Shown: one piece after another, positions 1-64,000 of the stretch
Position numbering within the stretch: position 1 is the stretch's first letter
How the letters are laid out: the number at the start of each line of letters is the position of its first letter
DNA from: Acidimicrobiia bacterium
GTDB taxonomy: Bacteria > Actinomycetota > Acidimicrobiia > IMCC26256 > JAOSJL01
NCBI GenBank assembly: GCA_027494115.1
Contig: JAOSJL010000001.1
Location: 1,451,926-1,515,925 of the forward strand
Direction: 5' to 3'
Length of the DNA stretch: 64,000 nt
The notes under the pieces: model-generated
Database searches by the model: none
What the model was told of the DNA's origin: nothing
What the model saw: the letters and a program-made list of their open reading frames with translations, nothing else
Position numbers and translations under genes: made by a program

Positions 1-363
1 CGGATTCGACTCCAGGGAGGTGGGAAGGGAGTAGACGATGAGGAACGAATAGAGCCAGCCGACGCCGATCTTCACTCCGAACAGGTGTCCGGGCCGACCG
101 TCGAGGTAGCTCTCGACGCCGTAGTAGGCCACGAAACCACCGAGGACGACTGCGGTGATGCCGGCACCGAACTCGGTTTCCGTTTCTTCGAGCGAGGGGA
201 GGAGGTGGAGGAAGATGTAGGCCGCGAGGGCACCCGCTCCGATGGGTGCGATGAAGGCAAAGCGGCCGCGGATGTGTTCGCGGACCCAGGGGCTGGCGAG
301 GTGGACGCCGGAGAGCAGAACCGCGATAAGGCCGGTCCACTCGAGCGCCTGGGTGAAGTCCAT
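1..363 (-). CDS. polytopic membrane protein (3' end outside window)
   Basis: My translation of the minus strand from ATG at 363: MDFTQALEWTGLIAVLLSGVHLASPWVREHIRGRFAFIAPIGAGALAAYIFLHLLPSLEE..., hydrophobic helices; not in the supplied ORF track because it runs off the window edge. Confidence 0.6.
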   Translation of the reverse strand, partial: MDFTQALEWTGLIAVLLSGVHLASPWVREHIRGRFAFIAPIGAGALAAYIFLHLLPSLEETETEFGAGITAVVLGGFVAYYGVESYLDGRPGHLFGVKIGVGWLYSFLIVYSLPTSLESNP

Positions 364-515
364 CGTGGGCCTGGCCTGATCGGGTTGTCTGCCGGCGGAG
401 GCTTCACAGAGTAGAGGTCGACCCGTACGCCCGATGCACGCGAAACGGCCGGTGGCTAGCGTGGGAGCACCGACCGGAAGCGGCCGACGAGTCAGCCGAC
501 CTCAAGGAGAACCCC

Positions 516-1304
516 ATGCCCGAGCGCACGAGCTATGAACCCGGCACGCCGTCGTGGATCGACCTGATGACGACGGACCCCGACGCGGCAAGAGGCTTCT
601 ACACCGAGCTCTTCGGGTGGGACTACCAGGACGAGCCCACGCCCGAGGGCGACGTCTACACCTTGTGCATGAAGAACGGCAAGGCGGCCGCGGGCCTCGG
701 GAAGCTCAGCGCCGAGCACCAGCAGGCGGGTATGCCGCCCGCGTGGACCACCTACGTCACGGTTGCCAGCGCCGACGATGCGCATTCCAAGGTCGGCCCC
801 GCCGGGGGAGAGAACGTCTCGCCGGTGTTCGACGTCATGGACGCCGGGCGGATGGCCGTCGTCAGGGATCCGACCGGGGCGGTGTTCTGCGTGTGGGAGC
901 CGAAGAACGTCATAGGTGCTGAGCTCGTCAACGAGCACGGCACCTTGTCGTGGAACGAGCTCATCACCACCGACGTCCCGAAGGCCGCTGACTTCTACGG
1001 GAAGTTCTTCGGGTGGGGGACCGAGGAGACGCCCGGAGGGCCGTCGGGCAGCTACATCGTCTGGAAGCTCGACGGCGACGACGTCGGCGGTTGTATGGCG
1101 CCGCCCGTGGCGGGCATGCCGAGCTTCTGGGGCGTCTACTTCGCCGTCGATGACTGCGACGCGGTCGTCGACAAGGCCAAGAGTTTGGGAGCGACCGTAT
1201 TCATGGAGCCGATGGATCTTCCCGATGTCGGTCGTATGGCCGCACTGGGAGACCCGCAGGGCGCCATGTTCTCGGTGATCGAGCTGGCACAACCGCCCTC
1301 GTAG
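516..1304 (+). CDS. VOC family protein (two glyoxalase/bleomycin-resistance-like domains)
   Basis: 262 aa; two repeats of 'PSWIDLMTTDPDAARGFYTELFGW' / 'LSWNELITTDVPKAADFYGKFFGW'. Confidence 0.9.
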   Translation: MPERTSYEPGTPSWIDLMTTDPDAARGFYTELFGWDYQDEPTPEGDVYTLCMKNGKAAAGLGKLSAEHQQAGMPPAWTTYVTVASADDAHSKVGPAGGENVSPVFDVMDAGRMAVVRDPTGAVFCVWEPKNVIGAELVNEHGTLSWNELITTDVPKAADFYGKFFGWGTEETPGGPSGSYIVWKLDGDDVGGCMAPPVAGMPSFWGVYFAVDDCDAVVDKAKSLGATVFMEPMDLPDVGRMAALGDPQGAMFSVIELAQPPS

Positions 1305-1310
1305 TCGCCC

Positions 1311-1619
1311 GTGAGCCTCGCCACCTTGGCGGTTGCCTCTGCGCTGTTCGTTGTCGTGCTGGGCCTCATTGGCCGTCTGCTCTGGCTCGTCGGTCGGGCT
1401 GTCGACTGGCGGTTGGGTATCGACGTCGGCCGGACAGCACCCGCATGGTTTCATGGTCGGCGCCAACCTCGCTGTCGTCCACGCCGACGGGTCGACGTCG
1501 ACCCTGCACGTCGGGGACAGGACTTCGGGAACAAGTACCTATCCGGCACCCGGTTCGAAGTCGTTCTCCGGGGCCGGTCGCGCGTGGTAACCATCTGGAA
1601 AGCACCGACAGAGGAGTGA
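1311..1619 (+). CDS. small membrane-anchored hypothetical protein, reading frame uncertain
   Basis: Hydrophobic N-terminus MSLATLAVASALFVVVLGLIGRLLWLVG; plausible C-terminal protein-like segments are split between two frames (HADGSTSTLHVG.../DFGNKYLSGTRFEVVLRG), suggesting indels. Confidence 0.25.
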   Translation: MSLATLAVASALFVVVLGLIGRLLWLVGRAVDWRLGIDVGRTAPAWFHGRRQPRCRPRRRVDVDPARRGQDFGNKYLSGTRFEVVLRGRSRVVTIWKAPTEE

Positions 1620-1621
1620 CC

Positions 1622-2221
1622 GTGCGAAGGCTCGCAGTGTTGACGGTGGGTGCGGCGCTTCTACTCGCCGCCTGTTCCTCGGGAGACGGCACGGCGAGCG
1701 ACGGGTCGAGCACCTCCGGAAGTGATCCCTCCGAGACGACATCGGGTGACACCACGACCACCATCGAGGCAGACGCGGGTGACTGCCCCGTCGGCACCTG
1801 GCGTTGGTCGGGTGAAGAGTTCCAGCGATTCTGGGACGTGATCGCCTCCGAGTCGGGCGGCGAGTTCACCGCGACCGGCGACATCACCGTCGAGTTCCGC
1901 GCCGACGGCACCTTCACGTGGACCGTCGACTACTCGATCACGATTGCAGCCGGTGGTGCAGCCGGGCCGACCACGACCTTGAAGGGTGATCTGACCGGCA
2001 GCTACACGACCGACGACGGCGTGCTCGCCACCGAGAACCTCGAGAACATGATCGAGGCTACGTCGTCGGTGCCCGGCGTCGACCCCTCCGCGCTCGGGGA
2101 CCAGCTGCTCATCGAGAACTTCCCCCTCAACGAGTCGCCCTTCCACTGCGAGGATGGGAACCTCGTCATCGAGGCCGCCACCGTGAACTCGCGGACTCCT
2201 GTGACCCTCATTCCGGTCTGA
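1622..2221 (+). CDS. putative secreted lipoprotein
   Basis: GTG start; lipobox-like signal VRRLAVLTVGAALLLAACSS then Ser/Thr-rich linker. Confidence 0.75.
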   Translation: MRRLAVLTVGAALLLAACSSGDGTASDGSSTSGSDPSETTSGDTTTTIEADAGDCPVGTWRWSGEEFQRFWDVIASESGGEFTATGDITVEFRADGTFTWTVDYSITIAAGGAAGPTTTLKGDLTGSYTTDDGVLATENLENMIEATSSVPGVDPSALGDQLLIENFPLNESPFHCEDGNLVIEAATVNSRTPVTLIPV

Positions 2222-2246
2222 GCCCACACCGGGGCCGACCGGCGAG

Positions 2247-2264
2247 AGACGCGGGCGCGCGTCT
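2247..2264. terminator. candidate bidirectional terminator hairpin
   Basis: Perfect 7-bp stem AGACGCG-GGCG-CGCGTCT between convergent genes ending at 2221 and 2280; no clear U-tract. Confidence 0.4.
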
Positions 2265-2279
2265 TCAGAGGAACCATCC

Positions 2280-3134
2280 TCAGAGGATGTTGCCGCCGCT
2301 CGGATCGGTACCGTTCGAGCTGTCGGGCGGCGGGCCGCTCGGCTCGCTCGGCGTGACGGGTTCGGTCGGTTCGGTCGGTTCGCTGGGCGTGACGGGTTCG
2401 GTCGGCTCGGTCGGCGTGATCGGTTGCGTCGGCGTCGTGACCTGACCACCGGGCTCGGTCGGTTCTGTCGTCGTGGTGGTCGTCGTCGTGGTCGGCTCCT
2501 GCGGCGTACTCGGGTAGTAGGGCGGCAACAGCGGGTTCCCGCACTTGCAGCGCGTCACCGGCGTTTCGGGTTCGACTCCGGTCGTCGACGGAGCGGTCGC
2601 CTCGGTGGGTGGTTCGGTGACTTCGGTCGGCGGTTCGGTGACTTCGGTGGACGGCTCGTTCGGCTCGCCGTTCAGATCCTGGGGTGGCGGACCGGACATG
2701 AGCACAGCGGTTCCCTTTTCGAGCATCGACGGACGTGCGTAGGCGACGCCGTCGTGCAGGCCGTGGTTGGTGACCATCGTGTCGTTCTCGAGCACCTTGG
2801 GTTCGAGGGTCTCGACATACTCGGGTACCGACTCCTCGGGGATGTCGAGGACCGCTGCCCACGCGCGCATCGCCTCGGGTCGGTTCTGGAGCTCTTCGAC
2901 GAACTTGTCCTTGTCGCAGACCTGGTCGTCGTCGGTGTCGACGGGAGGCGTGAAGGCGTCGGGTCCGATCTCGCCGGAGGGCTCTTCGATGAAGCCGGCT
3001 TCCGTCGCCTGGTACGCACCGTCGCCGTCGCTACCACTGTCGGTGACCAAGGCCACGCCCATTCCGGCGGCGGCCACGATTCCTACGGCACCGACGATGA
3101 ACCCTGCCATTGCCTGTTGCCTGGGACTGGCCAT
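2280..3134 (-). CDS. membrane-anchored DUF6777-like protein with Thr/Glu/Pro-rich tail
   Basis: N-terminal TM; 'CDKDKFVEELQNRPEAMRAWAAVL', 'NDTMVTNHGLHDGVAYARPSMLEKGTAVL', 'RCKCGNPLLPP' resemble DUF6777. Confidence 0.65.
   Translation of the reverse strand: MASPRQQAMAGFIVGAVGIVAAAGMGVALVTDSGSDGDGAYQATEAGFIEEPSGEIGPDAFTPPVDTDDDQVCDKDKFVEELQNRPEAMRAWAAVLDIPEESVPEYVETLEPKVLENDTMVTNHGLHDGVAYARPSMLEKGTAVLMSGPPPQDLNGEPNEPSTEVTEPPTEVTEPPTEATAPSTTGVEPETPVTRCKCGNPLLPPYYPSTPQEPTTTTTTTTTEPTEPGGQVTTPTQPITPTEPTEPVTPSEPTEPTEPVTPSEPSGPPPDSSNGTDPSGGNIL
2340..2450 (-). repeat. in-frame TEP/SEP low-complexity repeat
   Basis: Encodes PTQPITPTEPTEPVTPSEPTEPTEPVTPSEP; DNA-level GGTTCGGTCGGTTCGGTCGGTTCG repeats. 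Confidence 0.7.
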
Positions 3135-3251
3135 GGGGACCTCCCGTGCTCCACGCCCCGAACTCGTGGGGGCTGCGATTCATCTCGGACGCTACGGGCA
3201 CATCCGCTCACGTGATAGGGCCGGATGGCCCAACCCGGAGGGAGGAGTGGG

Positions 3252-3998
3252 TCAGGCGCGGACCAGGCCGGCGGCCCGCTCGACGAACGACGTGAAGAGC
3301 CGCTGCTGGTCGGCATCGGCGGCTGCGGTGTCCTCGGGATGCCACTGCACACCCACGATCCATCCGTCGTCGAGCTCGAGGCCCTCGACGATCCCGTCCT
3401 CGGCCCATGCCACGGGCCGAAGGCCCTCACCGAGGCGGTCGAGCGCCTGGTGATGATGCGAGTGACACGTGGGAGTGAGGACACCCACGGCGGCCGCCAG
3501 CTTCGACCCCGCCTCGATACGGACGTCGTGCATGGCACCACCCACATGGGGGACGCCGTGGTTGATCAGCCCGTCACGCCCGGTGATGTGCTGGTCGAGC
3601 GACCCTCCGAGTGCCACGTTGAGAACCTGGATTCCGCGGCAGATCGCGAGCGTGGGCACCTCGTGCTCGATGGCGGCGCGGATCAGGGCGAGCTCGAACG
3701 TGTCGGCGTCGGCATCGACGGGGAGGAGCTCCGGATGGGGCTCCTGGCCGTATCGGGCGGGGTCGAGGTCGTCGCCACCGGTGAGGAGGAGGCCGTCGAA
3801 ACGCTCCAGCACCTCGGCTGCATCGACTCCTGCCGCATCGCCGGTGTCGAGGGGGACGGGAAGGAGCAGCGCGCCCGTGGCCCCCGCCCGTTGCAGTGCC
3901 TCCAGGTAGTAGGTGGGCGTCGCGCACGCCGGTTCCCGCCAACCCTCGATCTTTCCAATAGGGAGCCGCCTCCCGGTGACGGCGATGAGTGGGCGCAT
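3252..3998 (-). CDS. gamma-glutamyl-gamma-aminobutyrate hydrolase family protein (peptidase C26, PuuD-like)
   Basis: MRPLIAVTGRR...LLLTGGDDLDPARYG...AICRGIQVLNVALGGSLDQ...GVQWHPE. Confidence 0.9.
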   Translation of the reverse strand: MRPLIAVTGRRLPIGKIEGWREPACATPTYYLEALQRAGATGALLLPVPLDTGDAAGVDAAEVLERFDGLLLTGGDDLDPARYGQEPHPELLPVDADADTFELALIRAAIEHEVPTLAICRGIQVLNVALGGSLDQHITGRDGLINHGVPHVGGAMHDVRIEAGSKLAAAVGVLTPTCHSHHHQALDRLGEGLRPVAWAEDGIVEGLELDDGWIVGVQWHPEDTAAADADQQRLFTSFVERAAGLVRA

Positions 3999-4012
3999 CG
4001 CGTCGGTGTCCC

Positions 4013-5380
4013 TCACATCCGTTCGAAGTAGCGGCCGAGCTCCCAGTCGGTGACCGCCCGGTTGGAGGCGGCCCACTCCTGGCGGGCCGTGTTCACGAGG
4101 TGATGGTGCACGTCGTCACCGAAGGCCGCGACGGCCATCTCACTCCCCGCGAACTCGTCGGCCGCCACAGCCAGCGTCGTCGGGAGCCGAGCCACGTCGG
4201 TCGCCTCGTAGGCGTTGCCCTCGAACGCGGAGCCGGGCTCGATCTCGTTCTCGATCCCGTGCAGACCGGCGGCGATCGTGGCCGCGAACGCGAGATAGGG
4301 ATTGCAGTCAGCGCCCGGAATGCGCGACTCGATCCTGAACGACGGTCCGTGACCCACGGTGCGGTACCCGCAGGTTCGGTTGTCGCGCGCCCACACGATG
4401 GCCGTCGGCGCCCACGAGTCGGGCTGGAACCGCTTGTAGGAGTTCACGTACGGGGCGTACATCCAGGTGAGCTCGCGTGTGGTCGCGAGCAGCCCACCCA
4501 GGTAGTGACGGTACGGCTCGCTCATGTGGTCGGGCGCGTCGTCGTCCCACGTCAGCGATCGCTCACGCGTCGCGTCCCACAGGCTCGAGTGCACGTGGCA
4601 CGAGGATCCGCCCTCGGCCATCGACCACTTCGCCATGAAGCTGATGGCACGGTCGTTGAGTGCCGCGATCTCCTTCGCTCCGTTCTTGTAGATGGTGTGG
4701 CGGTCGGCCATCTCGAGAGCGCCCGCATACACCAGGTTGATCTCGTGCTGGCCGCGTCCCGCTTCGCCTTTCGAGAACTCGACGGGTACGCCGGCGCCGT
4801 CCATGCCGTTGCGGATCTGGCGGATCAGGTACTCGTCCTTCGTGGTCTGGAGGATGTGGTAGTCCTCGATGTAGCTCGCGTGAGGCGTGAGGCCCGAGTA
4901 GCCCTTCGCTGCAGCCTCCTCGTAGGACTCCTCGAAGAGGTAGAACTCGAGTTCGGACCCAATCTTGACCGTGAAACCGTGCTCCTGCGCACGCTCGATC
5001 TGTCGCCGGAGGATCCTGCGGGGTGACACCTCGATCGGCCCGGCGCCGTCCTCGTCGACCAGGTCGCAGAGCACGAGCGCCGTCTTCTCCAACCACGGGA
5101 TCGTCCGGAGCGTCGCGAGATCGGGTACCGCCTTGCAGTCGCCGTATCCCGTGTCCCAACTCGTGAACCGGTATCCGGGGAGTGGTGTCATCTCCACGTC
5201 GACGGCGAGGAGGTAGTCGCAGGCGTGGATCCCGCCGTCGCCGCCGAGCACCTCGTCGAGGAAGAAGTGCCCCGTGACCCGTTTGCCCATGAGCCGGCCC
5301 TGAAGGTCGGGGAACGCCACCAGCACCGTGTCGATGTCACCCGAGCGGATGAGCTCTGAGCACTGCTCGACATCCAACAT
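4013..5380 (-). CDS. glutamine synthetase family protein, GlnA4 / gamma-glutamyl-amine ligase type
   Basis: 455 aa; GSELEFYLFEE, EFSKGEAGRGQHEINLVYAGALEMADRH, FMAKWSMAEGGSSCHVHSSLWD, NPYLAFAATIAAGLHGI. Confidence 0.93.
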   Translation of the reverse strand: MLDVEQCSELIRSGDIDTVLVAFPDLQGRLMGKRVTGHFFLDEVLGGDGGIHACDYLLAVDVEMTPLPGYRFTSWDTGYGDCKAVPDLATLRTIPWLEKTALVLCDLVDEDGAGPIEVSPRRILRRQIERAQEHGFTVKIGSELEFYLFEESYEEAAAKGYSGLTPHASYIEDYHILQTTKDEYLIRQIRNGMDGAGVPVEFSKGEAGRGQHEINLVYAGALEMADRHTIYKNGAKEIAALNDRAISFMAKWSMAEGGSSCHVHSSLWDATRERSLTWDDDAPDHMSEPYRHYLGGLLATTRELTWMYAPYVNSYKRFQPDSWAPTAIVWARDNRTCGYRTVGHGPSFRIESRIPGADCNPYLAFAATIAAGLHGIENEIEPGSAFEGNAYEATDVARLPTTLAVAADEFAGSEMAVAAFGDDVHHHLVNTARQEWAASNRAVTDWELGRYFERM

Positions 5381-5393
5381 CGGCAGTCGCTCC

Positions 5394-6169
5394 CTATTCC
5401 GGGGTCGTGTACGCAGCGGTGATGCCGCCGTCGGCGACGAGCGCGGCGCCGGTCATGAGCGACGACTCGTCCGACGCCAGCCACAGTGCGGCCCGTGCGA
5501 TCTCGTCGGCCCGCCCGAGGCGCCCGATCGGGATGTGGGTGAGACGACGTTCGCGCCGCGCAGGGTCGGCCATGAGTTCGGTCAGCAGTGGTGTTTCGAT
5601 CGGGCCGGGACAGAGCGCGTTGGCTCGAATTCCGCGTCGTGCGTACTCGACCGCCACCTCGCGGGTCATCGAGAGCACACCGCCCTTGCTCGCGGTGTAG
5701 GCGATCTGGGGCGTGGCCGCTCCCATCAGCGCGACGAACGAGGCCGTGTTGACGATCGCGCCGCCGCCCGAATCGAGGAGTGCCGGAATCCCGTACTTGC
5801 AGCCGAGCCACACACCCTTGAGGTTGACCGCGATCACCTTGTCCCAGGTGCCCTCGGGAGTTTCCACCGTTCCGCCGTCGTCGGCGGGGAAGATCCCGCG
5901 TTGTTGCACAACACGTGGAGACCGCCGTAGGTGTCGACCGCGAAGCGCACCATGGTTTCGACCTGGGCAGCGTCGGATACATCCACACCGACGAAGGCTG
6001 CGTCTCCGCCGGCTGCCTCGATCTCGTCGACCGTTGTCCGTCCGGCCTCTTCGGCGGCATCGGCGACGACTACCCGGGCACCCTCTTCGGCGAAGAGCTT
6101 CGCCATCGTGCCTCCGATGCCTCCCCCGGCACCCGTGACGATCGCCACCTTGTCGTCGAGCCGTCCCAT
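5394..6169 (-). CDS. SDR family oxidoreductase (frame interrupted near 5896)
   Basis: N part 5834-6169 (VTGAGGGIGG...LHVLCNNAG) joins C part 5394-5909 (IFPADDGG...YTASKGGVLSMTREVAVEYARRGIRANALCPGPIETPL); adding one G to the GGG run (CCC at 5895-5897 on +) restores one frame. Confidence 0.85.
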
Positions 6170-6209
6170 GTCGTGAATCCTTTGTCGGGTTTGCAGACGC
6201 TACCGATCC

Positions 6210-7020
6210 TCAGCGCCTCGCGCGGGCTCGGCGCACCGTACGGTCGAATCCCATCGCGAACGCCTCGGGCACCAGGCCCGCGGTTCTCGCCAGCAAACGG
6301 GTCCGCCAGTCGGGCGCGATCGAGAACGTCTCACGTTCGATGCCGCGCAGGATGGCGCGGGCGACCTGGTCGGCGGTGATCGGCTTGATCGTTCCCGAGA
6401 TTGCCTTCGTCTCCTCCGGCTTGAAGGGCTCCTCGTCGGCGAGCATCGGGGTGTCGACGTCGGGCGGGTACACGCAGCCCACGTGGACTGCGTGAGGAGC
6501 CAGTTCACCGCGCAGGGATTCGAGCAGGCCCCGCACAGCGAACTTCGTCGGTGCGTAGGCGGTGAAGCCGAACACGCCGATCAGGCCCGCCGCAGAGGAC
6601 ACCCCGACGACGCTCCCGCTTCCGCGCTCCACCATCGACGGCACCACCGCCCGGATCGCGTGGAGCGTCCCGGAAGTAGTTGACTTCCATGAGCCGGCGG
6701 AACGTGGCGTCGTCGAGCTGCTCGAAGTGACCGGGGCGGGACGCTCCCGCAGACGTGACGAGGATGTCGCACGGACCCATCTCGGTGATCAGGTCGCTGA
6801 TTGCGGCGCGCAGCGCGTCCGGGTCGGCGACGTCGGCGGTTGCGAGGGCGACGCTGCCTTCCGTTGCCTCCAGATCGGCGGCGGCCGCTTCCAGCTGTTC
6901 ACGACGCCGTGCGATCAGGGAGACACGGGCGCCGCGCGTCACCAACAGCCGGGCTGTGGCGAGTCCGATACCGCTCGAACCCCCCGTCACGATCGCGTGC
7001 GCGCCCGCCACCTGCGCCAT
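6210..7020 (-). CDS. SDR oxidoreductase of 3-ketodihydrosphingosine reductase (KDSR) type (frame interrupted near 6670)
   Basis: TGGSSGIG..., GHFEQLDDATFRRLMEVNYF + VPSMVERGSGSVVGVSSAAGLIGVFGFTAYAPTKFAVRGLLESLRGELAPHAVHVGCVYPPDVDTPMLADEEPFKPEETKAISG; the YPPD.DTP..A.E...KP.ET..IS signature is KDSR-like. Confidence 0.8.
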
Positions 7021-7025
7021 CCAGC

Positions 7026-8434
7026 TCAGACCTTGAAGAGCAGGTCGGTGTAGCGCTCGAGCAGCTCTTCGACGGTTCCGCGGGTGTCGAGGCGCTCGGC
7101 CATGCCGTACACAGGCGCCATCGCGCCGCTCGTGTCGGGTTCGCCCCGTGCTTCGGCGACCGACGCCTCCAGGTCGTCCACGAACCGCTCGGGGACACCG
7201 GCCTGCGTGTGACGGAGCGTCACGCAGATGTGTACAGCGGGTGGGAGCTGGAGACCGTTGAGGTTCCACCCCCGCTCGCTCATGTGGTCCATCACGCGGT
7301 AGATGTCGAGTGACTCCGAACGGAAGGCGATCACCCACAGCGGGTCGCCGATGACCTCCACGTCGGGGATCCGGTCGATGCCGTCCCGAATCGTTGCCGC
7401 CGCTCTCAGGATCTCGCGGGTCGCGGCGAGATAGCCGTCCTCACCGGTCGCGACCATCGCCGCCCAGCACTCGGCGGAGAGCGCGCCGGGTCGACTCCCC
7501 GCGATCGTCGGAGAGTAGTAGAGGCCGCCCGACCACTCGGCCGTACGGAAGTACTGGTGACGCCGGAGTTCACGGTCGCGGTACAGAACCACCGACGTGC
7601 CCTTGGCCGCGTAGCCGAACTTGTGGGTGTCGGCCGACATCGAGGTCACTCCCGGGAGCCGGAAGTCGAACGGCGGCACGTCGGCGCCGAGCTTCTCGGC
7701 CCACGGCAGCACGAACCCGCCCAGACAGGCGTCGGTGTGGAACCCGATCCCGCGTGAGAGCGCGAGCTCCGACAGCTCGTCGATCGGATCGACGAGACCG
7801 TGCGGGAAGTTCGGCGCCGATCCGACGATCGCGACGGTGTCGTCGGTGATCGCCGCCTCGGTGGCGGCCACATCCGCGCGGAAGTCGCTCCCGACGGGGA
7901 CGCGGGTCAGCCCGATGTCGAAGTAGCGGGATGCCTTGTCGAAGGCCGCATGCGCCGTCGACGGGACGACGATGTGCGGGGTCTCGATTCCGAGCTCCTG
8001 AGCGCGCGATCACGGTAGGAGAGCATCGCGAGGAGGATGCTCTCGGTGCCACCCGACGTCACCGTTCCGCAGACGCCCTCGGCCCCGGATGTTCCTCCAC
8101 CGAGCATCGCACCCGTCATCGCCGCGATCTCGGCTTCGTACTTGCTCCCACTCGGCCAGAGATCGGCGTGCAGCGGATTGACCTGCGAACTGAGCGCGTA
8201 CACCTCGTTGAGGTAGTCGATGTGGCTGTCGTCCCCGTGGTAGACGGCGCCCGACACATGGCCCCCCTGCCACGAGGCACGCTCGCGCTCCGCGAGCGCT
8301 CGCATTTCCTCGAGGATGTCGGCACGATCCCGCCCGTGATCAGGCAGCTTCGAGTACGTCGGGAACTCTTCACGGTAGGGCTTGAGTGAGCCCTCCAGGA
8401 CCTCCAGGACGACGTCCAGATCGCTCGCTTCCAT
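7026..8434 (-). CDS. sphingosine-1-phosphate lyase-like PLP-dependent enzyme (frame interrupted near 8003)
   Basis: [50 protein letters not shown]...[20 protein letters not shown] + [20 protein letters not shown]...[11 protein letters not shown]...[26 protein letters not shown]...[29 protein letters not shown]-lysine motif THKFGYA present. Confidence 0.9.
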
Positions 8435-8476
8435 CAGTGTTCTCCCGTGCTCGTGGTCGAAGAAGGTGCTGTGTGC

Positions 8477-10047
8477 TCAACGCCGATTGAGGCGCCGGTG
8501 GGTCTTGCGGTTCTGCTTGTAGAGGTTCGTGAACTCGTCGAAGAGCTCGTCGTAGAGCGCGTGGTGCCGTGCGTCGGGTCTGAACGTGGCGCGAATCGGG
8601 ACCCGGGCCGGGATGTCGTCGACGCTCAGGTGCCCGAGCGCCATCGCAGCCAGGAACGCAGCGCCGCGGACGTTGGCCTGGATGGGATCCTGGACCTGGC
8701 GGATCGTACGGCCCAGGACGTCGGCGTGGATCTGTGCCCACAGCGCCGAGTTGGCGCCGCCGCCGACGAAGTTGATCGGATCGAGCCGCCGCTTCGTGAG
8801 CTTCTCGACAGACTCGAGAAGCCAGCGCGAGTTGTAGGCCACACCTTCGAGAACCGCCCGCACGAGATGTGCGCGTGTCGTGCGTAGGGAGAGGTTGAAG
8901 AACGCACCTCGCACGTCGGCATCCTCCACCGGAGTGCGTTCTCCGTGGAGCCATGGTGTGAAGATGACCTTGTCACTCCCAGCCGGCGCCTGGGCGGCGA
9001 CGCGGTCGAACGCGGCGTAGGCGTCGTCGGGGCGATCTGTCGTGAGCTCGTCATCGGCGAAGAACACGTTGTCGCGCAGGAAGGTCAGGCACGCTCCGGC
9101 GCTCTCCTGTTCATCGGCCACGAGGTACCGGCCCGGGATGGCCGACGGGATGGTGGCGATGCTGTGCATCAGGTCGGTGCGCTTGTACGGCACGTGGCAC
9201 GTCAGCCACGACGACGTGCCGATGTAGAGGTGGCCCTCGAAATCGTCGACCGCACCCGAGCCGACAGCGGCGGAGTGCACGTCGCCGGTTCCGATCACGA
9301 CCTGCACGTCGGTGTCGAGACCCAGCTCGCGAGCCGCTTCATCGCTGATCGGACCGAGGATGCTGTTCGTGGGACGAAGATCGGGGAGTCGGCCGCGGTC
9401 GAGCTCCGACCACTCGATGAGCTGGTCGTCGTAGACGACGTTCGTGAGATCCCGGTTGTCGGTGACCCAGTGGGCGGTGATCGAGTCGTAGGACGCGGCC
9501 ATTCGACCGGTCAGACGAAAGCCGAGGTAGTCGACGGGCTCGAGGAACATCGCCGTCGCCTCGTAGACCTCGGGGCGTTCGTGCTTCAGGTAGAGAACGT
9601 GTGCCGTGGGATCCTTGCCCGCGTGTCCGGGAGCGCCCCCGTGAGCCGAATCCAGCGAGGGAGCCTGCGCACGTCGTAGCCCTGGATCGCAAACCTTGCT
9701 CCCGTGACCTGCGGGATGTACCGACTTCCACGCGTGTCCATCCAGATGACGGCGTTCGCCAGCGGTTTCCCCGCCCCATCCACCGCCACCGTGCCCGACC
9801 ACTGCGCGGTGAGGCCGACCGCCACGATGTGATCGACGGGGACCAGGTCCTGGTCGAGGAGGCGACGGGCCCCGGTGACGATCGCCTCCCACCACTCGAG
9901 AGGATCCTGTTCTGCGCCACCACCCGGGAAGAGCTCGAGGGTCGTTTCGACGAACTCGCAGCCGACGATGTCGCCGCCGGTCGAGACCAGCGCTACTTTC
10001 GGTCCACCCGTTCCGAGGTCGACAGCGAGGACGTACGTGCTGTTCAC
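8477..10047 (-). CDS. FGGY-family carbohydrate kinase (xylulokinase-like; frame interrupted at 9636-9640)
   Basis: MNSTYVLAVDLGTGGPKVALV... joins GKDPTAHVLYLKHERPEVYEA...VIGTGDVHSAAVGSGAV...FTPWLHGERTPVEDADVRGAFFNLSLRTTRAHLVRAVLEGVAYNSRWLLE...FVGGGANSALWAQIHADVLGR. Confidence 0.9.
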
Positions 10048-10141
10048 GGCGCGGCCTGCCCGGTTCGTCCCTCTGGTCGCTGGGAAGCGTAGCGGGCATC
10101 AACGAGTGGGCGTTCTCGGTGGTGAGCGTTAGCGTGCTCAG

Positions 10142-10768
10142 GTGAACCTCGCTGACCGGTCGACCGAGTTCCTCGGCCTTCGGCGTGCCATACGTCTCGA
10201 GTGGCTGACGATCGCCTGGAACGCCGCCGAGGTCTTCATCACGATCGGTCTCGGGATCGCGGCAGGCTCGCTGGCACTGGTCGCGTTCGGCCTCGACTCC
10301 CTGGTCGAGATCTGGGCGTCTGTCGCGGTCATCCGCCATCTCAGGCAGGATCGAGCGGGTTCCGCACAGCGCCCGCCCGCGCAGGCTCTGCGCCGTGTTG
10401 CCGCAGCGTTCGCGCTACTCGCCGCCTTCCTTCTGGTGGCTGCGTCCGCCCGGCTCGCGACAGGCGCCCAACCCGATGACTCGCCGATCGGGATCGTCTA
10501 CCTGGCCGTCACGGTGCTCGTCATGCTTGGATTGGCGCGGGCGAAAGCCGCGGTCGGCCGCGATCTGGGCGACACACCGTTGTCGGCGGAGGCGCGGATG
10601 ACGTTTCTCGACGCGTGCCTTGCGGCGTCCGTCCTCGCTGCCCTCGTGCTCGACGCGACGTTGGGGTGGTGGTGGTCGGACCCGCTCGCCGCGATGGTCG
10701 TGGGAGGAGCAGCAGCGATCGAGGCTCGCGAGAACTTCCAGCTTGCCGGTCGCGAACAAGGGTCGTGA
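10142..10768 (+). CDS. cation transporter (cation diffusion facilitator-like)
   Basis: 208 aa multi-TM; RAIRLEWLTIAWNAAEVFITIGLGIAAGSLALVAFGLDSLVEIWASVAVI. Confidence 0.75.
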   Translation: MNLADRSTEFLGLRRAIRLEWLTIAWNAAEVFITIGLGIAAGSLALVAFGLDSLVEIWASVAVIRHLRQDRAGSAQRPPAQALRRVAAAFALLAAFLLVAASARLATGAQPDDSPIGIVYLAVTVLVMLGLARAKAAVGRDLGDTPLSAEARMTFLDACLAASVLAALVLDATLGWWWSDPLAAMVVGGAAAIEARENFQLAGREQGS

Positions 10769-10795
10769 TCAGGGGCGCCGCGCGCATACCGGAAG

Positions 10796-10823
10796 CTCCC
10801 GACGTCGGCTACGCCGTCGGGAG
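10796..10823. terminator. candidate bidirectional terminator hairpin
   Basis: 9-bp perfect stem CTCCCGACG-(10 nt)-CGTCGGGAG between convergent genes ending at 10768 and 10829. Confidence 0.45.
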
Positions 10824-10828
10824 TACCC

Positions 10829-12250
10829 CTATGACTGGTCGGCGCTGCCGAGCGCCAGGACCTCGTCGAAGCTCTCGGAGAGGCACTCGGCGAGCACGTC
10901 GGGATCGGGCACGGCCGCCGCGTCGCAGTTCACACCGATGCAACACGTCTCGCCGTGCGACATGAGGGTGAGGTTGACGGCCGCGCCTTCCGTGGGGCCG
11001 AAGGCGTACCAGCGAAGGACTTCTGCGCCGGCGGTGTAGCAGCGCGACGGCAGTCCGGGCACGTTGCTCGCGAGGAAGTCGACGTGTTCGAACATGCCCG
11101 CGAACACGAGCGTCATCGCGCGCTCGGGGAGCCTGTTCAGGAGACCTGCGATCGCGGGTGTGACCGCGACGGCGGGCTCGTTCTGTGTGCGCGTGCTGAC
11201 CTCGCCGATTCGGATCATGCGCGCCACCGGATCGGGTTCATCGGTGGGGACGAGCATGCGCAGTGTCGTGAGACGGTTCCCGCCCAGCAGCTCGTCGTCG
11301 CCGCGCAGGTTCATGGGCATCGTCATCCGCAGCTCCGGCACCGGGGGTCCGTGACGCCGGTGATAGCGGTCGAATCCGCCGCAGATCGCCGCTACGTAGG
11401 CGTCGTTGAGGGAGGCGTCGGCGACCTTGGCGGCGCGGCGGAGGTCGTCGAGCGGCACCTCGAGGGCGAAGTAGCGCCAGCGTGTGCTGCGCGACGTCAT
11501 GATCGGCGAGCACGTCCGCAGTGCAGGGCTGAGGAGCCGACCTGCCGACGCGACGAGTCGTCCCGTGTCGACGACGACACGCACGGGGTTCCGGAGGCTC
11601 GCGGCCACCCGCCCGATGAGGCCGGGAGCGTGCACCGTCGTGTCGACGAGCGCGTGCGCCGAGCGCACGAGTGCGTCCCTTTGGAATTCGACCAGGCCGA
11701 AATGCTCTTCGGCGGGTTTTTCGGGCATCGGATCTTCTTCGGCAGGGTGGCGGTCCTGGTCGACGGTCAGGAGCGCGAGCTGCATGCCGCCCACACCGTC
11801 GACCATCGAGTGGTGCACCTTCTGGACGAAGGCGGCGCGGCCGTCCTCCAGCCCTTCGAACAGCGTGTACTCCCACAGCGGACGGTGGTGGTCGAGCCCG
11901 GACATGGCGGACGCCTGTGCGAAGTCGAGCACCGTCCGGAAATCGCCGGGCGGCGGTGCCGAGACGCGGCGCAGGTGGTACGCGAGATCGAAGTCGGGGT
12001 CGGTCTCGTAGCGCGGTGGGCCGAGAACCCGGGGTGGCTCCACGACACGCTGCCGGAGGCGGGGCAGTAGGCGTGTCAGCCGCTCGGCCCGGTCGAGGAT
12101 CCGGTCCCAGTCGGGGCTCTGGTCGAGCAGCATGATCGCCGTGACCGTGCTGCGCAGCTTGGGGTCGCGCTCCATGTTCCAGAGGAGCGCATCCGTGTCG
12201 GTCATCCGGTCCGAGAACCCGAGCTCCTCGGTGGTCGGCCGATGCGCCAT
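10829..12250 (-). CDS. wax ester synthase/diacylglycerol acyltransferase (WS/DGAT) family O-acyltransferase
   Basis: HHSMVDGVGG active-site motif, MTDTDALLWNMERDPKLRSTVTAIMLLD N-terminus; AAGGAG Shine-Dalgarno 5 nt upstream of the ATG. Confidence 0.93.
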   Translation of the reverse strand: MAHRPTTEELGFSDRMTDTDALLWNMERDPKLRSTVTAIMLLDQSPDWDRILDRAERLTRLLPRLRQRVVEPPRVLGPPRYETDPDFDLAYHLRRVSAPPPGDFRTVLDFAQASAMSGLDHHRPLWEYTLFEGLEDGRAAFVQKVHHSMVDGVGGMQLALLTVDQDRHPAEEDPMPEKPAEEHFGLVEFQRDALVRSAHALVDTTVHAPGLIGRVAASLRNPVRVVVDTGRLVASAGRLLSPALRTCSPIMTSRSTRWRYFALEVPLDDLRRAAKVADASLNDAYVAAICGGFDRYHRRHGPPVPELRMTMPMNLRGDDELLGGNRLTTLRMLVPTDEPDPVARMIRIGEVSTRTQNEPAVAVTPAIAGLLNRLPERAMTLVFAGMFEHVDFLASNVPGLPSRCYTAGAEVLRWYAFGPTEGAAVNLTLMSHGETCCIGVNCDAAAVPDPDVLAECLSESFDEVLALGSADQS

Positions 12251-12444
12251 CTCCACTCCTTCGACGCGCCACGACTTCCCTCACGACTCTACGGTGCGGG
12301 CACCGTTCGGACCAGAGCCGTTGGGCCCGAGTCGAGGTGAACGGGGACATATGGACCTTCGAGCGGCTCCTGTGTGGTCACCGCCGCGCCGCGAGCTCGG
12401 GGATACCGTCCTTGTTCGCGACCTGACCGGGAGGCCCGATCATC

Positions 12445-13656
12445 GTGACGAAGCAGCGGTTCTTCGAACACGAGGGTTTCGAGTTTCTGACGCTCATCGC
12501 ACTCGGCAGTGCTTCATACGGAACGGCCGAGGTGGGCGAGGTGCTCGCCACCGTCGACCAGATCGACGACGGCGACATGGACTCCTGGTTCGAAGGATGG
12601 ATGGGTACCGGCGAACGGGTACGGGCCATCGCCGAGTCAGCCGAGGCGGCGGGTCACCGTGAGAGCGCTCGCTGTGCCTACCTCCGGGCAGCGAGCTACA
12701 TCGCCACCGCCTTCTTCTACGTCCTGGGAACGAATGACGCCTCCCGGTCGCTCGCCACGTGGCGACGACACCGCCAGTGCTTCGATCGGGCGACGCGGTT
12801 GTGGCCCTCTCCGGTCGAGGCGATCGAAATCCCCTACGAGGACACCACGCTGCACGGCTACTTCTTCTCCGGAGGTACGGGAAGACGCCCACTCGTGATC
12901 CTGAACAACGGGAGCGACGGCCCTGTGAGCGACATGATCCCGATGGGTGCCGCCGATGCCGTCGCACGCGGATACCACGCGCTCACATTCGACGGGCCCG
13001 GCCAGGGTCACGCGCTCTACGAGCAGGAGCTCTACTTTCGTCATGACTGGGAGGCGGTGGTCACGCCCGTTGTCGACGCCGCCCTCGCGCGAAGTGACGT
13101 GGACGGAGATCGGATCGCGCTTCTCGGCGTCAGCCAGGCCGGCTACTGGGTTCCGCGCGCCGCTGCCTTCGATCACCGCCTGGCAGCGGTCGTTGCCGAT
13201 CCGGGTGTGGTGCGCGTCGCTGCGTCGTGGTTGGGCCACCTGCCCGAGGCGATGTTGCAGCTGCTCGCCGACGGCGAGGACGAGGCCTTCGACGAGTTCA
13301 TGCAGGCCGCAGCCGAGGGCGACTCCGCGTTGCAACTCACGTTGGCGAAGCGGATGGAGCCCTACGGTCTCGGTTCGATGGCGGCGGTGTACCACGAGCT
13401 CGACCGTTGGGATCTCACCGACGTCGCCGGCGCCATCGCCTGTCCGATTCTGATCACCGACCCCGACGACGAACAGTTCTGGCCGGGCCAGTCACGCGAG
13501 CTCTACGACCTCGTCGATCATCCCACCAAGGCTCTCGTGCACTTCTCGGCCGAGGAAGGGGCCAACTGGCACTGTGAGCCCGCGGCTCCGCAGCTGCGTG
13601 CCCAGCGGATCTTCGACTGGTTGGATGACGTGTTCGAGGTCGACGCGGCGGGGTGA
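12445..13656 (+). CDS. alpha/beta hydrolase family protein
   Basis: 403 aa; LTFDGPGQGHALYEQ, GVSQAGYWVPRAAAFD nucleophile-elbow-like, C-terminal HW. Confidence 0.85.
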   Translation: MTKQRFFEHEGFEFLTLIALGSASYGTAEVGEVLATVDQIDDGDMDSWFEGWMGTGERVRAIAESAEAAGHRESARCAYLRAASYIATAFFYVLGTNDASRSLATWRRHRQCFDRATRLWPSPVEAIEIPYEDTTLHGYFFSGGTGRRPLVILNNGSDGPVSDMIPMGAADAVARGYHALTFDGPGQGHALYEQELYFRHDWEAVVTPVVDAALARSDVDGDRIALLGVSQAGYWVPRAAAFDHRLAAVVADPGVVRVAASWLGHLPEAMLQLLADGEDEAFDEFMQAAAEGDSALQLTLAKRMEPYGLGSMAAVYHELDRWDLTDVAGAIACPILITDPDDEQFWPGQSRELYDLVDHPTKALVHFSAEEGANWHCEPAAPQLRAQRIFDWLDDVFEVDAAG

Positions 13657-13684
13657 ACTCGGCTCCGGTCGGCTCTCGGCGGAC

Positions 13685-15509
13685 TCACGGGTAGGTCAGT
13701 CCGAAGCCGAACGGGTAGGCGGCGTCGACACCGAGGTGGTCGAGGAGCTTCTGACCGTGCAGCGGGCCGTACTCGATGCTCGTCGCGTTCGGATCGAACG
13801 GCGGCAGGTGGTCCTCGCTGGTCGGGATGGCGAAGGGCAGCCGACCGGTCGGTGACTCGTGACCCAGCACGATGTCGGCCAGCGCGTGACCACCCTCCAT
13901 ACCCGGATACCAGAGAATCAGGATGCCCGGCACACGGTGGCGCCACCGCTCCATCAGTACGGCACTCGCGCACATCAGGGCGACCACGACGCGTTCGTTG
14001 GCGGACGACACCGCCGCGATGAGCGCCTCGTCATCGGGGCGGAGCGTCAGTGCTTCGCGGTCCCCACCTTGCCCGATCCCGGGTCCGACGTCCTCGCTAC
14101 CGTCACCCGTTTCGCTTGGCGCGAAGGCGGCGGCGAACGCGTCGCCGAGCTCGGGAGGCAGGGGAGGGAACTGTTCGGTCACCTCGAGGGGTGTGTCCAC
14201 GGCCACGTTCTCCCCTTCGTCCTCGTGGGTGTAGCCCACGACCATGAGAACAGCGTCAGCCTCGGCCGCCACAGCCGCGGCACGCTGCGGCTCAGAGCCG
14301 TCATCGTGCACGACCTCGACGTCGGATCCCTCCAGAGCCGAGCAGATGCCTTGGAGGGGGGTGACGACGTAGGGCGGTCGGACGGCGCTCGACCCGCGGT
14401 CACCGGTGTTCTCGATTGCTGCGAGGCGACCGATGACGGCGAGTCGCTTCATCCCAGACGTGTCGAAAGGCAGAACGGGCGTGCCGTCGACGGATTCGTT
14501 GCGCAGCAGAACGATCGACCGTGTGGCGACCTCCCGCGCCAGCGCCCGGTGTTCGGAGTATCCCACGAGTTCGGGCCTGTACTCGTCCGCACTTCCGGTG
14601 GACGCTGCGAAGCGCAGTTGCGTGCGCAGCAGACGCTGCACGGATCGATCGATCGTCTCTTCCGACACGCCCCCGTTCGAGACGCCCTCGGCGAGATCGC
14701 GGTCGTAGAGGAACCGGAACGGCATCTCGAGGTCGAGTCCCGCGTTGATCGCCTTCACCGCGTCACGAAGTCCGGAAGATGAAGTCCGACATGACGAAGC
14801 CCTGGAACCCCCACCGACCTCGAAGAATCGCTGTCAACAGCTCCTCGTTCTGTCCGCACCACTCACCGTTCACCGAGTTGTACGCCGACATCACCGAAGC
14901 GACGCCCTCGCGCACGATTCTCTCGAAATGCGGCAGGTAGACCTCGTCGAGCACGTCGTCGCTCGTCTGCACGTCCACCCGGAACCGAGCGTTCTCGATG
15001 CTGTTGAGTGCGAAATGCTTCACACACGCCATCACGTGGCGTTGCACGCCGCGGGTGAGTGCGGCGCCCATCTCGCCGACGTGATCGGGATCCTCGCCGT
15101 AGGTCTCCTGCGCCCGCCCCCACGCCGGGTGGCGCAGGAGATTGACGCACACACCGGCGAACAGGTTGGCGCCCTGCGCACGGGCTTCACGGCCGATGGC
15201 GTCGCCCACCCTCTCCTCGAGGTCGGGGTCGAAGGTGGCACCGCGCGCCATCGCAACCGGAAAGCAGGTCGAGTTGCCGACCGTCACACCCCGCGGTCCG
15301 TCCGTGAAACGGATCCCCTCGATACCGAGCCTGGGAACCGATCCGGCGACGTACGGCCTGACGTTGTAGCCCTCGGACGTCATCTCGATGAGACCCGGCC
15401 AGAATTCGGTGTCACCCGAGAGGATTCCGATCTTTTCGTCGAGAGTGAGCTCGCTGCAGAGCTGTTCGGCTCGCGCGTCGACGTCGTTCGGTTCCCCCGC
15501 CGGGTTCAT
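13685..15509 (-). CDS. beta-glucosidase, glycoside hydrolase family 3 (frame interrupted near 14773)
   Basis: RFTDGPRGVTVGNSTCFPVAMARGATFDPDLEERVGDAIGREARAQGAN...VKHFALNSIEN...GFQGFVMSDF joins AVKAINAGLDLEMPFRF...PGILILWYPGMEGGHALADIVLGHESPTGRLPFAIP. Confidence 0.92.
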
Positions 15510-15510
15510 G

Positions 15511-16666
15511 TCACCGAACACCCAGCAGCAGCTCGTTGACGAGCTGATCGAGTCGTTCGAGTCCGTAGGCGCGCTCGGCAAGCGCATCTGTGTCGTGATC
15601 CATCTCCCTGAGTTCGGCGATCCCGCCTTTCGGGACTGTCGGGATGTCGAGATCGACAACTCCCGCGACGCGCATGGCTTCCTGGATGTCGGCGTCCTGG
15701 CGAAACCGTTCAGCCTTCTCTCTCAGGATGAGATAGGTCCGCATGCATCCGGCGGCGAACTCCCACACGCCGTCGACGCTCTCGGTTCGGTAGGCGTGAG
15801 CGTCGAAGTGACGCATCCCGCCCCAACCCGAGTCCTCGAGAAGCTTCACGAGATAGAAGGCGTCGCGAACGCCTTCCGAGCCGAAGCGGTAGTCCTGGTC
15901 GAACTTGCCCGCGCGCTGCGCGTTGAGATCGATGTGGAAGAGCTTGTCGTGCCACATCGTCTGAGCCACGGCGTGGTGGAACGACAGACCCGACATCGTC
16001 TCGTGCGCGAACTCCGGGTTGAGCCCGACCATGTCGGCGTGATCGAGCTCGTCGATGAACGCCAGAGCGTGACCGACGGTCGGCAAGAGGATGTCGCCGC
16101 GGGGCTCGTTCGGCTTCGGTTCGATGGCAAGCGCAGCTCGTAGCTCCTGTCGAGCGCGTACTCACAACAGAGGTCGACGGCTTCTCGGTAGCGGTCGAGG
16201 GCCGCGGCGATGTCCTTGCCGGCGTCGACCTCGCAGCCCTCGCGTCCCCCCACATCACGAAGACCGATGCGCCGAGCTCCACCCCCAAGTCGATGGCATC
16301 GAGGGTCTTGGCCAACGCGTAGCGTCGAACCGCGGGATCGTTGGCGGTGAAGGCCCCTTCCTTGAACACCGGCCGGGAGAAGAGGTTCGTCGTCGCCATC
16401 GGCACCGACATTCCTGTGTCGTCGAGCGCTCGTCGGAAGCGCGTGACGATGGCATCGCGTTCGGCGCCGCTCGATCCGGGTGGCACGAGATCGTCGTCGT
16501 GGAAGTTCACGCCGTAGGCGCCCAGATCCGACAGCCGGTGCACGCTGTCGACCGGATCGAGCGGTGGGCGCGTCTCGTGGCCGAACGGATCACGGCCGGA
16601 GTTCCCGACCGTCCAGAGACCGAACGTGAAGTGATCCGACGGCTGCGGCTGGAGTGTGTCGGTCAT
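15511..16666 (-). CDS. xylA: xylose isomerase (two frame interruptions near 16130 and 16249)
   Basis: [18 protein letters not shown]...[12 protein letters not shown]...[54 protein letters not shown]...[23 protein letters not shown]...[21 protein letters not shown]. Confidence 0.93.
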
Positions 16667-16713
16667 TTGCGGTCCCTGAATCGTGTGGGCGGTGCGCGGC
16701 TACCTTACGGGCG

Positions 16714-18099
16714 GTGAGCACCGTGGCGGCGTGGACTCCTCCACGCAGTCCTGCACGGTGGAGGTGCGCGATCTCGACACCGGCGCCCTCATCGCCCACG
16801 GCCACAACCCGCATCCGCCCACCCGTCCTCCGCGCAGCGAACAGGATCCGAGCGACTGGTGGTCGGCGCTCGCGCCGTTGCTCGACGATCATGCCGGCGG
16901 AGTCGCGGGCATCAGTGTCGCCGCCCAGCAGCACGGGATGGTCGTTCTCGGAGCGGACGACGCGGTATTGCGCCCGGCCCAGCTCTGGAACAACACGGAG
17001 TCCGCGCCGCAGGCTTCGGAGCTCGTGGAGCGGCTGGGCCGGGCGGAGTGGGCGCAACGCTGCGGGAGCGTTCCGGTTGCCTCGTTCACGATCACGAAGC
17101 TCGCCTGGCTGCAGCTCCACGAACCGGATGTCCACGAACGCCTCGAGCGAGTTCTCCTGCCGCATGACTGGCTGACCTGGAAGCTCACCGGCGAGTTCGT
17201 GACGGACCGCGGCGATGCGTCAGGCACGGGCTACTGGTCGCCGGCCTCGGGCGACTGGGACCCTGGGTTGCTCGGCCTCGTCGGCCTGGGTGCCGAGGCC
17301 TGTCCGCAGATCCTCGGTCCGACGGCGCCCGCAGGGTGGTGGCATGACGCAGTCGTCGGCCCTGGCACCGGCGACAACATGGCCGCCGCACTGGGAATGG
17401 AGCTCAGGCCCGGTGACGTGGCCGTGTCGATCGGCACTTCGGGTGTGGTCAGCACCGTCACCGACCATGCAACCGCTGACGAGGCGGGCGCGGTCGCGGG
17501 CTTTGCCGACGCGACGGGGGCGCTTCCTGCCGCTCGTCTGCACCCTGAACGCGGCGAAGGTCACCGACGCGGTCGGGCGCTTGCTCGGGGCGTCACGCGA
17601 GGAGTTGGCGGCTCTTGCCCTCGACGCGGCTCCGGGCGCGGGCGGCGTGGTGCTCGTGCCGTACTTCGATGGCGAGCGGACACCCAACCGACCAGATGCG
17701 ACGGGGACGCTCGCCGGTCTGCGTTCAGATCTCACCCGCGAGCAGGTGGCCCGGGCCGGCTTCGAAGGTGTCGTCTGCGGGCTCCTCGACGCCAAGGACG
17801 CACTCGATGCCGTCGGGGTCGACACGTCAGGAGGGCGGCTGTTCCTCGTCGGGGGTGGTGCGCGCTCCACCGCCTATTCGACGATCCTCGCCGATCTGGC
17901 TGAACGGCCGGTCACAGTTCTGGACGACGCCGACCACGTGGCAACGGGTGCCTGTGTCCAGGCCGCTGCGGTCGTGACAGGAAGCGATCCCGCCGACATC
18001 GCGACGGCCTGGTCCCTGGGCGGCGGTGAGACCGTCGAGCCCGACCCACACGTTGATTCGGGAGCGGTACGAGCGGCCTACCGTCACGCCGCGCGATGA
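16714..18099 (+). CDS. xylB: xylulokinase (frame interruptions near 16728 and 17516-17520)
   Basis: Reconstructed VSTVAGVDSSTQSCTVEVRDLDTG...QQHGMVVLG...LPHDWLTWKLTGEFVTDRGDASGTGYW...SIGTSGVV...ATGRFLPLVCTLNAAKVTDAV...PYFDGERTPNRPDATG; divergent from xylA. Confidence 0.92.
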
Positions 18100-18201
18100 G
18101 CGTCCACCGCCTCTCGTGGTTCTGACACGCTGAGGCCGGGAAGCTCCTCGGGGGCATTCCTCCTCCCAGCACGATCCGCACAGTCCTCAGCGCACTCTCG
18201 C

Positions 18202-18420
18202 GTGTCGACGGGGTCAGATCACCGCGGCCTTGTCTCGAGTGAGGTCGTGCTCCACGAATCGGAGGATCCGATTCCACGATCGTCCGCCGTGAACCTCGAT
18301 TCCGTGGAGAGCGTGTCCACCGGTGTGCTCGTCGAACGGCTGGGCCGGCTGAGCGGCGAACGTATGGCCGAGGTCTGCATGGCCCTCGAGGTCGCGGTCG
18401 ACTGCCAGTGGTCGGGGTGA
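18202..18420 (+). pseudogene. MazF/PemK-like toxin C-terminal fragment (no matching N-terminal half found)
   Basis: HRGLVSSEVVLHESEDPIPRSSAVNLDSVESVSTGVLVERLGRLSGERMAEVCMALEVAVDC resembles the C-terminal half of PemK/MazF proteins. Confidence 0.45.
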
Positions 18421-18496
18421 CCGTCGCCGGGTCGAACCGCTGTCGCCACCACGCAGAGAACCGCCGCGCACACGGCCGTGCGGCTGTTGGGCAGTG

Positions 18497-18862
18497 TCAG
18501 TAGCTGAAGGTGGTGGCGGCCTCGTCGCCGATCCATTCCCAGAGCTGGACGGTCCCCGCCACCTCGGCGTGCGCGATCAGGTCATCTGCATCGAGACCCC
18601 GGGCGCCGAAGCAGAGCGAACACGCCATGAAGCGGCCGCCGGCCGTCACGAAGCGCTCCATGAGCTCTGCGATGTCCGGACATCCCTTGCAGGAGACGCC
18701 GCGGGCCACACCCGTGGTCACCAAACGGACAGCCTCCTTGGTGAGAAACGCGAGCGTGGGTCGACCACCTTCGGCGGCGGCGATGGCGGACAGCAACGCG
18801 AGGCTGACCTTCTCGGAGTCTTCGAGTCCTGTCGTCACGTTGATGACGGCCTTGTTGCCCAC
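18497..18862 (-). CDS. DsrE family protein
   Basis: VGNKAVINVTTGLEDSEKVSLALLSAIAAAEGGRPTLAFLTKEAVRLVTTG...GCPDIAELMERFVTAGGRFMACSLCFGARGL; GTG start at 18862. Confidence 0.75.
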   Translation of the reverse strand: MGNKAVINVTTGLEDSEKVSLALLSAIAAAEGGRPTLAFLTKEAVRLVTTGVARGVSCKGCPDIAELMERFVTAGGRFMACSLCFGARGLDADDLIAHAEVAGTVQLWEWIGDEAATTFSY

Positions 18863-19064
18863 GGTTCGGACCCTCTCGTCGACTGCGCCGAGTGTAGGAA
18901 GGGCCGAGTGTAGGAAGGATCGAACGCGCCACCCGAACGGTCGGTGCGCGCCGGCTCGATCGTGGTCGGCCGAGACATCCCTGCATCTGCAGCCGGCGGC
19001 ACGAGGACGGGATACGCTCCTCAGCGCCTGTCGCTCGAACCGTCCGTGCTGAGGAGCAAACACC

Positions 19065-20648
19065 ATGGCTGAGGCGTCGACTGCCACGGGGACAGCACCG
19101 AAGCGAGCAGGGCTCGTTCTCGTCTCGCTCATCATCGTGGCGGCGGTTGCGAACCTGAACCTCGCGGTGGCGAACGTCGCGCTGCCCGACATCGGCAAGG
19201 CCTTCGACGCCTCGCAGACGTCGCTCAACCTCGTCGCGATCGGGTATTCGCTGGGTCTGGCCGCGTCGGTTCTCTACCTCGGTGCCATCGGCGACCGCTA
19301 CGGGCGCAAGCTCCTGCTCGTTCTCGGGGTCCTCATCTCGGTTCCGGCGAGTCTTCTCGCCGCCTTCGCTCCGAACATCGACATCCTGTTCGTGGCGCGC
19401 CTCGTGGGTGGGATCGCCGCGGGTATGGCCTTCCCGACCACGCTCGCGCTGATCACCGCACTGTGGTCGGGCCAGCCCCGCACCCGGTCCATCGCGCTGT
19501 GGTCGGCGATCGGTGGCGGGATCTCGGCACTCGGCCCCCTGGTGGCCGGTGGACTGCTCGAGGAGTTCTGGTGGGGCTCGGTGTTCCTCGTGACACTTCC
19601 CCTCGCAGTCGTGGCGCTCATCTTGGCGGTCGTCTACGTCCCGAGCCACGTCAACGAGGAGACCGATCCGGTCGACAACCTCGGCGGGATTCTGTCGGCG
19701 CTCCTCGTGGGCGCGCTGATCCTGGCGATCAACTTCGCCGCCGTTCCCGACAAGGGAACGCTCGTGCTCGGTTTGGCGATCGTCGCCCTCGCGGCCGGAG
19801 GAGCGTTCGTGTTGCGCCAGCGCCGGGCGTCGAATCCCCTCTTCGACCTCCACGTCGCCGGTCGGCGGATCTTCTGGGTCGCGGCGGTAGCGGGAATCAT
19901 CGTGTTCGGATCCCTCATGGGCGCGATGTTCATCGGCCAGCAGTTTCTCCAGAACGTGCTCGACTACTCGACCCTCGACTCCGGTCTCGCGATTCTTCCC
20001 GCCGTCGTGATGATGATCCTGGTTGCTCCGCGATCAGCCAAGCTCATCGGTTCGCACGGTTCGCGGTTCACGCTCCTGTCCGGTTACCTGTTCTGTCTGC
20101 TCGGCTTCCTCACCATGCTCCTGCTCTGGGACGAAGGGACTCCGTACTGGGAGATCGGACTCGCCTATGCGTTGGTCGGTGTGGGCGTCGGATTCGCCGG
20201 CACGCCGGCGTCGCATTCCCTCACGGGTTCCGTCCCGGTTCAACGTGCAGGCATGGCGTCGGGGACCGCCGACCTCCAAAGGGACCTCGGCGGGGCGATC
20301 ATGCAGTCGATCCTCGGTGCCCTGCTCACCGCGGGATACGCGTCGGCGATCGCGTCGGCGATCGCGAGTTCACCGAACAAGTCGCAGGTCACCGACAGCG
20401 TGCAGGCCGAGCTCCAGAAGTCGTTCTCGAGCGCGGAGAACACAGCGAGTCAGTATCCGAAGTACGCGGAGCAGATCACCGCCGCAGCGAAGCAGTCGTT
20501 CGTCGACGGTCAGGACTGGGCGTATCTCGCGGGCGTGGTGGCGATCGTGCTCGGCGCCGCCCTCGTGTTCTTCGTCTTCCCGAAGAAGAGCGACGAGGAG
20601 CGACTGCTGGTGGAGTACCACGAAGAGGACACGACGCCGAGCGGGTGA
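19065..20648 (+). CDS. MFS transporter, DHA2 (EmrB/QacA) family
   Basis: 527 aa, multiple TMs, LGAIGDRYGRKLLL, VGGIAAGMAFPTTLALITALW. Confidence 0.94.
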   Translation: MAEASTATGTAPKRAGLVLVSLIIVAAVANLNLAVANVALPDIGKAFDASQTSLNLVAIGYSLGLAASVLYLGAIGDRYGRKLLLVLGVLISVPASLLAAFAPNIDILFVARLVGGIAAGMAFPTTLALITALWSGQPRTRSIALWSAIGGGISALGPLVAGGLLEEFWWGSVFLVTLPLAVVALILAVVYVPSHVNEETDPVDNLGGILSALLVGALILAINFAAVPDKGTLVLGLAIVALAAGGAFVLRQRRASNPLFDLHVAGRRIFWVAAVAGIIVFGSLMGAMFIGQQFLQNVLDYSTLDSGLAILPAVVMMILVAPRSAKLIGSHGSRFTLLSGYLFCLLGFLTMLLLWDEGTPYWEIGLAYALVGVGVGFAGTPASHSLTGSVPVQRAGMASGTADLQRDLGGAIMQSILGALLTAGYASAIASAIASSPNKSQVTDSVQAELQKSFSSAENTASQYPKYAEQITAAAKQSFVDGQDWAYLAGVVAIVLGAALVFFVFPKKSDEERLLVEYHEEDTTPSG

Positions 20649-20730
20649 CTACCTGTTCGCGCGGATCTGCTCACGCAGCTTCATCATCGCGGAGTCGTTC
20701 CAGAGGAACAGCACCCACTTCGCCGCTCGG

Positions 20731-21477
20731 TTATCCAACGGGTTCGACGTCGGTGAGCTGATAGCGGAAGAACTCGCCGTCCGGCCAGCTGTCGGTGCCG
20801 TACCCCCAGCCGAGACGGCCCGACGTCGGTATCGTGATGCCCCCGAAGCTCCCGTAGCCGGTCACGTCCCCGCCGAACGGGTGCGACGCGAAGGTCCCCG
20901 CGCTGTCGGGATCACCCCATCGGTCGAGAACCGAGGCGGTCACCCGACCTGCGTCGTCGATCGTGTGTCGAAGTTCGATCGCCGTTTCCCCGACTCTGAA
21001 CCGCGCGGTGATGTGGCCGTCGTCGGTGGCGTCCCACGCGACTCCGAATCGCGGTAGGAGAGCGGTCGGGAGCCAGAGCCCTTCGCCGCCCGCCCGTCCC
21101 GCGGCGCTGCGTGAGATGTCGGGGCCCTCTGCACTCATGACCGGCACGACACCGGCGAGTTTCCAACGCATCACTCCCTTGTCGTCGACGAACCGGTCGG
21201 ACCCGCTGATGATCCCGGCAGCGCGTGCCCGCCAGACGAAGCCGCGAAGGGGAGTCAGGATCTCGTCAGCTCGAAACGGCATCCAGCGCCCGATGCGTAT
21301 CGAGCCCCGCATACGCAGCTCAACGGACCGCGAGGCCGGCGTTCCCGGAGCGATCGCCGCCGTGAAGTACCGGCGAACCGGCTCGGGGAGACCCGCGATC
21401 TCTGCCGGGTCGAATGCTGTCGCCGCCGGCAGGGCAAGGCGTCGCTGCTCCCTCATCGGACCGCTCGGTTCGCACAT
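20731..21477 (-). CDS. conserved hypothetical protein, DUF6544-like
   Basis: LPEPVRRYFTAAIAPGTPASRSVELRMRGSIRIG.WMPFRADEIL...FVWRAR; start codon uncertain. Confidence 0.6.
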   Translation of the reverse strand: MCEPSGPMREQRRLALPAATAFDPAEIAGLPEPVRRYFTAAIAPGTPASRSVELRMRGSIRIGRWMPFRADEILTPLRGFVWRARAAGIISGSDRFVDDKGVMRWKLAGVVPVMSAEGPDISRSAAGRAGGEGLWLPTALLPRFGVAWDATDDGHITARFRVGETAIELRHTIDDAGRVTASVLDRWGDPDSAGTFASHPFGGDVTGYGSFGGITIPTSGRLGWGYGTDSWPDGEFFRYQLTDVEPVG

Positions 21478-21512
21478 CGGTACTCTTCACGTGGCGACCG
21501 AGAGGAGCTTCG

Positions 21513-22898
21513 ATGGAGCGACTGGGTCCGTTGGATGCGTTCTTCCTCGAAGCCGAGGACGCGGCCAACCACATGCACATCGGGGCCCTCGGGATCATGG
21601 AGGGTCCACCGCCGGCGAGTGGCGCGTTGGAACGCCTGGTCGCCGGGAAACTTCCGCTCGTCCCCCGTTATCGACACAAGGTCCGCCTCGCTCCGGGAAA
21701 CGTCGGGCGGCCTGTGTGGATCGACGACACACACTTCGATCTCACCTATCACCTTCGCCACACAGCACTGCCTCCGCCCGGCGGCGACGACGAGCTCAGG
21801 AACCTGATGGGCCGGGTGATGTCCCAACAGCTCTCGCGGCAGCGTCCGCTGTGGGAGATGTGGGTGATCGAGGGGCTTCCCGACGACCGATGGGCGGTGC
21901 TCACCAAGGTTCATCACGCGATCGTCGACGGTATCGCCGGGACCGACCTCATGGCAGCCGTCTTCGACATCGAGCCGGAACCCCCGCCGCCTCCCGAAGA
22001 CAACTGGTCACCCGCGCCCGAGCCGTCGACGCTGGATCTCGCGCTCCACTCGCTCGGCGGTCTCCTCGCGGCGCCCGTGGAGAGGGCCCGGTCGGTGGTT
22101 CCGATGCTCGGCCGACCGACGGTACTGGTTCGGCAGCTCGTTTCGGCCGCCCGCGGGCTCGGGCGGATGGGTGGGCTGCTGCGTCCGTCGGAGTCGTCGA
22201 TGATGCGGCCGATCGGTCCACACCGACGCTGGTGCACCGCGAGCGCCACGCTCGCGGACGTCAAGACGATCCGTGGCGAACTCGGCGGGACGGTCAACGA
22301 TGTCGTGCTCGCTCTCGTCACGCGTGGTTGGCGGGAGCTTCTGCAGGAACGCGGTGAGGTGCTCGACGGTCGGGTCGTTCGCACGGTCGTACCCGTGTCG
22401 ATGCGGAGCCCCGACGAGCGCGGGCAACTCGACAATCGCGTCTCGGTCATGTTCGCCGATCTCCCCGTCGGGATCGACGACCCGATCGAACGGCTGTCGA
22501 GCATTTCGGCGCAGCTCGACACACTGAAGGGATCCGGGGAGATCGAAGCCGTGGACTCCGCCATGGTCGCAAGCGACTACGCGCCGGCACTTCCCCACGC
22601 GCTCGCCGCGCGCACGCTCACTCATCTCCAACCGTTCGTGGAGACGATCACCACCAACGTGCCGGGCCCCCAGTTCCCTCTCTACGCAGCCGGTCGTCGG
22701 ATGGTCGAGGCGTTTCCCTACGTGCCGATCGTCGGGCGGATGGATCTCACGGTGGCCATCTTCTCGTACATCGGACAGCTCACATTCGGGGTCACGGGCG
22801 AATACGACCACGCGCCGGACATCGACGTTCTCTGTGCGGGCATCGAGAAGGGTGTGCAGGAACTCCTCGACGCGGCGAAGGAGGCCGACGCCGGTTGA
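21513..22898 (+). CDS. wax ester synthase/diacylglycerol acyltransferase (WS/DGAT) family O-acyltransferase
   Basis: MERLGPLDAFFLEAEDAANHMHIGAL...KVHHAIVDGIAGTDLMAAVFD (HHxxxDG), NVPGPQFPLYAAGRRM. Confidence 0.95.
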   Translation: MERLGPLDAFFLEAEDAANHMHIGALGIMEGPPPASGALERLVAGKLPLVPRYRHKVRLAPGNVGRPVWIDDTHFDLTYHLRHTALPPPGGDDELRNLMGRVMSQQLSRQRPLWEMWVIEGLPDDRWAVLTKVHHAIVDGIAGTDLMAAVFDIEPEPPPPPEDNWSPAPEPSTLDLALHSLGGLLAAPVERARSVVPMLGRPTVLVRQLVSAARGLGRMGGLLRPSESSMMRPIGPHRRWCTASATLADVKTIRGELGGTVNDVVLALVTRGWRELLQERGEVLDGRVVRTVVPVSMRSPDERGQLDNRVSVMFADLPVGIDDPIERLSSISAQLDTLKGSGEIEAVDSAMVASDYAPALPHALAARTLTHLQPFVETITTNVPGPQFPLYAAGRRMVEAFPYVPIVGRMDLTVAIFSYIGQLTFGVTGEYDHAPDIDVLCAGIEKGVQELLDAAKEADAG

Positions 22899-22922
22899 GC
22901 CGGCGCGTCAGGTGAATCGTGT

Positions 22923-24137
22923 TTACATGAAACTGTCGGCCGAGAATGGGAGAGACTCGTAGCGACGGACGAATTCCCCGGGGGCGAAACGCCCGGCAGC
23001 GGCGTCGACGGTGAAGTTCGGACACCGCGCCAGCAGCTCCTCCAACGCGACACGAGCGGCGAGGCGTGCGGCCGGCGCTCCGAGGCAATGATGCGCTCCG
23101 TAGGAGAACGCCAGGTGCTTCGCGATCTTGCGTCGTGCCCGAAACGCCTCGGCGTCAGGCCCGAACTCCCTGTCGTCACGGTTCGCGGCCGCGTACAGCA
23201 GCATCACTTTCCGGCCTTGTGGTATTTCGACGTCGTGGAGCGTCACCGGTCGCGTCGTCGTGCGCGCGAGGTTCTGCACCGGTGACGTGAGGCGGAGGAG
23301 CTCTTCGATTGCTTCGGGCAGCAGTGCAGGGTGGTTGAGCAGAATCCTCCGCTGGTCGGGGAACTCGGTGAGCAGCTGGGCCGCGCCTCCCAGCAGGCCC
23401 GTGGTCGTGTCGTTGCCGCCCGTGACCATCGTGAACGCGAACCCGAGAATCCGCATGACCTCGGTGTCGTCGTCGAGGCCCGCGTGGACGAGGTCCGACA
23501 CGGTGTCGTCGCCCGGCTCCACGCGCCGTCGTTCGAGGAGCCGGCCGAAGTAGTCGAACAGATTCGTAGACGCCTCGGCGGCGTCGAGGGCATTTCCGCG
23601 GGCGTTGGCAGCCACGATGTTCTCGGTCCACCCGTCGAAGAGATAGCGGTCCTCGGGTGGTACGCCGAGGAAGTGCGCCACGACCAGGCTCGGCAGAGGC
23701 TTGAACAGCTCGGCGACGATGTCGGCGGTGCCGGTCTGGCGGATCCGTTCGATCCGTTCCACCACGAAGGCACGGACCTCGGGTTCCAGTTCCGCGACCG
23801 CGCGGGGCCGAAACCCCTTGGTGACCAGCCGTCGGAACTCGGTGTGGTCGGGAGGGTCGAGCATCACGATGGGTGGTGCGGCGAGGCCGAGCGTCTCGGG
23901 GTCGTCACCCGGCTTGTGGGTGAGCCCGTGCGCCGAGGAGAACGTCGTCGTGTCGCGCGCCGCGTCGAACACGTTCTGGAACCGCGACAGCACCCAGAAG
24001 TCGCCACCGTCGACGACGGCGTGGTGGATCGGGTCTTCATCCCGCAGGGCCCGGTAGTCGTCGAACGGATCCCGCCACGCTTCTCCGCCACGCGGGATCC
24101 ACGCGGGGGTGGTTGCCGATCCCACGGTCGTCGTCAT
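22923..24137 (-). CDS. cytochrome P450
   Basis: 404 aa; AFTMVTGGNDTTTGLLGG I-helix, LTSPVQNLARTTTR, FSYGAHHCLGAPAARLAAR heme motif. Confidence 0.97.
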   Translation of the reverse strand: MTTTVGSATTPAWIPRGGEAWRDPFDDYRALRDEDPIHHAVVDGGDFWVLSRFQNVFDAARDTTTFSSAHGLTHKPGDDPETLGLAAPPIVMLDPPDHTEFRRLVTKGFRPRAVAELEPEVRAFVVERIERIRQTGTADIVAELFKPLPSLVVAHFLGVPPEDRYLFDGWTENIVAANARGNALDAAEASTNLFDYFGRLLERRRVEPGDDTVSDLVHAGLDDDTEVMRILGFAFTMVTGGNDTTTGLLGGAAQLLTEFPDQRRILLNHPALLPEAIEELLRLTSPVQNLARTTTRPVTLHDVEIPQGRKVMLLYAAANRDDREFGPDAEAFRARRKIAKHLAFSYGAHHCLGAPAARLAARVALEELLARCPNFTVDAAAGRFAPGEFVRRYESLPFSADSFM

Positions 24138-24260
24138 GGCCAGGGACTATTCGACAGTCCGTTCTCCGTGTCAACTGGAGAACCCACCCTCGACGTCAGT
24201 CAGAGGGATCGGGCGAGATGCCGCGCCGTTGCCGATCGTGCCAGAATCGCCTGATGGACG

Positions 24261-26723
24261 ATGACACCGGGTGTTGATCCTCCGGTGACCGCCGGCACCA
24301 GTAATTCCGCAGCTCCGAGCGCGGCTACCGACGACGCCGGCGATGTCGGACCGGCGCACGAAAAGTGGGTTCGTCATCCCGCGGACCTCGCTCGCTTCGC
24401 GCTGGCAGCGACGGTCACGATCGTGGTCGGCCTGGTCGTCATGCTTGATCCCGGTTCCGCGCGTCGGTTCTCATCGGCCGTGATCGACGCGGTCGACTGG
24501 CTGCCCGGGCCCGTGTCGTCGGCACTGGTCGGGATCACGCAGCTGGCAGCGATCGTGGTGCCGATCGTCGTTGTCGGGATCCTGATCGTGGGCCGGCGCT
24601 GGCGGCTTCTCGGCGTTCTCGCACTCGCCGCTGTCCTCACAGCGGCGGTGATGGCGTTGGCGAACGGCTGGATCGAGGAGTCGGTCCCCTCCGAGACGGT
24701 CACGGGCAAGAACGTCGACTCGTGGCTCTTCGGCGCCGCGTTCCCGTCGAGTACGTACCTGGGAGCGATCGTCGGCGCCGTCGTTGCTGCCGGACCGTGG
24801 ATGCCGCGCTCGTGGCGTCCCTTCGCGTGGGGAGGTGTGGCCGCGCTGGCGGTCAGTCGGCTCGTCACCGCTGTCGAGGTTCCGGTCCACATCACTCTCG
24901 TGTTCGTCCTGGGTGCCGCCGCGGGTTCGCTGACACTTCTGATCACCGGCGCACCACGCCGGCGGATCGACTCGAGCCGTCTCGAAGAGAGCCTGGCAGA
25001 CGGTGGTCTCACCGTTTCGGGCCTCAGGCGTCTGGACGACGAGACCACGACACCGACGTTCCACGGCGATGTCGTCCAGGCATCCGACAGGAACGGTGCC
25101 GGCGCGGTGTACATAAAGGCTCTCGGTCGCGATCAACGTGACGCCAACCTGCTCCTCCGGATCTGGCAGGTGCTCACCGTCAAGGGCCTCGGCGACGACG
25201 TACCGGCAGCCTCCGCCCGCGGCTTCGCCGAACAGGAGGCTCTTGCTCTCTCTCTAGCGGCGGCGTCGGGAGTGCGGTGTCCGCACCCGCGGGCTCTGAA
25301 CACCACGAACGACGGCGTGACGGTCATGGCGATCGAGTGGGTCGACGGTCCCGCCCTGTGCGATCTCGAGCAGGAGCAGGTCGACGATCACGTCCTCCAC
25401 GACGCGTGGCGCCAGGTGGCTCTCCTGCACCATCACCGTATTGCCCACCGGTCCCTTGCCGCTCACCATCTGCTGGTCGATTCCGGCGACGTGAGCCTGG
25501 TGTCGTTCGACCGGGCCCAGATCGCCGCCGACGATCACGCACTCGCAGCCGACGTGGCAGAGCTGCTCTGCGCCACGGCAGCTCTCGTCGGCGCGGAACG
25601 AGCGGTCAACGCCGCCGCTGCCGTGATGGCCCGCGACGCACTGGCGATTGCCCTTCCGCTTCTCCAACCGACCGTACTCACACCGCCCACGCGCCGCGCT
25701 GTCAAGGAGCACGACGACCTTCTCGACCACGTCCGCGAGGAGGCCAAGCGCTCCGCCGAGGTCGAAGACTTCGAGCTGGCCAAGGTGAAGCGTGTGTCGC
25801 TACGCGGCGTCGTCATGCTCATCGGCTCCGCCGTGCTCGGCTACTACCTGTTGTCGCTGATCGCGAACTGGTCGGAGATCTGGGCCACGCTGCAGGAAGC
25901 GGATTGGGCGCGCCTCCCGTTGCTCATCGCACTCATGATCTGTACGTATCTCGGTGGTGCGGTGAGCCTGATGGGTGCAGTCCGTACGGACCTCCCGTTC
26001 GTCCGCACGACACAGGTCATGTTCGCCCAGTCGTTTCTCAACCGCTTCACGCCGGCCAATGCCGGAGGGATGGCGCTCCGGGCGCGCTACCTCCAGCTCC
26101 AGGGGGAAGACCTGACCGTCGCGGCAGGAAGTATCGGTCTGACATCCGCCGTCAGCGGATTCTTCCAGGTTCTCTTCCTTCTGGTCTTTGTTCTCTGGGC
26201 CGGCTCCACCGACGAGTTGGGGAAGGTACAGCTGCCCGGCATCGGCGTTCTCCTTCTCGTCGTCGTCGGAATCGCTGCGATCGTCGGCTTCTTCGTCCTG
26301 AGTGGTTGGGCGCGCCGTGTCGTGTGGCCGTGGGCCCAGCGCACCTTCGGAACAATTCTCGAATCGCTGCAGGAGCTCGCACGGATGCCGCGCAAGATGA
26401 TCCTCCTCTTCGGAGGCTCGGCGGCGGCCAAGTTCGCGACCGTATGGGCGTTCTACGTGAGCGTGCAGGCGATGGGCGTGAGCATGTCGTTCGCCGAGGC
26501 CGGGTCGGTGTACATGGTGGGGGCGACCATCGGCTCCGCAGTTCCGACTCCCGGCGGCGTGGGTGGCATCGAGGCTGTACTCACCGCTGCACTGATCAGT
26601 ACGGGTGTCGACAATGCCACGGCGGTGTCGATCGTCCTGCTCTTCCGGCTGGTCACGTTCTGGCTGCCGACGATTCCGGGTTGGTTCTTCCTCCAGTACG
26701 TGGAGCGCAAGGAGATCGTCTGA
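24261..26723 (+). CDS. multidomain membrane protein: degenerate PAP2-like N-terminus, kinase-like middle, LPG synthase/UPF0104 flippase-type C-terminus
   Basis: 820 aa; FPSSTYLGAIVGAV...SRLVTAVEVPVHI (PAP2-like without its His), HRIAHRSLAAHHLLVDSGDVSLVSFDRA (kinase-like), C-terminal NRFTPANAGGMALRARYLQ...PTPGGVGGIEAVLTAALISTGV. Confidence 0.85.
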   Translation: MTPGVDPPVTAGTSNSAAPSAATDDAGDVGPAHEKWVRHPADLARFALAATVTIVVGLVVMLDPGSARRFSSAVIDAVDWLPGPVSSALVGITQLAAIVVPIVVVGILIVGRRWRLLGVLALAAVLTAAVMALANGWIEESVPSETVTGKNVDSWLFGAAFPSSTYLGAIVGAVVAAGPWMPRSWRPFAWGGVAALAVSRLVTAVEVPVHITLVFVLGAAAGSLTLLITGAPRRRIDSSRLEESLADGGLTVSGLRRLDDETTTPTFHGDVVQASDRNGAGAVYIKALGRDQRDANLLLRIWQVLTVKGLGDDVPAASARGFAEQEALALSLAAASGVRCPHPRALNTTNDGVTVMAIEWVDGPALCDLEQEQVDDHVLHDAWRQVALLHHHRIAHRSLAAHHLLVDSGDVSLVSFDRAQIAADDHALAADVAELLCATAALVGAERAVNAAAAVMARDALAIALPLLQPTVLTPPTRRAVKEHDDLLDHVREEAKRSAEVEDFELAKVKRVSLRGVVMLIGSAVLGYYLLSLIANWSEIWATLQEADWARLPLLIALMICTYLGGAVSLMGAVRTDLPFVRTTQVMFAQSFLNRFTPANAGGMALRARYLQLQGEDLTVAAGSIGLTSAVSGFFQVLFLLVFVLWAGSTDELGKVQLPGIGVLLLVVVGIAAIVGFFVLSGWARRVVWPWAQRTFGTILESLQELARMPRKMILLFGGSAAAKFATVWAFYVSVQAMGVSMSFAEAGSVYMVGATIGSAVPTPGGVGGIEAVLTAALISTGVDNATAVSIVLLFRLVTFWLPTIPGWFFLQYVERKEIV

Positions 26724-26780
26724 GCGAGGGTGTCGACGAACCTGAGTTCCCGGTCGTCTGATTCCCCGGTGAGAACACCG

Positions 26781-27173
26781 CTATCTGCGGGCGGCACCGT
26801 TCTGTTGGCAGTTCACGCAGAAGCGTGCAGCGGGAATTGCCAGGAGGCGCTCTCGCATGATCGGCTGAGCACAGGTCTCGCAGTAACCGTACGTACCGTC
26901 GTCCGTCCTGGCGAGCGCGGCGACGATCTCATGGAGGGCGTGGTCGGCGTTCGCCTCGAGCACCGCGTTGACTCGTCGTTCGATCTCGTTGGCCGTGTGC
27001 TCCGTCTCGCCCTGGCCGTGAGTCGCGCTCGACGCGTTCTCGTCGTCGTCGACGACGTGGGCGTGCTCGAGCAACTCGTCGCGCTCTTTCTCGAGTTCTC
27101 GACGGAGGCTCGCGAGCTCATCGGAGCTGAGCGGTGATGGCGCGTCATGCCTGGGATCGGATGCCTGGGTCAT
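26781..27173 (-). CDS. DksA/TraR family C4-type zinc-finger protein
   Basis: DDGTYGYCETCAQPIMRERLLAIPAARFCVNCQ; coiled-coil N-terminus. Confidence 0.92.
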   Translation of the reverse strand: MTQASDPRHDAPSPLSSDELASLRRELEKERDELLEHAHVVDDDENASSATHGQGETEHTANEIERRVNAVLEANADHALHEIVAALARTDDGTYGYCETCAQPIMRERLLAIPAARFCVNCQQNGAARR

Positions 27174-27339
27174 GTGCTCAGGGTAGCCCCGAACCCATCG
27201 TGTCGAAACCTGATTCTGCGACTCACGCTCGGTGCTCTCCGCCCTCCCCGACGGCTCCACATCGCCTGGGCGTAGGCTGACCGACGTCATCCAGTACCCG
27301 CGTTCGAGGACGAGCTCGGTTCGAGGACGGTGAGCATCC

Positions 27340-27714
27340 ATGAGTGGCCGCATCTGGATGCGACGTGCGTACGAACCACCGAGCCGTGTGGACGGCACGA
27401 GAGTGCTGATCGATCGTCTGTGGCCACGCGGGGTGTCCCGCGACGACCTGATGATCGACGCGTGGCTCAGGGACGTCGCACCGAGTGACGATCTCCGACG
27501 CTGGTTCGGTCACGACATCGACCGCTGGGAGGAGTTCCGGCGTCGCTACCGGAAGGAACTCACCGCCGTACCGGCCGCCGAGGCGCTCGAGGAGCTACGC
27601 GGCATGGTGGCAGGTGGCCGTGTGACTCTCGTGTTCGCGGCCAAGGATAGTGAACACTGCAACGTCACTGTCTTGGCCGAGCGGTTGTCGGAGCTGCTCG
27701 AAGCCACGGGCTAG
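27340..27714 (+). CDS. DUF488 family protein
   Basis: RVLIDRLWPRGVSRDDLMIDAWLRDVAPSDDLRRWFGHD..RWEEFRRRYRKEL. Confidence 0.87.
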   Translation: MSGRIWMRRAYEPPSRVDGTRVLIDRLWPRGVSRDDLMIDAWLRDVAPSDDLRRWFGHDIDRWEEFRRRYRKELTAVPAAEALEELRGMVAGGRVTLVFAAKDSEHCNVTVLAERLSELLEATG

Positions 27715-27724
27715 CTTGACCCTC

Positions 27725-29336
27725 GTGAGCAGTTCCGAGCGGCCCGTTCTTCGCAGTCGGCTTGACACGCGCTCCGACGACTACGCCACGAATCTCGCGG
27801 CCATGAGTGACCTCTGGGCGGAGGTCGAAACCGAGATGGCCTCGGTCCCCACGATCGGTGGGAAGCGCTACGTCGACCGGCACCACAAGCGCGACAAGTT
27901 GCTGGTGCGCGAGCGCATCGAGGCGTTCGTGGATCCCGACACGCCGTTCCTCGAGTTGAGCCCCCTGGCGGCATGGGGAACCGATGATCCCGTGGGTGCC
28001 GGCACGGTGAACGGAATCGGGATCGTCGAGGGGACGGAGGTGATGATCTCCGGGACCGATCTCACGGTTCGCGGTGGATCGGCCAACCCGAACACGCTGG
28101 CCAAGGGTTTCCGCGTGTACGAGATCGTCCGGCGCAACCGCCTCCCGCTCGTCATCTTCAACGAATCGGCGGGAGCCGATCTGCCCCGGCAGGCCGACAT
28201 CTTCGTGCCGGGCGGTGCCCAGTTCAAGAACCTCACACAGTTGTCACGCGCCGGTATTCCCACGATCACGCTGGGATTCGGTCCGGCAACCGCCGGCGGC
28301 GCGTACGTGCCGGGCATGAGCGACTACGTCGTCATGGTCAAGGAACGTGCGATGGCTTATCTCGGTGGTCCACCGCTCGTGAAGATGGCCATCGACGAAG
28401 ACGTCGACGAGGAGACGCTCGGGGGTGCCGAGATGCACGCCCGCACGAGCGGGCTCGCCGACTACCTGGCTGCTGACGAGATGGACGCGTTGCGGATCGG
28501 ACGCGACATCGTGGCGCATCTGCGCTGGAACAAGCTCGGGCCGGGAGCGAGCGAATCCGACGATCCACCGCTCTACGATCCCGGCGAACTCCTCGGATGT
28601 GCCTCCGCCGACGTCCGAGTCCCGTTCGAGATCCGTGAGATCCTCGCTCGTGTTCTCGACGGAAGCCGCTTCGAGGAGTTCAAACCCCTCTACGGTGACA
28701 AGCTCGTCTGCGGCTGGTCGTCGATTCACGGTTTCCCCGTCGGTGTGCTCGCCAACAACGGGATCCTCTTCTCCGAGGAGTCGGAGAAGGGCGCGCAGTT
28801 CATCCAGCTCTGCAACAAGACCGACACACCGCTCGTGTTCTTCCAGAACATCACCGGCTTCATGGTCGGTTCCAAGGCCGAGCAGCGGGGGATCATCAAG
28901 AACGGCGCCAAGTTGATCAACGCCGTGTCGAACTCCGATGTCCCTCACCTCGTGATGATGGTGGGTGCGAGCTACGGGGCCGGGAACTACGGGATGTCAG
29001 GGAAGGCCTACGACCCCCGATTCATCTTCTCCTGGCCGAATCACCGCATCGCCGTCATGGGGCCGAAACAGCTCGCAGGTGTCATGGACATCGTCGCCCG
29101 GAGGGCAGCCGCCAATCGGGGTATCGAGATCAACGAGGAGGAGCTCGCCGCCGGCACGTCGGCTCTCGAACAGCAGGTCGAGGGAGAGTCGACGGCTCTC
29201 TACGCAACCGGCCGTGTGTGGGACGACGGCATCATCCACCCCCCGCGACACGAGGACGGTCCTGGGGCTGGCGCTCTCGGTGGTCCACAACAACGAGGTT
29301 CGTGGCAGCGAGGCGTACGGCGTGTGGCGGCACTGA
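27725..29336 (+). CDS. acyl-CoA carboxylase, carboxyltransferase (beta) subunit (frame interrupted at 29239-29244)
   Basis: GTG start; LPLVIFNESAGADLPRQADIFVPGGAQFKNLTQLSRAGIPTITLGFGPATAGGAYVPGMSDYVVMV; ends ...RDTRTVLGLALSVVHNNEVRGSEAYGVWRH* in the +1 frame (ORF 28965-29336). Confidence 0.93.
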
Positions 29337-31354
29337 TGATCCGACGACTCCTCATCGCCAACCGCGGTGAAATCGCGGTACGAATCGCGCGAACGGCTCA
29401 TCTCCTGGGAATCGACACGGTCGGTGTCTACTCCGAGCCGGATCGTCACGCGCTGCACGTGGGTGCCGTCGACCGGGCCGTCGCTCTGGGCGGCGCCACC
29501 CCGTCCGAGTCGTATCTGCGTGCGGAGGCTGTGCTCGAGGCGGCGCGGACCACCGACTGCGACGCTGTCCATCCCGGCTACGGGTTCCTCGCGGAGAACG
29601 CGCGTTTTGCGGAGGCAGTGGTCTCGGCGGGAATGATCTGGGTCGGTCCCACACCCGAACAGATCGAACTGCTGGGCGACAAGGTCGCGGCCAAGCGCGC
29701 GGCCGTCGAGGCGGGCGTGCCGACGATCCCCGTCATCGCCGTCGAACCCGGGAACGTCCCCGACGACGTGCCGATTCCGGCCTTGGTGAAGGCAGCGGCC
29801 GGAGGTGGGGGGCGCGGCATGCGGGTCGTGCGATCGGCCGGGGAGTTGGGCGGTGCTGTCGAAGCGGCGGCTCGCGAGGCCGAGTCGGCGTTCGGCGACG
29901 GGACGGTGTTCGTCGAGCCATTCGTCGAGAATGGCCGCCACGTGGAGGTGCAGATCCTCGGCGACGCCCACGGAAACGCGGTTCACCTCGGCGAGCGCGA
30001 GTGCTCGATCCAAAGACGGAACCAGAAGGTCCTCGAGGAGGCGCCGTCGGCCGGGATCGATCAGGCAACCCGCGCCGCATTGTGCGACGGCGCCCTCGCT
30101 CTGGCGCGTCATGTGAGCTACGTGAACGCCGGTACGGTCGAGTTCCTCGTCGACGAAACCGGTGGTATCACCTTCCTCGAGGTCAACACGCGCCTCCAGG
30201 TGGAACACCCCGTCACCGAGGCCGTCACGGGGCTCGACCTCGTGGAACTCCAGCTTCGGGTGGCAGCGGGGGAACCCCTTCCTTTGACCCAGACCGACGT
30301 CGTCATCTCCGGTCACGCCATCGAGGTCCGACTCGTCGCCGAGGACCCAGCCACAGGGTGGTTGCCGCAGGCAGGGGTGCTCGACGCGTTCGAGATCCCC
30401 GGCGACGTTCGCACCGACGCCGGCGTACGGGCGGGAAGCGTTGTATCTGCGGACTACGACTCGCTTCTCGCCAAGGTCATCGCTCACGCTCCGACACGGG
30501 GAGAAGCGGCACAGAGGCTCGCCCGTGCGTTGCGTCGCGCGCGGATCGACGGGCTCCGTACCGATCGTGATGCTCTGGTGTCACTGCTCGAGGACGACGA
30601 CTTCCTCGCCGCGGCGACCCCCACCCGCTTCCTCGAGGATCATCCGGATCTGCTGAGCTCCCGAGGTCCGGATGGAGATGATCGACTCGCGTTGCTCGTC
30701 GCGGCATGCGTCGCCACGGAGATGCAGCACCGGGCAGACGATCGTCTGTGGGGCTTTGCTCCGTCGGGTTGGCGCAACCTGCGAACCCGCGGGCAGCGAC
30801 GGGTTTTCCACGATGAGGGCACAGGTGAAGAAGCAGCGCTCGAGTACGTGCGTCGGTCGTCTGACGATCTGCTCTTTCTGGTCGGCGCTTGGCCCGGGTT
30901 CGACGACGAGGGCGCGCAACTCGCCGACGACCGCCGTCAGGTGACAGTGCGGGTTCTCGGCCACAGCATCCATGACAGCAACGATGACGGTGTCGACCGG
31001 TTCGCCGTCGAGCTCGACGGCGTACGTCGTTCGGTCTCGGTGCGCTCAGCTGACGATCGAATCGAAACCGCAGGCTCCGCCGGAAGCGCCACCTGGCGCC
31101 TGATACCGCGCTTCGTCGACCACGATGCGGAGATGGCCGGAGGTGGGCCGCACGCACCGCTTCCCGGAACGGTGATCTCGGTCGACGTCACCGAGGGCGA
31201 GACCGTCTCGGACGGCCAGGTGCTCCTCGTGCTCGAGGCGATGAAGATGGAGCACAGGATCACCGCGCACGGCTCGGCGGTCGTCACCGAGGTCCTCGTG
31301 GCGACGGGTGACAAGGTCGAGGCCGGCGACATACTCGTACACCTCGAGTCCTGA
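29336..31354 (+). CDS. acyl-CoA carboxylase, biotin carboxylase/BCCP (alpha) subunit
   Basis: MIRRLLIANRGEIAVRIARTAHLLGIDTV..., FLEVNTRLQVEHPVTEAVTGLDLVE, C-terminal VLEAMKMEHRITA biotinyl site; TGATG overlap with the beta gene. Confidence 0.95.
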   Translation: MIRRLLIANRGEIAVRIARTAHLLGIDTVGVYSEPDRHALHVGAVDRAVALGGATPSESYLRAEAVLEAARTTDCDAVHPGYGFLAENARFAEAVVSAGMIWVGPTPEQIELLGDKVAAKRAAVEAGVPTIPVIAVEPGNVPDDVPIPALVKAAAGGGGRGMRVVRSAGELGGAVEAAAREAESAFGDGTVFVEPFVENGRHVEVQILGDAHGNAVHLGERECSIQRRNQKVLEEAPSAGIDQATRAALCDGALALARHVSYVNAGTVEFLVDETGGITFLEVNTRLQVEHPVTEAVTGLDLVELQLRVAAGEPLPLTQTDVVISGHAIEVRLVAEDPATGWLPQAGVLDAFEIPGDVRTDAGVRAGSVVSADYDSLLAKVIAHAPTRGEAAQRLARALRRARIDGLRTDRDALVSLLEDDDFLAAATPTRFLEDHPDLLSSRGPDGDDRLALLVAACVATEMQHRADDRLWGFAPSGWRNLRTRGQRRVFHDEGTGEEAALEYVRRSSDDLLFLVGAWPGFDDEGAQLADDRRQVTVRVLGHSIHDSNDDGVDRFAVELDGVRRSVSVRSADDRIETAGSAGSATWRLIPRFVDHDAEMAGGGPHAPLPGTVISVDVTEGETVSDGQVLLVLEAMKMEHRITAHGSAVVTEVLVATGDKVEAGDILVHLES

Positions 31355-31416
31355 CCCGTGCGGTGCTGCGTTTCCCGCCGACGGTTGGGTTGTCGCCACC
31401 TGTAGCATCGACTTCG

Positions 31417-32706
31417 ATGACGGAGGAGATCGACGACCTCAGCGCCGCGACCGAAGCGACGATGGCCGCCATGCGCCGCGGGGGGTTCGAACACCGGGGT
31501 GACCATCCGCTCCACCCCGACGTCAATCTGATGGACGGCGAGTTCTACGCCCGCGAACCACACGATGTCTGGACCTGGATGCGCGAGAACGCTCCCGTCT
31601 ACCACGACCCTCACACCGACGTGTGGGCGGTGGCCCGCTACGACGATCTCGTGGCGTGTGAGAAGAACGCCGAGGTCTTCTCGAACGCCCAGAACATCAG
31701 GCCGCGCATGACCGGCACCCCGATGATGATCTCGATGGATGATCCGGAACACGCGCTGCGCCGCAAGCTCGTGGGCAAGGGTTTCACGCCGCCACGTGTC
31801 CGGGCCCAGGAGAACAGGTTGCGCGAGATCTGCGATCAACTCCTCGACGCCGTGTGCGAGCGCGGCGAATGCGACTTCGTGTGGGACGTCGCTGCACACC
31901 TGCCGCTCATCGTGATCGCCGACATGTTGGGTTTCCCACCCGAGGACCGACCGCAGCTCCTCGAATGGTCCGATCAGATGCTGAAGGGCACGACCTCCAC
32001 CGACACCGATGCGCTGATGGAGGCAGCGGAGGCCATGGAGGGCTTCTGGGCGCACCAGACCGACGTGATCGAACAGCGCCGTGTCTGCCCGGCCGACGAT
32101 CTCACCTCGGTGCTCGTCCACGCCGAGGTCGACGGCTTGTCTCTCGACCTGGATTCACTCGTGTGGGAATCACTACTGGTGCTCATCGGCGGCGACGAGA
32201 CCACACGTCACGTCATCTCCGGTGGCCTCGTCGAACTCTGTCAACATCCCGACCAGAAGGCCGATCTGATCGCCGATCCCTCGCTCACGAAGTCGGCGGT
32301 CGAGGAGATGCTGCGGTGGGTCTCGCCGGTCAAGAACATGAACCGTCGTGTGACGCGTGACACCGACGTACGGGGCCAGCACCTCCGAGAAGGTGACGAC
32401 GTCCTGATGCTCTACCCGTCGGCGAACCGTGACGAGGACGTCTTCGAAGATCCGTTCACGTTCGACATCCGGCGTCATCCGAACCTCCACGTGGCCTTCG
32501 GATTCGGGCCGCACTTCTGCATGGGGAGTGCGCTCGCGCGCCTCGAGCTACGGGTGCTCTTCGAGCACCTGATGGCGCGGATGCCCGACATCGACCTGGC
32601 GATCGCCTACGACGATCTTCCGCGCCGCCCCTCCAGTTTTGTCAGCGGATTCGAGTCCGTTCCCGTGACGTTCACGCCGAGCGCACCCGTCGGTGCCTCC
32701 GCCTGA
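31417..32706 (+). CDS. cytochrome P450
   Basis: LVLIGGDETTRHVISGG, WVSPVKNMNRRVTRD, VAFGFGPHFCMGSALARLELR. Confidence 0.96.
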   Translation: MTEEIDDLSAATEATMAAMRRGGFEHRGDHPLHPDVNLMDGEFYAREPHDVWTWMRENAPVYHDPHTDVWAVARYDDLVACEKNAEVFSNAQNIRPRMTGTPMMISMDDPEHALRRKLVGKGFTPPRVRAQENRLREICDQLLDAVCERGECDFVWDVAAHLPLIVIADMLGFPPEDRPQLLEWSDQMLKGTTSTDTDALMEAAEAMEGFWAHQTDVIEQRRVCPADDLTSVLVHAEVDGLSLDLDSLVWESLLVLIGGDETTRHVISGGLVELCQHPDQKADLIADPSLTKSAVEEMLRWVSPVKNMNRRVTRDTDVRGQHLREGDDVLMLYPSANRDEDVFEDPFTFDIRRHPNLHVAFGFGPHFCMGSALARLELRVLFEHLMARMPDIDLAIAYDDLPRRPSSFVSGFESVPVTFTPSAPVGASA

Positions 32707-32738
32707 CACCCGGCGATGCCCGTGTGGCAGGGTGACGC

Positions 32739-34037
32739 ATGACTTCAACACCGATCGCACCTGCCACGGGCCGCCTCGGAGTCCTCACACCCGGGCTCGG
32801 GGCCGTGGCCTCCACCTTCATCGCCGGCGTCCTGTCGATCCGCAACGGTCTGTCGGCGCCCATCGGATCACTCACCCAGATGGCGCACATACGCCTGGGT
32901 GCACGAGCGGAGGGTCGCAATCCACTGATCAGCGACTTCGTTCCGCTGGCGTCGCTCGACGATCTCGTCTTCGGCGCGTGGGACCCGATCTCGCCCAACG
33001 CCCTGGAAGCGGCACGCACGGCGGGAGTGCTCGAAGAGGCGGATCTCGGTCCGATCTCTGCTGAGCTCGAAGGTGTCGTCGCCATGGATGCCGTCTTCGA
33101 CAGCGAGTGGGTGAAGCGCCTCGACGGACGCCGCGTGAAGACGGCGAGAGGAAAGTTGGCGCAGGCCCAGGCTCTGATCGATGACATCGAGCGGTTCCGA
33201 ACCGAGAACGAGTGCGACCGTCTCGTGATGGTCTGGTGCGGCTCTACCGAGGCCTACCAGGAGCCCGCCGACTGTCACATGAGTCTCGAAGCGTTCGAGG
33301 AAGGTCTGAAGCGCGACGACGTGAACATCGCGCCGAGTCAGATCTACCTGTACGCGGCCCTGATGTCCGACGTCCCCTTCGCCAACGGAGCACCGAACCT
33401 GACCTGTGACGTTCCCGCCCTCGTCGAGCTCGCCGGCCAGCGGGGTGTCCCCCTCGCCGGCAAGGACTTCAAGACCGGTCAGACCTTGATGAAGACGATT
33501 CTGACGCCGGGGTTCAAGGCCCGGATGCTCGGCATCGACGGTTGGTATTCCACCAACATCCTGGGCAACCGTGACGGCGAGGTGCTCGACGATCCCGAGA
33601 ACTTCAAGACCAAAGAGGTCTCGAAGCTCGGCGTTCTCGACACGATCCTGCAACCCGAGGTGTACCCGGAGCTCTACGGCGACATCGATCACGTGGTGAG
33701 GATCAACTACTACCCACCCCGCGGCGACAACAAGGAGGGCTGGGACAACATCGACATCTCCGGGTGGCTGGGCTATCCGATGCAGATCAAGATCAACTTC
33801 CTCTGTCGCGACTCGATTCTCGCCGCGCCCATCGTCCTTGATCTCGCGCTGTTCATGGACCTCGCAGCCCGCGCACGTGGCTCGGGTGTGCAGGAGTGGC
33901 TGAGCTTCTACTTCAAGTCACCCGAGACGGCGGGCGATCTTCCTGCCGAGCATGATCTGTTCATCCAGCAGACGAAGCTGAAGAACACGCTGCGGGTCTG
34001 GATGGGCGAGGAGCCGATCACGCACTCCGAAGCCTGA
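32739..34037 (+). CDS. ino1: inositol-3-phosphate synthase (long Bacteroidetes/eukaryote-type form)
   Basis: 432 aa; GAPNLTCDVPALVELAGQRGVPLAGKDFKTGQTLMKTILTPGFKARMLGIDGWYSTNILGNRDGEVLDDPENFKTKEVSKLGVLDTILQPEVYPELYG...LCRDSILAAPIVLDLALFMD. Confidence 0.94.
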   Translation: MTSTPIAPATGRLGVLTPGLGAVASTFIAGVLSIRNGLSAPIGSLTQMAHIRLGARAEGRNPLISDFVPLASLDDLVFGAWDPISPNALEAARTAGVLEEADLGPISAELEGVVAMDAVFDSEWVKRLDGRRVKTARGKLAQAQALIDDIERFRTENECDRLVMVWCGSTEAYQEPADCHMSLEAFEEGLKRDDVNIAPSQIYLYAALMSDVPFANGAPNLTCDVPALVELAGQRGVPLAGKDFKTGQTLMKTILTPGFKARMLGIDGWYSTNILGNRDGEVLDDPENFKTKEVSKLGVLDTILQPEVYPELYGDIDHVVRINYYPPRGDNKEGWDNIDISGWLGYPMQIKINFLCRDSILAAPIVLDLALFMDLAARARGSGVQEWLSFYFKSPETAGDLPAEHDLFIQQTKLKNTLRVWMGEEPITHSEA

Positions 34038-35978
34038 CGAAGCGGCTGCCGCGGGACACGATCGTGAGTGTGGCGCCCGAGAGCAGTGCCGCGAGTGCCA
34101 GGCCCATGAGCTGAAGTGGCCCGGTCGGACCTGTTCTCGGCAGCTCGTCGAGACCGCTGCCCGCACCGTTTGTGGGGGCGTCGGGTCCGGGAGGCGCCGG
34201 GGGAGCGGACTGTTCGGGAGGTGCCGGTGGACCCGGTGGCTCCGGTGGCTCCGGTGGACCCGGTGGCTCCGGTGGTGTGTCTCCGAGGATCTCGGTTTCG
34301 GCGTTGCTCGTCGTGGAGGTGCCGAAAGCGTTCGTGGCGCCCGCACTCGCCGTGTTGGTCACGACGCCGGCGGGTGCTCCCGGATCGACAGTCGCCTGCA
34401 CCGTGAACGTCGCCACATCGCCAGGTGAGAGGAACGGTGTGTCGCAGGTCGCCAGGGCCACCACACAGGTCCACGAGCCGTCGCCCGAGGCGACGATGTC
34501 GTTGATGGCCATGCCCGTCGGAAGCACCTCGGTGAGCGACACCCCGAACGCGGATTCAGTGCTGCTCGTGTTGGTCAGGGTGATCGTGTACAGGACCGTG
34601 TCGCCGGGGCGGGCCGTTGCCGGACCGGCCTTCAGGAGCTCCAGCGAGGCGATGTCGCCGTCGAAGCGGGCCACGAAGAACTCCTCGGCGTTCGTGGTCG
34701 TCTGGTCGATACCCCCGAGCACCGGCTTGCCATCGCTCTGGAGAACGACGGCCACTCCCGAGGTCTCGTCGGCCAGGATGGACGTGGATGGCACGACGGC
34801 GATGCCACCCGTGGCGAAATCGGGGTCGAGGCTTCCATCTGTCGTGAAGCGGCTCAGCGTATACTCGCGCTCGGTCTCGTCGATGGCGCCCAGCAGGACC
34901 TTGCCGTCGGGCTGGAGCGTCACACTGACACCAGGGTCCTGGTCGGCGTTGATCCCGGTGAGATAGGCGATGCCATCGCCGGAGAACCCGGTGTCGAGAG
35001 CGCCGGTGTTGGTGAACTGGGCCAGGAAGTAGAGGTCGCTGGTCTGGTTGATCCCACCCAGGACGGGGCTCCCGTCCGGTCGCACCGCCAGTCCGACGCC
35101 GCTGTTCTCGTCGGCGTTGATGGTGGCGTTCGGGATGAAGACGATTCCGCCGGTTCCGAAGGTGGTGTCGAGTACGCCAGCTGTGGTGAAGCGCGAGACG
35201 AAGTACCGACCACCTCCGCCCTCGGCGATTCCGGCCAGGAGCGTCCGGGACAGGAAGTCCACGACCAGAGCGGGCGAGCCGTCCTCGTCGGCGTTGATGG
35301 CGGCGTTCGGGATGAGGACGATACCTCCGGTTCCGAACGTGTTGTCGAGCACTCCCGCTGTGGTGAACTGTGCGACGAAGTACTCTCCGCCGTTCGCAGC
35401 GGATATCGCTCCGAGCACCGCACGGTCGTCGTCCTTCAGCGCCAGGCCCACACCGGAGTCGAAGTCGGCGGCGATCGTTGCGTTCGGAATGGCGGCGATC
35501 CCGCACCCGCTCCGTAGGTCGCATCGAGCCCGCCGGAGTCGCCGAACCGGGCGAGGAAGTACTCTCCGCCGTTGTTGACGCTCACGCCACCGAGAATCGG
35601 CTTGTTGCCGCTGTCGACCGCGACGCCGACGCCACCGTCGACGTCGGCCTGGCGAGTCGTGTCGGCGATGCGCGCGACACCGTCACCGTCGAAGGTCGGA
35701 TCGGGGCTACCGTCATCGAGGTAGCGCACCACGATGAACTCGTCGTCGCTCCCCGAGCCGTTGTCGACGCCGGCCTGCACGAGCTTCGAGTCGGCTCCCA
35801 CGGCCAGGGCCGTGTTGCCGTTGGCGTCCGCGTTGGCCGTGGCGTTCGGGATCTCGGCGATTCCATCTCCGCCGAACGTGTCGTCGAGGTCACCGGGCGC
35901 GGCGCCAACCGCTGACGCGCCGGCAACCGTGAGCCCGGCCGTCACGAGTGAAACAACGAGAGTTCTGATGACGACCAC
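34018..35978 (-). CDS. secreted delta-60 repeat / DUF11 protein with LPRTG sortase-type C-terminus (frame interrupted at 35500-35502)
   Basis: Signal peptide MVVIRTLVVSLVTAGLTVAGASAVGAAPGDLDDTFGGDG; repeated YFVSRFTTAGVLDTTFGTGGIVFIPNATINADEN blocks; DUF11 ARPGDTVLYTITLTNTSS; LPRTG + TM + RGSRFVRLRSA. Confidence 0.88.
34189..34279 (-). repeat. Pro/Gly/Glu-rich stalk repeat (PPEPPGPPEPPEPPGPPAPPE)
   Basis: GGTGGCTCCGGTGGCTCCGGTGGACCCGGTGGCTCCGGTGG on +. Confidence 0.8.
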
Positions 35979-36043
35979 AGATCATCCATCGTCATGATTC
36001 GCCGATGGTCGATAGTGCGTTCGCACCATCGCACCCGACGTGC

Positions 36044-36325
36044 TCAGGCGTAGCCTCGCTCCTGGCTCGACCGGGAGGCGGTACCCGTCCAGTTGGCGAT
36101 GTCGAGAATGAAGCCGAAGGCGACGAGAAACCACCCGAACCCGTCGACGCCGACGACGGGCTGGTACACGATCGCGTACAAGAGGGTCGTGAAGGGGAGA
36201 AACACGAAGCCGGCGAAGCCGAGCCAGAAGCTGTCGAACGCCTGCGTGAGCTGGGTGGTGAAGATCCACAGGATCACGAGCGCCGCCCGTGGGGCGAAGG
36301 CTCCGAGGATCACGATGAGACACAT
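36044..36325 (-). CDS. small membrane protein
   Basis: 93 aa, three predicted hydrophobic segments; MCLIVILGAFAPRAALVILWIFTTQLTQAF. Confidence 0.65.
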   Translation of the reverse strand: MCLIVILGAFAPRAALVILWIFTTQLTQAFDSFWLGFAGFVFLPFTTLLYAIVYQPVVGVDGFGWFLVAFGFILDIANWTGTASRSSQERGYA

Positions 36326-36339
36326 AGTGGGCTCCTTGC

Positions 36340-37578
36340 TCAGCTCGTGACGGCAGACGCGACGACCGGTACGTGGTGGAAGCCCCTCACGTTACTGGTG
36401 TGCACCCTTTCGAGGCCGTCCGCTTCGACCTCCCAGGTGGGAAAACGCCGGAGCATCTCCTCGAGCGCGACCCGTGACTCGAGTCGGGCCAGAGAAGCTC
36501 CGAGACAGAAGTGGATGCCGTAACCGAAGGTCACGTGACGCGAGAACGTTCTCGTCACGTCGAACCGGTCGGGTTCGTCGTACTCGCGCTCGTCGCGCCC
36601 GGCACTCCCGGTGAGCAGCAGAAACCGGGAACCGGCGGGAAGTCGGATGCCATGGAGCTCCTGTTCCCGCGTGGACACCCGTCCCTGCACGGGTGACGGA
36701 GCTTCGTAGCGGAGCAGTTCCTCGATGGCGTTGGGAAGAAGCGTCGGATCGGCGACGAGTCGGGCCCGCTGATCGGGATACTGATCGAAGATCACGGCGG
36801 CGTTTCCCAGCAGACGCGCGACCGTCTCGTTGCCGGCGGCGAACAGGAGAATCGTGAAATCGTGGATCTCCCGCTTCGTGAGTCGACGAGTTCCACCGTC
36901 GGGCCGATCCAGTTCGGCGGTGAGCAACACGGACACGAGGTCGTCGCCGGGGTTGGTACGTCGGTCGTCGATCAGGTCGCGGATGTAACTGCCGACCTTC
37001 GCCATGGCCTCCAGCGAGGTCTCCGCCGGTGTGGTGTCGTCGGGGCCCCGGTACAGCATCGTGTCGGTCCAGCCGCGCAGTTCGTCCTGGTCGGCCTCGG
37101 GGACGCCCAGCATCGACGAGATCACGGTCGTCGGCAGGAGCGCGCCGAAGTCCTGGACGAAATCGAACGAAACCAGGTGCGGATCGGTCGCACTCTCCTG
37201 TACCGAGTCCAGCAGTTGCTGCGTGATCTCCCGGGCGCGGTCCTCGAGAGCGGCGATCCGGCGCGGTGTGAAAGCGGGAGACACGAGGTGTCGGAGCTCG
37301 TCGTGTTCGGGAGGGTCGGTGAAGATCATCGACGCATCCTCGAGCGGCTCGTCGGACATCAGGTCGAGGACGGTTCCGTGCGCGGACGAAAAGGTTCGCC
37401 AGTCGAGCGAGGCTTCGAGAACGTCGGCGAAGCGGCTCAGCGCCCAGAAGTCGTGCTCCTCGTTGCGGTACAGGGGTGCCTCGTCGCGCATCCGCCGCCA
37501 GATGGGGTGGGGGTCGGCGTCGATGGCGTAGTCGAAGGGGTCGTACCTCAGGGGCACTTCGTGCCCGGTCGTTGTCAT
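36340..37578 (-). CDS. cytochrome P450
   Basis: ILLFAAGNETVARLLGNAA, YEAPSPVQGRVSTRE, VTFGYGIHFCLGASLARLESR; start ATG 37578. Confidence 0.96.
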   Translation of the reverse strand: MTTTGHEVPLRYDPFDYAIDADPHPIWRRMRDEAPLYRNEEHDFWALSRFADVLEASLDWRTFSSAHGTVLDLMSDEPLEDASMIFTDPPEHDELRHLVSPAFTPRRIAALEDRAREITQQLLDSVQESATDPHLVSFDFVQDFGALLPTTVISSMLGVPEADQDELRGWTDTMLYRGPDDTTPAETSLEAMAKVGSYIRDLIDDRRTNPGDDLVSVLLTAELDRPDGGTRRLTKREIHDFTILLFAAGNETVARLLGNAAVIFDQYPDQRARLVADPTLLPNAIEELLRYEAPSPVQGRVSTREQELHGIRLPAGSRFLLLTGSAGRDEREYDEPDRFDVTRTFSRHVTFGYGIHFCLGASLARLESRVALEEMLRRFPTWEVEADGLERVHTSNVRGFHHVPVVASAVTS

Positions 37579-37628
37579 CGTGTCCTTCCGATTCGTTCCT
37601 GAGTCGCGCTCCGATGTTGCATCTCGAA

Positions 37629-38720
37629 CTAGATGCCGGTGATGCGCCGGAGCAGCGGGAGTGGATGGATCGTGGACTCCGGATCGTCGGGTGCCTCCGA
37701 TTCGCCCGACGCGATCGTTCGGGCGTCGGTGCGAGTGATGATGGCCGCGAAGCGGTATCCGGCGAATGCCTCGTACCACTCCATGTCGCGCAAGGTCACG
37801 CCGGTCGTCTTCTCGTAATACGCGATCGTCTCGTCGCGATCCGGGAATTCGATTCCCGGATCGATGTCGAGCATCTCGGCCACCTCCATGAAGAACGTGT
37901 GGAGGAAGAGGCTCCATCCCACGTCGGCCTCTCGTGGCCCCAACGCCGCGAGTTCCCAGTCGAACACGCCCACCGGTTCGAAGTCCCGGAACATGATGTT
38001 CCCGATCCGGGCGTCACCCCAGTTCATGACCGACGGCCCCGGGCTCGCGGGACGGTTCTCCACGAGCCACTCGAACGCGGCCGCGATGGTCGGATACCGC
38101 TCGACGTCGGCCGCCCATTGGAAGTATGCCCGCTCGCGGTCGAGGTACTTGTCGATGTCGTCGTCGCCCGTGCCACCACGCTCCAGGAACGAGAGATCGT
38201 GGTCGCGGGGATTCAGCGTGTGGATTCCCGCGAGGACGTCGATCGACGACATCCAGAGCCGTGCCTGGTCAGCGGGCGTCGCGTCGCGCAACCAGCCTTC
38301 GAATGTGTAGGGCGGGAGGTCCGGGGGAACGCGACCCTCGACGCGGTCCATGACGAAGAACGGTGCGCCGAGCACCGACTCGTCGGGCTCGTACCACCGT
38401 GGTCGCGGGACCGGGACCGACGTATGTTCCTGCACGACTTCGAGACACCGGAACTGGAGTTCCATGTCGTAGCTCGGAAACACGGGGACCGGGTCGTCGG
38501 GTTCCATCCGGGCCACGAGGCGCTCGCTCGGACGGCCATCGGTGGGGGCCATGTCGAACAGGATCGTCTCGCTCGATATGCCGGTGGCGTCGGAGGTCGG
38601 TTCGATGCTCACGGCGGGTGGGCCGCCGTCGATCAACGAGCCGAGCCATTCCGAGAGCCGCGCACCGAGTTCCCCAGGGTCGCGACCTCGCGGATTCGCC
38701 TTCGGCAGCGGTGCGGGCAT
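37629..38720 (-). CDS. phosphotransferase family protein (APH / ACAD10-like kinase domain)
   Basis: SVMNWGDARIGNIMFRDFEPVGVFDWELAALGPREADVGW catalytic segment. Confidence 0.9.
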   Translation of the reverse strand: MPAPLPKANPRGRDPGELGARLSEWLGSLIDGGPPAVSIEPTSDATGISSETILFDMAPTDGRPSERLVARMEPDDPVPVFPSYDMELQFRCLEVVQEHTSVPVPRPRWYEPDESVLGAPFFVMDRVEGRVPPDLPPYTFEGWLRDATPADQARLWMSSIDVLAGIHTLNPRDHDLSFLERGGTGDDDIDKYLDRERAYFQWAADVERYPTIAAAFEWLVENRPASPGPSVMNWGDARIGNIMFRDFEPVGVFDWELAALGPREADVGWSLFLHTFFMEVAEMLDIDPGIEFPDRDETIAYYEKTTGVTLRDMEWYEAFAGYRFAAIITRTDARTIASGESEAPDDPESTIHPLPLLRRITGI

Positions 38721-38770
38721 CGGGTTTCTCCTGGCGCGGGCTTCAGGCTGGCGCGGGTTTCAGGCGTTGC

Positions 38771-39562
38771 TCACAGATCCGCTCTCGGCATGTCGAACTG
38801 GGCGCGCTCGGTGCCACCGTCGACCTGGTACGTCTTACCGGTGACCCACGATGACGCCGGACTCGCCAGGTACAGGACCATCGTGGCGATGTCGTCGACG
38901 TCACCGATGCGGCCCATCGGCGTGTTCTCCTCGAGTTGGCGGGAGATCGCCTCATCGCTCTTCACATACTCGAGCGCGGAGGTCGCGACTGCCCCCACCT
39001 CGATGGCGTTCACCCGCACCGTCGGTGACAGTTCGGCGGCGATGTCGCGGGTCATGAACGACAGAGCCGCCTTCGCCGTGCCGTAGGCCACGAAACCCGA
39101 CATCGCCATGCTGGCGACGCGCGACGAGATGTTGACGACGGATCCACCCCCGCCGGATTCAGCCATGTGGGGGACCGCCAGGCGCGTCATCTGGAATGCG
39201 GACGTGACATTGAATCTGAACGCCTCTTCGAAATCGTCCTCGCTCGTCTGGAGGAACTCGCTGGGTGGCCACCCACCGGCGTTGTTGACGAGCACATCGA
39301 TCCTGCCGAACTCGGCCATCGTGGTGGCGACGAGTGTCTCGATGTCATCCCGCTGCATGACGTCGGTTCGAACAGCGAGTGCCCGACGGCCGCCGTCGCG
39401 GATCTGCTCGGCGGTGGCATCGATCTGGTCCTGTGAGCGTGCCGCGCACACGACGTCGGCGCCGATCTCGGCCAGTGCGGTTGCCGCGCGTTCTCCGATG
39501 CCGCGCCCGGCGCCCGTGACGATGGCGACCCGGTCGGTCAGGTCGAATCGGTCGAGAATCAT
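38771..39562 (-). CDS. SDR family oxidoreductase
   Basis: VTGAGRGIG, NNAGGWPP, YGTAKAALSFMTRDIAAELSPTVRVNAIEVGAV. Confidence 0.94.
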   Translation of the reverse strand: MILDRFDLTDRVAIVTGAGRGIGERAATALAEIGADVVCAARSQDQIDATAEQIRDGGRRALAVRTDVMQRDDIETLVATTMAEFGRIDVLVNNAGGWPPSEFLQTSEDDFEEAFRFNVTSAFQMTRLAVPHMAESGGGGSVVNISSRVASMAMSGFVAYGTAKAALSFMTRDIAAELSPTVRVNAIEVGAVATSALEYVKSDEAISRQLEENTPMGRIGDVDDIATMVLYLASPASSWVTGKTYQVDGGTERAQFDMPRADL

Positions 39563-39598
39563 CGGCGCTCCACGGGGGAGAAACGTAGCCTGTGGTGC

Positions 39599-40441
39599 TT
39601 GGCACTGCTCATCGGGTTACTCACCGCGGGCGCCTACGGGAGCGCCGACTTCTTCGGCGGCTTCGCTACACGTCGCAATCCGCTGGGTGCTGTGGTGTTC
39701 ACCATGATGGCGGTCGGTCTCGTTGTCGCACCGCTTCTGCTGATCGCGTTCCCGGAACCGTTTCCGTCGGCACGCGTCGTGTGGCTGTCGGCCGGTATCG
39801 GGGTCATCGGCACCGCGTCGGTGGCGCTGCTCTACACCGGCCTCGCCATGGGGAGAATGAGTGTGGTCGCGCCCATCAGTGCCGTCGGTGGGTCGGTCAT
39901 CCCCGTCTTCTGGGGTATTGCGCGAGGGGAGCGGCCCTCGGCGATCGCGATCGTGGGCGTTGTCGCGGCGATCTGCGCCATCGGTCTCGTGGCACGGGGC
40001 CCCGGTGCGGAACCGATCGGTGGCGGGTCCCGAACTCGCGAACTGGCCGTCGCCGTCGGAGCAGGTATCGGCTTCGGCGTCGTGTTCATCTTCTTCGCCG
40101 AGACCGGTGACAGCGCCGGGTTCTGGCCGGTTCTGCTGTCGCGGTGCTTCAGCGTCCCGATCGTTCTCGGCCTCGCTCTGGTGACCGGCCGAATCCTCCG
40201 GCTACCACCCGCCGCGCTGAAACCGGCCGGTGCCGCCGGGCTTCTCGACGTGAGCGCGAACGCGCTGCAGCTCCTCGCGCTGCGGCGTGGTCTCGTCACC
40301 CTCGTCGCCCCCGTTGCCGGGCTCTATCCCGCGATCACGGTGCTCCTGGCGCGCACGGTGCTGAAGGAGCGCATGCGGCGCACGCAGATCGTGGGCCTCG
40401 TCGTGGCGCTCACGGGACTGGTGCTCATCGCCATCGGCTGA
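39599..40441 (+). CDS. EamA/DMT family transporter
   Basis: 280 aa, about 10 TMs with internal duplication, VAPVAGLYPAITVLLARTVLKERMRRTQIVGLVVALTGLVLIA. Confidence 0.88.
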   Translation: MALLIGLLTAGAYGSADFFGGFATRRNPLGAVVFTMMAVGLVVAPLLLIAFPEPFPSARVVWLSAGIGVIGTASVALLYTGLAMGRMSVVAPISAVGGSVIPVFWGIARGERPSAIAIVGVVAAICAIGLVARGPGAEPIGGGSRTRELAVAVGAGIGFGVVFIFFAETGDSAGFWPVLLSRCFSVPIVLGLALVTGRILRLPPAALKPAGAAGLLDVSANALQLLALRRGLVTLVAPVAGLYPAITVLLARTVLKERMRRTQIVGLVVALTGLVLIAIG

Positions 40442-40444
40442 TGC

Positions 40445-41677
40445 TCACCCCAGGGCCCCGGACGACCGCAGCGTCCCGATGCGGTTCTCGTCGTAGCCGA
40501 GAACGTCGTGGAGCACGCCCTCGGTGTGTTCCCCGACATCGGGAGCGCGTGTCGGTTCCGGATGCTCACCGTCGACGAGCTTGACCGGGAACGGCAACTG
40601 ATCGGCGTCGAGTCGCTCTTTGGGGATCCACGGAAAGCGATCCTGGAACTGGGGGTCGTCGGCAATCGTCTGCGGCGTGTTCACCGGAGCCATCGGTACG
40701 TCGTGCTCGAGCCCGAAGTCGATCCACTCCTGGCTGGAGCGTTCGGCGAAGATCGTCTTCAACTCGGCCTGGAGCTCACGATTACCCGGAGCGTGATCCG
40801 CGTACTGCGAGCCCGGGTAACGCTCGAACAGGTCTTCGCGTCCGACGCCTTCGCAGAAGTTCTTCCAGAAAGCCTGCTCGGAGGCCATGAACAACACGTA
40901 GCCGTCGCGTGAGTCGTAGATCTGGTAGCGGACACCCGCGCGCATTCCGGCCGTGCCCGGGGCACGGCGCTCGTAGTTGTCACTCGCGTTGCCCGTGACC
41001 TCGGATTCGGGGCGTTCGTACGCTCGCCACGTCTCGGAGCGATACCAGTCCATGTACGCGGCGGCGTCGGACTGGGCGATCTCCATCTGGGTCCCTTCGC
41101 CCGTGGCACGTGCCCGCACGATCCCTGCCAGGATTCCGAGGGCACCGAACAACGGCCCCGCGTGCATCCCCATCGAGGGGTGCTCGGGGATGACGGTGAA
41201 GCCTTCCTCGTCGATCTCGGGCTTCACGAGACCCGCCCACGTGTCGTAGGCGATGCCGTGGCTCGGAAGGTCGCGGTACGGGCCGGTGGCCCCGTAGCCC
41301 GAAATCGTGCAGAACACGACAGCGGGGTTCACCGCGCGGAGCTTCTCGAAGCCGAGCCCGCGTCGCTCCAGAGCTCCCGGTCGCATCGCCTCGACGACGG
41401 CGTCGGCGCCGCGTACGAGGTCGAGATAGACCTCCACCGCCTCGGGTTTCTTGAGATCCAACACGATGCTGCGTTTCCCGCGGCTCACGTGCAGGTGGAG
41501 GAGCGAATTCCCCTGCACGATCGGCCAGGTCATGCGACGGATGTAGTCGCCCGCGGGTGGTTCCACCTTGATCACGTCCGCACCCATGTCGGCGAGGTGC
41601 GTCGTGATGGCGCCGGGGCCGAGAAGGGAGCTCTCGACGACGCGGACTCCCTCCAGAAGGCGGGTCGTAGCGGACAT
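40445..41677 (-). CDS. CaiB/BaiF family (class III) CoA transferase
   Basis: LEGVRVVESSLLGPGAITTHLADMGADVIKVEPPAGDYIRRM...HVSRGKRSIVLDLKKPEA...GYGATGPYRDLPSHGIAYDTWAGL. Confidence 0.95.
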   Translation of the reverse strand: MSATTRLLEGVRVVESSLLGPGAITTHLADMGADVIKVEPPAGDYIRRMTWPIVQGNSLLHLHVSRGKRSIVLDLKKPEAVEVYLDLVRGADAVVEAMRPGALERRGLGFEKLRAVNPAVVFCTISGYGATGPYRDLPSHGIAYDTWAGLVKPEIDEEGFTVIPEHPSMGMHAGPLFGALGILAGIVRARATGEGTQMEIAQSDAAAYMDWYRSETWRAYERPESEVTGNASDNYERRAPGTAGMRAGVRYQIYDSRDGYVLFMASEQAFWKNFCEGVGREDLFERYPGSQYADHAPGNRELQAELKTIFAERSSQEWIDFGLEHDVPMAPVNTPQTIADDPQFQDRFPWIPKERLDADQLPFPVKLVDGEHPEPTRAPDVGEHTEGVLHDVLGYDENRIGTLRSSGALG

Positions 41678-41782
41678 GGGGACCTCTCTGGTCTCTCGAC
41701 GGTTCCGGGTCGTCCCGAGCTTCCCTCGTGGAGGCGGCGACCCGGGATTCCAGACCCTAATGGGGGTCTAGGCTCCCGCCCC

Positions 41783-42844
41783 ATGGGACATCGTGTCATC
41801 CAATGGGCGACGGGCAACGTCGGAGCGGCGGCGCTCCCCGCCATCATTCGCCACCCCGATCTCGAACTCGTCGGCGTCGTCGTGCACAGCGCCGACAAGG
41901 CAGGTAAAGACGCCGGCGATCTGTGCGGACTGCCCACCACGGGCGTGACAGCGACGAATGACGTCGACGCCGCACTCGCGCTCGACGCCGATGTCGTGTC
42001 GTACATGGCCACGGGAGACCTCCGTCCCGACGACGCCGTCGCCGACATGTGCCGCATCCTCGAGGCCGGGATGAACGTCGTCTCCACGTCGGTGGTGTCG
42101 CTCGTCTACCCACCCGCCGGCGACGAGCGGCTCGTGAAGATGCTCGACGCAGCGTGCAGGAGGGGCGGAACGTCGGCATTCACATCCGGAATCGACCCGG
42201 GCTTCGCCAACGATCTCCTGCCGATGACGATCACCGGATTCTGCGAACGGATCGACGCGGTCCGGATACGGGAGATCCTCAACTACGACACGTACGACCA
42301 GGCCGAGGTCCTCTTCGACACGATGGGCTTCGGTCAGGCGCTGGACGCCGAGCCCGTCCTGTTCTGGCCCGGTGCCGTCACGCTGGCCTGGGGCGGTGTC
42401 GTGGAGATGATCGCCGACAGCCTCGATGTGGAGCTCGACGAGATCCGTGAGACGCACGAACGCCTGCCGGCACCCGAGACGTTCGACGTGGCCGCCGGCA
42501 CGGTGGAGAAGGGGACCACGGCCGCGTTGCATTTCGAGGTGATCGGTGTGGTCGGAGGTCGTGACGCGATCGTGGTCGAGCACTACACGCGCCTGCGCGA
42601 CGATCTGGCCCCCGAATGGCCCGAACAGCCGCGCGGCGGTGGCTACGTCATCACCGTCGACGGTTCACCCTCGTTTCGCTGCGAGCTCACGATGGAGGGC
42701 GAGGACGGCGACCACAACACGGGTGGCGTGCTGGCGACGGCGATGCGTGTCCTCAACGCGATCCCCGCGGTCTGCGAAGCCGAACCGGGGCTTCTGTCGC
42801 CGCTCGACCTACCGCTCGTCACGGGCCGTCATCTGATGGCCTGA
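41783..42844 (+). CDS. NAD(P)-binding dihydrodipicolinate reductase-like protein
   Basis: MGHRVIQWATGNVGAAALPAIIRHPDLELVGVVVHSADKAGKDAGDLCG...SGIDPGFANDLLPMTITG. Confidence 0.88.
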   Translation: MGHRVIQWATGNVGAAALPAIIRHPDLELVGVVVHSADKAGKDAGDLCGLPTTGVTATNDVDAALALDADVVSYMATGDLRPDDAVADMCRILEAGMNVVSTSVVSLVYPPAGDERLVKMLDAACRRGGTSAFTSGIDPGFANDLLPMTITGFCERIDAVRIREILNYDTYDQAEVLFDTMGFGQALDAEPVLFWPGAVTLAWGGVVEMIADSLDVELDEIRETHERLPAPETFDVAAGTVEKGTTAALHFEVIGVVGGRDAIVVEHYTRLRDDLAPEWPEQPRGGGYVITVDGSPSFRCELTMEGEDGDHNTGGVLATAMRVLNAIPAVCEAEPGLLSPLDLPLVTGRHLMA

Positions 42845-42874
42845 TCCGCCGGTCTGATGTGCCGTAGTGCGGAT

Positions 42875-43075
42875 TCAGTCGTCGGTGGTGCTCTCGTAGA
42901 GCGATTCGAGGATGTCGATTTCGCGACGCCGTCGCGACTCGCGTCGGCGGTCCCTGGCGTATCCGACGGCGTATCCGACGAGCTGCCAGCACCCGACGAC
43001 GGCGAGAGCCACCAATGCGAGGGCGAGAATGACGAGCACGGGCTCCGCTCCCTTGCAGACGATTCCTTGGCCCAT
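42875..43075 (-). CDS. small single-TM hypothetical protein
   Basis: MGQGIVCKGAEPVLVILALALVALAVVGCWQLVGYAVGYARDRRRESRRRREIDILESLYESTTDD. Confidence 0.5.
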   Translation of the reverse strand: MGQGIVCKGAEPVLVILALALVALAVVGCWQLVGYAVGYARDRRRESRRRREIDILESLYESTTDD

Positions 43076-43133
43076 GTGACCCGCGTCTGGCGCGCGTGTC
43101 AAGGGGATCCCGGGTTCGTCGTCGTTTTCGCCT

Positions 43134-43902
43134 TCAGGAAGTACCGGATTCGGCCGCTTTTCGTCTCGGCCCACCCAGACGGTGGCGCAGACGGGCCAGA
43201 CCGATGAGCGTGCGGGGGAACGCGTGAGATCACCGGAGTCCGTGAGGGCCGTCGTTCCTCGACGGCGACACCCAGAGCCGTGACGCCGAGTCCGGCCCGT
43301 TCCGCCCGGATGATCAACTCCGTGTCGAACAGGTCCTCTCCCGACGCGCAGGCCTGTGCCAGGGGCACCACCGCGGAGCGACGGAGCGCCTTCATGCCGT
43401 GGGTGTCGGAGACACGCAGACCGAATCCGACTCGCAGCAGCGTCGAGAAGGTGGCGGTCACCGCGCGTCGCGTCCAGGGACGCCGGTCGTCGGCGTCGGG
43501 GGAACGTTTGGACGCCATCACAATGGCAAGCATCGGATCATCCTCGAGGGCCGCAAGCGCTCGGTCGAGGAACTCGAGGGAGAAGTAGTCGACGTCGAAG
43601 GTCACGACGAAGCGCCCTTTCGTCTCGAGGAGCCCATGACGCAGAGCCGCCCCGTAGTCGGCGTCGGGGAGTGTGGAAGCGTCGACCTCGGGATACCGCT
43701 CAGCGAGCGACCGGGCGAGGTCGGGCGTACCGTCGGTTGACCCGTTCTCGATGATCGAGACGGCGAACGACCGATCCCGCTCGCGCAGACCCTCGACGAT
43801 GTCGGTGACGGAGTCGTCGAGGTAGTCGGCTTCGTCGTGGGCGGGGACGACCACGGCGAGCTCGATCGGTGTGTCCGGCTGTGTGCTCATGGGCGTACTC
43901 AT
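43134..43902 (-). CDS. family 2 glycosyltransferase (frame interrupted at 43214-43218)
   Basis: VVVPAHDEADYLDDSVTDIVEGL...IIENGSTDGTPDLA...GRFVVTFDVDY; reducing CCCCC to CCCC gives ...VPRTLIGLARLRHRLGGPRRKAAESGTS* ending at 43134. Confidence 0.85.
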
Positions 43903-44315
43903 GTCACGGGTCCGAACTCGAGGAGGGCGACACGATCGGTCTGCGGTGAGAACAGGATCTCGACCGGTAGATCGAGAGCGAGGTCTCCCACCTCGATCCC
44001 GCGCAGGTTTCCCACGACACGCACCCCTTCCTCGGTTTCCACGACAACGACGGCGTAGGGCAGCTCGTCGGCGAAGAAGGGATCAAGGGGGCGGTGCGTG
44101 ACGGTCCACGTGTACACCCGTCCCCGCGAGGCCGACAGCTCCCAGCTCCACGTCTCGGAACCGCATGCAGGGCAGCGGTATCGCGGCGGATGGCGCCAGG
44201 CCGAACACGTGTCACAACGCTGAAAACGCAGTTCGCCCGCCGCGCAGTGCGCGTAGAACTCCGCATTGAGTCCGACCGGTTCGGGAAGTGTCCGGGGCGC
44301 CGGGTCCGTCACCAT
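43899..44315 (-). CDS. Zn-ribbon/OB-fold (DUF35) acyl-CoA-associated protein
   Basis: LRFQRCDTCSAWRHPPRYRCPACGSETWSWELSASRGRVYTWTVTHRP. Confidence 0.9.
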   Translation of the reverse strand: MVTDPAPRTLPEPVGLNAEFYAHCAAGELRFQRCDTCSAWRHPPRYRCPACGSETWSWELSASRGRVYTWTVTHRPLDPFFADELPYAVVVVETEEGVRVVGNLRGIEVGDLALDLPVEILFSPQTDRVALLEFGPVT

Positions 44316-44316
44316 G

Positions 44317-45498
44317 TCAGCCGTCCGCCCCGAGAACGACGACGCTTCCGTCTCCGAAATCGCCCCAGCCCGTGACGAGCGCCAGTTCGGCGCCGTCCAC
44401 CTGGGCCTCGCCGGCCTGCCCACGGAGCTGGCGCGTCGTCTCGACGACGTGGTTGAAGCCCCACATGTGGCCCTGGGAGAGGTGCCCGCCGTGCGTGTTG
44501 GTCGGGAGAGCACCACCCGGTCCGAGTCGTCCGTCACGCACGAACGCCCCGGCCTCTCCGGGCCCGCAGAGCCCGAGGGCTTCGATCTGGAGAAGCACCG
44601 TGTACGTGAACGCGTCGTAGACGCCGAGCACGTCGAGGTCGCCCACGTCGATCCCAGCCATGCCGAGCGCGCGCGGCGCCGCGTCACTGAGCCCGATGCG
44701 GAAGATGTCGTCGCGGTTGGTGAGGTCGTCAGCGGGTGCAGGGTGGCCCTCGGCAGCACCCAGGATCGACACACGAGGCTGAGCGAGATCGCGGGACCTT
44801 TCGACGCTCGTCACCACGACCGCTGCCGCGCAGTCGGTCTCGAGGCAGCAGTCGAATTTGCGGAAGGGCTCACTGATCCACGGAGCCGTGAGGTAATCGT
44901 CCATCGTGAGCGGGCGGCCGCGCATGAGAGCCTTGTCGTTGCGCTGAGCGTGAGCGCGGAACGCGAGCGCCACCTCGCCGGCGTCCGTCGGCAGGATCCC
45001 GTAGGTCTGCTGGTAGCGGGTGGCGATCCAGCCGTAGTACTGCGCCGCCGAGCGGGCGCCGTAGGGAAGGTAGAAGTCGAGCACGGTATCGAGGACGGCG
45101 TTCGGATCCATCCCACGTCGTGGTACCGGCGTTCCTTCTCTGGGTCGGAACGCGGAGTAACCGTTCCAGCCCGCCACGACGAGGACGACCTCGGCGACGC
45201 CGGCGGCGACCGCCAACGCCGCGTGTTGCAGCGACGCCGTCGGGCTGGCACCACCCATGTGGAGGGTGCCGGAGAACCGCACGTTTCCGACGCCGAGGTT
45301 GGCTGCGAGTTCCTCCACCGTGGTGTAGCCGGGTGGGGGGATCAGACCGTCGATCTGGTCGAATCGGATTCCGGCATCCTCCACAGCGGTGGTCGCGGCC
45401 TGGAGCATGAGCTCCACCGGAAGATACGGCGATCCACGGACGTAGTCGGTTTCACCCACACCGACGATCGCAGCTCTGTGTGCGAAGCCTTCACTCAC
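44317..45498 (-). CDS. thiolase-fold acetyl-CoA acetyltransferase / lipid-transfer (SCP-x-like) protein
   Basis: [17 protein letters not shown]...[35 protein letters not shown]...[28 protein letters not shown]. Confidence 0.92.
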
Positions 45499-45505
45499 GC
45501 CGAGA

Positions 45506-46273
45506 TCAGTCCGGGTCGACGGGCGGGATCAGGACGCCCCGTTGAGCGAAGGCATTCTCGATCGCGGCGATCGTGGTCTCGATCACGGCGACACGTGCCC
45601 AGCGCTTCGACTCACCCGCGATGACGTACCAGGGTGCGCCCGGAACGTCGGTGCGTTCCAGCATCTCCTCGACGGCCTCCTCGTACTGCGGACGCTTGCG
45701 GCGATTGCGCCAATCCTCCTCGGTGAGCTTCCAGCGCTTCAGAGGGTCTTCCTGACGCCGCTTGAATCTCTTCGCCTGCTCGTCGTGGGAGATGTGGAAC
45801 CAGAACTTCAGGAGAACGGTGCCGTCGTGAGCGAGCATCTCCTCGAGGTTGACGATCTCGTCGTAGGCTCGCCTCCACTCCTGTTCGGTGGCGAAACCCT
45901 CGACGCGCTCGACGAGCACGCGCCCGTACCAGGACCGGTCGAGAATCGCCATACCGCCCCATCCGGGGAGCGACGGCCAGAATCGACGAAGCCAGTTGTG
46001 GCGCAGCTCGTCGGGGGTCGGTGCTGCGAACTGCACGACACGCACATGCCGGGGATCCATCCGGGCGACGAGTCGCCGGATGGCACCGCCCTTGCCCGAG
46101 GCATCCCATCCCTCGATGAGGATGAGCACGGGAGGCCCGAGGCCCTGGGTGCCGAGGAGGCCCCCGAGGGTGAGACGCAACTGGATCAGGCGCTCCTGCG
46201 CGGCTTCCAGTCGCTCGGCTTCTTCCTTGCGACCCAGGCGCAGGGTCAGATCGACGTCGTCGAGGCGTCCCAT
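45506..46273 (-). CDS. polyphosphate kinase 2 family protein
   Basis: [78 protein letters not shown]. Confidence 0.95.
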
Positions 46274-46302
46274 GCGTCGGACCCTAATGGGGGTGGAGGC
46301 CC

Positions 46303-47396
46303 TCAGCGGCCGCGCACGTCGATCTCGGTCGCCTTGATCGCGATCCAGAACCGACGCCCGGGCGAGATCCCGAGGTCGTCGACGGCTGAGGGCGTGACTT
46401 CGGCGATGAGGGGCACGGGGCCGCGCAGGCGGACACGGGCTCGGCGTTCCTCGACATCGAGGCCCTCGACGACCGTCTCGAGGACGTTGCGGGGAGTACC
46501 TGTGGGCCGCTCCTCGAAGAGCCCGACCGCTCGCGGATTCACGATCGCCGTCACGGGGCCCGTGGCTGCGGAGGCGGTGTACAGCTCGAACCCGTTGGAA
46601 AGCGTGACCGTTCCGTTGCGTGCGGTGCCCTGGAAGACGTTGACGCCGACGAGAGCAGCGGCATACGACGACCGGGGTCGGCGGGCAATCTCGTCGGGAC
46701 GACCGTCGTGCACGATGCCACCGGCCTCCAGAACGACGGTCCGGCTTCCCAGAGCGAGCGCCTCGGCGGTGTCGTGCGTCACGACCACCACGGTCGGGGA
46801 CTGTCCGGAGGTCGGTCCGGAGGTCGGTCCGGTTTCGGGGGTCGATGTGTCGAGGCGCGCCGCATCCATTGCCGTGAGGGTTCGTCGAGGGCGCTGAACG
46901 GTTCGTCGAGGAGGAGTAGTGCGGGTGCCGGGGCCAGCGCTCGTGCCAGCGCAACCCGTTGGGACTCGCCCGCCGAGAGCGCCGCGGGGGAGCGCTGCGC
47001 GAGGTGCGCGGCACCGAGGTGCGTGAGCCAGTCTCTCGCCGTCTGTCGGGCAGCGGCTTTGCGAACACCGCGCGCACGCAATCCGAACGCGACGTTGTCG
47101 AGCACATCGAGCGAGGCGAAGAGCCGTCTGTCGTCGAACACGAAACCGATCGGCCGATCTTCCGGTCCCGCCCAGACGCCATCGGCCACCCCGTCGACGA
47201 CACTCCCGTCGATGGTCGTTGTTCCGTCCGTCAGAGGTGTGAGCCCCGCCAACACGCGCAGCAGTGTGGTCTTTCCGGAACCGTTGGGCCCGACGACACT
47301 CACGAGCTCTCCCGCCTCGATCGAGAGCTCAGCATCGAGTGTGAAGCCATCCCGTTCCACACGGCCCTGGACCGTGGCACCCGCCGGCGCGGTCAT
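46303..47396 (-). CDS. modC: molybdate ABC transporter ATP-binding protein (frame interrupted near 46870)
   Basis: VVGPNGSGKTTLLRVLAGL, LSAGESQRVALARALAPAPALLLLDEPFSALDEPSRQ, VVVVTHDTAEALAL, C-terminal TOBE-like region. Confidence 0.88.
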
Positions 47397-48206
47397 CGAG
47401 CCAACCACCGGCCGCGCAGTCCGACGAGCACGCCGACCGAGACCGCGAGCATGAGGACCGCAAGCGAGACGGCCCCGTCGAATGACGTCTGAAGCTCGTT
47501 GAACAGCGCGAGGGGGAAGCGTACGGGTCTCGCCCGGCAGGCTCCCGGCGAACGTGATCGTTGCCCCGAACTCGCCGAGTGCCCGCGCCCACGCCAGGGC
47601 CGTGCCGGCGAGGATGGCGGGGGCGACCGCGGGAAGCGTGACACGGCGCAGAACGGTCCAGGAGCCCGCGCCGAGCGTGGCGGCCGCCTCCTCGGGACGC
47701 CGGTCCATCGTTCGCAGCGCCGCCCCGACGGTGACGACGACGAATGGGAGTGCCACGAAGGTCTGGGCGACCACGACCCCGGCTGTCGTGAAGGGCAGGC
47801 GCAGCCCGACGGAGTCCTCGAGGAAGCCGCCGACCAGACCCTCCCGCCCGAACGCCAGCAGCAGGGCGACGCCACCGACGACCGGAGGCAGCACCATCGG
47901 GAGGAGAACCAGGGCGTGCAGTGTGGACCGTCCCCGGAACACGCCACGTGTGAGTAGAACGGCGAGCGGGACTCCGAAGACCGTCGCCGCGATCGCCGCC
48001 GACACCGAGGTCACGAGAGAGAGGCGCAGGGCTTCCAGAGCGGCAGGGGAGGTGAGGTCGGAGATCAACTCGGACCAGGGCGCGCGGGCGAGCAGAGCCA
48101 CGACCGGGAGAGCGAGGAAGGCCAGCGCAGCGGCGGCCAGCGGCAGCAGTGCGACGGCCGGTCGACCGGACCCGGCACGCCGTGCGGAAGCTTGCGGGGC
48201 ACTCAC
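47393..48206 (-). CDS. modB: molybdate ABC transporter permease (frame interrupted at 47512-47516)
   Basis: VLLPMVLPPVVGGVALLLAFG...[66 protein letters not shown] (reconstructed). Confidence 0.9.
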
Positions 48207-48967
48207 GGAACCAGGAATCCCTTCTCCTCGAGAACCCGTCGACCCTCGTCGCTCATGACGAAGTCCATGAACCCATCAGCGGAGGCGGGAGCGTCCTCCA
48301 AGACGGCGATGACGTACTCGGCGGAGACGTTCAGTGCGTCGGGAATCGTCACGCTCTCCACGGATCCGTCGCCCGCCACGACGTCGGATTCGTACACGAT
48401 TCCGGCGTCCGCTTCGCCGAGACCGACCTTGGTCACGACACCGCGCACGCTTCCTTCGAGTGTGGCGGGCCGCACGGTCACTCCCGCCCGGTCGAGTGCC
48501 TGCGAGGAGTAGTTGCCGGCGGGCACCGAGGGGTCGGCGAGGGCCAGGACCACGTCGGAGCGTGCGAGATCGTCGAGCCCACGGATCTCCGCGGGGTTTC
48601 CCGCAGGAACGACGATCGTGAGCCGGTTGCGCGCGAACACCTCGGGGGCCCGGCGTACGCCACGGGTCGCGACGGCCGCGTCCATGGTGCCCCGGTCCGC
48701 GGCGGCGAACACGTCGGCGGGCGCACCGTGTTCGATCTGCGTGGCAAGGCGGGCCGAGCCGTCGAAATCCGTCGTGACGGTCGTGGCGGTGTCCGCCTCG
48801 AAGGCGCCGGCGATCTCCTCGAAGCTCTCGGTGAGCGAAGAGGCGGCGAAGACGGTGAGCGAATCCGACGAACCGTCGCCACAACCTCCGAGACCGATGA
48901 TCCCGACGGCGGCGACGGCCCCGAGGACCGCCGGTACCGCACGCACCGCCCGCACCGCGCGGCTCAT
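48203..48967 (-). CDS. modA: molybdate ABC transporter substrate-binding protein
   Basis: LTVFAASSLTESFEEIAGAFEADTATTVTTDFDGSARLATQIEHGAPADVFAAAD; GTGA overlap with modB. Confidence 0.95.
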   Translation of the reverse strand: MSRAVRAVRAVPAVLGAVAAVGIIGLGGCGDGSSDSLTVFAASSLTESFEEIAGAFEADTATTVTTDFDGSARLATQIEHGAPADVFAAADRGTMDAAVATRGVRRAPEVFARNRLTIVVPAGNPAEIRGLDDLARSDVVLALADPSVPAGNYSSQALDRAGVTVRPATLEGSVRGVVTKVGLGEADAGIVYESDVVAGDGSVESVTIPDALNVSAEYVIAVLEDAPASADGFMDFVMSDEGRRVLEEKGFLVP

Positions 48968-48977
48968 CGGAGCGCGC

Positions 48978-49373
48978 TCATCCGGGAACTTCGACGATGA
49001 CAGTGGTCGCCTTCACGACGGCAACGGCCAAACTCCCGGGCTCGAGCGCCAGTTCGTCGGCGGCCTCGCGCGTCATGAGTGACACGACGCGGTGCGGACC
49101 GGCCTGGATCTCGACCTGCGCCATCACGCCGTCGCGCACGACCTTGGTCACGAGTCCGGTGAAACGGTTGCGCGCGGAGGCGCCGACGATGCGTTCCGGA
49201 TCCGAGGTGTCCGCCTCCTCCACGGCGAGCGCCGCCAGGGCGGCACCGTCGACCACTCGGTGGCCGCCCGACGTGCGGCGGGAGGGCAGGCGGCCCTCGT
49301 CGGCGTGCCGGCGGACCGTGTCGGCGCTGACGCCGAGAAGCGCCGCGGCCTGTCCGATTCGATACTCGCTCAT
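48978..49373 (-). CDS. MerR-type HTH + TOBE domain molybdate-responsive regulator candidate
   Basis: MSEYRIGQAAALLGVSADTVRRHADEGRLPSRRTSGGHRVVDGAALAAL then ARNRFTGLVTKVVRDGVMAQVEIQAGPHRVVSLMTREAADELALEPGSLAVAVVKATTVIVEVP. Confidence 0.9.
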   Translation of the reverse strand: MSEYRIGQAAALLGVSADTVRRHADEGRLPSRRTSGGHRVVDGAALAALAVEEADTSDPERIVGASARNRFTGLVTKVVRDGVMAQVEIQAGPHRVVSLMTREAADELALEPGSLAVAVVKATTVIVEVPG

Positions 49374-49565
49374 GCAAGAAATATAGGCGAAAGAACTCGG
49401 ATTTCGTCCATTTCTTGTTCCACAGAGCGGGACATCGTCTCGGGGCGCTAGTCTCGGGTTACTGAGTAGTAACAAGGTCCGGCAGCACGCCGCGCGTCCG
49501 AGCGCCGACGGCGGTTTCCGGGCACAAGAGGCCCGGTGGCGATCACCGGCGACGAGGAGGCAGAA

Positions 49566-50774
49566 ATGTCGGAGTTCTCACTCGATCTCAACGAGGACCA
49601 GCTCCAGATCCAGAAGTGGGTGCACGACTTCGCGGAAGACGTCGTGCGACCCGTGGCCCCCGAGTACGACCAGAGCGAGGAGACGCCGTGGCCGGTCATC
49701 GAGGAGGCCGCCAAGATCGGCCTCTACTCGTACGAGGCGGTCGCGCAGTTCTTCAGCGATCCCACCGGCCTCACCTTCCCTGTCGTCAGCGAGGAGCTGT
49801 GTTGGGGTGACGCGGGAATCGCACTCGCCATCTTCGGTACCACACTCGGCGTCTCGGGGATCGTCGGCAACGGCACTCCCGAACAGATCGAGGAGTGGGT
49901 TCCGCAGTGTTTCGGCACGCCCGATGACATCAAGCTGGCCGCCTTCGCGGTGACCGAACCGGGTGCCGGTTCGGACGTGTCGAGTCTCCGCACGAAGGCC
50001 AAGAAGGACGGCGACGACTGGGTGCTGAACGGTGAAAAGACCTTCATCACCAACGGCGGAATCGCCGACGTGCACGTCGTGGTGGCCAGCGTCGATCCGG
50101 AGCTCGGTTCACGGGGCCACGCCTCCTTCGTGATCGGCCCCGACACGCCGGGGCTCACCGCCGGTAAGAAGGAGAAGAAGATGGGCATCCGCGCGTCGCA
50201 CACCGGCGGGGTGCTGCTCGACGACGTGCGCGTGCCGAGCGCGAATCTGCTGGGTGGCGAGGAGAAGCTCGAGGCCCGACTGGCTCGCGCTCGCGAAGGA
50301 AAGAGCAGCAAGACCCAGGCTGCGATGAGCACCTTCGAGGCGAGCCGCCCGCTCGTCGGTGCCCAGGCGCTCGGGATCGCCCGTGCGGCGTACGAGTACT
50401 CGCTCGACTACGCCAAGGAGCGCGAGCAGTTCGGTCGCAAGATCATCGAGAACCAGGCGATCGCGTTCAAGCTCGCCGACATGAAGATGGAGATCGACGC
50501 CGCTCGCCTCCTCGTGTGGCGTGCCTGCTGGATGGGGGCCAACGGCAAGCCGTTCGAGAACGGTGAAGGTTCCATGTCGAAGCTCAAGGCGGGAGAGGTG
50601 GCTGTGTGGGCCACCGAACAGGCGATCCAGATCCTCGGTGGCTACGGCTACATCCGAGAGTTCCCGGTCGAGCAGTGGCACCGGGACTCGAAGATCTACA
50701 CGCTCTTCGAGGGGACCTCGGAGATCCAGCGCCTCGTTGTCGCCCGGGCTATCTCGGGAGTACACATCAAGTAG
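49566..50774 (+). CDS. acyl-CoA dehydrogenase
   Basis: AFAVTEPGAGSDVSSLRTKAKKDGDDWVLNGEKTFITNGGIADV, YAKEREQFGRKIIENQAIAFKLADM, QILGGYGYIREFPVEQWHRDSKIYTLFEGTSEIQR. Confidence 0.97.
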   Translation: MSEFSLDLNEDQLQIQKWVHDFAEDVVRPVAPEYDQSEETPWPVIEEAAKIGLYSYEAVAQFFSDPTGLTFPVVSEELCWGDAGIALAIFGTTLGVSGIVGNGTPEQIEEWVPQCFGTPDDIKLAAFAVTEPGAGSDVSSLRTKAKKDGDDWVLNGEKTFITNGGIADVHVVVASVDPELGSRGHASFVIGPDTPGLTAGKKEKKMGIRASHTGGVLLDDVRVPSANLLGGEEKLEARLARAREGKSSKTQAAMSTFEASRPLVGAQALGIARAAYEYSLDYAKEREQFGRKIIENQAIAFKLADMKMEIDAARLLVWRACWMGANGKPFENGEGSMSKLKAGEVAVWATEQAIQILGGYGYIREFPVEQWHRDSKIYTLFEGTSEIQRLVVARAISGVHIK

Positions 50775-50817
50775 TTCCCGGCATTGCGCGCCGGCGGGAT
50801 CTGGAAAACTGACTCGC

Positions 50818-51335
50818 GTGCACGAGACACCAGAGGACCTGGCTGCTCTGCAGCGCCTCCTCGACGAGAGTGCGGCATCCGCGGGGAACACCTCCGCAGC
50901 GTCTGCACGCCCGAGCGCGCCCTGAGTGCGCCCGAGCTGTGCGACCTGTTGACCGGTGTCAATGTGCTGGCGCTGGCGACGGTCAGCGTTGCGTGCGAGC
51001 CACGTGTCGCGCCCGTCGACGGGTTGTTCTACCGCGGAGCCTTCTGGTTCGGTTCGTCTCCCGACTCGGTGCGCTTCCGCCACCTCCGCGCACGGCCTGC
51101 GGTCAGCGCATCACACACGCAGGGTGAGGAACTGGCGGTGAGCATCCACGGGCGTGCCGCCGAGGTCGACATCAACGCGCCCGGGAACGCCGGGTTTCTC
51201 GAGTACCTCCGCGCGGTCTACTCGAACTGGGACGACTGGGCGCCGGGGTCCGCCTATGCGAGGATCGACGCCACGCGGATGTTCGTCTTCGCGTTGCGCG
51301 ACTCGCTCGGCCTGGAACCGATCGCGAACGCCTGA
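50818..51335 (+). CDS. pyridoxamine 5'-phosphate oxidase-fold family protein (frame interrupted at 50883-50886)
   Basis: VHETPEDLAALQRLLDESAASAG + EHLRSVCTPERALSAPELCDLLTGVNVLALATVSVACEPRVAPVDGLFYRGAFWFGSSPDSVRFRHLRARPAVSASH. Confidence 0.8.
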
Positions 51336-51434
51336 TCTTCGCCGCCTAGGCTCGTCCGCCGTGAGCGGTTGGGAGTTCTACGTCCAGGCTTTCGTGCCGG
51401 CCTTGGCATCAAGAGGTTCTTCGAGATCTGAATC

Positions 51435-52067
51435 ATGCGACTAGCCGCCAGCGACAGGCGCCATCAGCTCCTGGGTGTTGCGCGCGACGTCTTCGCCGCC
51501 AGGGGCTTCCATGCCACCTCCATGGACGACGTGGCCGTGGCGGCCGGTGTCACCAAACCGGTGCTGTACCAGCACTTCTTGTCGAAGCGCGCGCTCTACG
51601 CCGAGTTGCTCGAAGTTGTCGGGGAGGAGCTGCTCGGTGCCATCGAGGCCGCGGCCGGCAGCGTGTCCACGGGGCGCGCCCGGGTGGAACAGGGATTCGA
51701 GGCGTACTTCCGCTACGTGTCGGAGAACCGGTCGTCGTTCCGGCTGCTCTTCGGTGCGTCGGTTCGCAACGACGACGAGTTCGCGCGTGTCGCCGAGCGC
51801 GTCATCGACGAGATCGCTGAGGCGATCTCGGGCTTCATCGAGATCGACGCCACCGCGGAGCACCGCCGCGTGTTGGCGCACGCGCTGGTCGGCGTGTCGG
51901 AGGCGACGAGCCGTCGGGCGCTGTCGGATGACGACGCCGAGCACGATCCGCAGCGCCTCGCCGGGTGGCTGTCGGAGATGGCGTGGTTCGGTCTTCGCGG
52001 TGTTCGTTCCGACGACACCGTCCCCGGCGCCGTCGGTGCTCGACGCGACGAGGGCTCTAGCGACTGA
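51435..52067 (+). CDS. TetR/AcrR family transcriptional regulator
   Basis: HQLLGVARDVFAARGFHATSMDDVAVAAGVTKPVLYQHFLSKRALYAELL. Confidence 0.95.
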   Translation: MRLAASDRRHQLLGVARDVFAARGFHATSMDDVAVAAGVTKPVLYQHFLSKRALYAELLEVVGEELLGAIEAAAGSVSTGRARVEQGFEAYFRYVSENRSSFRLLFGASVRNDDEFARVAERVIDEIAEAISGFIEIDATAEHRRVLAHALVGVSEATSRRALSDDDAEHDPQRLAGWLSEMAWFGLRGVRSDDTVPGAVGARRDEGSSD

Positions 52068-53064
52068 CCTTCATCGGCATCTCGAAACGGTCCTCGTGAT
52101 CGAAGTTGCGCGACCAGAGACCGTCGAGCTCCGCCTTCTCGTCGGCCGAGAGAGGGAAGTCCGGCGCAGCGGCGAACTCCTTGACCTCTCCCGCGTCGAT
52201 CACGGTGGGCAGTACCGTGGCGAACGCCGGGTTGGCGAGGATTCCCGCGATGGCGGCCTGACCGATCGTGCGACCCGTCTCCGGAGCCCACAGGAACGAC
52301 AGGGTCTCGGCCTTCTCGAAGTTGTCGAGCATGTTGTCGCGGTTGCGGTGCGCCCGGTGATCGCCTTTCGGAAAGCGCGTATCGGGCGTGACCTTCCCGG
52401 ACAGCGTGTCCGATGCGTGGGGGACACGCGAGATCATGCTGCACCCACCATCGGCCACAACCGGCTCGGCCGCGAACGTCAGGCCCGGCTCCTGTTCGAG
52501 CACGTTGAAGACCGTCTGCAGTGTCGCGACGGGTCGCTCCCGGAGCGCGTAGAGGCCGTCCTCGACCCAGCCGATCGCCGGCCCGAGCGCCACGCCGATT
52601 TCGAGGATCTTTCCCTCGGAACGGAATGTCTCCAACTCCGCCCACAGATCATCGGACTCGAGGGCGTCGAGGCGCGCGTTGTGGAGCTGATAGAGGTCGA
52701 TGTAGTCGGTGCCGAGCCGTCGGAGTGATCCTTCGAGCTGTTCGCGCACGCCGCGCGGGCTCCAGTCCTGCGGGCGTTCGCGCTGACCGCCTGGTCGCTC
52801 TGCGGCGATGTCGTAGCCGCACTTCGTCGTGAGAACGATCTCGTCGCGCTCGGAGGCGAGTACGTCGGCCAGCAGTGTCTCGCCGACGCCGCCGTCGCCG
52901 TAGACGGGCGCTGTGTCGATGAAGTTGATGCCCGCGCCGAGCGCGGCGTGGAGCAGACCCTGCTCGTCGTCGACGGTGCCCCACCAGTCGCTGGCCAACG
53001 TCCAGGTGCCGAAGCCGACCTCTGACACCTCGAGTTGCGTGTCGCCGAGCCTGCGGTACCGCAT
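52057..53064 (-). CDS. aldo/keto reductase
   Basis: MRYRRLGDTQLEVSEVGFGTWTLASDWW...GINFIDTAPVYGDGGVGETLLADVL. Confidence 0.95.
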   Translation of the reverse strand: MRYRRLGDTQLEVSEVGFGTWTLASDWWGTVDDEQGLLHAALGAGINFIDTAPVYGDGGVGETLLADVLASERDEIVLTTKCGYDIAAERPGGQRERPQDWSPRGVREQLEGSLRRLGTDYIDLYQLHNARLDALESDDLWAELETFRSEGKILEIGVALGPAIGWVEDGLYALRERPVATLQTVFNVLEQEPGLTFAAEPVVADGGCSMISRVPHASDTLSGKVTPDTRFPKGDHRAHRNRDNMLDNFEKAETLSFLWAPETGRTIGQAAIAGILANPAFATVLPTVIDAGEVKEFAAAPDFPLSADEKAELDGLWSRNFDHEDRFEMPMKVSR

Positions 53065-53104
53065 GTGGATTTTCCTTGTCGACGGGAGATGTGCCGGGAA
53101 GGGA

Positions 53105-54211
53105 CTAGTCGAACGTGATGACCGAACGCGCCACTGCACCGTTCTCGATCGCGGTGAACGCTTCGTTGACCTCGTCGAGTGTGATCTTGGCTGAGACGAG
53201 CTCGTCGAGCTTGAGCTTCCCGTCCTTGTAGAGCGCGGCGAGCATCGGGACGTCGTGGTGCGTGTTGGAGGAGCCGTACCAGCAGCCGCGCACCTGCTTC
53301 TCGCCGACCAGGAACTCCATCGACGGATTGACCTCGATGGTGGCCTCCATATCCGGAACTCCGACGAGCACGGCTTGACCGCCGCGTCGCGTCATGGCGA
53401 GTGTCTGCTCGATCGTGGCCTCGAGCCCGATCACCTCGAAGGCCACGTCTGCGCCGCGACCGCCTGTGAGCTCCATCACCCGCTGGGTGGCGTCGACCTC
53501 GGTGGGGTTGACGATGTCGGTCGCGCCGAACTGTTGGGCGAGATCCAGCTTCGAGTCGAGCATGTCGACGGCGATCACGCGTCCGGCGCCGGCGTGGTTG
53601 GCCCCCTGGATCACGTTGAGGCCCACGCCACCGCAACCCAGAACCACCACGTTGTCTCCCTGGGCGATGTCGGCGGTGTTCACGGCGGCGCCGAATCCGG
53701 TGAGGACGCCGCAGCCGATGAGTGCCGCGGAGGAGAAGGGGATCTCCTGGTCGATCTTGACGGCGCCGATGGCGGGAACGATCGTCTCCTCGGAGAAGAG
53801 GCCGGCCGCCGCCATCTGAAGGAGTGGTTCGCCACCTCTGCTGAACCGGGCGGTCCCGTCGAGCAGGCCGCCGGTCATGAGCGCTTCGAATCCCACTTCG
53901 CAGAGCTCGGGTTCACTGCGCGAGCAGAAGAAGCATTCGCCGCACTGAGGCACCCACGAGACGACGACGTGATCGCCGACCTCGAGGCCCTGAACCCCGT
54001 CGCCGATCTGTTCGACGACACCGGCTCCCTCGTGTCCGAGCACAGCGGGAATCGGTTGGAGCAGAGTGCCGTTCTGCACGGACAGGTCCGAGTGGCACAC
54101 GCCCGCCGCCCGGGTACGAATTCGCACCTCGCCGGCTTTCGGGTCGGCGAGATCGACGTCCTGGACCGATATGGGAGAACCGACAGCTTCGCAGACGGCG
54201 GCCTTGGGCAT
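53105..54211 (-). CDS. Zn-dependent alcohol dehydrogenase (class III / MDR family)
   Basis: GVCHSDLSVQNGTLLQPIPAVLGHEGAGVVEQIGDGVQGLEVGDHVVVSWVPQCGECFFCSRSEPELCE, VVLGCGGVGLNVIQGANHAGAGRVIAVD. Confidence 0.95.
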   Translation of the reverse strand: MPKAAVCEAVGSPISVQDVDLADPKAGEVRIRTRAAGVCHSDLSVQNGTLLQPIPAVLGHEGAGVVEQIGDGVQGLEVGDHVVVSWVPQCGECFFCSRSEPELCEVGFEALMTGGLLDGTARFSRGGEPLLQMAAAGLFSEETIVPAIGAVKIDQEIPFSSAALIGCGVLTGFGAAVNTADIAQGDNVVVLGCGGVGLNVIQGANHAGAGRVIAVDMLDSKLDLAQQFGATDIVNPTEVDATQRVMELTGGRGADVAFEVIGLEATIEQTLAMTRRGGQAVLVGVPDMEATIEVNPSMEFLVGEKQVRGCWYGSSNTHHDVPMLAALYKDGKLKLDELVSAKITLDEVNEAFTAIENGAVARSVITFD

Positions 54212-54280
54212 GTGACGCTCCTGTGTGTCGAGGTGCCCGCAATCTACCGGGCACCTCGTCGCGCCGAGAAGCCGGGCCGC

Positions 54281-54577
54281 TCAGTGTGGGCGGCGGGCGT
54301 TGCGCTCGTCTCGCTCGGCGGCCCGCAGTCCGTATCCCATCACGATCGGTGCCGGAAGGATGATCACAGCGGCGATGAGAGCAACGACCACCGTGGTGAC
54401 CGCCCACGACGGGAAGTCGAAGGCGAACGCGGCCACGAAAGCGACGATCGCCACGAGCATGGCCGCGTAGCCGACTCGCTTCGCGAACGTGACCCACCGG
54501 CTGATGCGTGCCCGGCGGGCGACCATCGGATCCGGATCGTCCCGGTCGGGCTCTCTGTGGTTCACCACGTGCTCCAT
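54281..54577 (-). CDS. small membrane protein
   Basis: 98 aa with two hydrophobic helices; overlaps the 3' end of the neighbouring glycosyltransferase by 16 nt. Confidence 0.65.
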   Translation of the reverse strand: MEHVVNHREPDRDDPDPMVARRARISRWVTFAKRVGYAAMLVAIVAFVAAFAFDFPSWAVTTVVVALIAAVIILPAPIVMGYGLRAAERDERNARRPH

Positions 54578-55630
54578 CCTGCCCCTTCGAAGGCGCGCGC
54601 TATCCGATCGGGAAGCGTGGACAGGCTGAAGTTTCGAACAGCGACCTCCCGGTTGCGCTCCAACGCCGCTTGATCGGGATCGACGAGCCAGGCAGCAACT
54701 TCGTCGGGATTGCCGAGCGTGAACCACCGGAGCCCCGCGTCGTAGAACTCGACCAGCGGCGCGGAACCGACCACGAGTAGTCGACCCGCCAGGGCGGTTT
54801 CGACGATCGGGTTGCCGAAACCCTCCACCGTGGAGGGAAACACGACCACGTCGGCCGCCGCGTAGGCATCGGCGACGCGTTCGACGCGACCCACCGTGCA
54901 CTCGAGGGGGAACGCGTTGAGCAGCGCCGCGAGAGTCCGGCCGTAGTCCTCTTCGGCCGGGCCGGTGATCCAGTACCGGACGCGTCGGTCCATGAGGGCA
55001 TCGAGCTCGGCAGCGAATCTGAGGCCACCCGGAAGGTTCTTGCGCTCGATGGCACGCGTGGGTTGGAGAAGGACGACGTCGTCGGGGTCGAAGCCCAACA
55101 TCCGGCGTGTCGCCTCACGGTCTCCGTGGGGGCGTTTGTGTCGAAGGTGTTGGGAATCCTCACAGCATGGATTCCGCGCTCGGCCAGCTCCATCTGCGCT
55201 CGTTCGTTGATGGTCACGTGCAGAGCGCCGTCGATGTCCGGGGGATTCCTCGAACCTCGGTGAAGCGTTGGCGCTCCCACGGCAGGTCGTGATGGTGCAG
55301 GAGTGTGCGTCCGGCCCGGCGCTCGAGGACATCACCGACGACCCGCGACGCCGCCTCGTTGAGCGGCAGAGAACAGAGGTTCTCGACAACGACGAGCTCG
55401 TCGTCACCCAGGGCCTCGACCACGGTCGCGGCGTCGGGGCTCTCTACGACATCAAGGGCGAGGCGGGCAACAACGACGTCCGTCGGCTGCTTGGTGTCGA
55501 GGATCTCACCCGCGACCCGTCGCACGGCGAATCCCAGCTCGCCGAGCGCCCATGCCCACTTGGCAGCCTCGACCGACACTCCGTCGGTGCCACCGAGGCG
55601 GTACGAGACGATGACAGCGCGCCGGGGCAT
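54562..55630 (-). CDS. GT4-like glycosyltransferase (two frame interruptions at 55128-55132 and 55240-55244)
   Basis: MPRRAVIVSYRLGGTDGVSVEAAKWAWALGELGFAV... + LHVTINERAQMELAERGIHAVRIPNTFD + LQPTRAIERKNLPGGLRFAAEL...VADAYAAADVVVFPSTVEGFGNPIVETALAGRLLVVG. Confidence 0.85.
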
Positions 55631-55698
55631 GTGGTGACCCTATGTGTGGTGGGGAACCGATCCGAGTGTCCGACCTGAGCGCTCGGGTCGACGCGCCG

Positions 55699-56397
55699 TC
55701 AGGCCGGGAGTCCGAGGCGCCGGTTCGTGGCGTCGAGGACGGCCCGTGCCAGCGCCTCGGCGTCGCGGTTGCTGTGCACGACTGCGGTTCCCACGAGCTG
55801 GTGCTCGGTGGGTGCGTCGAGGAGAGCGAGGGTCACGACGGCGACGTGCGTCCTGCCCACGGGTAGAACGTGAGCGGTGTCGACGGCCACGTCGCCGGCT
55901 CGCGGCGACAGGTGGCGCAGCGCACACAGCACCGCCTCGGCGACGATGCGACCGTGCGCCACCGACGCGATGGAACCCTCCGCCTCACCGTGTACCTGGG
56001 CCCCGGCTTCGCCGAGCACGACGGCGATTCGCGTGTGGGCCGTGTCGCTGTGCTCGTCGACGGACAGGAGAGCGGGCCGCCCGTATCCCGCGGTCTCCGG
56101 GGTGGTGGCCGGGACCTCGGGATCGGTCGGGTGATCCGGAGCCCGGGTCGCGCGAGCCCGTAGGTCGCGTTCCTCGAGCTGGACCACCGAGATCGTGCGC
56201 CGGTCGAGACGGAGCCCGAACGACGCCAGTGCGACCGACTCCACGTCACGCGCGACCTGCTTCGGAGGCTTTCCGGGCAGCGCCACGACGTGGATCTCGG
56301 CCACCCCGCCCGATGGCTTGGCCACAACCCGCGCGATCGAGACATCGGGAAGGCGCGCCAGTTCGCGCTCCAAGCCTTGAAGATCACGATCGTCCAC
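55699..56397 (-). CDS. conserved hypothetical protein with repeated ACT-like/actinobacterial domain
   Basis: 232 aa intact ORF, MDDRDLQGLERELARLPDVSIARVVAKPSGGVAEIHVVALPGKPPKQVARDVESVALASFGLRLDRRTISVVQL. Confidence 0.65.
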   Translation of the reverse strand: MDDRDLQGLERELARLPDVSIARVVAKPSGGVAEIHVVALPGKPPKQVARDVESVALASFGLRLDRRTISVVQLEERDLRARATRAPDHPTDPEVPATTPETAGYGRPALLSVDEHSDTAHTRIAVVLGEAGAQVHGEAEGSIASVAHGRIVAEAVLCALRHLSPRAGDVAVDTAHVLPVGRTHVAVVTLALLDAPTEHQLVGTAVVHSNRDAEALARAVLDATNRRLGLPA

Positions 56398-56565
56398 GCC
56401 GGCGCCTCCCAGGGGTGAACACTATGCGTGAGGAAGGCCATCCGGAAGATGTTCTGGCCGAAATTGGTACTTGTGTTGTTTGTGTTAATCAGTGAGACTG
56501 CTGTGATTCACGGTGGAACCCCGGAACCGGACGAAAGCCCGGAACCGGTGACACCGCGAAGGTCC

Positions 56566-56625
56566 GGGTGTTCGGGGGCCCAGCGGGCGGATCCCCAGGG
56601 CCGAACACCGGGTCGTGCGACCCGG
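56566..56625. other. tandem strong hairpins in divergent intergenic region (possible structured leader RNA or terminator)
   Basis: GGTGTTCGG (56567-56575) / CCGAACACC (56601-56609), followed by CCGGGTCG-TG-CGACCCGG (56608-56625). Confidence 0.35.
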
Positions 56626-56791
56626 CTTCGACAAACCCGACCGACGACCAAGGAGCACCACACGTTCGCCAGTCGGCCCCGGACCGGGTGCCGGCGGGAT
56701 CCCGCACGATCGGCCACTTCAGCGGAGCGGACTCACGTCCGGGACCCGGCACGGGTCTCGGATCGTCGATTCGCACGAAGGAGGGTGTGCG

Positions 56792-56887
56792 ATGGTGCAA
56801 ACCCTGTACGTCCGACTGACCGTCTATGCGACGGCTGCGACGGGGCTGCTCTTCGTGGGTGGCACACGCCGCGGCTTCTGGCACTAG
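56792..56887 (+). CDS. candidate 31-aa small protein
   Basis: ATGGTGCAAACC... = MVQTLYVRLTVYATAATGLLFVGGTRRGFWH*; preceded by AAGGAGGG 7-8 nt upstream (strong Shine-Dalgarno); hydrophobic core. Confidence 0.4.
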   Translation: MVQTLYVRLTVYATAATGLLFVGGTRRGFWH

Positions 56888-56962
56888 AGCGGAGCGGATC
56901 GGCCCACGTCGGGGTCTCGCCTGCACACGGCCCGGCACCGCCGGCGTCGTGGCATCGACGAC

Positions 56963-58372
56963 ATGGTGAGGACGGACGCGACGACACACGCGACCAGGGG
57001 GTCGCGGCGATTCCACGCCTTCGGCATCGGCATCGGCTGCTCAGCCGTTGTCCTTGCGACCGTGCTGTGCGTGGTCGGGCGAGCTCCGGCGGTCGGCCCA
57101 CTCCTCGTCTTCGGTGGGCTGGTGGCCTTCGCGGAGAATCGGGGGGTCGAATTCCCCGATGGGACAACCCTGTCGGCGAGCAGCGTGCCGACGATGGCGG
57201 CGGTCGTGGTCTTCCACGCGCAGGGCGCTCCGGCGGGGGCGATGGTGGTGGCGATGTGCGGTGCCCTCTACCTGCCTGCACTGCGCGACCACGACATCGG
57301 CCGCGTGCTCTTCCACGCGGGAAGCTACGGCCTGGCGACACTGGTGGTGTCGCTGACCTTCGCCGGCCTGGCGGCCGTTGCCGACTCGACGGGCCTTGCT
57401 CTCCTCCTGATCACGCTCCCTGTGGCGCTCGTCGACCTCCTGGTGAACGACCTGCTCGTCGCCGTCGCGGTGGCGCTCTCGCGGGGGCGGACCGTCCTGT
57501 CCTCTCTCGCGCGGTTCCGCCCCGGCTCGTGGCAGGTCGTGCCTTTCACGCTGTTCGGGCTCGTGATGGGGACGGTCTGGGTCGAGTTCGGTGCCATCAC
57601 GCTTCCGTTGTTCATCGTGCCGGTCGTTGTCGCCCACCGCACCTTCCACGCCTATCAGGATCTGCACCGGGCGCATGAGGCCACCCTCGAGACGTTGCTG
57701 CGTGCACTGGAGGCCAAGGACGGCGGCACGGCGCGACACGTGCGACGGGTCGCGGCCTATGCGACGAGCATCGGGGAGGATCTCGGGCTGACCCCGGCCC
57801 GCCTCGAGCGACTGCGTTGCGCCGCTCTCATGCACGACGTGGGAAAGCTCGCTGTCCCGAGCGAGTTGCTCAACAAGCCCGGCCGTCTCACGCGGGCCGA
57901 ATTCGAACGGGTCCATCGCCACGAGGCCGTGTCGGTAGCCATTCTCGAACGGATCGACTTCCTGCGTGACATCGCGCCGAGCGCGGTGAGCGAGTACTCC
58001 CGCTACGACGGCACTGACCCACCGGACTCGCGCGGAGCCACGAGGGTTCTACGCACCCGGCGCACGCCGCTGGAGCCGCACATCGTCCACGTCGCCGATG
58101 CGTTCGACGCCATGACGTCGTCGCGGGCGTACCGGAGGGCGCTCGATCTCGACGTGGCACTCGACGAGCTCCGACGGTGCGCCGGCACGCAGTTCCACCC
58201 TCGCTGTGTGGAGGCGCTCGTTCGGGTCGTACAGGAGCAGGATCCGGTCGTCGATGTTCCGGGTGCCTCGTCGCCCGAGCTCTTCGCCGTCCCTCCCCCC
58301 GTCGTCGGCACCGGGTCGGCCGGCCTCGGGGATCTCGCCGACGCGCACGCGACGGGAACGGCCGGCGCGTGA
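56963..58372 (+). CDS. membrane-anchored HD-domain (HD-GYP-like) phosphohydrolase
   Basis: N-terminal multi-TM region; HVRRVAAYATSIGEDLGLTPARLERLRCAALMHDVGKLAVPSELLNKPGRL...HVADAFDAMTSSRAYRRALDLDVALDELRRCAGTQFHPRCVEALV. Confidence 0.9.
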   Translation: MVRTDATTHATRGSRRFHAFGIGIGCSAVVLATVLCVVGRAPAVGPLLVFGGLVAFAENRGVEFPDGTTLSASSVPTMAAVVVFHAQGAPAGAMVVAMCGALYLPALRDHDIGRVLFHAGSYGLATLVVSLTFAGLAAVADSTGLALLLITLPVALVDLLVNDLLVAVAVALSRGRTVLSSLARFRPGSWQVVPFTLFGLVMGTVWVEFGAITLPLFIVPVVVAHRTFHAYQDLHRAHEATLETLLRALEAKDGGTARHVRRVAAYATSIGEDLGLTPARLERLRCAALMHDVGKLAVPSELLNKPGRLTRAEFERVHRHEAVSVAILERIDFLRDIAPSAVSEYSRYDGTDPPDSRGATRVLRTRRTPLEPHIVHVADAFDAMTSSRAYRRALDLDVALDELRRCAGTQFHPRCVEALVRVVQEQDPVVDVPGASSPELFAVPPPVVGTGSAGLGDLADAHATGTAGA

Positions 58373-59713
58373 GCCGAATGGTCCGAGCCGCGGTTCTCGC
58401 CGGGATCGGTGTGGGTGCACTCGCGATGGCGGTTATCGCCGGAGAAGGTGCCGATGTGGACGCCGTCGTGCTCGGCCTCGGCATCATGGCCGGAGAGGCC
58501 CTCGTCCTCCACCCCGCCGGCGGACCTCGGGTGCCGGCTTCGCACGCGGTCGTGCTCGTTGCCCTGCGCGTTCTTCCGTGGGCCACGTTGGTGATCGTCT
58601 GCGTCCTCGCGTTCACGCTTGCCGCGTGGGCCGCGGGCGGACTCAGGACACGCGGCGGCCGCTGGAACCTGGGCGTGCGGATCGGCACGGCGGTTGCCGC
58701 CGGGTGCGCCTACTACGCCGTTCTGGCTCTTGCTCCCGCTGAGACGACGCGATGGGTCCTCGCGGCCCTGAGTGCGGCGGCCGCATCCCAGATGGCGATC
58801 GATGAGCTCGTTGCCCGTCTCCGCCACGGTTTCCGTGGTTCCGGGAGGACACGGTCGACGCGCGGGCGACCGGAAGCCGTCGGTTCCCGCTCGCAGCTGT
58901 GGCCCCGTGGCCGCGCAGCGGCGTTGGCGGTAGCGAGCAGCGGCGTTCTGATGTCTCTGGTGTCGAGCGGTGCGGAAGGGCGCCCGGGCCCGGGTCGATG
59001 GAGCAGTGTGCTGCTGGCGGTGCCACTGGTCGCGGCGTGGGCGGCCGACAGCATGGCCCGACGCGCGCGCAGCAACTATCTCCAGACCATTGACGCGCTC
59101 GCGGCGACGCCTGAGCTGGGTGGCCATGTGCCGACGGGGGAGTACAGAACGAGTGGTGACGCTGTCGCGACAGGTCGGCGAATCACTGGATCTCGATCTA
59201 CGGGCCATGGAGGACCTGGAGGCCGCCGCACGTCTGCACCGACTCGGATCGGTGTGTCTGGCGCCCGCACCGGCGGGCTCTTCGACGCCGCGGCCCCGGA
59301 GATCGCGCTCGTGGATGGGCACCTCCGGTCACACGAGGGACAGCGAGTTGGCCCGGGTGGCCGACATGACCGCGCACATCCTCGCCGGCGGCGACCGCCT
59401 CGACCGCGTGGGCACCGTCGTGGCGGCGGCGGCTCGACCTCATCGCCGGACGCGGTCCTCGGAGAACGGTTCGCGGACATCGGAGGACACCGAACGGGCG
59501 GCCGAGCCTCCCGGCGCCGGTGTTCTGCGTGTGGTGAGTACGTACGAGGAACTGACCGGTGGCGACGACGGCCGGGCCGTTCTCGCACTCGAACGGATGT
59601 ACACGGGTCCCGCGTACATGTTCGATCCCGGTGCACTGGCAGCTCTCGAGATCGTGCTCTCGGACAGCGGCCTTCTGGACGCCGGCTCCCGGTCGGAAGA
59701 CGGCGAAGTGTGA
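58369..59713 (+). CDS. membrane-anchored, catalytically degenerate HD-GYP-like protein (frame interruption near 59136-59140, possible compensating pair at about 59270-59340)
   Basis: GTGA overlap with upstream gene; multi-TM N-terminus; ERVVTLSRQVGESLDLDLRAMEDLEAAARLHRLGSVCLAP (HD replaced by HR), RVVSTYEELTGGDDGRAVLALERMYTGPAYMFDPGALAALEI. Confidence 0.7.
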
Positions 59714-59754
59714 GCACCCGGCCTGACGACGGTCGTGCACTACGATCCGTCGCC

Positions 59755-59973
59755 GTGCACGAGATCAGAGCCCAGATCGCGGCCAACGTGTGGCAGATCG
59801 TCGCCGAGCTCGGAACGATGGTGGCCGAAGGCGACGACATCGCCATCCTCGAATCCATGAAGATGGAGATTCCCGTCACCACTCCGGTTCCGGGTGTCGT
59901 GCGTGAACTGCACGTCGAAGCATCCCAACAGGTCGCCGAAGGTGACCTCATCGCACTCATCGACGAGTCCTGA
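59755..59973 (+). CDS. free-standing biotin/lipoyl attachment domain protein
   Basis: VHEIRAQIAANVWQIVAELGTMVAEGDDIAILESMKMEIPVTTPVPGVVRELHVEASQQVAEGDLIALIDES; GTG start; ESMKMEIPV biotinyl motif. Confidence 0.88.
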   Translation: MHEIRAQIAANVWQIVAELGTMVAEGDDIAILESMKMEIPVTTPVPGVVRELHVEASQQVAEGDLIALIDES

Positions 59974-59979
59974 CGTTCC

Positions 59980-60822
59980 GTGATCCGCTGGGAAGTGCGC
60001 GGCCAGGTCGCGGTCGCGACTCTGGAGAGGCCGGAACGGCGAAACGCGCTTCACGCTCCCGGTTGTGACCAGCTGCGTCGGTATCTCGAAGACGCCGACG
60101 GCGTCCGCGCGGTGGTCCTCACGGGAGCGGGTAGCGCCTTCTGCGCGGGTGCCGACCTCGGCACCCGTTTCGACCTCGCTCACAGCGAGGCACCGGGCCA
60201 TTCCGAAGCGCTGAAGGGCTCGGGTTCCCACGAACCCGGGGGAGAGTGGCACGAGCAACGCCGCGACACGTTTCGGCCCGCCTTTGAGGGACTCCTTGAC
60301 GCGCTCGGAGCACTACCGGCGCCCGTGATCGCTGCGGTTCACGGCCCTGCCATCGGCGCCGGAACGCAGCTCGCGGTCGCCTGCGACATCCGGGTGGCCG
60401 ACGATCGGGCACGTTTCGGTATTCCCGCCGGCAAGCTCGGGATCCATCTGCATTGGACGAACATCCAGCGGCTGGTTCAGCTCGTCGGACCGGGTCCGGC
60501 GCGCGATCTGCTCCTCACGAGCCGGACGATCGGTGTGGACGAGGCGGAACGTATGGGCCTGGTCGACCGCCGCGCCGACGACGCACTGGCGGCGGCACTC
60601 GAGGTCGCCGATGAGATCGCGACGCTCGCCCCCCTCACCGTCGCCGGCCACAAGCACGCTCTCGAGTTGATCAGCGAGCGTGGCGGTCTGCGCCCCGGTA
60701 CCGACGACGACGCCATTGCGGCCATCGACGCCGACGAGGAACGGGCCTTCGCGAGCGACGATCTCCGGATCGGGATGGAGGCGTTCGCCGCCAAGACACG
60801 CCCAGAGTTCGAGGGCCACTGA
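59980..60822 (+). CDS. enoyl-CoA hydratase/isomerase family protein
   Basis: VATLERPERRNALHAPGCDQLRRYLEDADGVRAVVLTGAGSAFCAGADLGTRF...AVHGPAIGAGTQLAVACDIRVADDRARFGIPAGKLGI. Confidence 0.95.
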   Translation: MIRWEVRGQVAVATLERPERRNALHAPGCDQLRRYLEDADGVRAVVLTGAGSAFCAGADLGTRFDLAHSEAPGHSEALKGSGSHEPGGEWHEQRRDTFRPAFEGLLDALGALPAPVIAAVHGPAIGAGTQLAVACDIRVADDRARFGIPAGKLGIHLHWTNIQRLVQLVGPGPARDLLLTSRTIGVDEAERMGLVDRRADDALAAALEVADEIATLAPLTVAGHKHALELISERGGLRPGTDDDAIAAIDADEERAFASDDLRIGMEAFAAKTRPEFEGH

Positions 60823-60902
60823 CGCCGGGCCGTCCCCAGGGTCGGGACCGGCCGACGCATCGTCACGCGGTGGGGGTTCGGGGGAGGAGGATGCCTCTCC
60901 CG

Positions 60903-61352
60903 TCAACGACGGCTCCACGCCACGATGACGCTGACGATTCCGACCGTCCCCCACACGATCGCCAGTGCCCATGCGGTGGCGGTGGGGTAGTCGAGGGGAC
61001 GGAGCGTCGGGTTCCCGGGGTTGCCCCCGAGACCGAGCAGTGGAACCGCCACGACGAGCAGCACCGCCGCGCTGATCACGCATCCCGCGGTCACCGGCGC
61101 TCTCCACGGAGCGGGAAGCATCCGGGCGACGAGCGCCCCGACCGCGAAGGTGACCGGGGCGAGGATCGAGTCGTGCACGACGTCGATTCCCACGTAGAAC
61201 ACGGCCCAGTTCAGGAGCTCGCCCTCGATGTTGCGGATCAGACCGACGAGTCCGTACACCATCAGCGCGCCGCCCAGGGCGAGGCCGACCCAGAAGAGCA
61301 TTCCGTGAGTGTTCGTTCCCGAACCGGATCCCGGGCGGGTCTCGGTGCTCAC
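60903..61352 (-). CDS. multi-TM membrane protein
   Basis: VSTETRPGSGSGTNTHGMLFWVGLALGGALMVYGLVGLIRNIEGELLNWAVFYVGIDVVHDSILAPVTFAVGALVARMLPAPWR; GTGA overlap with upstream gene. Confidence 0.8.
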   Translation of the reverse strand: MSTETRPGSGSGTNTHGMLFWVGLALGGALMVYGLVGLIRNIEGELLNWAVFYVGIDVVHDSILAPVTFAVGALVARMLPAPWRAPVTAGCVISAAVLLVVAVPLLGLGGNPGNPTLRPLDYPTATAWALAIVWGTVGIVSVIVAWSRR

Positions 61353-62549
61353 AGCGCCTCCAATCGGGAGACCCATTTGGTCTGCATCACGCCGGGTCTG
61401 TTCGGTCCGATGAGGCGGAGGGGGAAGCCGTGGTCGGCGTCGAGCGTTTCGCCGTTCAATTCCAGGGCGAGGAGGGTGTCGGGGTCGTGTGCGTGGAGTC
61501 GATTGAGGTCCGAGGATCGCTGCCGGGGGCTGTCCTGCATCGACGTGACCCGCGCGTCGCAGTCATCGGGGGCACCTGCGCGCTCGAGGAGGTCGGTCAC
61601 GGCGACGCCGCGCCACGTGGCGTTGGCGCTCCAACCCTCGACGCAGGCGATCGGGAGCTCGACCGTGCGCTGCGGCATCGAGAGCAGGTCGTCGTAGCTG
61701 AGCGTGAAGGGTCGGGTGGCGCCAGAGCCGTCGACGGTCAGCGTGTAGGTCGCCGGGTCGACGTCGGAGAGTCCCACCGACGAGGCGGTCCGGTTCACGG
61801 GGGAGACCCTGGGGGCCCACATCGGATCGGCGGGGCACGATGAGTGCTGCTCTGCTGAGTGGTGTGAACGTCTGGCCCACGCTGAACAGAGCGATCGCTC
61901 CCGCGGCACCGAACGTGGTGGCGAAGAAGCCCCGTCGTGACAACCCGGCATCGTCGCCGGTGGGGTCGACCCCGGCGCGGAGAGGGGAGGTCGCGTCTCC
62001 GACAGGAGACGTTCCCGACCGTCGCAGCGCCTCGAGTGTCGTGGCGTACTTCGCGAAGGCGTGCACGACCAGCGCACCGATGGTGATCCACGCGGCCCAG
62101 TAGTGACCGGGGCGGAATCCGAAACCCCACGGCCGCCACACGTTGATGTTGCCGAGGCCGGTGAAGACGAGGAAGAGACCACCTCCGACGAGCGGGATGA
62201 TCATCAGGCGCTCGATGAGTTGAGCGGCTGAATCGAAGGGCGGCCACTCGAACAGGCGCGGGTAGACGACCCACAGCTTGGCCAGCAGGACCGGAATGAG
62301 CGCCAGCCCCACGACGACGTGTGTTCCCTGGGTCACGCGGTAGAGACCGGCGGGACGGGAGGTCCACAGGAACCAGTCGGGCGGGTTCTGCACCAGGTGC
62401 GAGATCAGACCTGTCGTGAAACACACGACGAAACCGATACCGAGTGCGATCCCGAGGACGGCTGCCGTCTGTTCGTTGTGGAGCCTCGGGCGGAACGCGC
62501 CGTTGCGGAACGGCCCGACCGTCGGCCGGTCGGGCCAACGGAGCTTCAC
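61349..62549 (-). CDS. molybdopterin-dependent oxidoreductase (sulfite-oxidase-like) with N-terminal membrane/cytochrome b-like region (frame interrupted near 61832-61835)
   Basis: N part: 4-TM region GTHVVVGLALIPVLLAKLWVVYPR...GHYWAAWITIGALVVHAF; C part: VDPATYTLTVDGSGATRPFTLSYDDLLSMPQRTVELPIACVEGWSANATWRGVAVTDLLERAGA...DADHGFPLRLIGPNRPGVMQTKWVSRLEAL. Confidence 0.88.
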
Positions 62550-63220
62550 CGGGGCACCACATCGGGAATTGCGGGATCGGGGGCCTGGCCGGGTGTGGTC
62601 AGCACCGCGAGAATCCGGTCGTCCTCGTTCCTCATGTCGGTCAGAGACAGCCCGGCCTCAGCGGCCGTGTCTCCGATCCGGTCGACGGGGAGGGCACACC
62701 AGTCGAACCAGGGTCCCGCCTCGACGCGGAGCCCGGACGGGTGGGTGCCTCCGCTGCCCGTGGACTCGATTTCGAGGCGTACTCGGCGGATCTCGCTCGA
62801 TGATCCCGGTGGGTCGAGTTCCACGATGAGTCGTCCCCCGGGTCGCACCAGTTCTGCGACACGGCCCAGGAGGTCGACCGGCGCGGCTCCAATGCCGATG
62901 TTGCCGTCGAGGAGCAGCGCGCTGCCCCATCGACCCGATCCGGGAACAGGGTCGAACACGGAGCGATGAAGGACGGGCGCCCCCCGGCGGCGCGCCAGAT
63001 CGAGCGCCGGGTCACACACGTCGATACCGAGGACGGGCACGCCCTGTTCGGCCAGAGCGACGACGTGTCGACCGGGGCCGCACCCGATGTCGAGCACAGG
63101 GGGGACCACGTGGGCGACGAGCGCGCGCTCGGAGGGATCGGCGGGTGTCGCCCACCGGTTCGACGGCGGTGCGTACGGAGTCCCACAGCTCCCTCGCAGA
63201 AGCGCGACCGGCGCCGTCAT
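62546..63220 (-). CDS. class I SAM-dependent methyltransferase
   Basis: VLDIGCGPGRHVVALAEQGVPVLGIDVCDPALDLARRRGAPVLHRSVFD...[38 protein letters not shown]. Confidence 0.9.
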   Translation of the reverse strand: MTAPVALLRGSCGTPYAPPSNRWATPADPSERALVAHVVPPVLDIGCGPGRHVVALAEQGVPVLGIDVCDPALDLARRRGAPVLHRSVFDPVPGSGRWGSALLLDGNIGIGAAPVDLLGRVAELVRPGGRLIVELDPPGSSSEIRRVRLEIESTGSGGTHPSGLRVEAGPWFDWCALPVDRIGDTAAEAGLSLTDMRNEDDRILAVLTTPGQAPDPAIPDVVPR

Positions 63221-63882
63221 GATCCGATTCCTCTCATGATCCCGTTCCCCGCGTGACACTTCTCCGCCGCACTGACCGCGGCGGAGAAGCGTGTCCCGGT
63301 GGCACTCGCCGACACGGTGACGGCGTCGTCGAAGACATCGACATCGGTCAGGGTGGGGAGCGCGACGTGACGGAGCCCGAGTGCGTCGAGTCGGGCCACC
63401 TGATGGTCGTAGGTGTCGGCGGTGCTCATGGGGACTCCCTCGAAGACGCGAGGGTCCGGGTGCTGGAGCCCGATGGCCCACCACCCGCCGTCGGTTGCAG
63501 CGCCGAGCACCGCGTCGGTACTGAGGAGAAGGCGCGAGGAATCCTCGAGAAGCCCGGGGTCCACCTGTGGTGTGTCCATTCCGATCAGCAGGGCGGGCCC
63601 ACCGGCGGATTCGAAGGCGCCGGCGAGCCGTGTGTCGAGGCCGCCGCTGGACTGCGGCACGACGTCGACTCCGTCGGGTAGCCACCAACCCGGCTCGCCT
63701 TCCAGGGCCAGAAGACGGCGACGCGCCGAGGTCGCCGCAACGGCGGCGAGCGTGTCGGCGAGAGCCGCAGCCGCGAGATCGGCGGCCTGCTCGGGAGAGC
63801 ACGGAGGACAGAGCCTTGTCTTGACCCGACCCGGCCGAGGCTCCTTGGCGATGACGATGAGCGTGACGTCGGGAGTACTCAT
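63217..63882 (-). CDS. TIGR04282/DUF2064 family glycosyltransferase-like protein
   Basis: MSTPDVTLIVIAKEPRPGRVKTRLCPPCSPEQAADLAAAALADTL...LLIGMDTPQVDPGLL...LGAATDGGWWAIGLQHPD..VFEGVPMSTADT. Confidence 0.92.
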   Translation of the reverse strand: MSTPDVTLIVIAKEPRPGRVKTRLCPPCSPEQAADLAAAALADTLAAVAATSARRRLLALEGEPGWWLPDGVDVVPQSSGGLDTRLAGAFESAGGPALLIGMDTPQVDPGLLEDSSRLLLSTDAVLGAATDGGWWAIGLQHPDPRVFEGVPMSTADTYDHQVARLDALGLRHVALPTLTDVDVFDDAVTVSASATGTRFSAAVSAAEKCHAGNGIMRGIGS

Positions 63883-64000
63883 GCGAGGACACGGCGCATG
63901 TCGCGAATCGTGCGAGCTGTGCCCCGCCACGTCCCGGTGACCTTCGAGCGCCCCTCCCGCTGCTCGTAAGCCACCGGTACCTCATGGACACGCCATCCCT
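63879..64000 (-). CDS. family 2 glycosyltransferase, C-terminal end only (5' end outside window)
   Basis: My minus-strand translation: ...GWRVHEVPVAYEQREGRSKVTGTWRGTARTIRDMRRVLA*; ATGA overlap with the next gene; not in the ORF track. Confidence 0.7.
   Translation of the reverse strand, partial: GWRVHEVPVAYEQREGRSKVTGTWRGTARTIRDMRRVLA

Follow-up and report, generated by a model that had tools for sequence, protein, structure and literature searches.

A GlnA4-type ligase, predicted to act on ethanolamine, and a C26 hydrolase in an apparent operon with an FGGY kinase and an S1P-lyase homologue in an Acidimicrobiia bacterium

Introduction

The described systems closest to the locus studied here are the glnA4 cluster of Streptomyces coelicolor, the ethanolamine operon of Phaeobacter and Chromohalobacter, the Puu pathway of E. 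coli and the lyase StSPL of Symbiobacterium thermophilum, which degrades S1P by cleaving it (PMC3148216). For the phosphorylation of sphingoid bases in bacteria, the SphK type is the only kinase that we found in the literature read (PMC9045371). The module formed by a ligase, an SDR and a C26 hydrolase is already known, and two genes in the 64,000-nucleotide stretch of Acidimicrobiia DNA analysed here (the window) resemble steps of a route described in bacteria, by which nitrogen is obtained from ethanolamine, a lipid head group. What sets the window apart is that these presumed ethanolamine genes lie in an apparent operon behind a lyase and a sugar-kinase-like gene that could yield ethanolamine.

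Results

Six genes follow each other on the same strand, in the order FGGY kinase, S1P lyase, SDR, SDR, ligase, C26:

8477-10047, minus strand: FGGY-family kinase (FGGY_N and FGGY_C), constant partner of the lyase; frameshift near 9650
7026-8434, minus strand: S1P-lyase homologue (StSPL identity, PLP lysine motif); frameshift near 8000
6210-7020, minus strand: first SDR, weakly 3-ketodihydrosphingosine-reductase-like (best PDB match TSC10); frameshift near 6675
5394-6169, minus strand: second SDR (adh_short), predicted gamma-glutamylethanolamide dehydrogenase; two frames, frameshift near 5890
4013-5380, minus strand: glutamine synthetase (GS)-like ligase, predicted GlnA4/ethanolamine gamma-glutamylase type, step 1 of the module (Gln-synt_C; 455 aa)
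3252-4001, minus strand: C26 (class I amidotransferase-like) hydrolase, predicted gamma-glutamylglycine hydrolase (Peptidase_C26; 249 aa)

From the FGGY kinase to the C26 gene the intergenic gaps are about 43, 5, 40, 13 and 11 bp, and gaps of only 5-43 bp make it plausible that the run is a single operon. The assembly is a draft, 85.6% complete, in which the ligase and C26 ORFs are intact and the FGGY kinase, the lyase and both SDR genes each carry one frameshift. These four frameshifts are probably indel errors of the assembly, since core genes elsewhere in the genome (two other GS genes, an aldehyde dehydrogenase and the sole AOS-family gene) are split alike, which also makes decay of the operon unlikely. 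The original prediction had placed a ligase followed directly by a C26 hydrolase in the S1P-lyase operon, and the two genes were indeed found intact, adjacent and on the minus strand, at the end of the tight run. No phosphoethanolamine phosphatase, aldehyde dehydrogenase or permease is present among the operon genes. Upstream of the operon lies a wax ester synthase/diacylglycerol acyltransferase gene (10829-12256), and downstream a gene for a DUF6777 protein with a Thr/Pro/Glu-rich tail (2280-3134).

The ligase ORF (5380-4013) has no internal stop and matches Pfam Gln-synt_C at 7e-95. Its full-length matches among solved structures are 11zs, at 450 bits, and 5dm3, at 408 bits, and all other glutamine synthetases score at most 196 bits; we take 5dm3 to be the ligase encoded beside the ethanolamine-binding protein Csal_0678. 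Identity is 47% to 5dm3, 51-53% to Streptomyces-like and Mycobacterium-like GlnA4 and 27% to PuuA, and full-length comparison with 5dm3 and with the protein of the Paracoccus operon gives 47-48%. In a tree of 58 rows, the window ligase falls inside a clade of 33 rows (support 99/95) together with Streptomyces-like and Mycobacterium-like GlnA4, the Paracoccus, Thermomicrobium and Arthrobacter ligases, 5dm3 and 11zs; PuuA, GlnA3-like, GlnA1/2-type and other paralogues lie outside. The Streptomyces-like rows were named GlnA4 by synteny, their C26, ligase, ALDH and SDR genes being ordered as SCO1615, 1613, 1612 and 1611 (PMC6529630), and GlnA4 was located by alignment and synteny instead of by published absolute numbering, which is unusable for these rows, where start sites differ and loops vary in length. 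Placement against GlnA1, GlnA3, GlnA4 and PuuA, the check that had been proposed with the original prediction, thus puts the protein with GlnA4 and not with GlnA3 or PuuA.

The active site points the same way. In the alignment, the window ligase has P, D and W in place of the ammonium-site residues D50, Y179 and E327, and the metal, glutamate and ATP residues E129, E131, E212, E220, H269, R321, R344, E357 and R359 are kept. Almost all of the 33-row clade has Asp at the Y179 position, including the GlnA4-like, Paracoccus and Thermomicrobium ligases and 5dm3 (11zs has Gly), and this Asp is absent from the PuuA (Val), GlnA and GlnA3-like rows. In GlnA4 itself, V189 or D186 has been placed there, depending on the model (PMC6529630). 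The flap residue is Trp in the window ligase and Phe in GlnA4 and 5dm3. The scores of the ligase also stay below the curated cut-offs for type I GS (TIGR00653, 227 bits against 429) and type III GS (TIGR03105, 237 against 470). PuuA, GlnA3 and true glutamine synthetase were ruled out as identities for the ligase by its clade, the missed cut-offs and the lost ammonium residues.

Gene neighbourhoods point towards an amino alcohol. Within 6.5 kb of 66 ligase loci, an SDR is found at 58 (a count that takes in paralogues), a C26 gene at 37 and an ALDH at 33. The most constant partner is the SDR; orthologues of 5394-6169 in relatives of the same order share 71-82% identity with it in the C-terminal part. 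In place of a PuuB-type amine oxidase stands an SDR, which would oxidise an alcohol, as expected for an amino alcohol substrate. Several loci carry recognisable versions of the module: GS-SDR-ethanolamine permease in Thermomicrobium, where the permease is annotated for ethanolamine and the ligase orthologue is 57% identical; permease-GS-C26-ALDH-SDR in Arthrobacter; C26/GS/ALDH/SDR in Streptomyces-like loci, as in the published glnA4 cluster (PMC6529630); and RpiR-amidohydrolase-TRAP-GS-ALDH-Fe-ADH in Paracoccus, the layout of the Phaeobacter ethanolamine operon that is induced on phosphorylethanolamine (PMC10132767). Across three loci (L126, L127 and L128) the presumed ethanolamine route shows non-orthologous replacement at three steps: an SDR or an iron alcohol dehydrogenase takes the oxidation step, a C26 enzyme or an N-formylglutamate amidohydrolase the hydrolysis, and an APC or a TRAP system the transport. 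EutB, the canonical ethanolamine ammonia-lyase, was not found in the 85.6% complete genome assembly. Taken together, phylogeny, active-site residues and gene neighbourhoods support the original proposal of a GlnA4-type ligase acting on ethanolamine, and we consider it very likely that the window enzyme is of this predicted type.

The flap Trp in place of Phe could mean that the ligase takes another small monoamine or amino alcohol (e.g. alaninol or isopropylamine, as an IpuC-like enzyme) and that the cluster degrades that compound. Moreover, ligases of a sister clade adjoin genes for P450 or GMC oxidoreductases, so that amine use in the family at large is diverse; in Streptomyces canus and Aminobacter plasmids, GS-like ligases are followed directly by cytochrome P450 genes (L131 6977-9645 and L130 6980-9580). 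We nevertheless regard another amine as improbable for the window ligase, which retains the Asp of the ethanolamine enzymes and has a 57% identical orthologue beside the ethanolamine-annotated permease.

The C26 gene (4001-3252, counted from an ATG, with an alternative GTG start possible at 4076) matches Peptidase_C26 at 6e-55 and in most relatives of the same order comes immediately after the GS-like ligase. Its Cys (ICRGIQ) and His/Glu (QWHPED) motifs are conserved in the alignments, and it is probably a gamma-glutamylglycine hydrolase. The protein is a distant relative of PuuD (6vtv, 3e-20), and the analogy with PuuA and PuuD suggests a reading in which the cluster serves ordinary polyamine catabolism of the Puu type, with glutamylation, oxidation and hydrolysis of putrescine. 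The original prediction had listed this, co-transcribed with the lyase by chance, as its alternative. It now seems very improbable, because both enzymes miss the relevant cut-offs widely (204 bits against 650 for the ligase with the gamma-glutamylputrescine synthetase model NF045547; 81 against 266 for the C26 protein with NF008471, the PuuD gamma-glutamyl-GABA hydrolase), PuuA and GlnA3-like rows fall outside the ligase clade, and the stable partner is an SDR, which would oxidise an alcohol, with no PuuB-type oxidase present.

Upstream in the operon, the lyase shares 59% identity with Symbiobacterium StSPL across 280 residues, has 3mad as its best PDB match (E 5e-111) and conserves the PLP lysine motif SADTHK; homology to assayed lyases and this lysine mark it as a predicted S1P-lyase homologue. 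The same genome holds a further S1P-lyase-like gene, less closely related (49% identity), at C1:2133135-2133845. In all 20 class loci examined, the lyase gene has an FGGY kinase gene beside it, upstream in 19 and downstream in one (L124), and the two are also adjacent in most of the 39 named loci that span several phyla. The pair was seen in the window (7026-10047), in L106-L125 and in L137-L175, with the gene order reversed in L124 and L168, and the phyla that carry it are Chloroflexota, Acidobacteriota, Actinomycetota, Bacillota, Thermodesulfobacteriota, Myxococcota and Spirochaetota. FGGY kinase and S1P lyase form a two-gene unit of their own, conserved in at least seven phyla, and StSPL itself falls within the FGGY-linked lyase clade. 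Among the loci compared, no other conserved neighbour hinted at the substrate of the pair. The literature searched, which left most subscription journals outside its scope, yielded no description of the FGGY kinase-S1P lyase pairing, and within that literature it appears to be undescribed.

The window kinase was also considered as a known SphK-type sphingoid-base kinase, and this was rejected, as it has no SphK-like fold and belongs to the FGGY sugar-kinase family only. To our knowledge, characterised FGGY kinases use small polyols and sugars as substrates. The first SDR has TSC10 (8jat, 5.6e-12, C-terminal piece) as the best of 217 PDB matches, by a small margin over other SDRs; the match hints at sphingoid metabolism. 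Only one relative (G212/L284) has a homologue of this SDR beside a lyase. Sphingolipid synthesis in this genome was considered and set aside: a single AOS-family gene was found, and no clear serine palmitoyltransferase.

Most relatives of the same order or class have the ligase module with no lyase nearby, and we accordingly rejected the view that the ligase is regularly accompanied by the lyase. On the other hand, the FGGY-lyase pair and a gamma-glutamyl-aminoalcohol module occur together in at least four lineages: the window, G114 (L124; lyase-kinase-ligase-SDR-ALDH), a Chloroflexi locus (L138; kinase-lyase-ligase-SDR) and G035 (L114), where the module (ligase, Fe-ADH, C26, ALDH) is divergent from the pair. 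In L138 and L114 the ligases belong to the sister clade and have Cys and Gly instead of the Asp, which weakens the claim of ethanolamine use there; their amine may differ. About 14 class genomes have both gene sets, and the sets lie within 10 kb in at least three of them, against about 0.1 expected at random placement in 3 Mb, by a hand count in which the window, which prompted the question, is one of the three and two are independent.

These distributions bear on a reading in which ligase, SDR and C26 are a free-standing ethanolamine-scavenging set, for glycerophospholipid head groups or external ethanolamine, and the FGGY-lyase pair lies upstream by chance with a role of its own. Nearly all relatives keep the triad stably and without the lyase, permease-linked versions of the triad probably import external ethanolamine, and most of the 14 or so class genomes keep the sets apart. 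Such independence would leave the tight same-strand run, the excess of co-located sets in the class and the additional Chloroflexi case as coincidences, and we judge it rather unlikely. The original prediction had proposed that the ligase and the hydrolase may handle the amine product of the lyase. The evidence makes this link plausible but circumstantial: the pair joins such modules in other lineages, but the modules of most relatives lack the lyase, and the operon lacks a phosphatase and an aldehyde dehydrogenase. On balance, functional coupling of lyase and ligase module seems slightly better supported than its absence. The combined operon seems to be undescribed.

Discussion

From the observed gene order, families, clades and residues, we infer the reactions in this organism as follows, together with what the kinase acts on, the phosphatase and the passage of product from lyase to ligase. 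The substrate phosphorylated by the FGGY kinase would be a 2-amino-1,3-diol, either a sphingoid base or a shorter compound of that kind, and the lyase would split the phosphorylated product into an aldehyde and phosphoethanolamine, from which an unlinked phosphatase would provide ethanolamine. The ligase would then join glutamate and ethanolamine at the expense of ATP, the SDR at 5394-6169 would oxidise the alcohol of gamma-glutamylethanolamide, an aldehyde dehydrogenase encoded elsewhere would give gamma-glutamylglycine, and the C26 enzyme could free glutamate and glycine. With moderate confidence, we favour an ethanolamine module placed behind the FGGY kinase-S1P lyase pair, the lyase feeding the ligase through ethanolamine. 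More speculatively, we hypothesise that FGGY kinases paired with S1P lyases might form a kinase class, so far unrecognised, that acts on sphingoid bases (or short 2-amino-1,3-diols), with the pair wired in some lineages to the gamma-glutamyl-ethanolamine route, in a complete bacterial path from sphingoid base to glutamate and glycine. If the link is true, bacteria would be able to draw nitrogen from sphingoid bases by way of gamma-glutamyl-ethanolamine, and the FGGY kinase would be a concrete candidate for making the lyase substrate in bacteria with S1P lyases.

The locus shares parts with each of the known systems. With the Streptomyces coelicolor cluster SCO1611-1615 (PMC6529630) it has in common the ligase clade, the SDR and C26 partners, the Asp at the Y179 position and the loss of the ammonium residues, but it is without the adjoining aldehyde dehydrogenase, regulator and permease, has Trp and not Phe in the flap, and is linked to FGGY-lyase genes. 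The Phaeobacter/Chromohalobacter ethanolamine operon (PMC10132767; PDB 5dm3) has a homologous ligase of the same clade, together with an iron alcohol dehydrogenase, an N-formylglutamate-amidohydrolase-type enzyme and a TRAP transporter, whereas the window has an SDR and a C26 hydrolase. The E. coli Puu pathway follows the same logic of glutamylation, oxidation and C26 hydrolysis, but the window ligase, at 27% identity, belongs to another clade, and an SDR stands in place of the amine oxidase PuuB. Finally, the window lyase resembles StSPL of Symbiobacterium thermophilum in its 59% identity, its PLP lysine motif and its FGGY-linked clade, and differs from it in sitting in an apparent ethanolamine operon, with its ORF split in the assembly.
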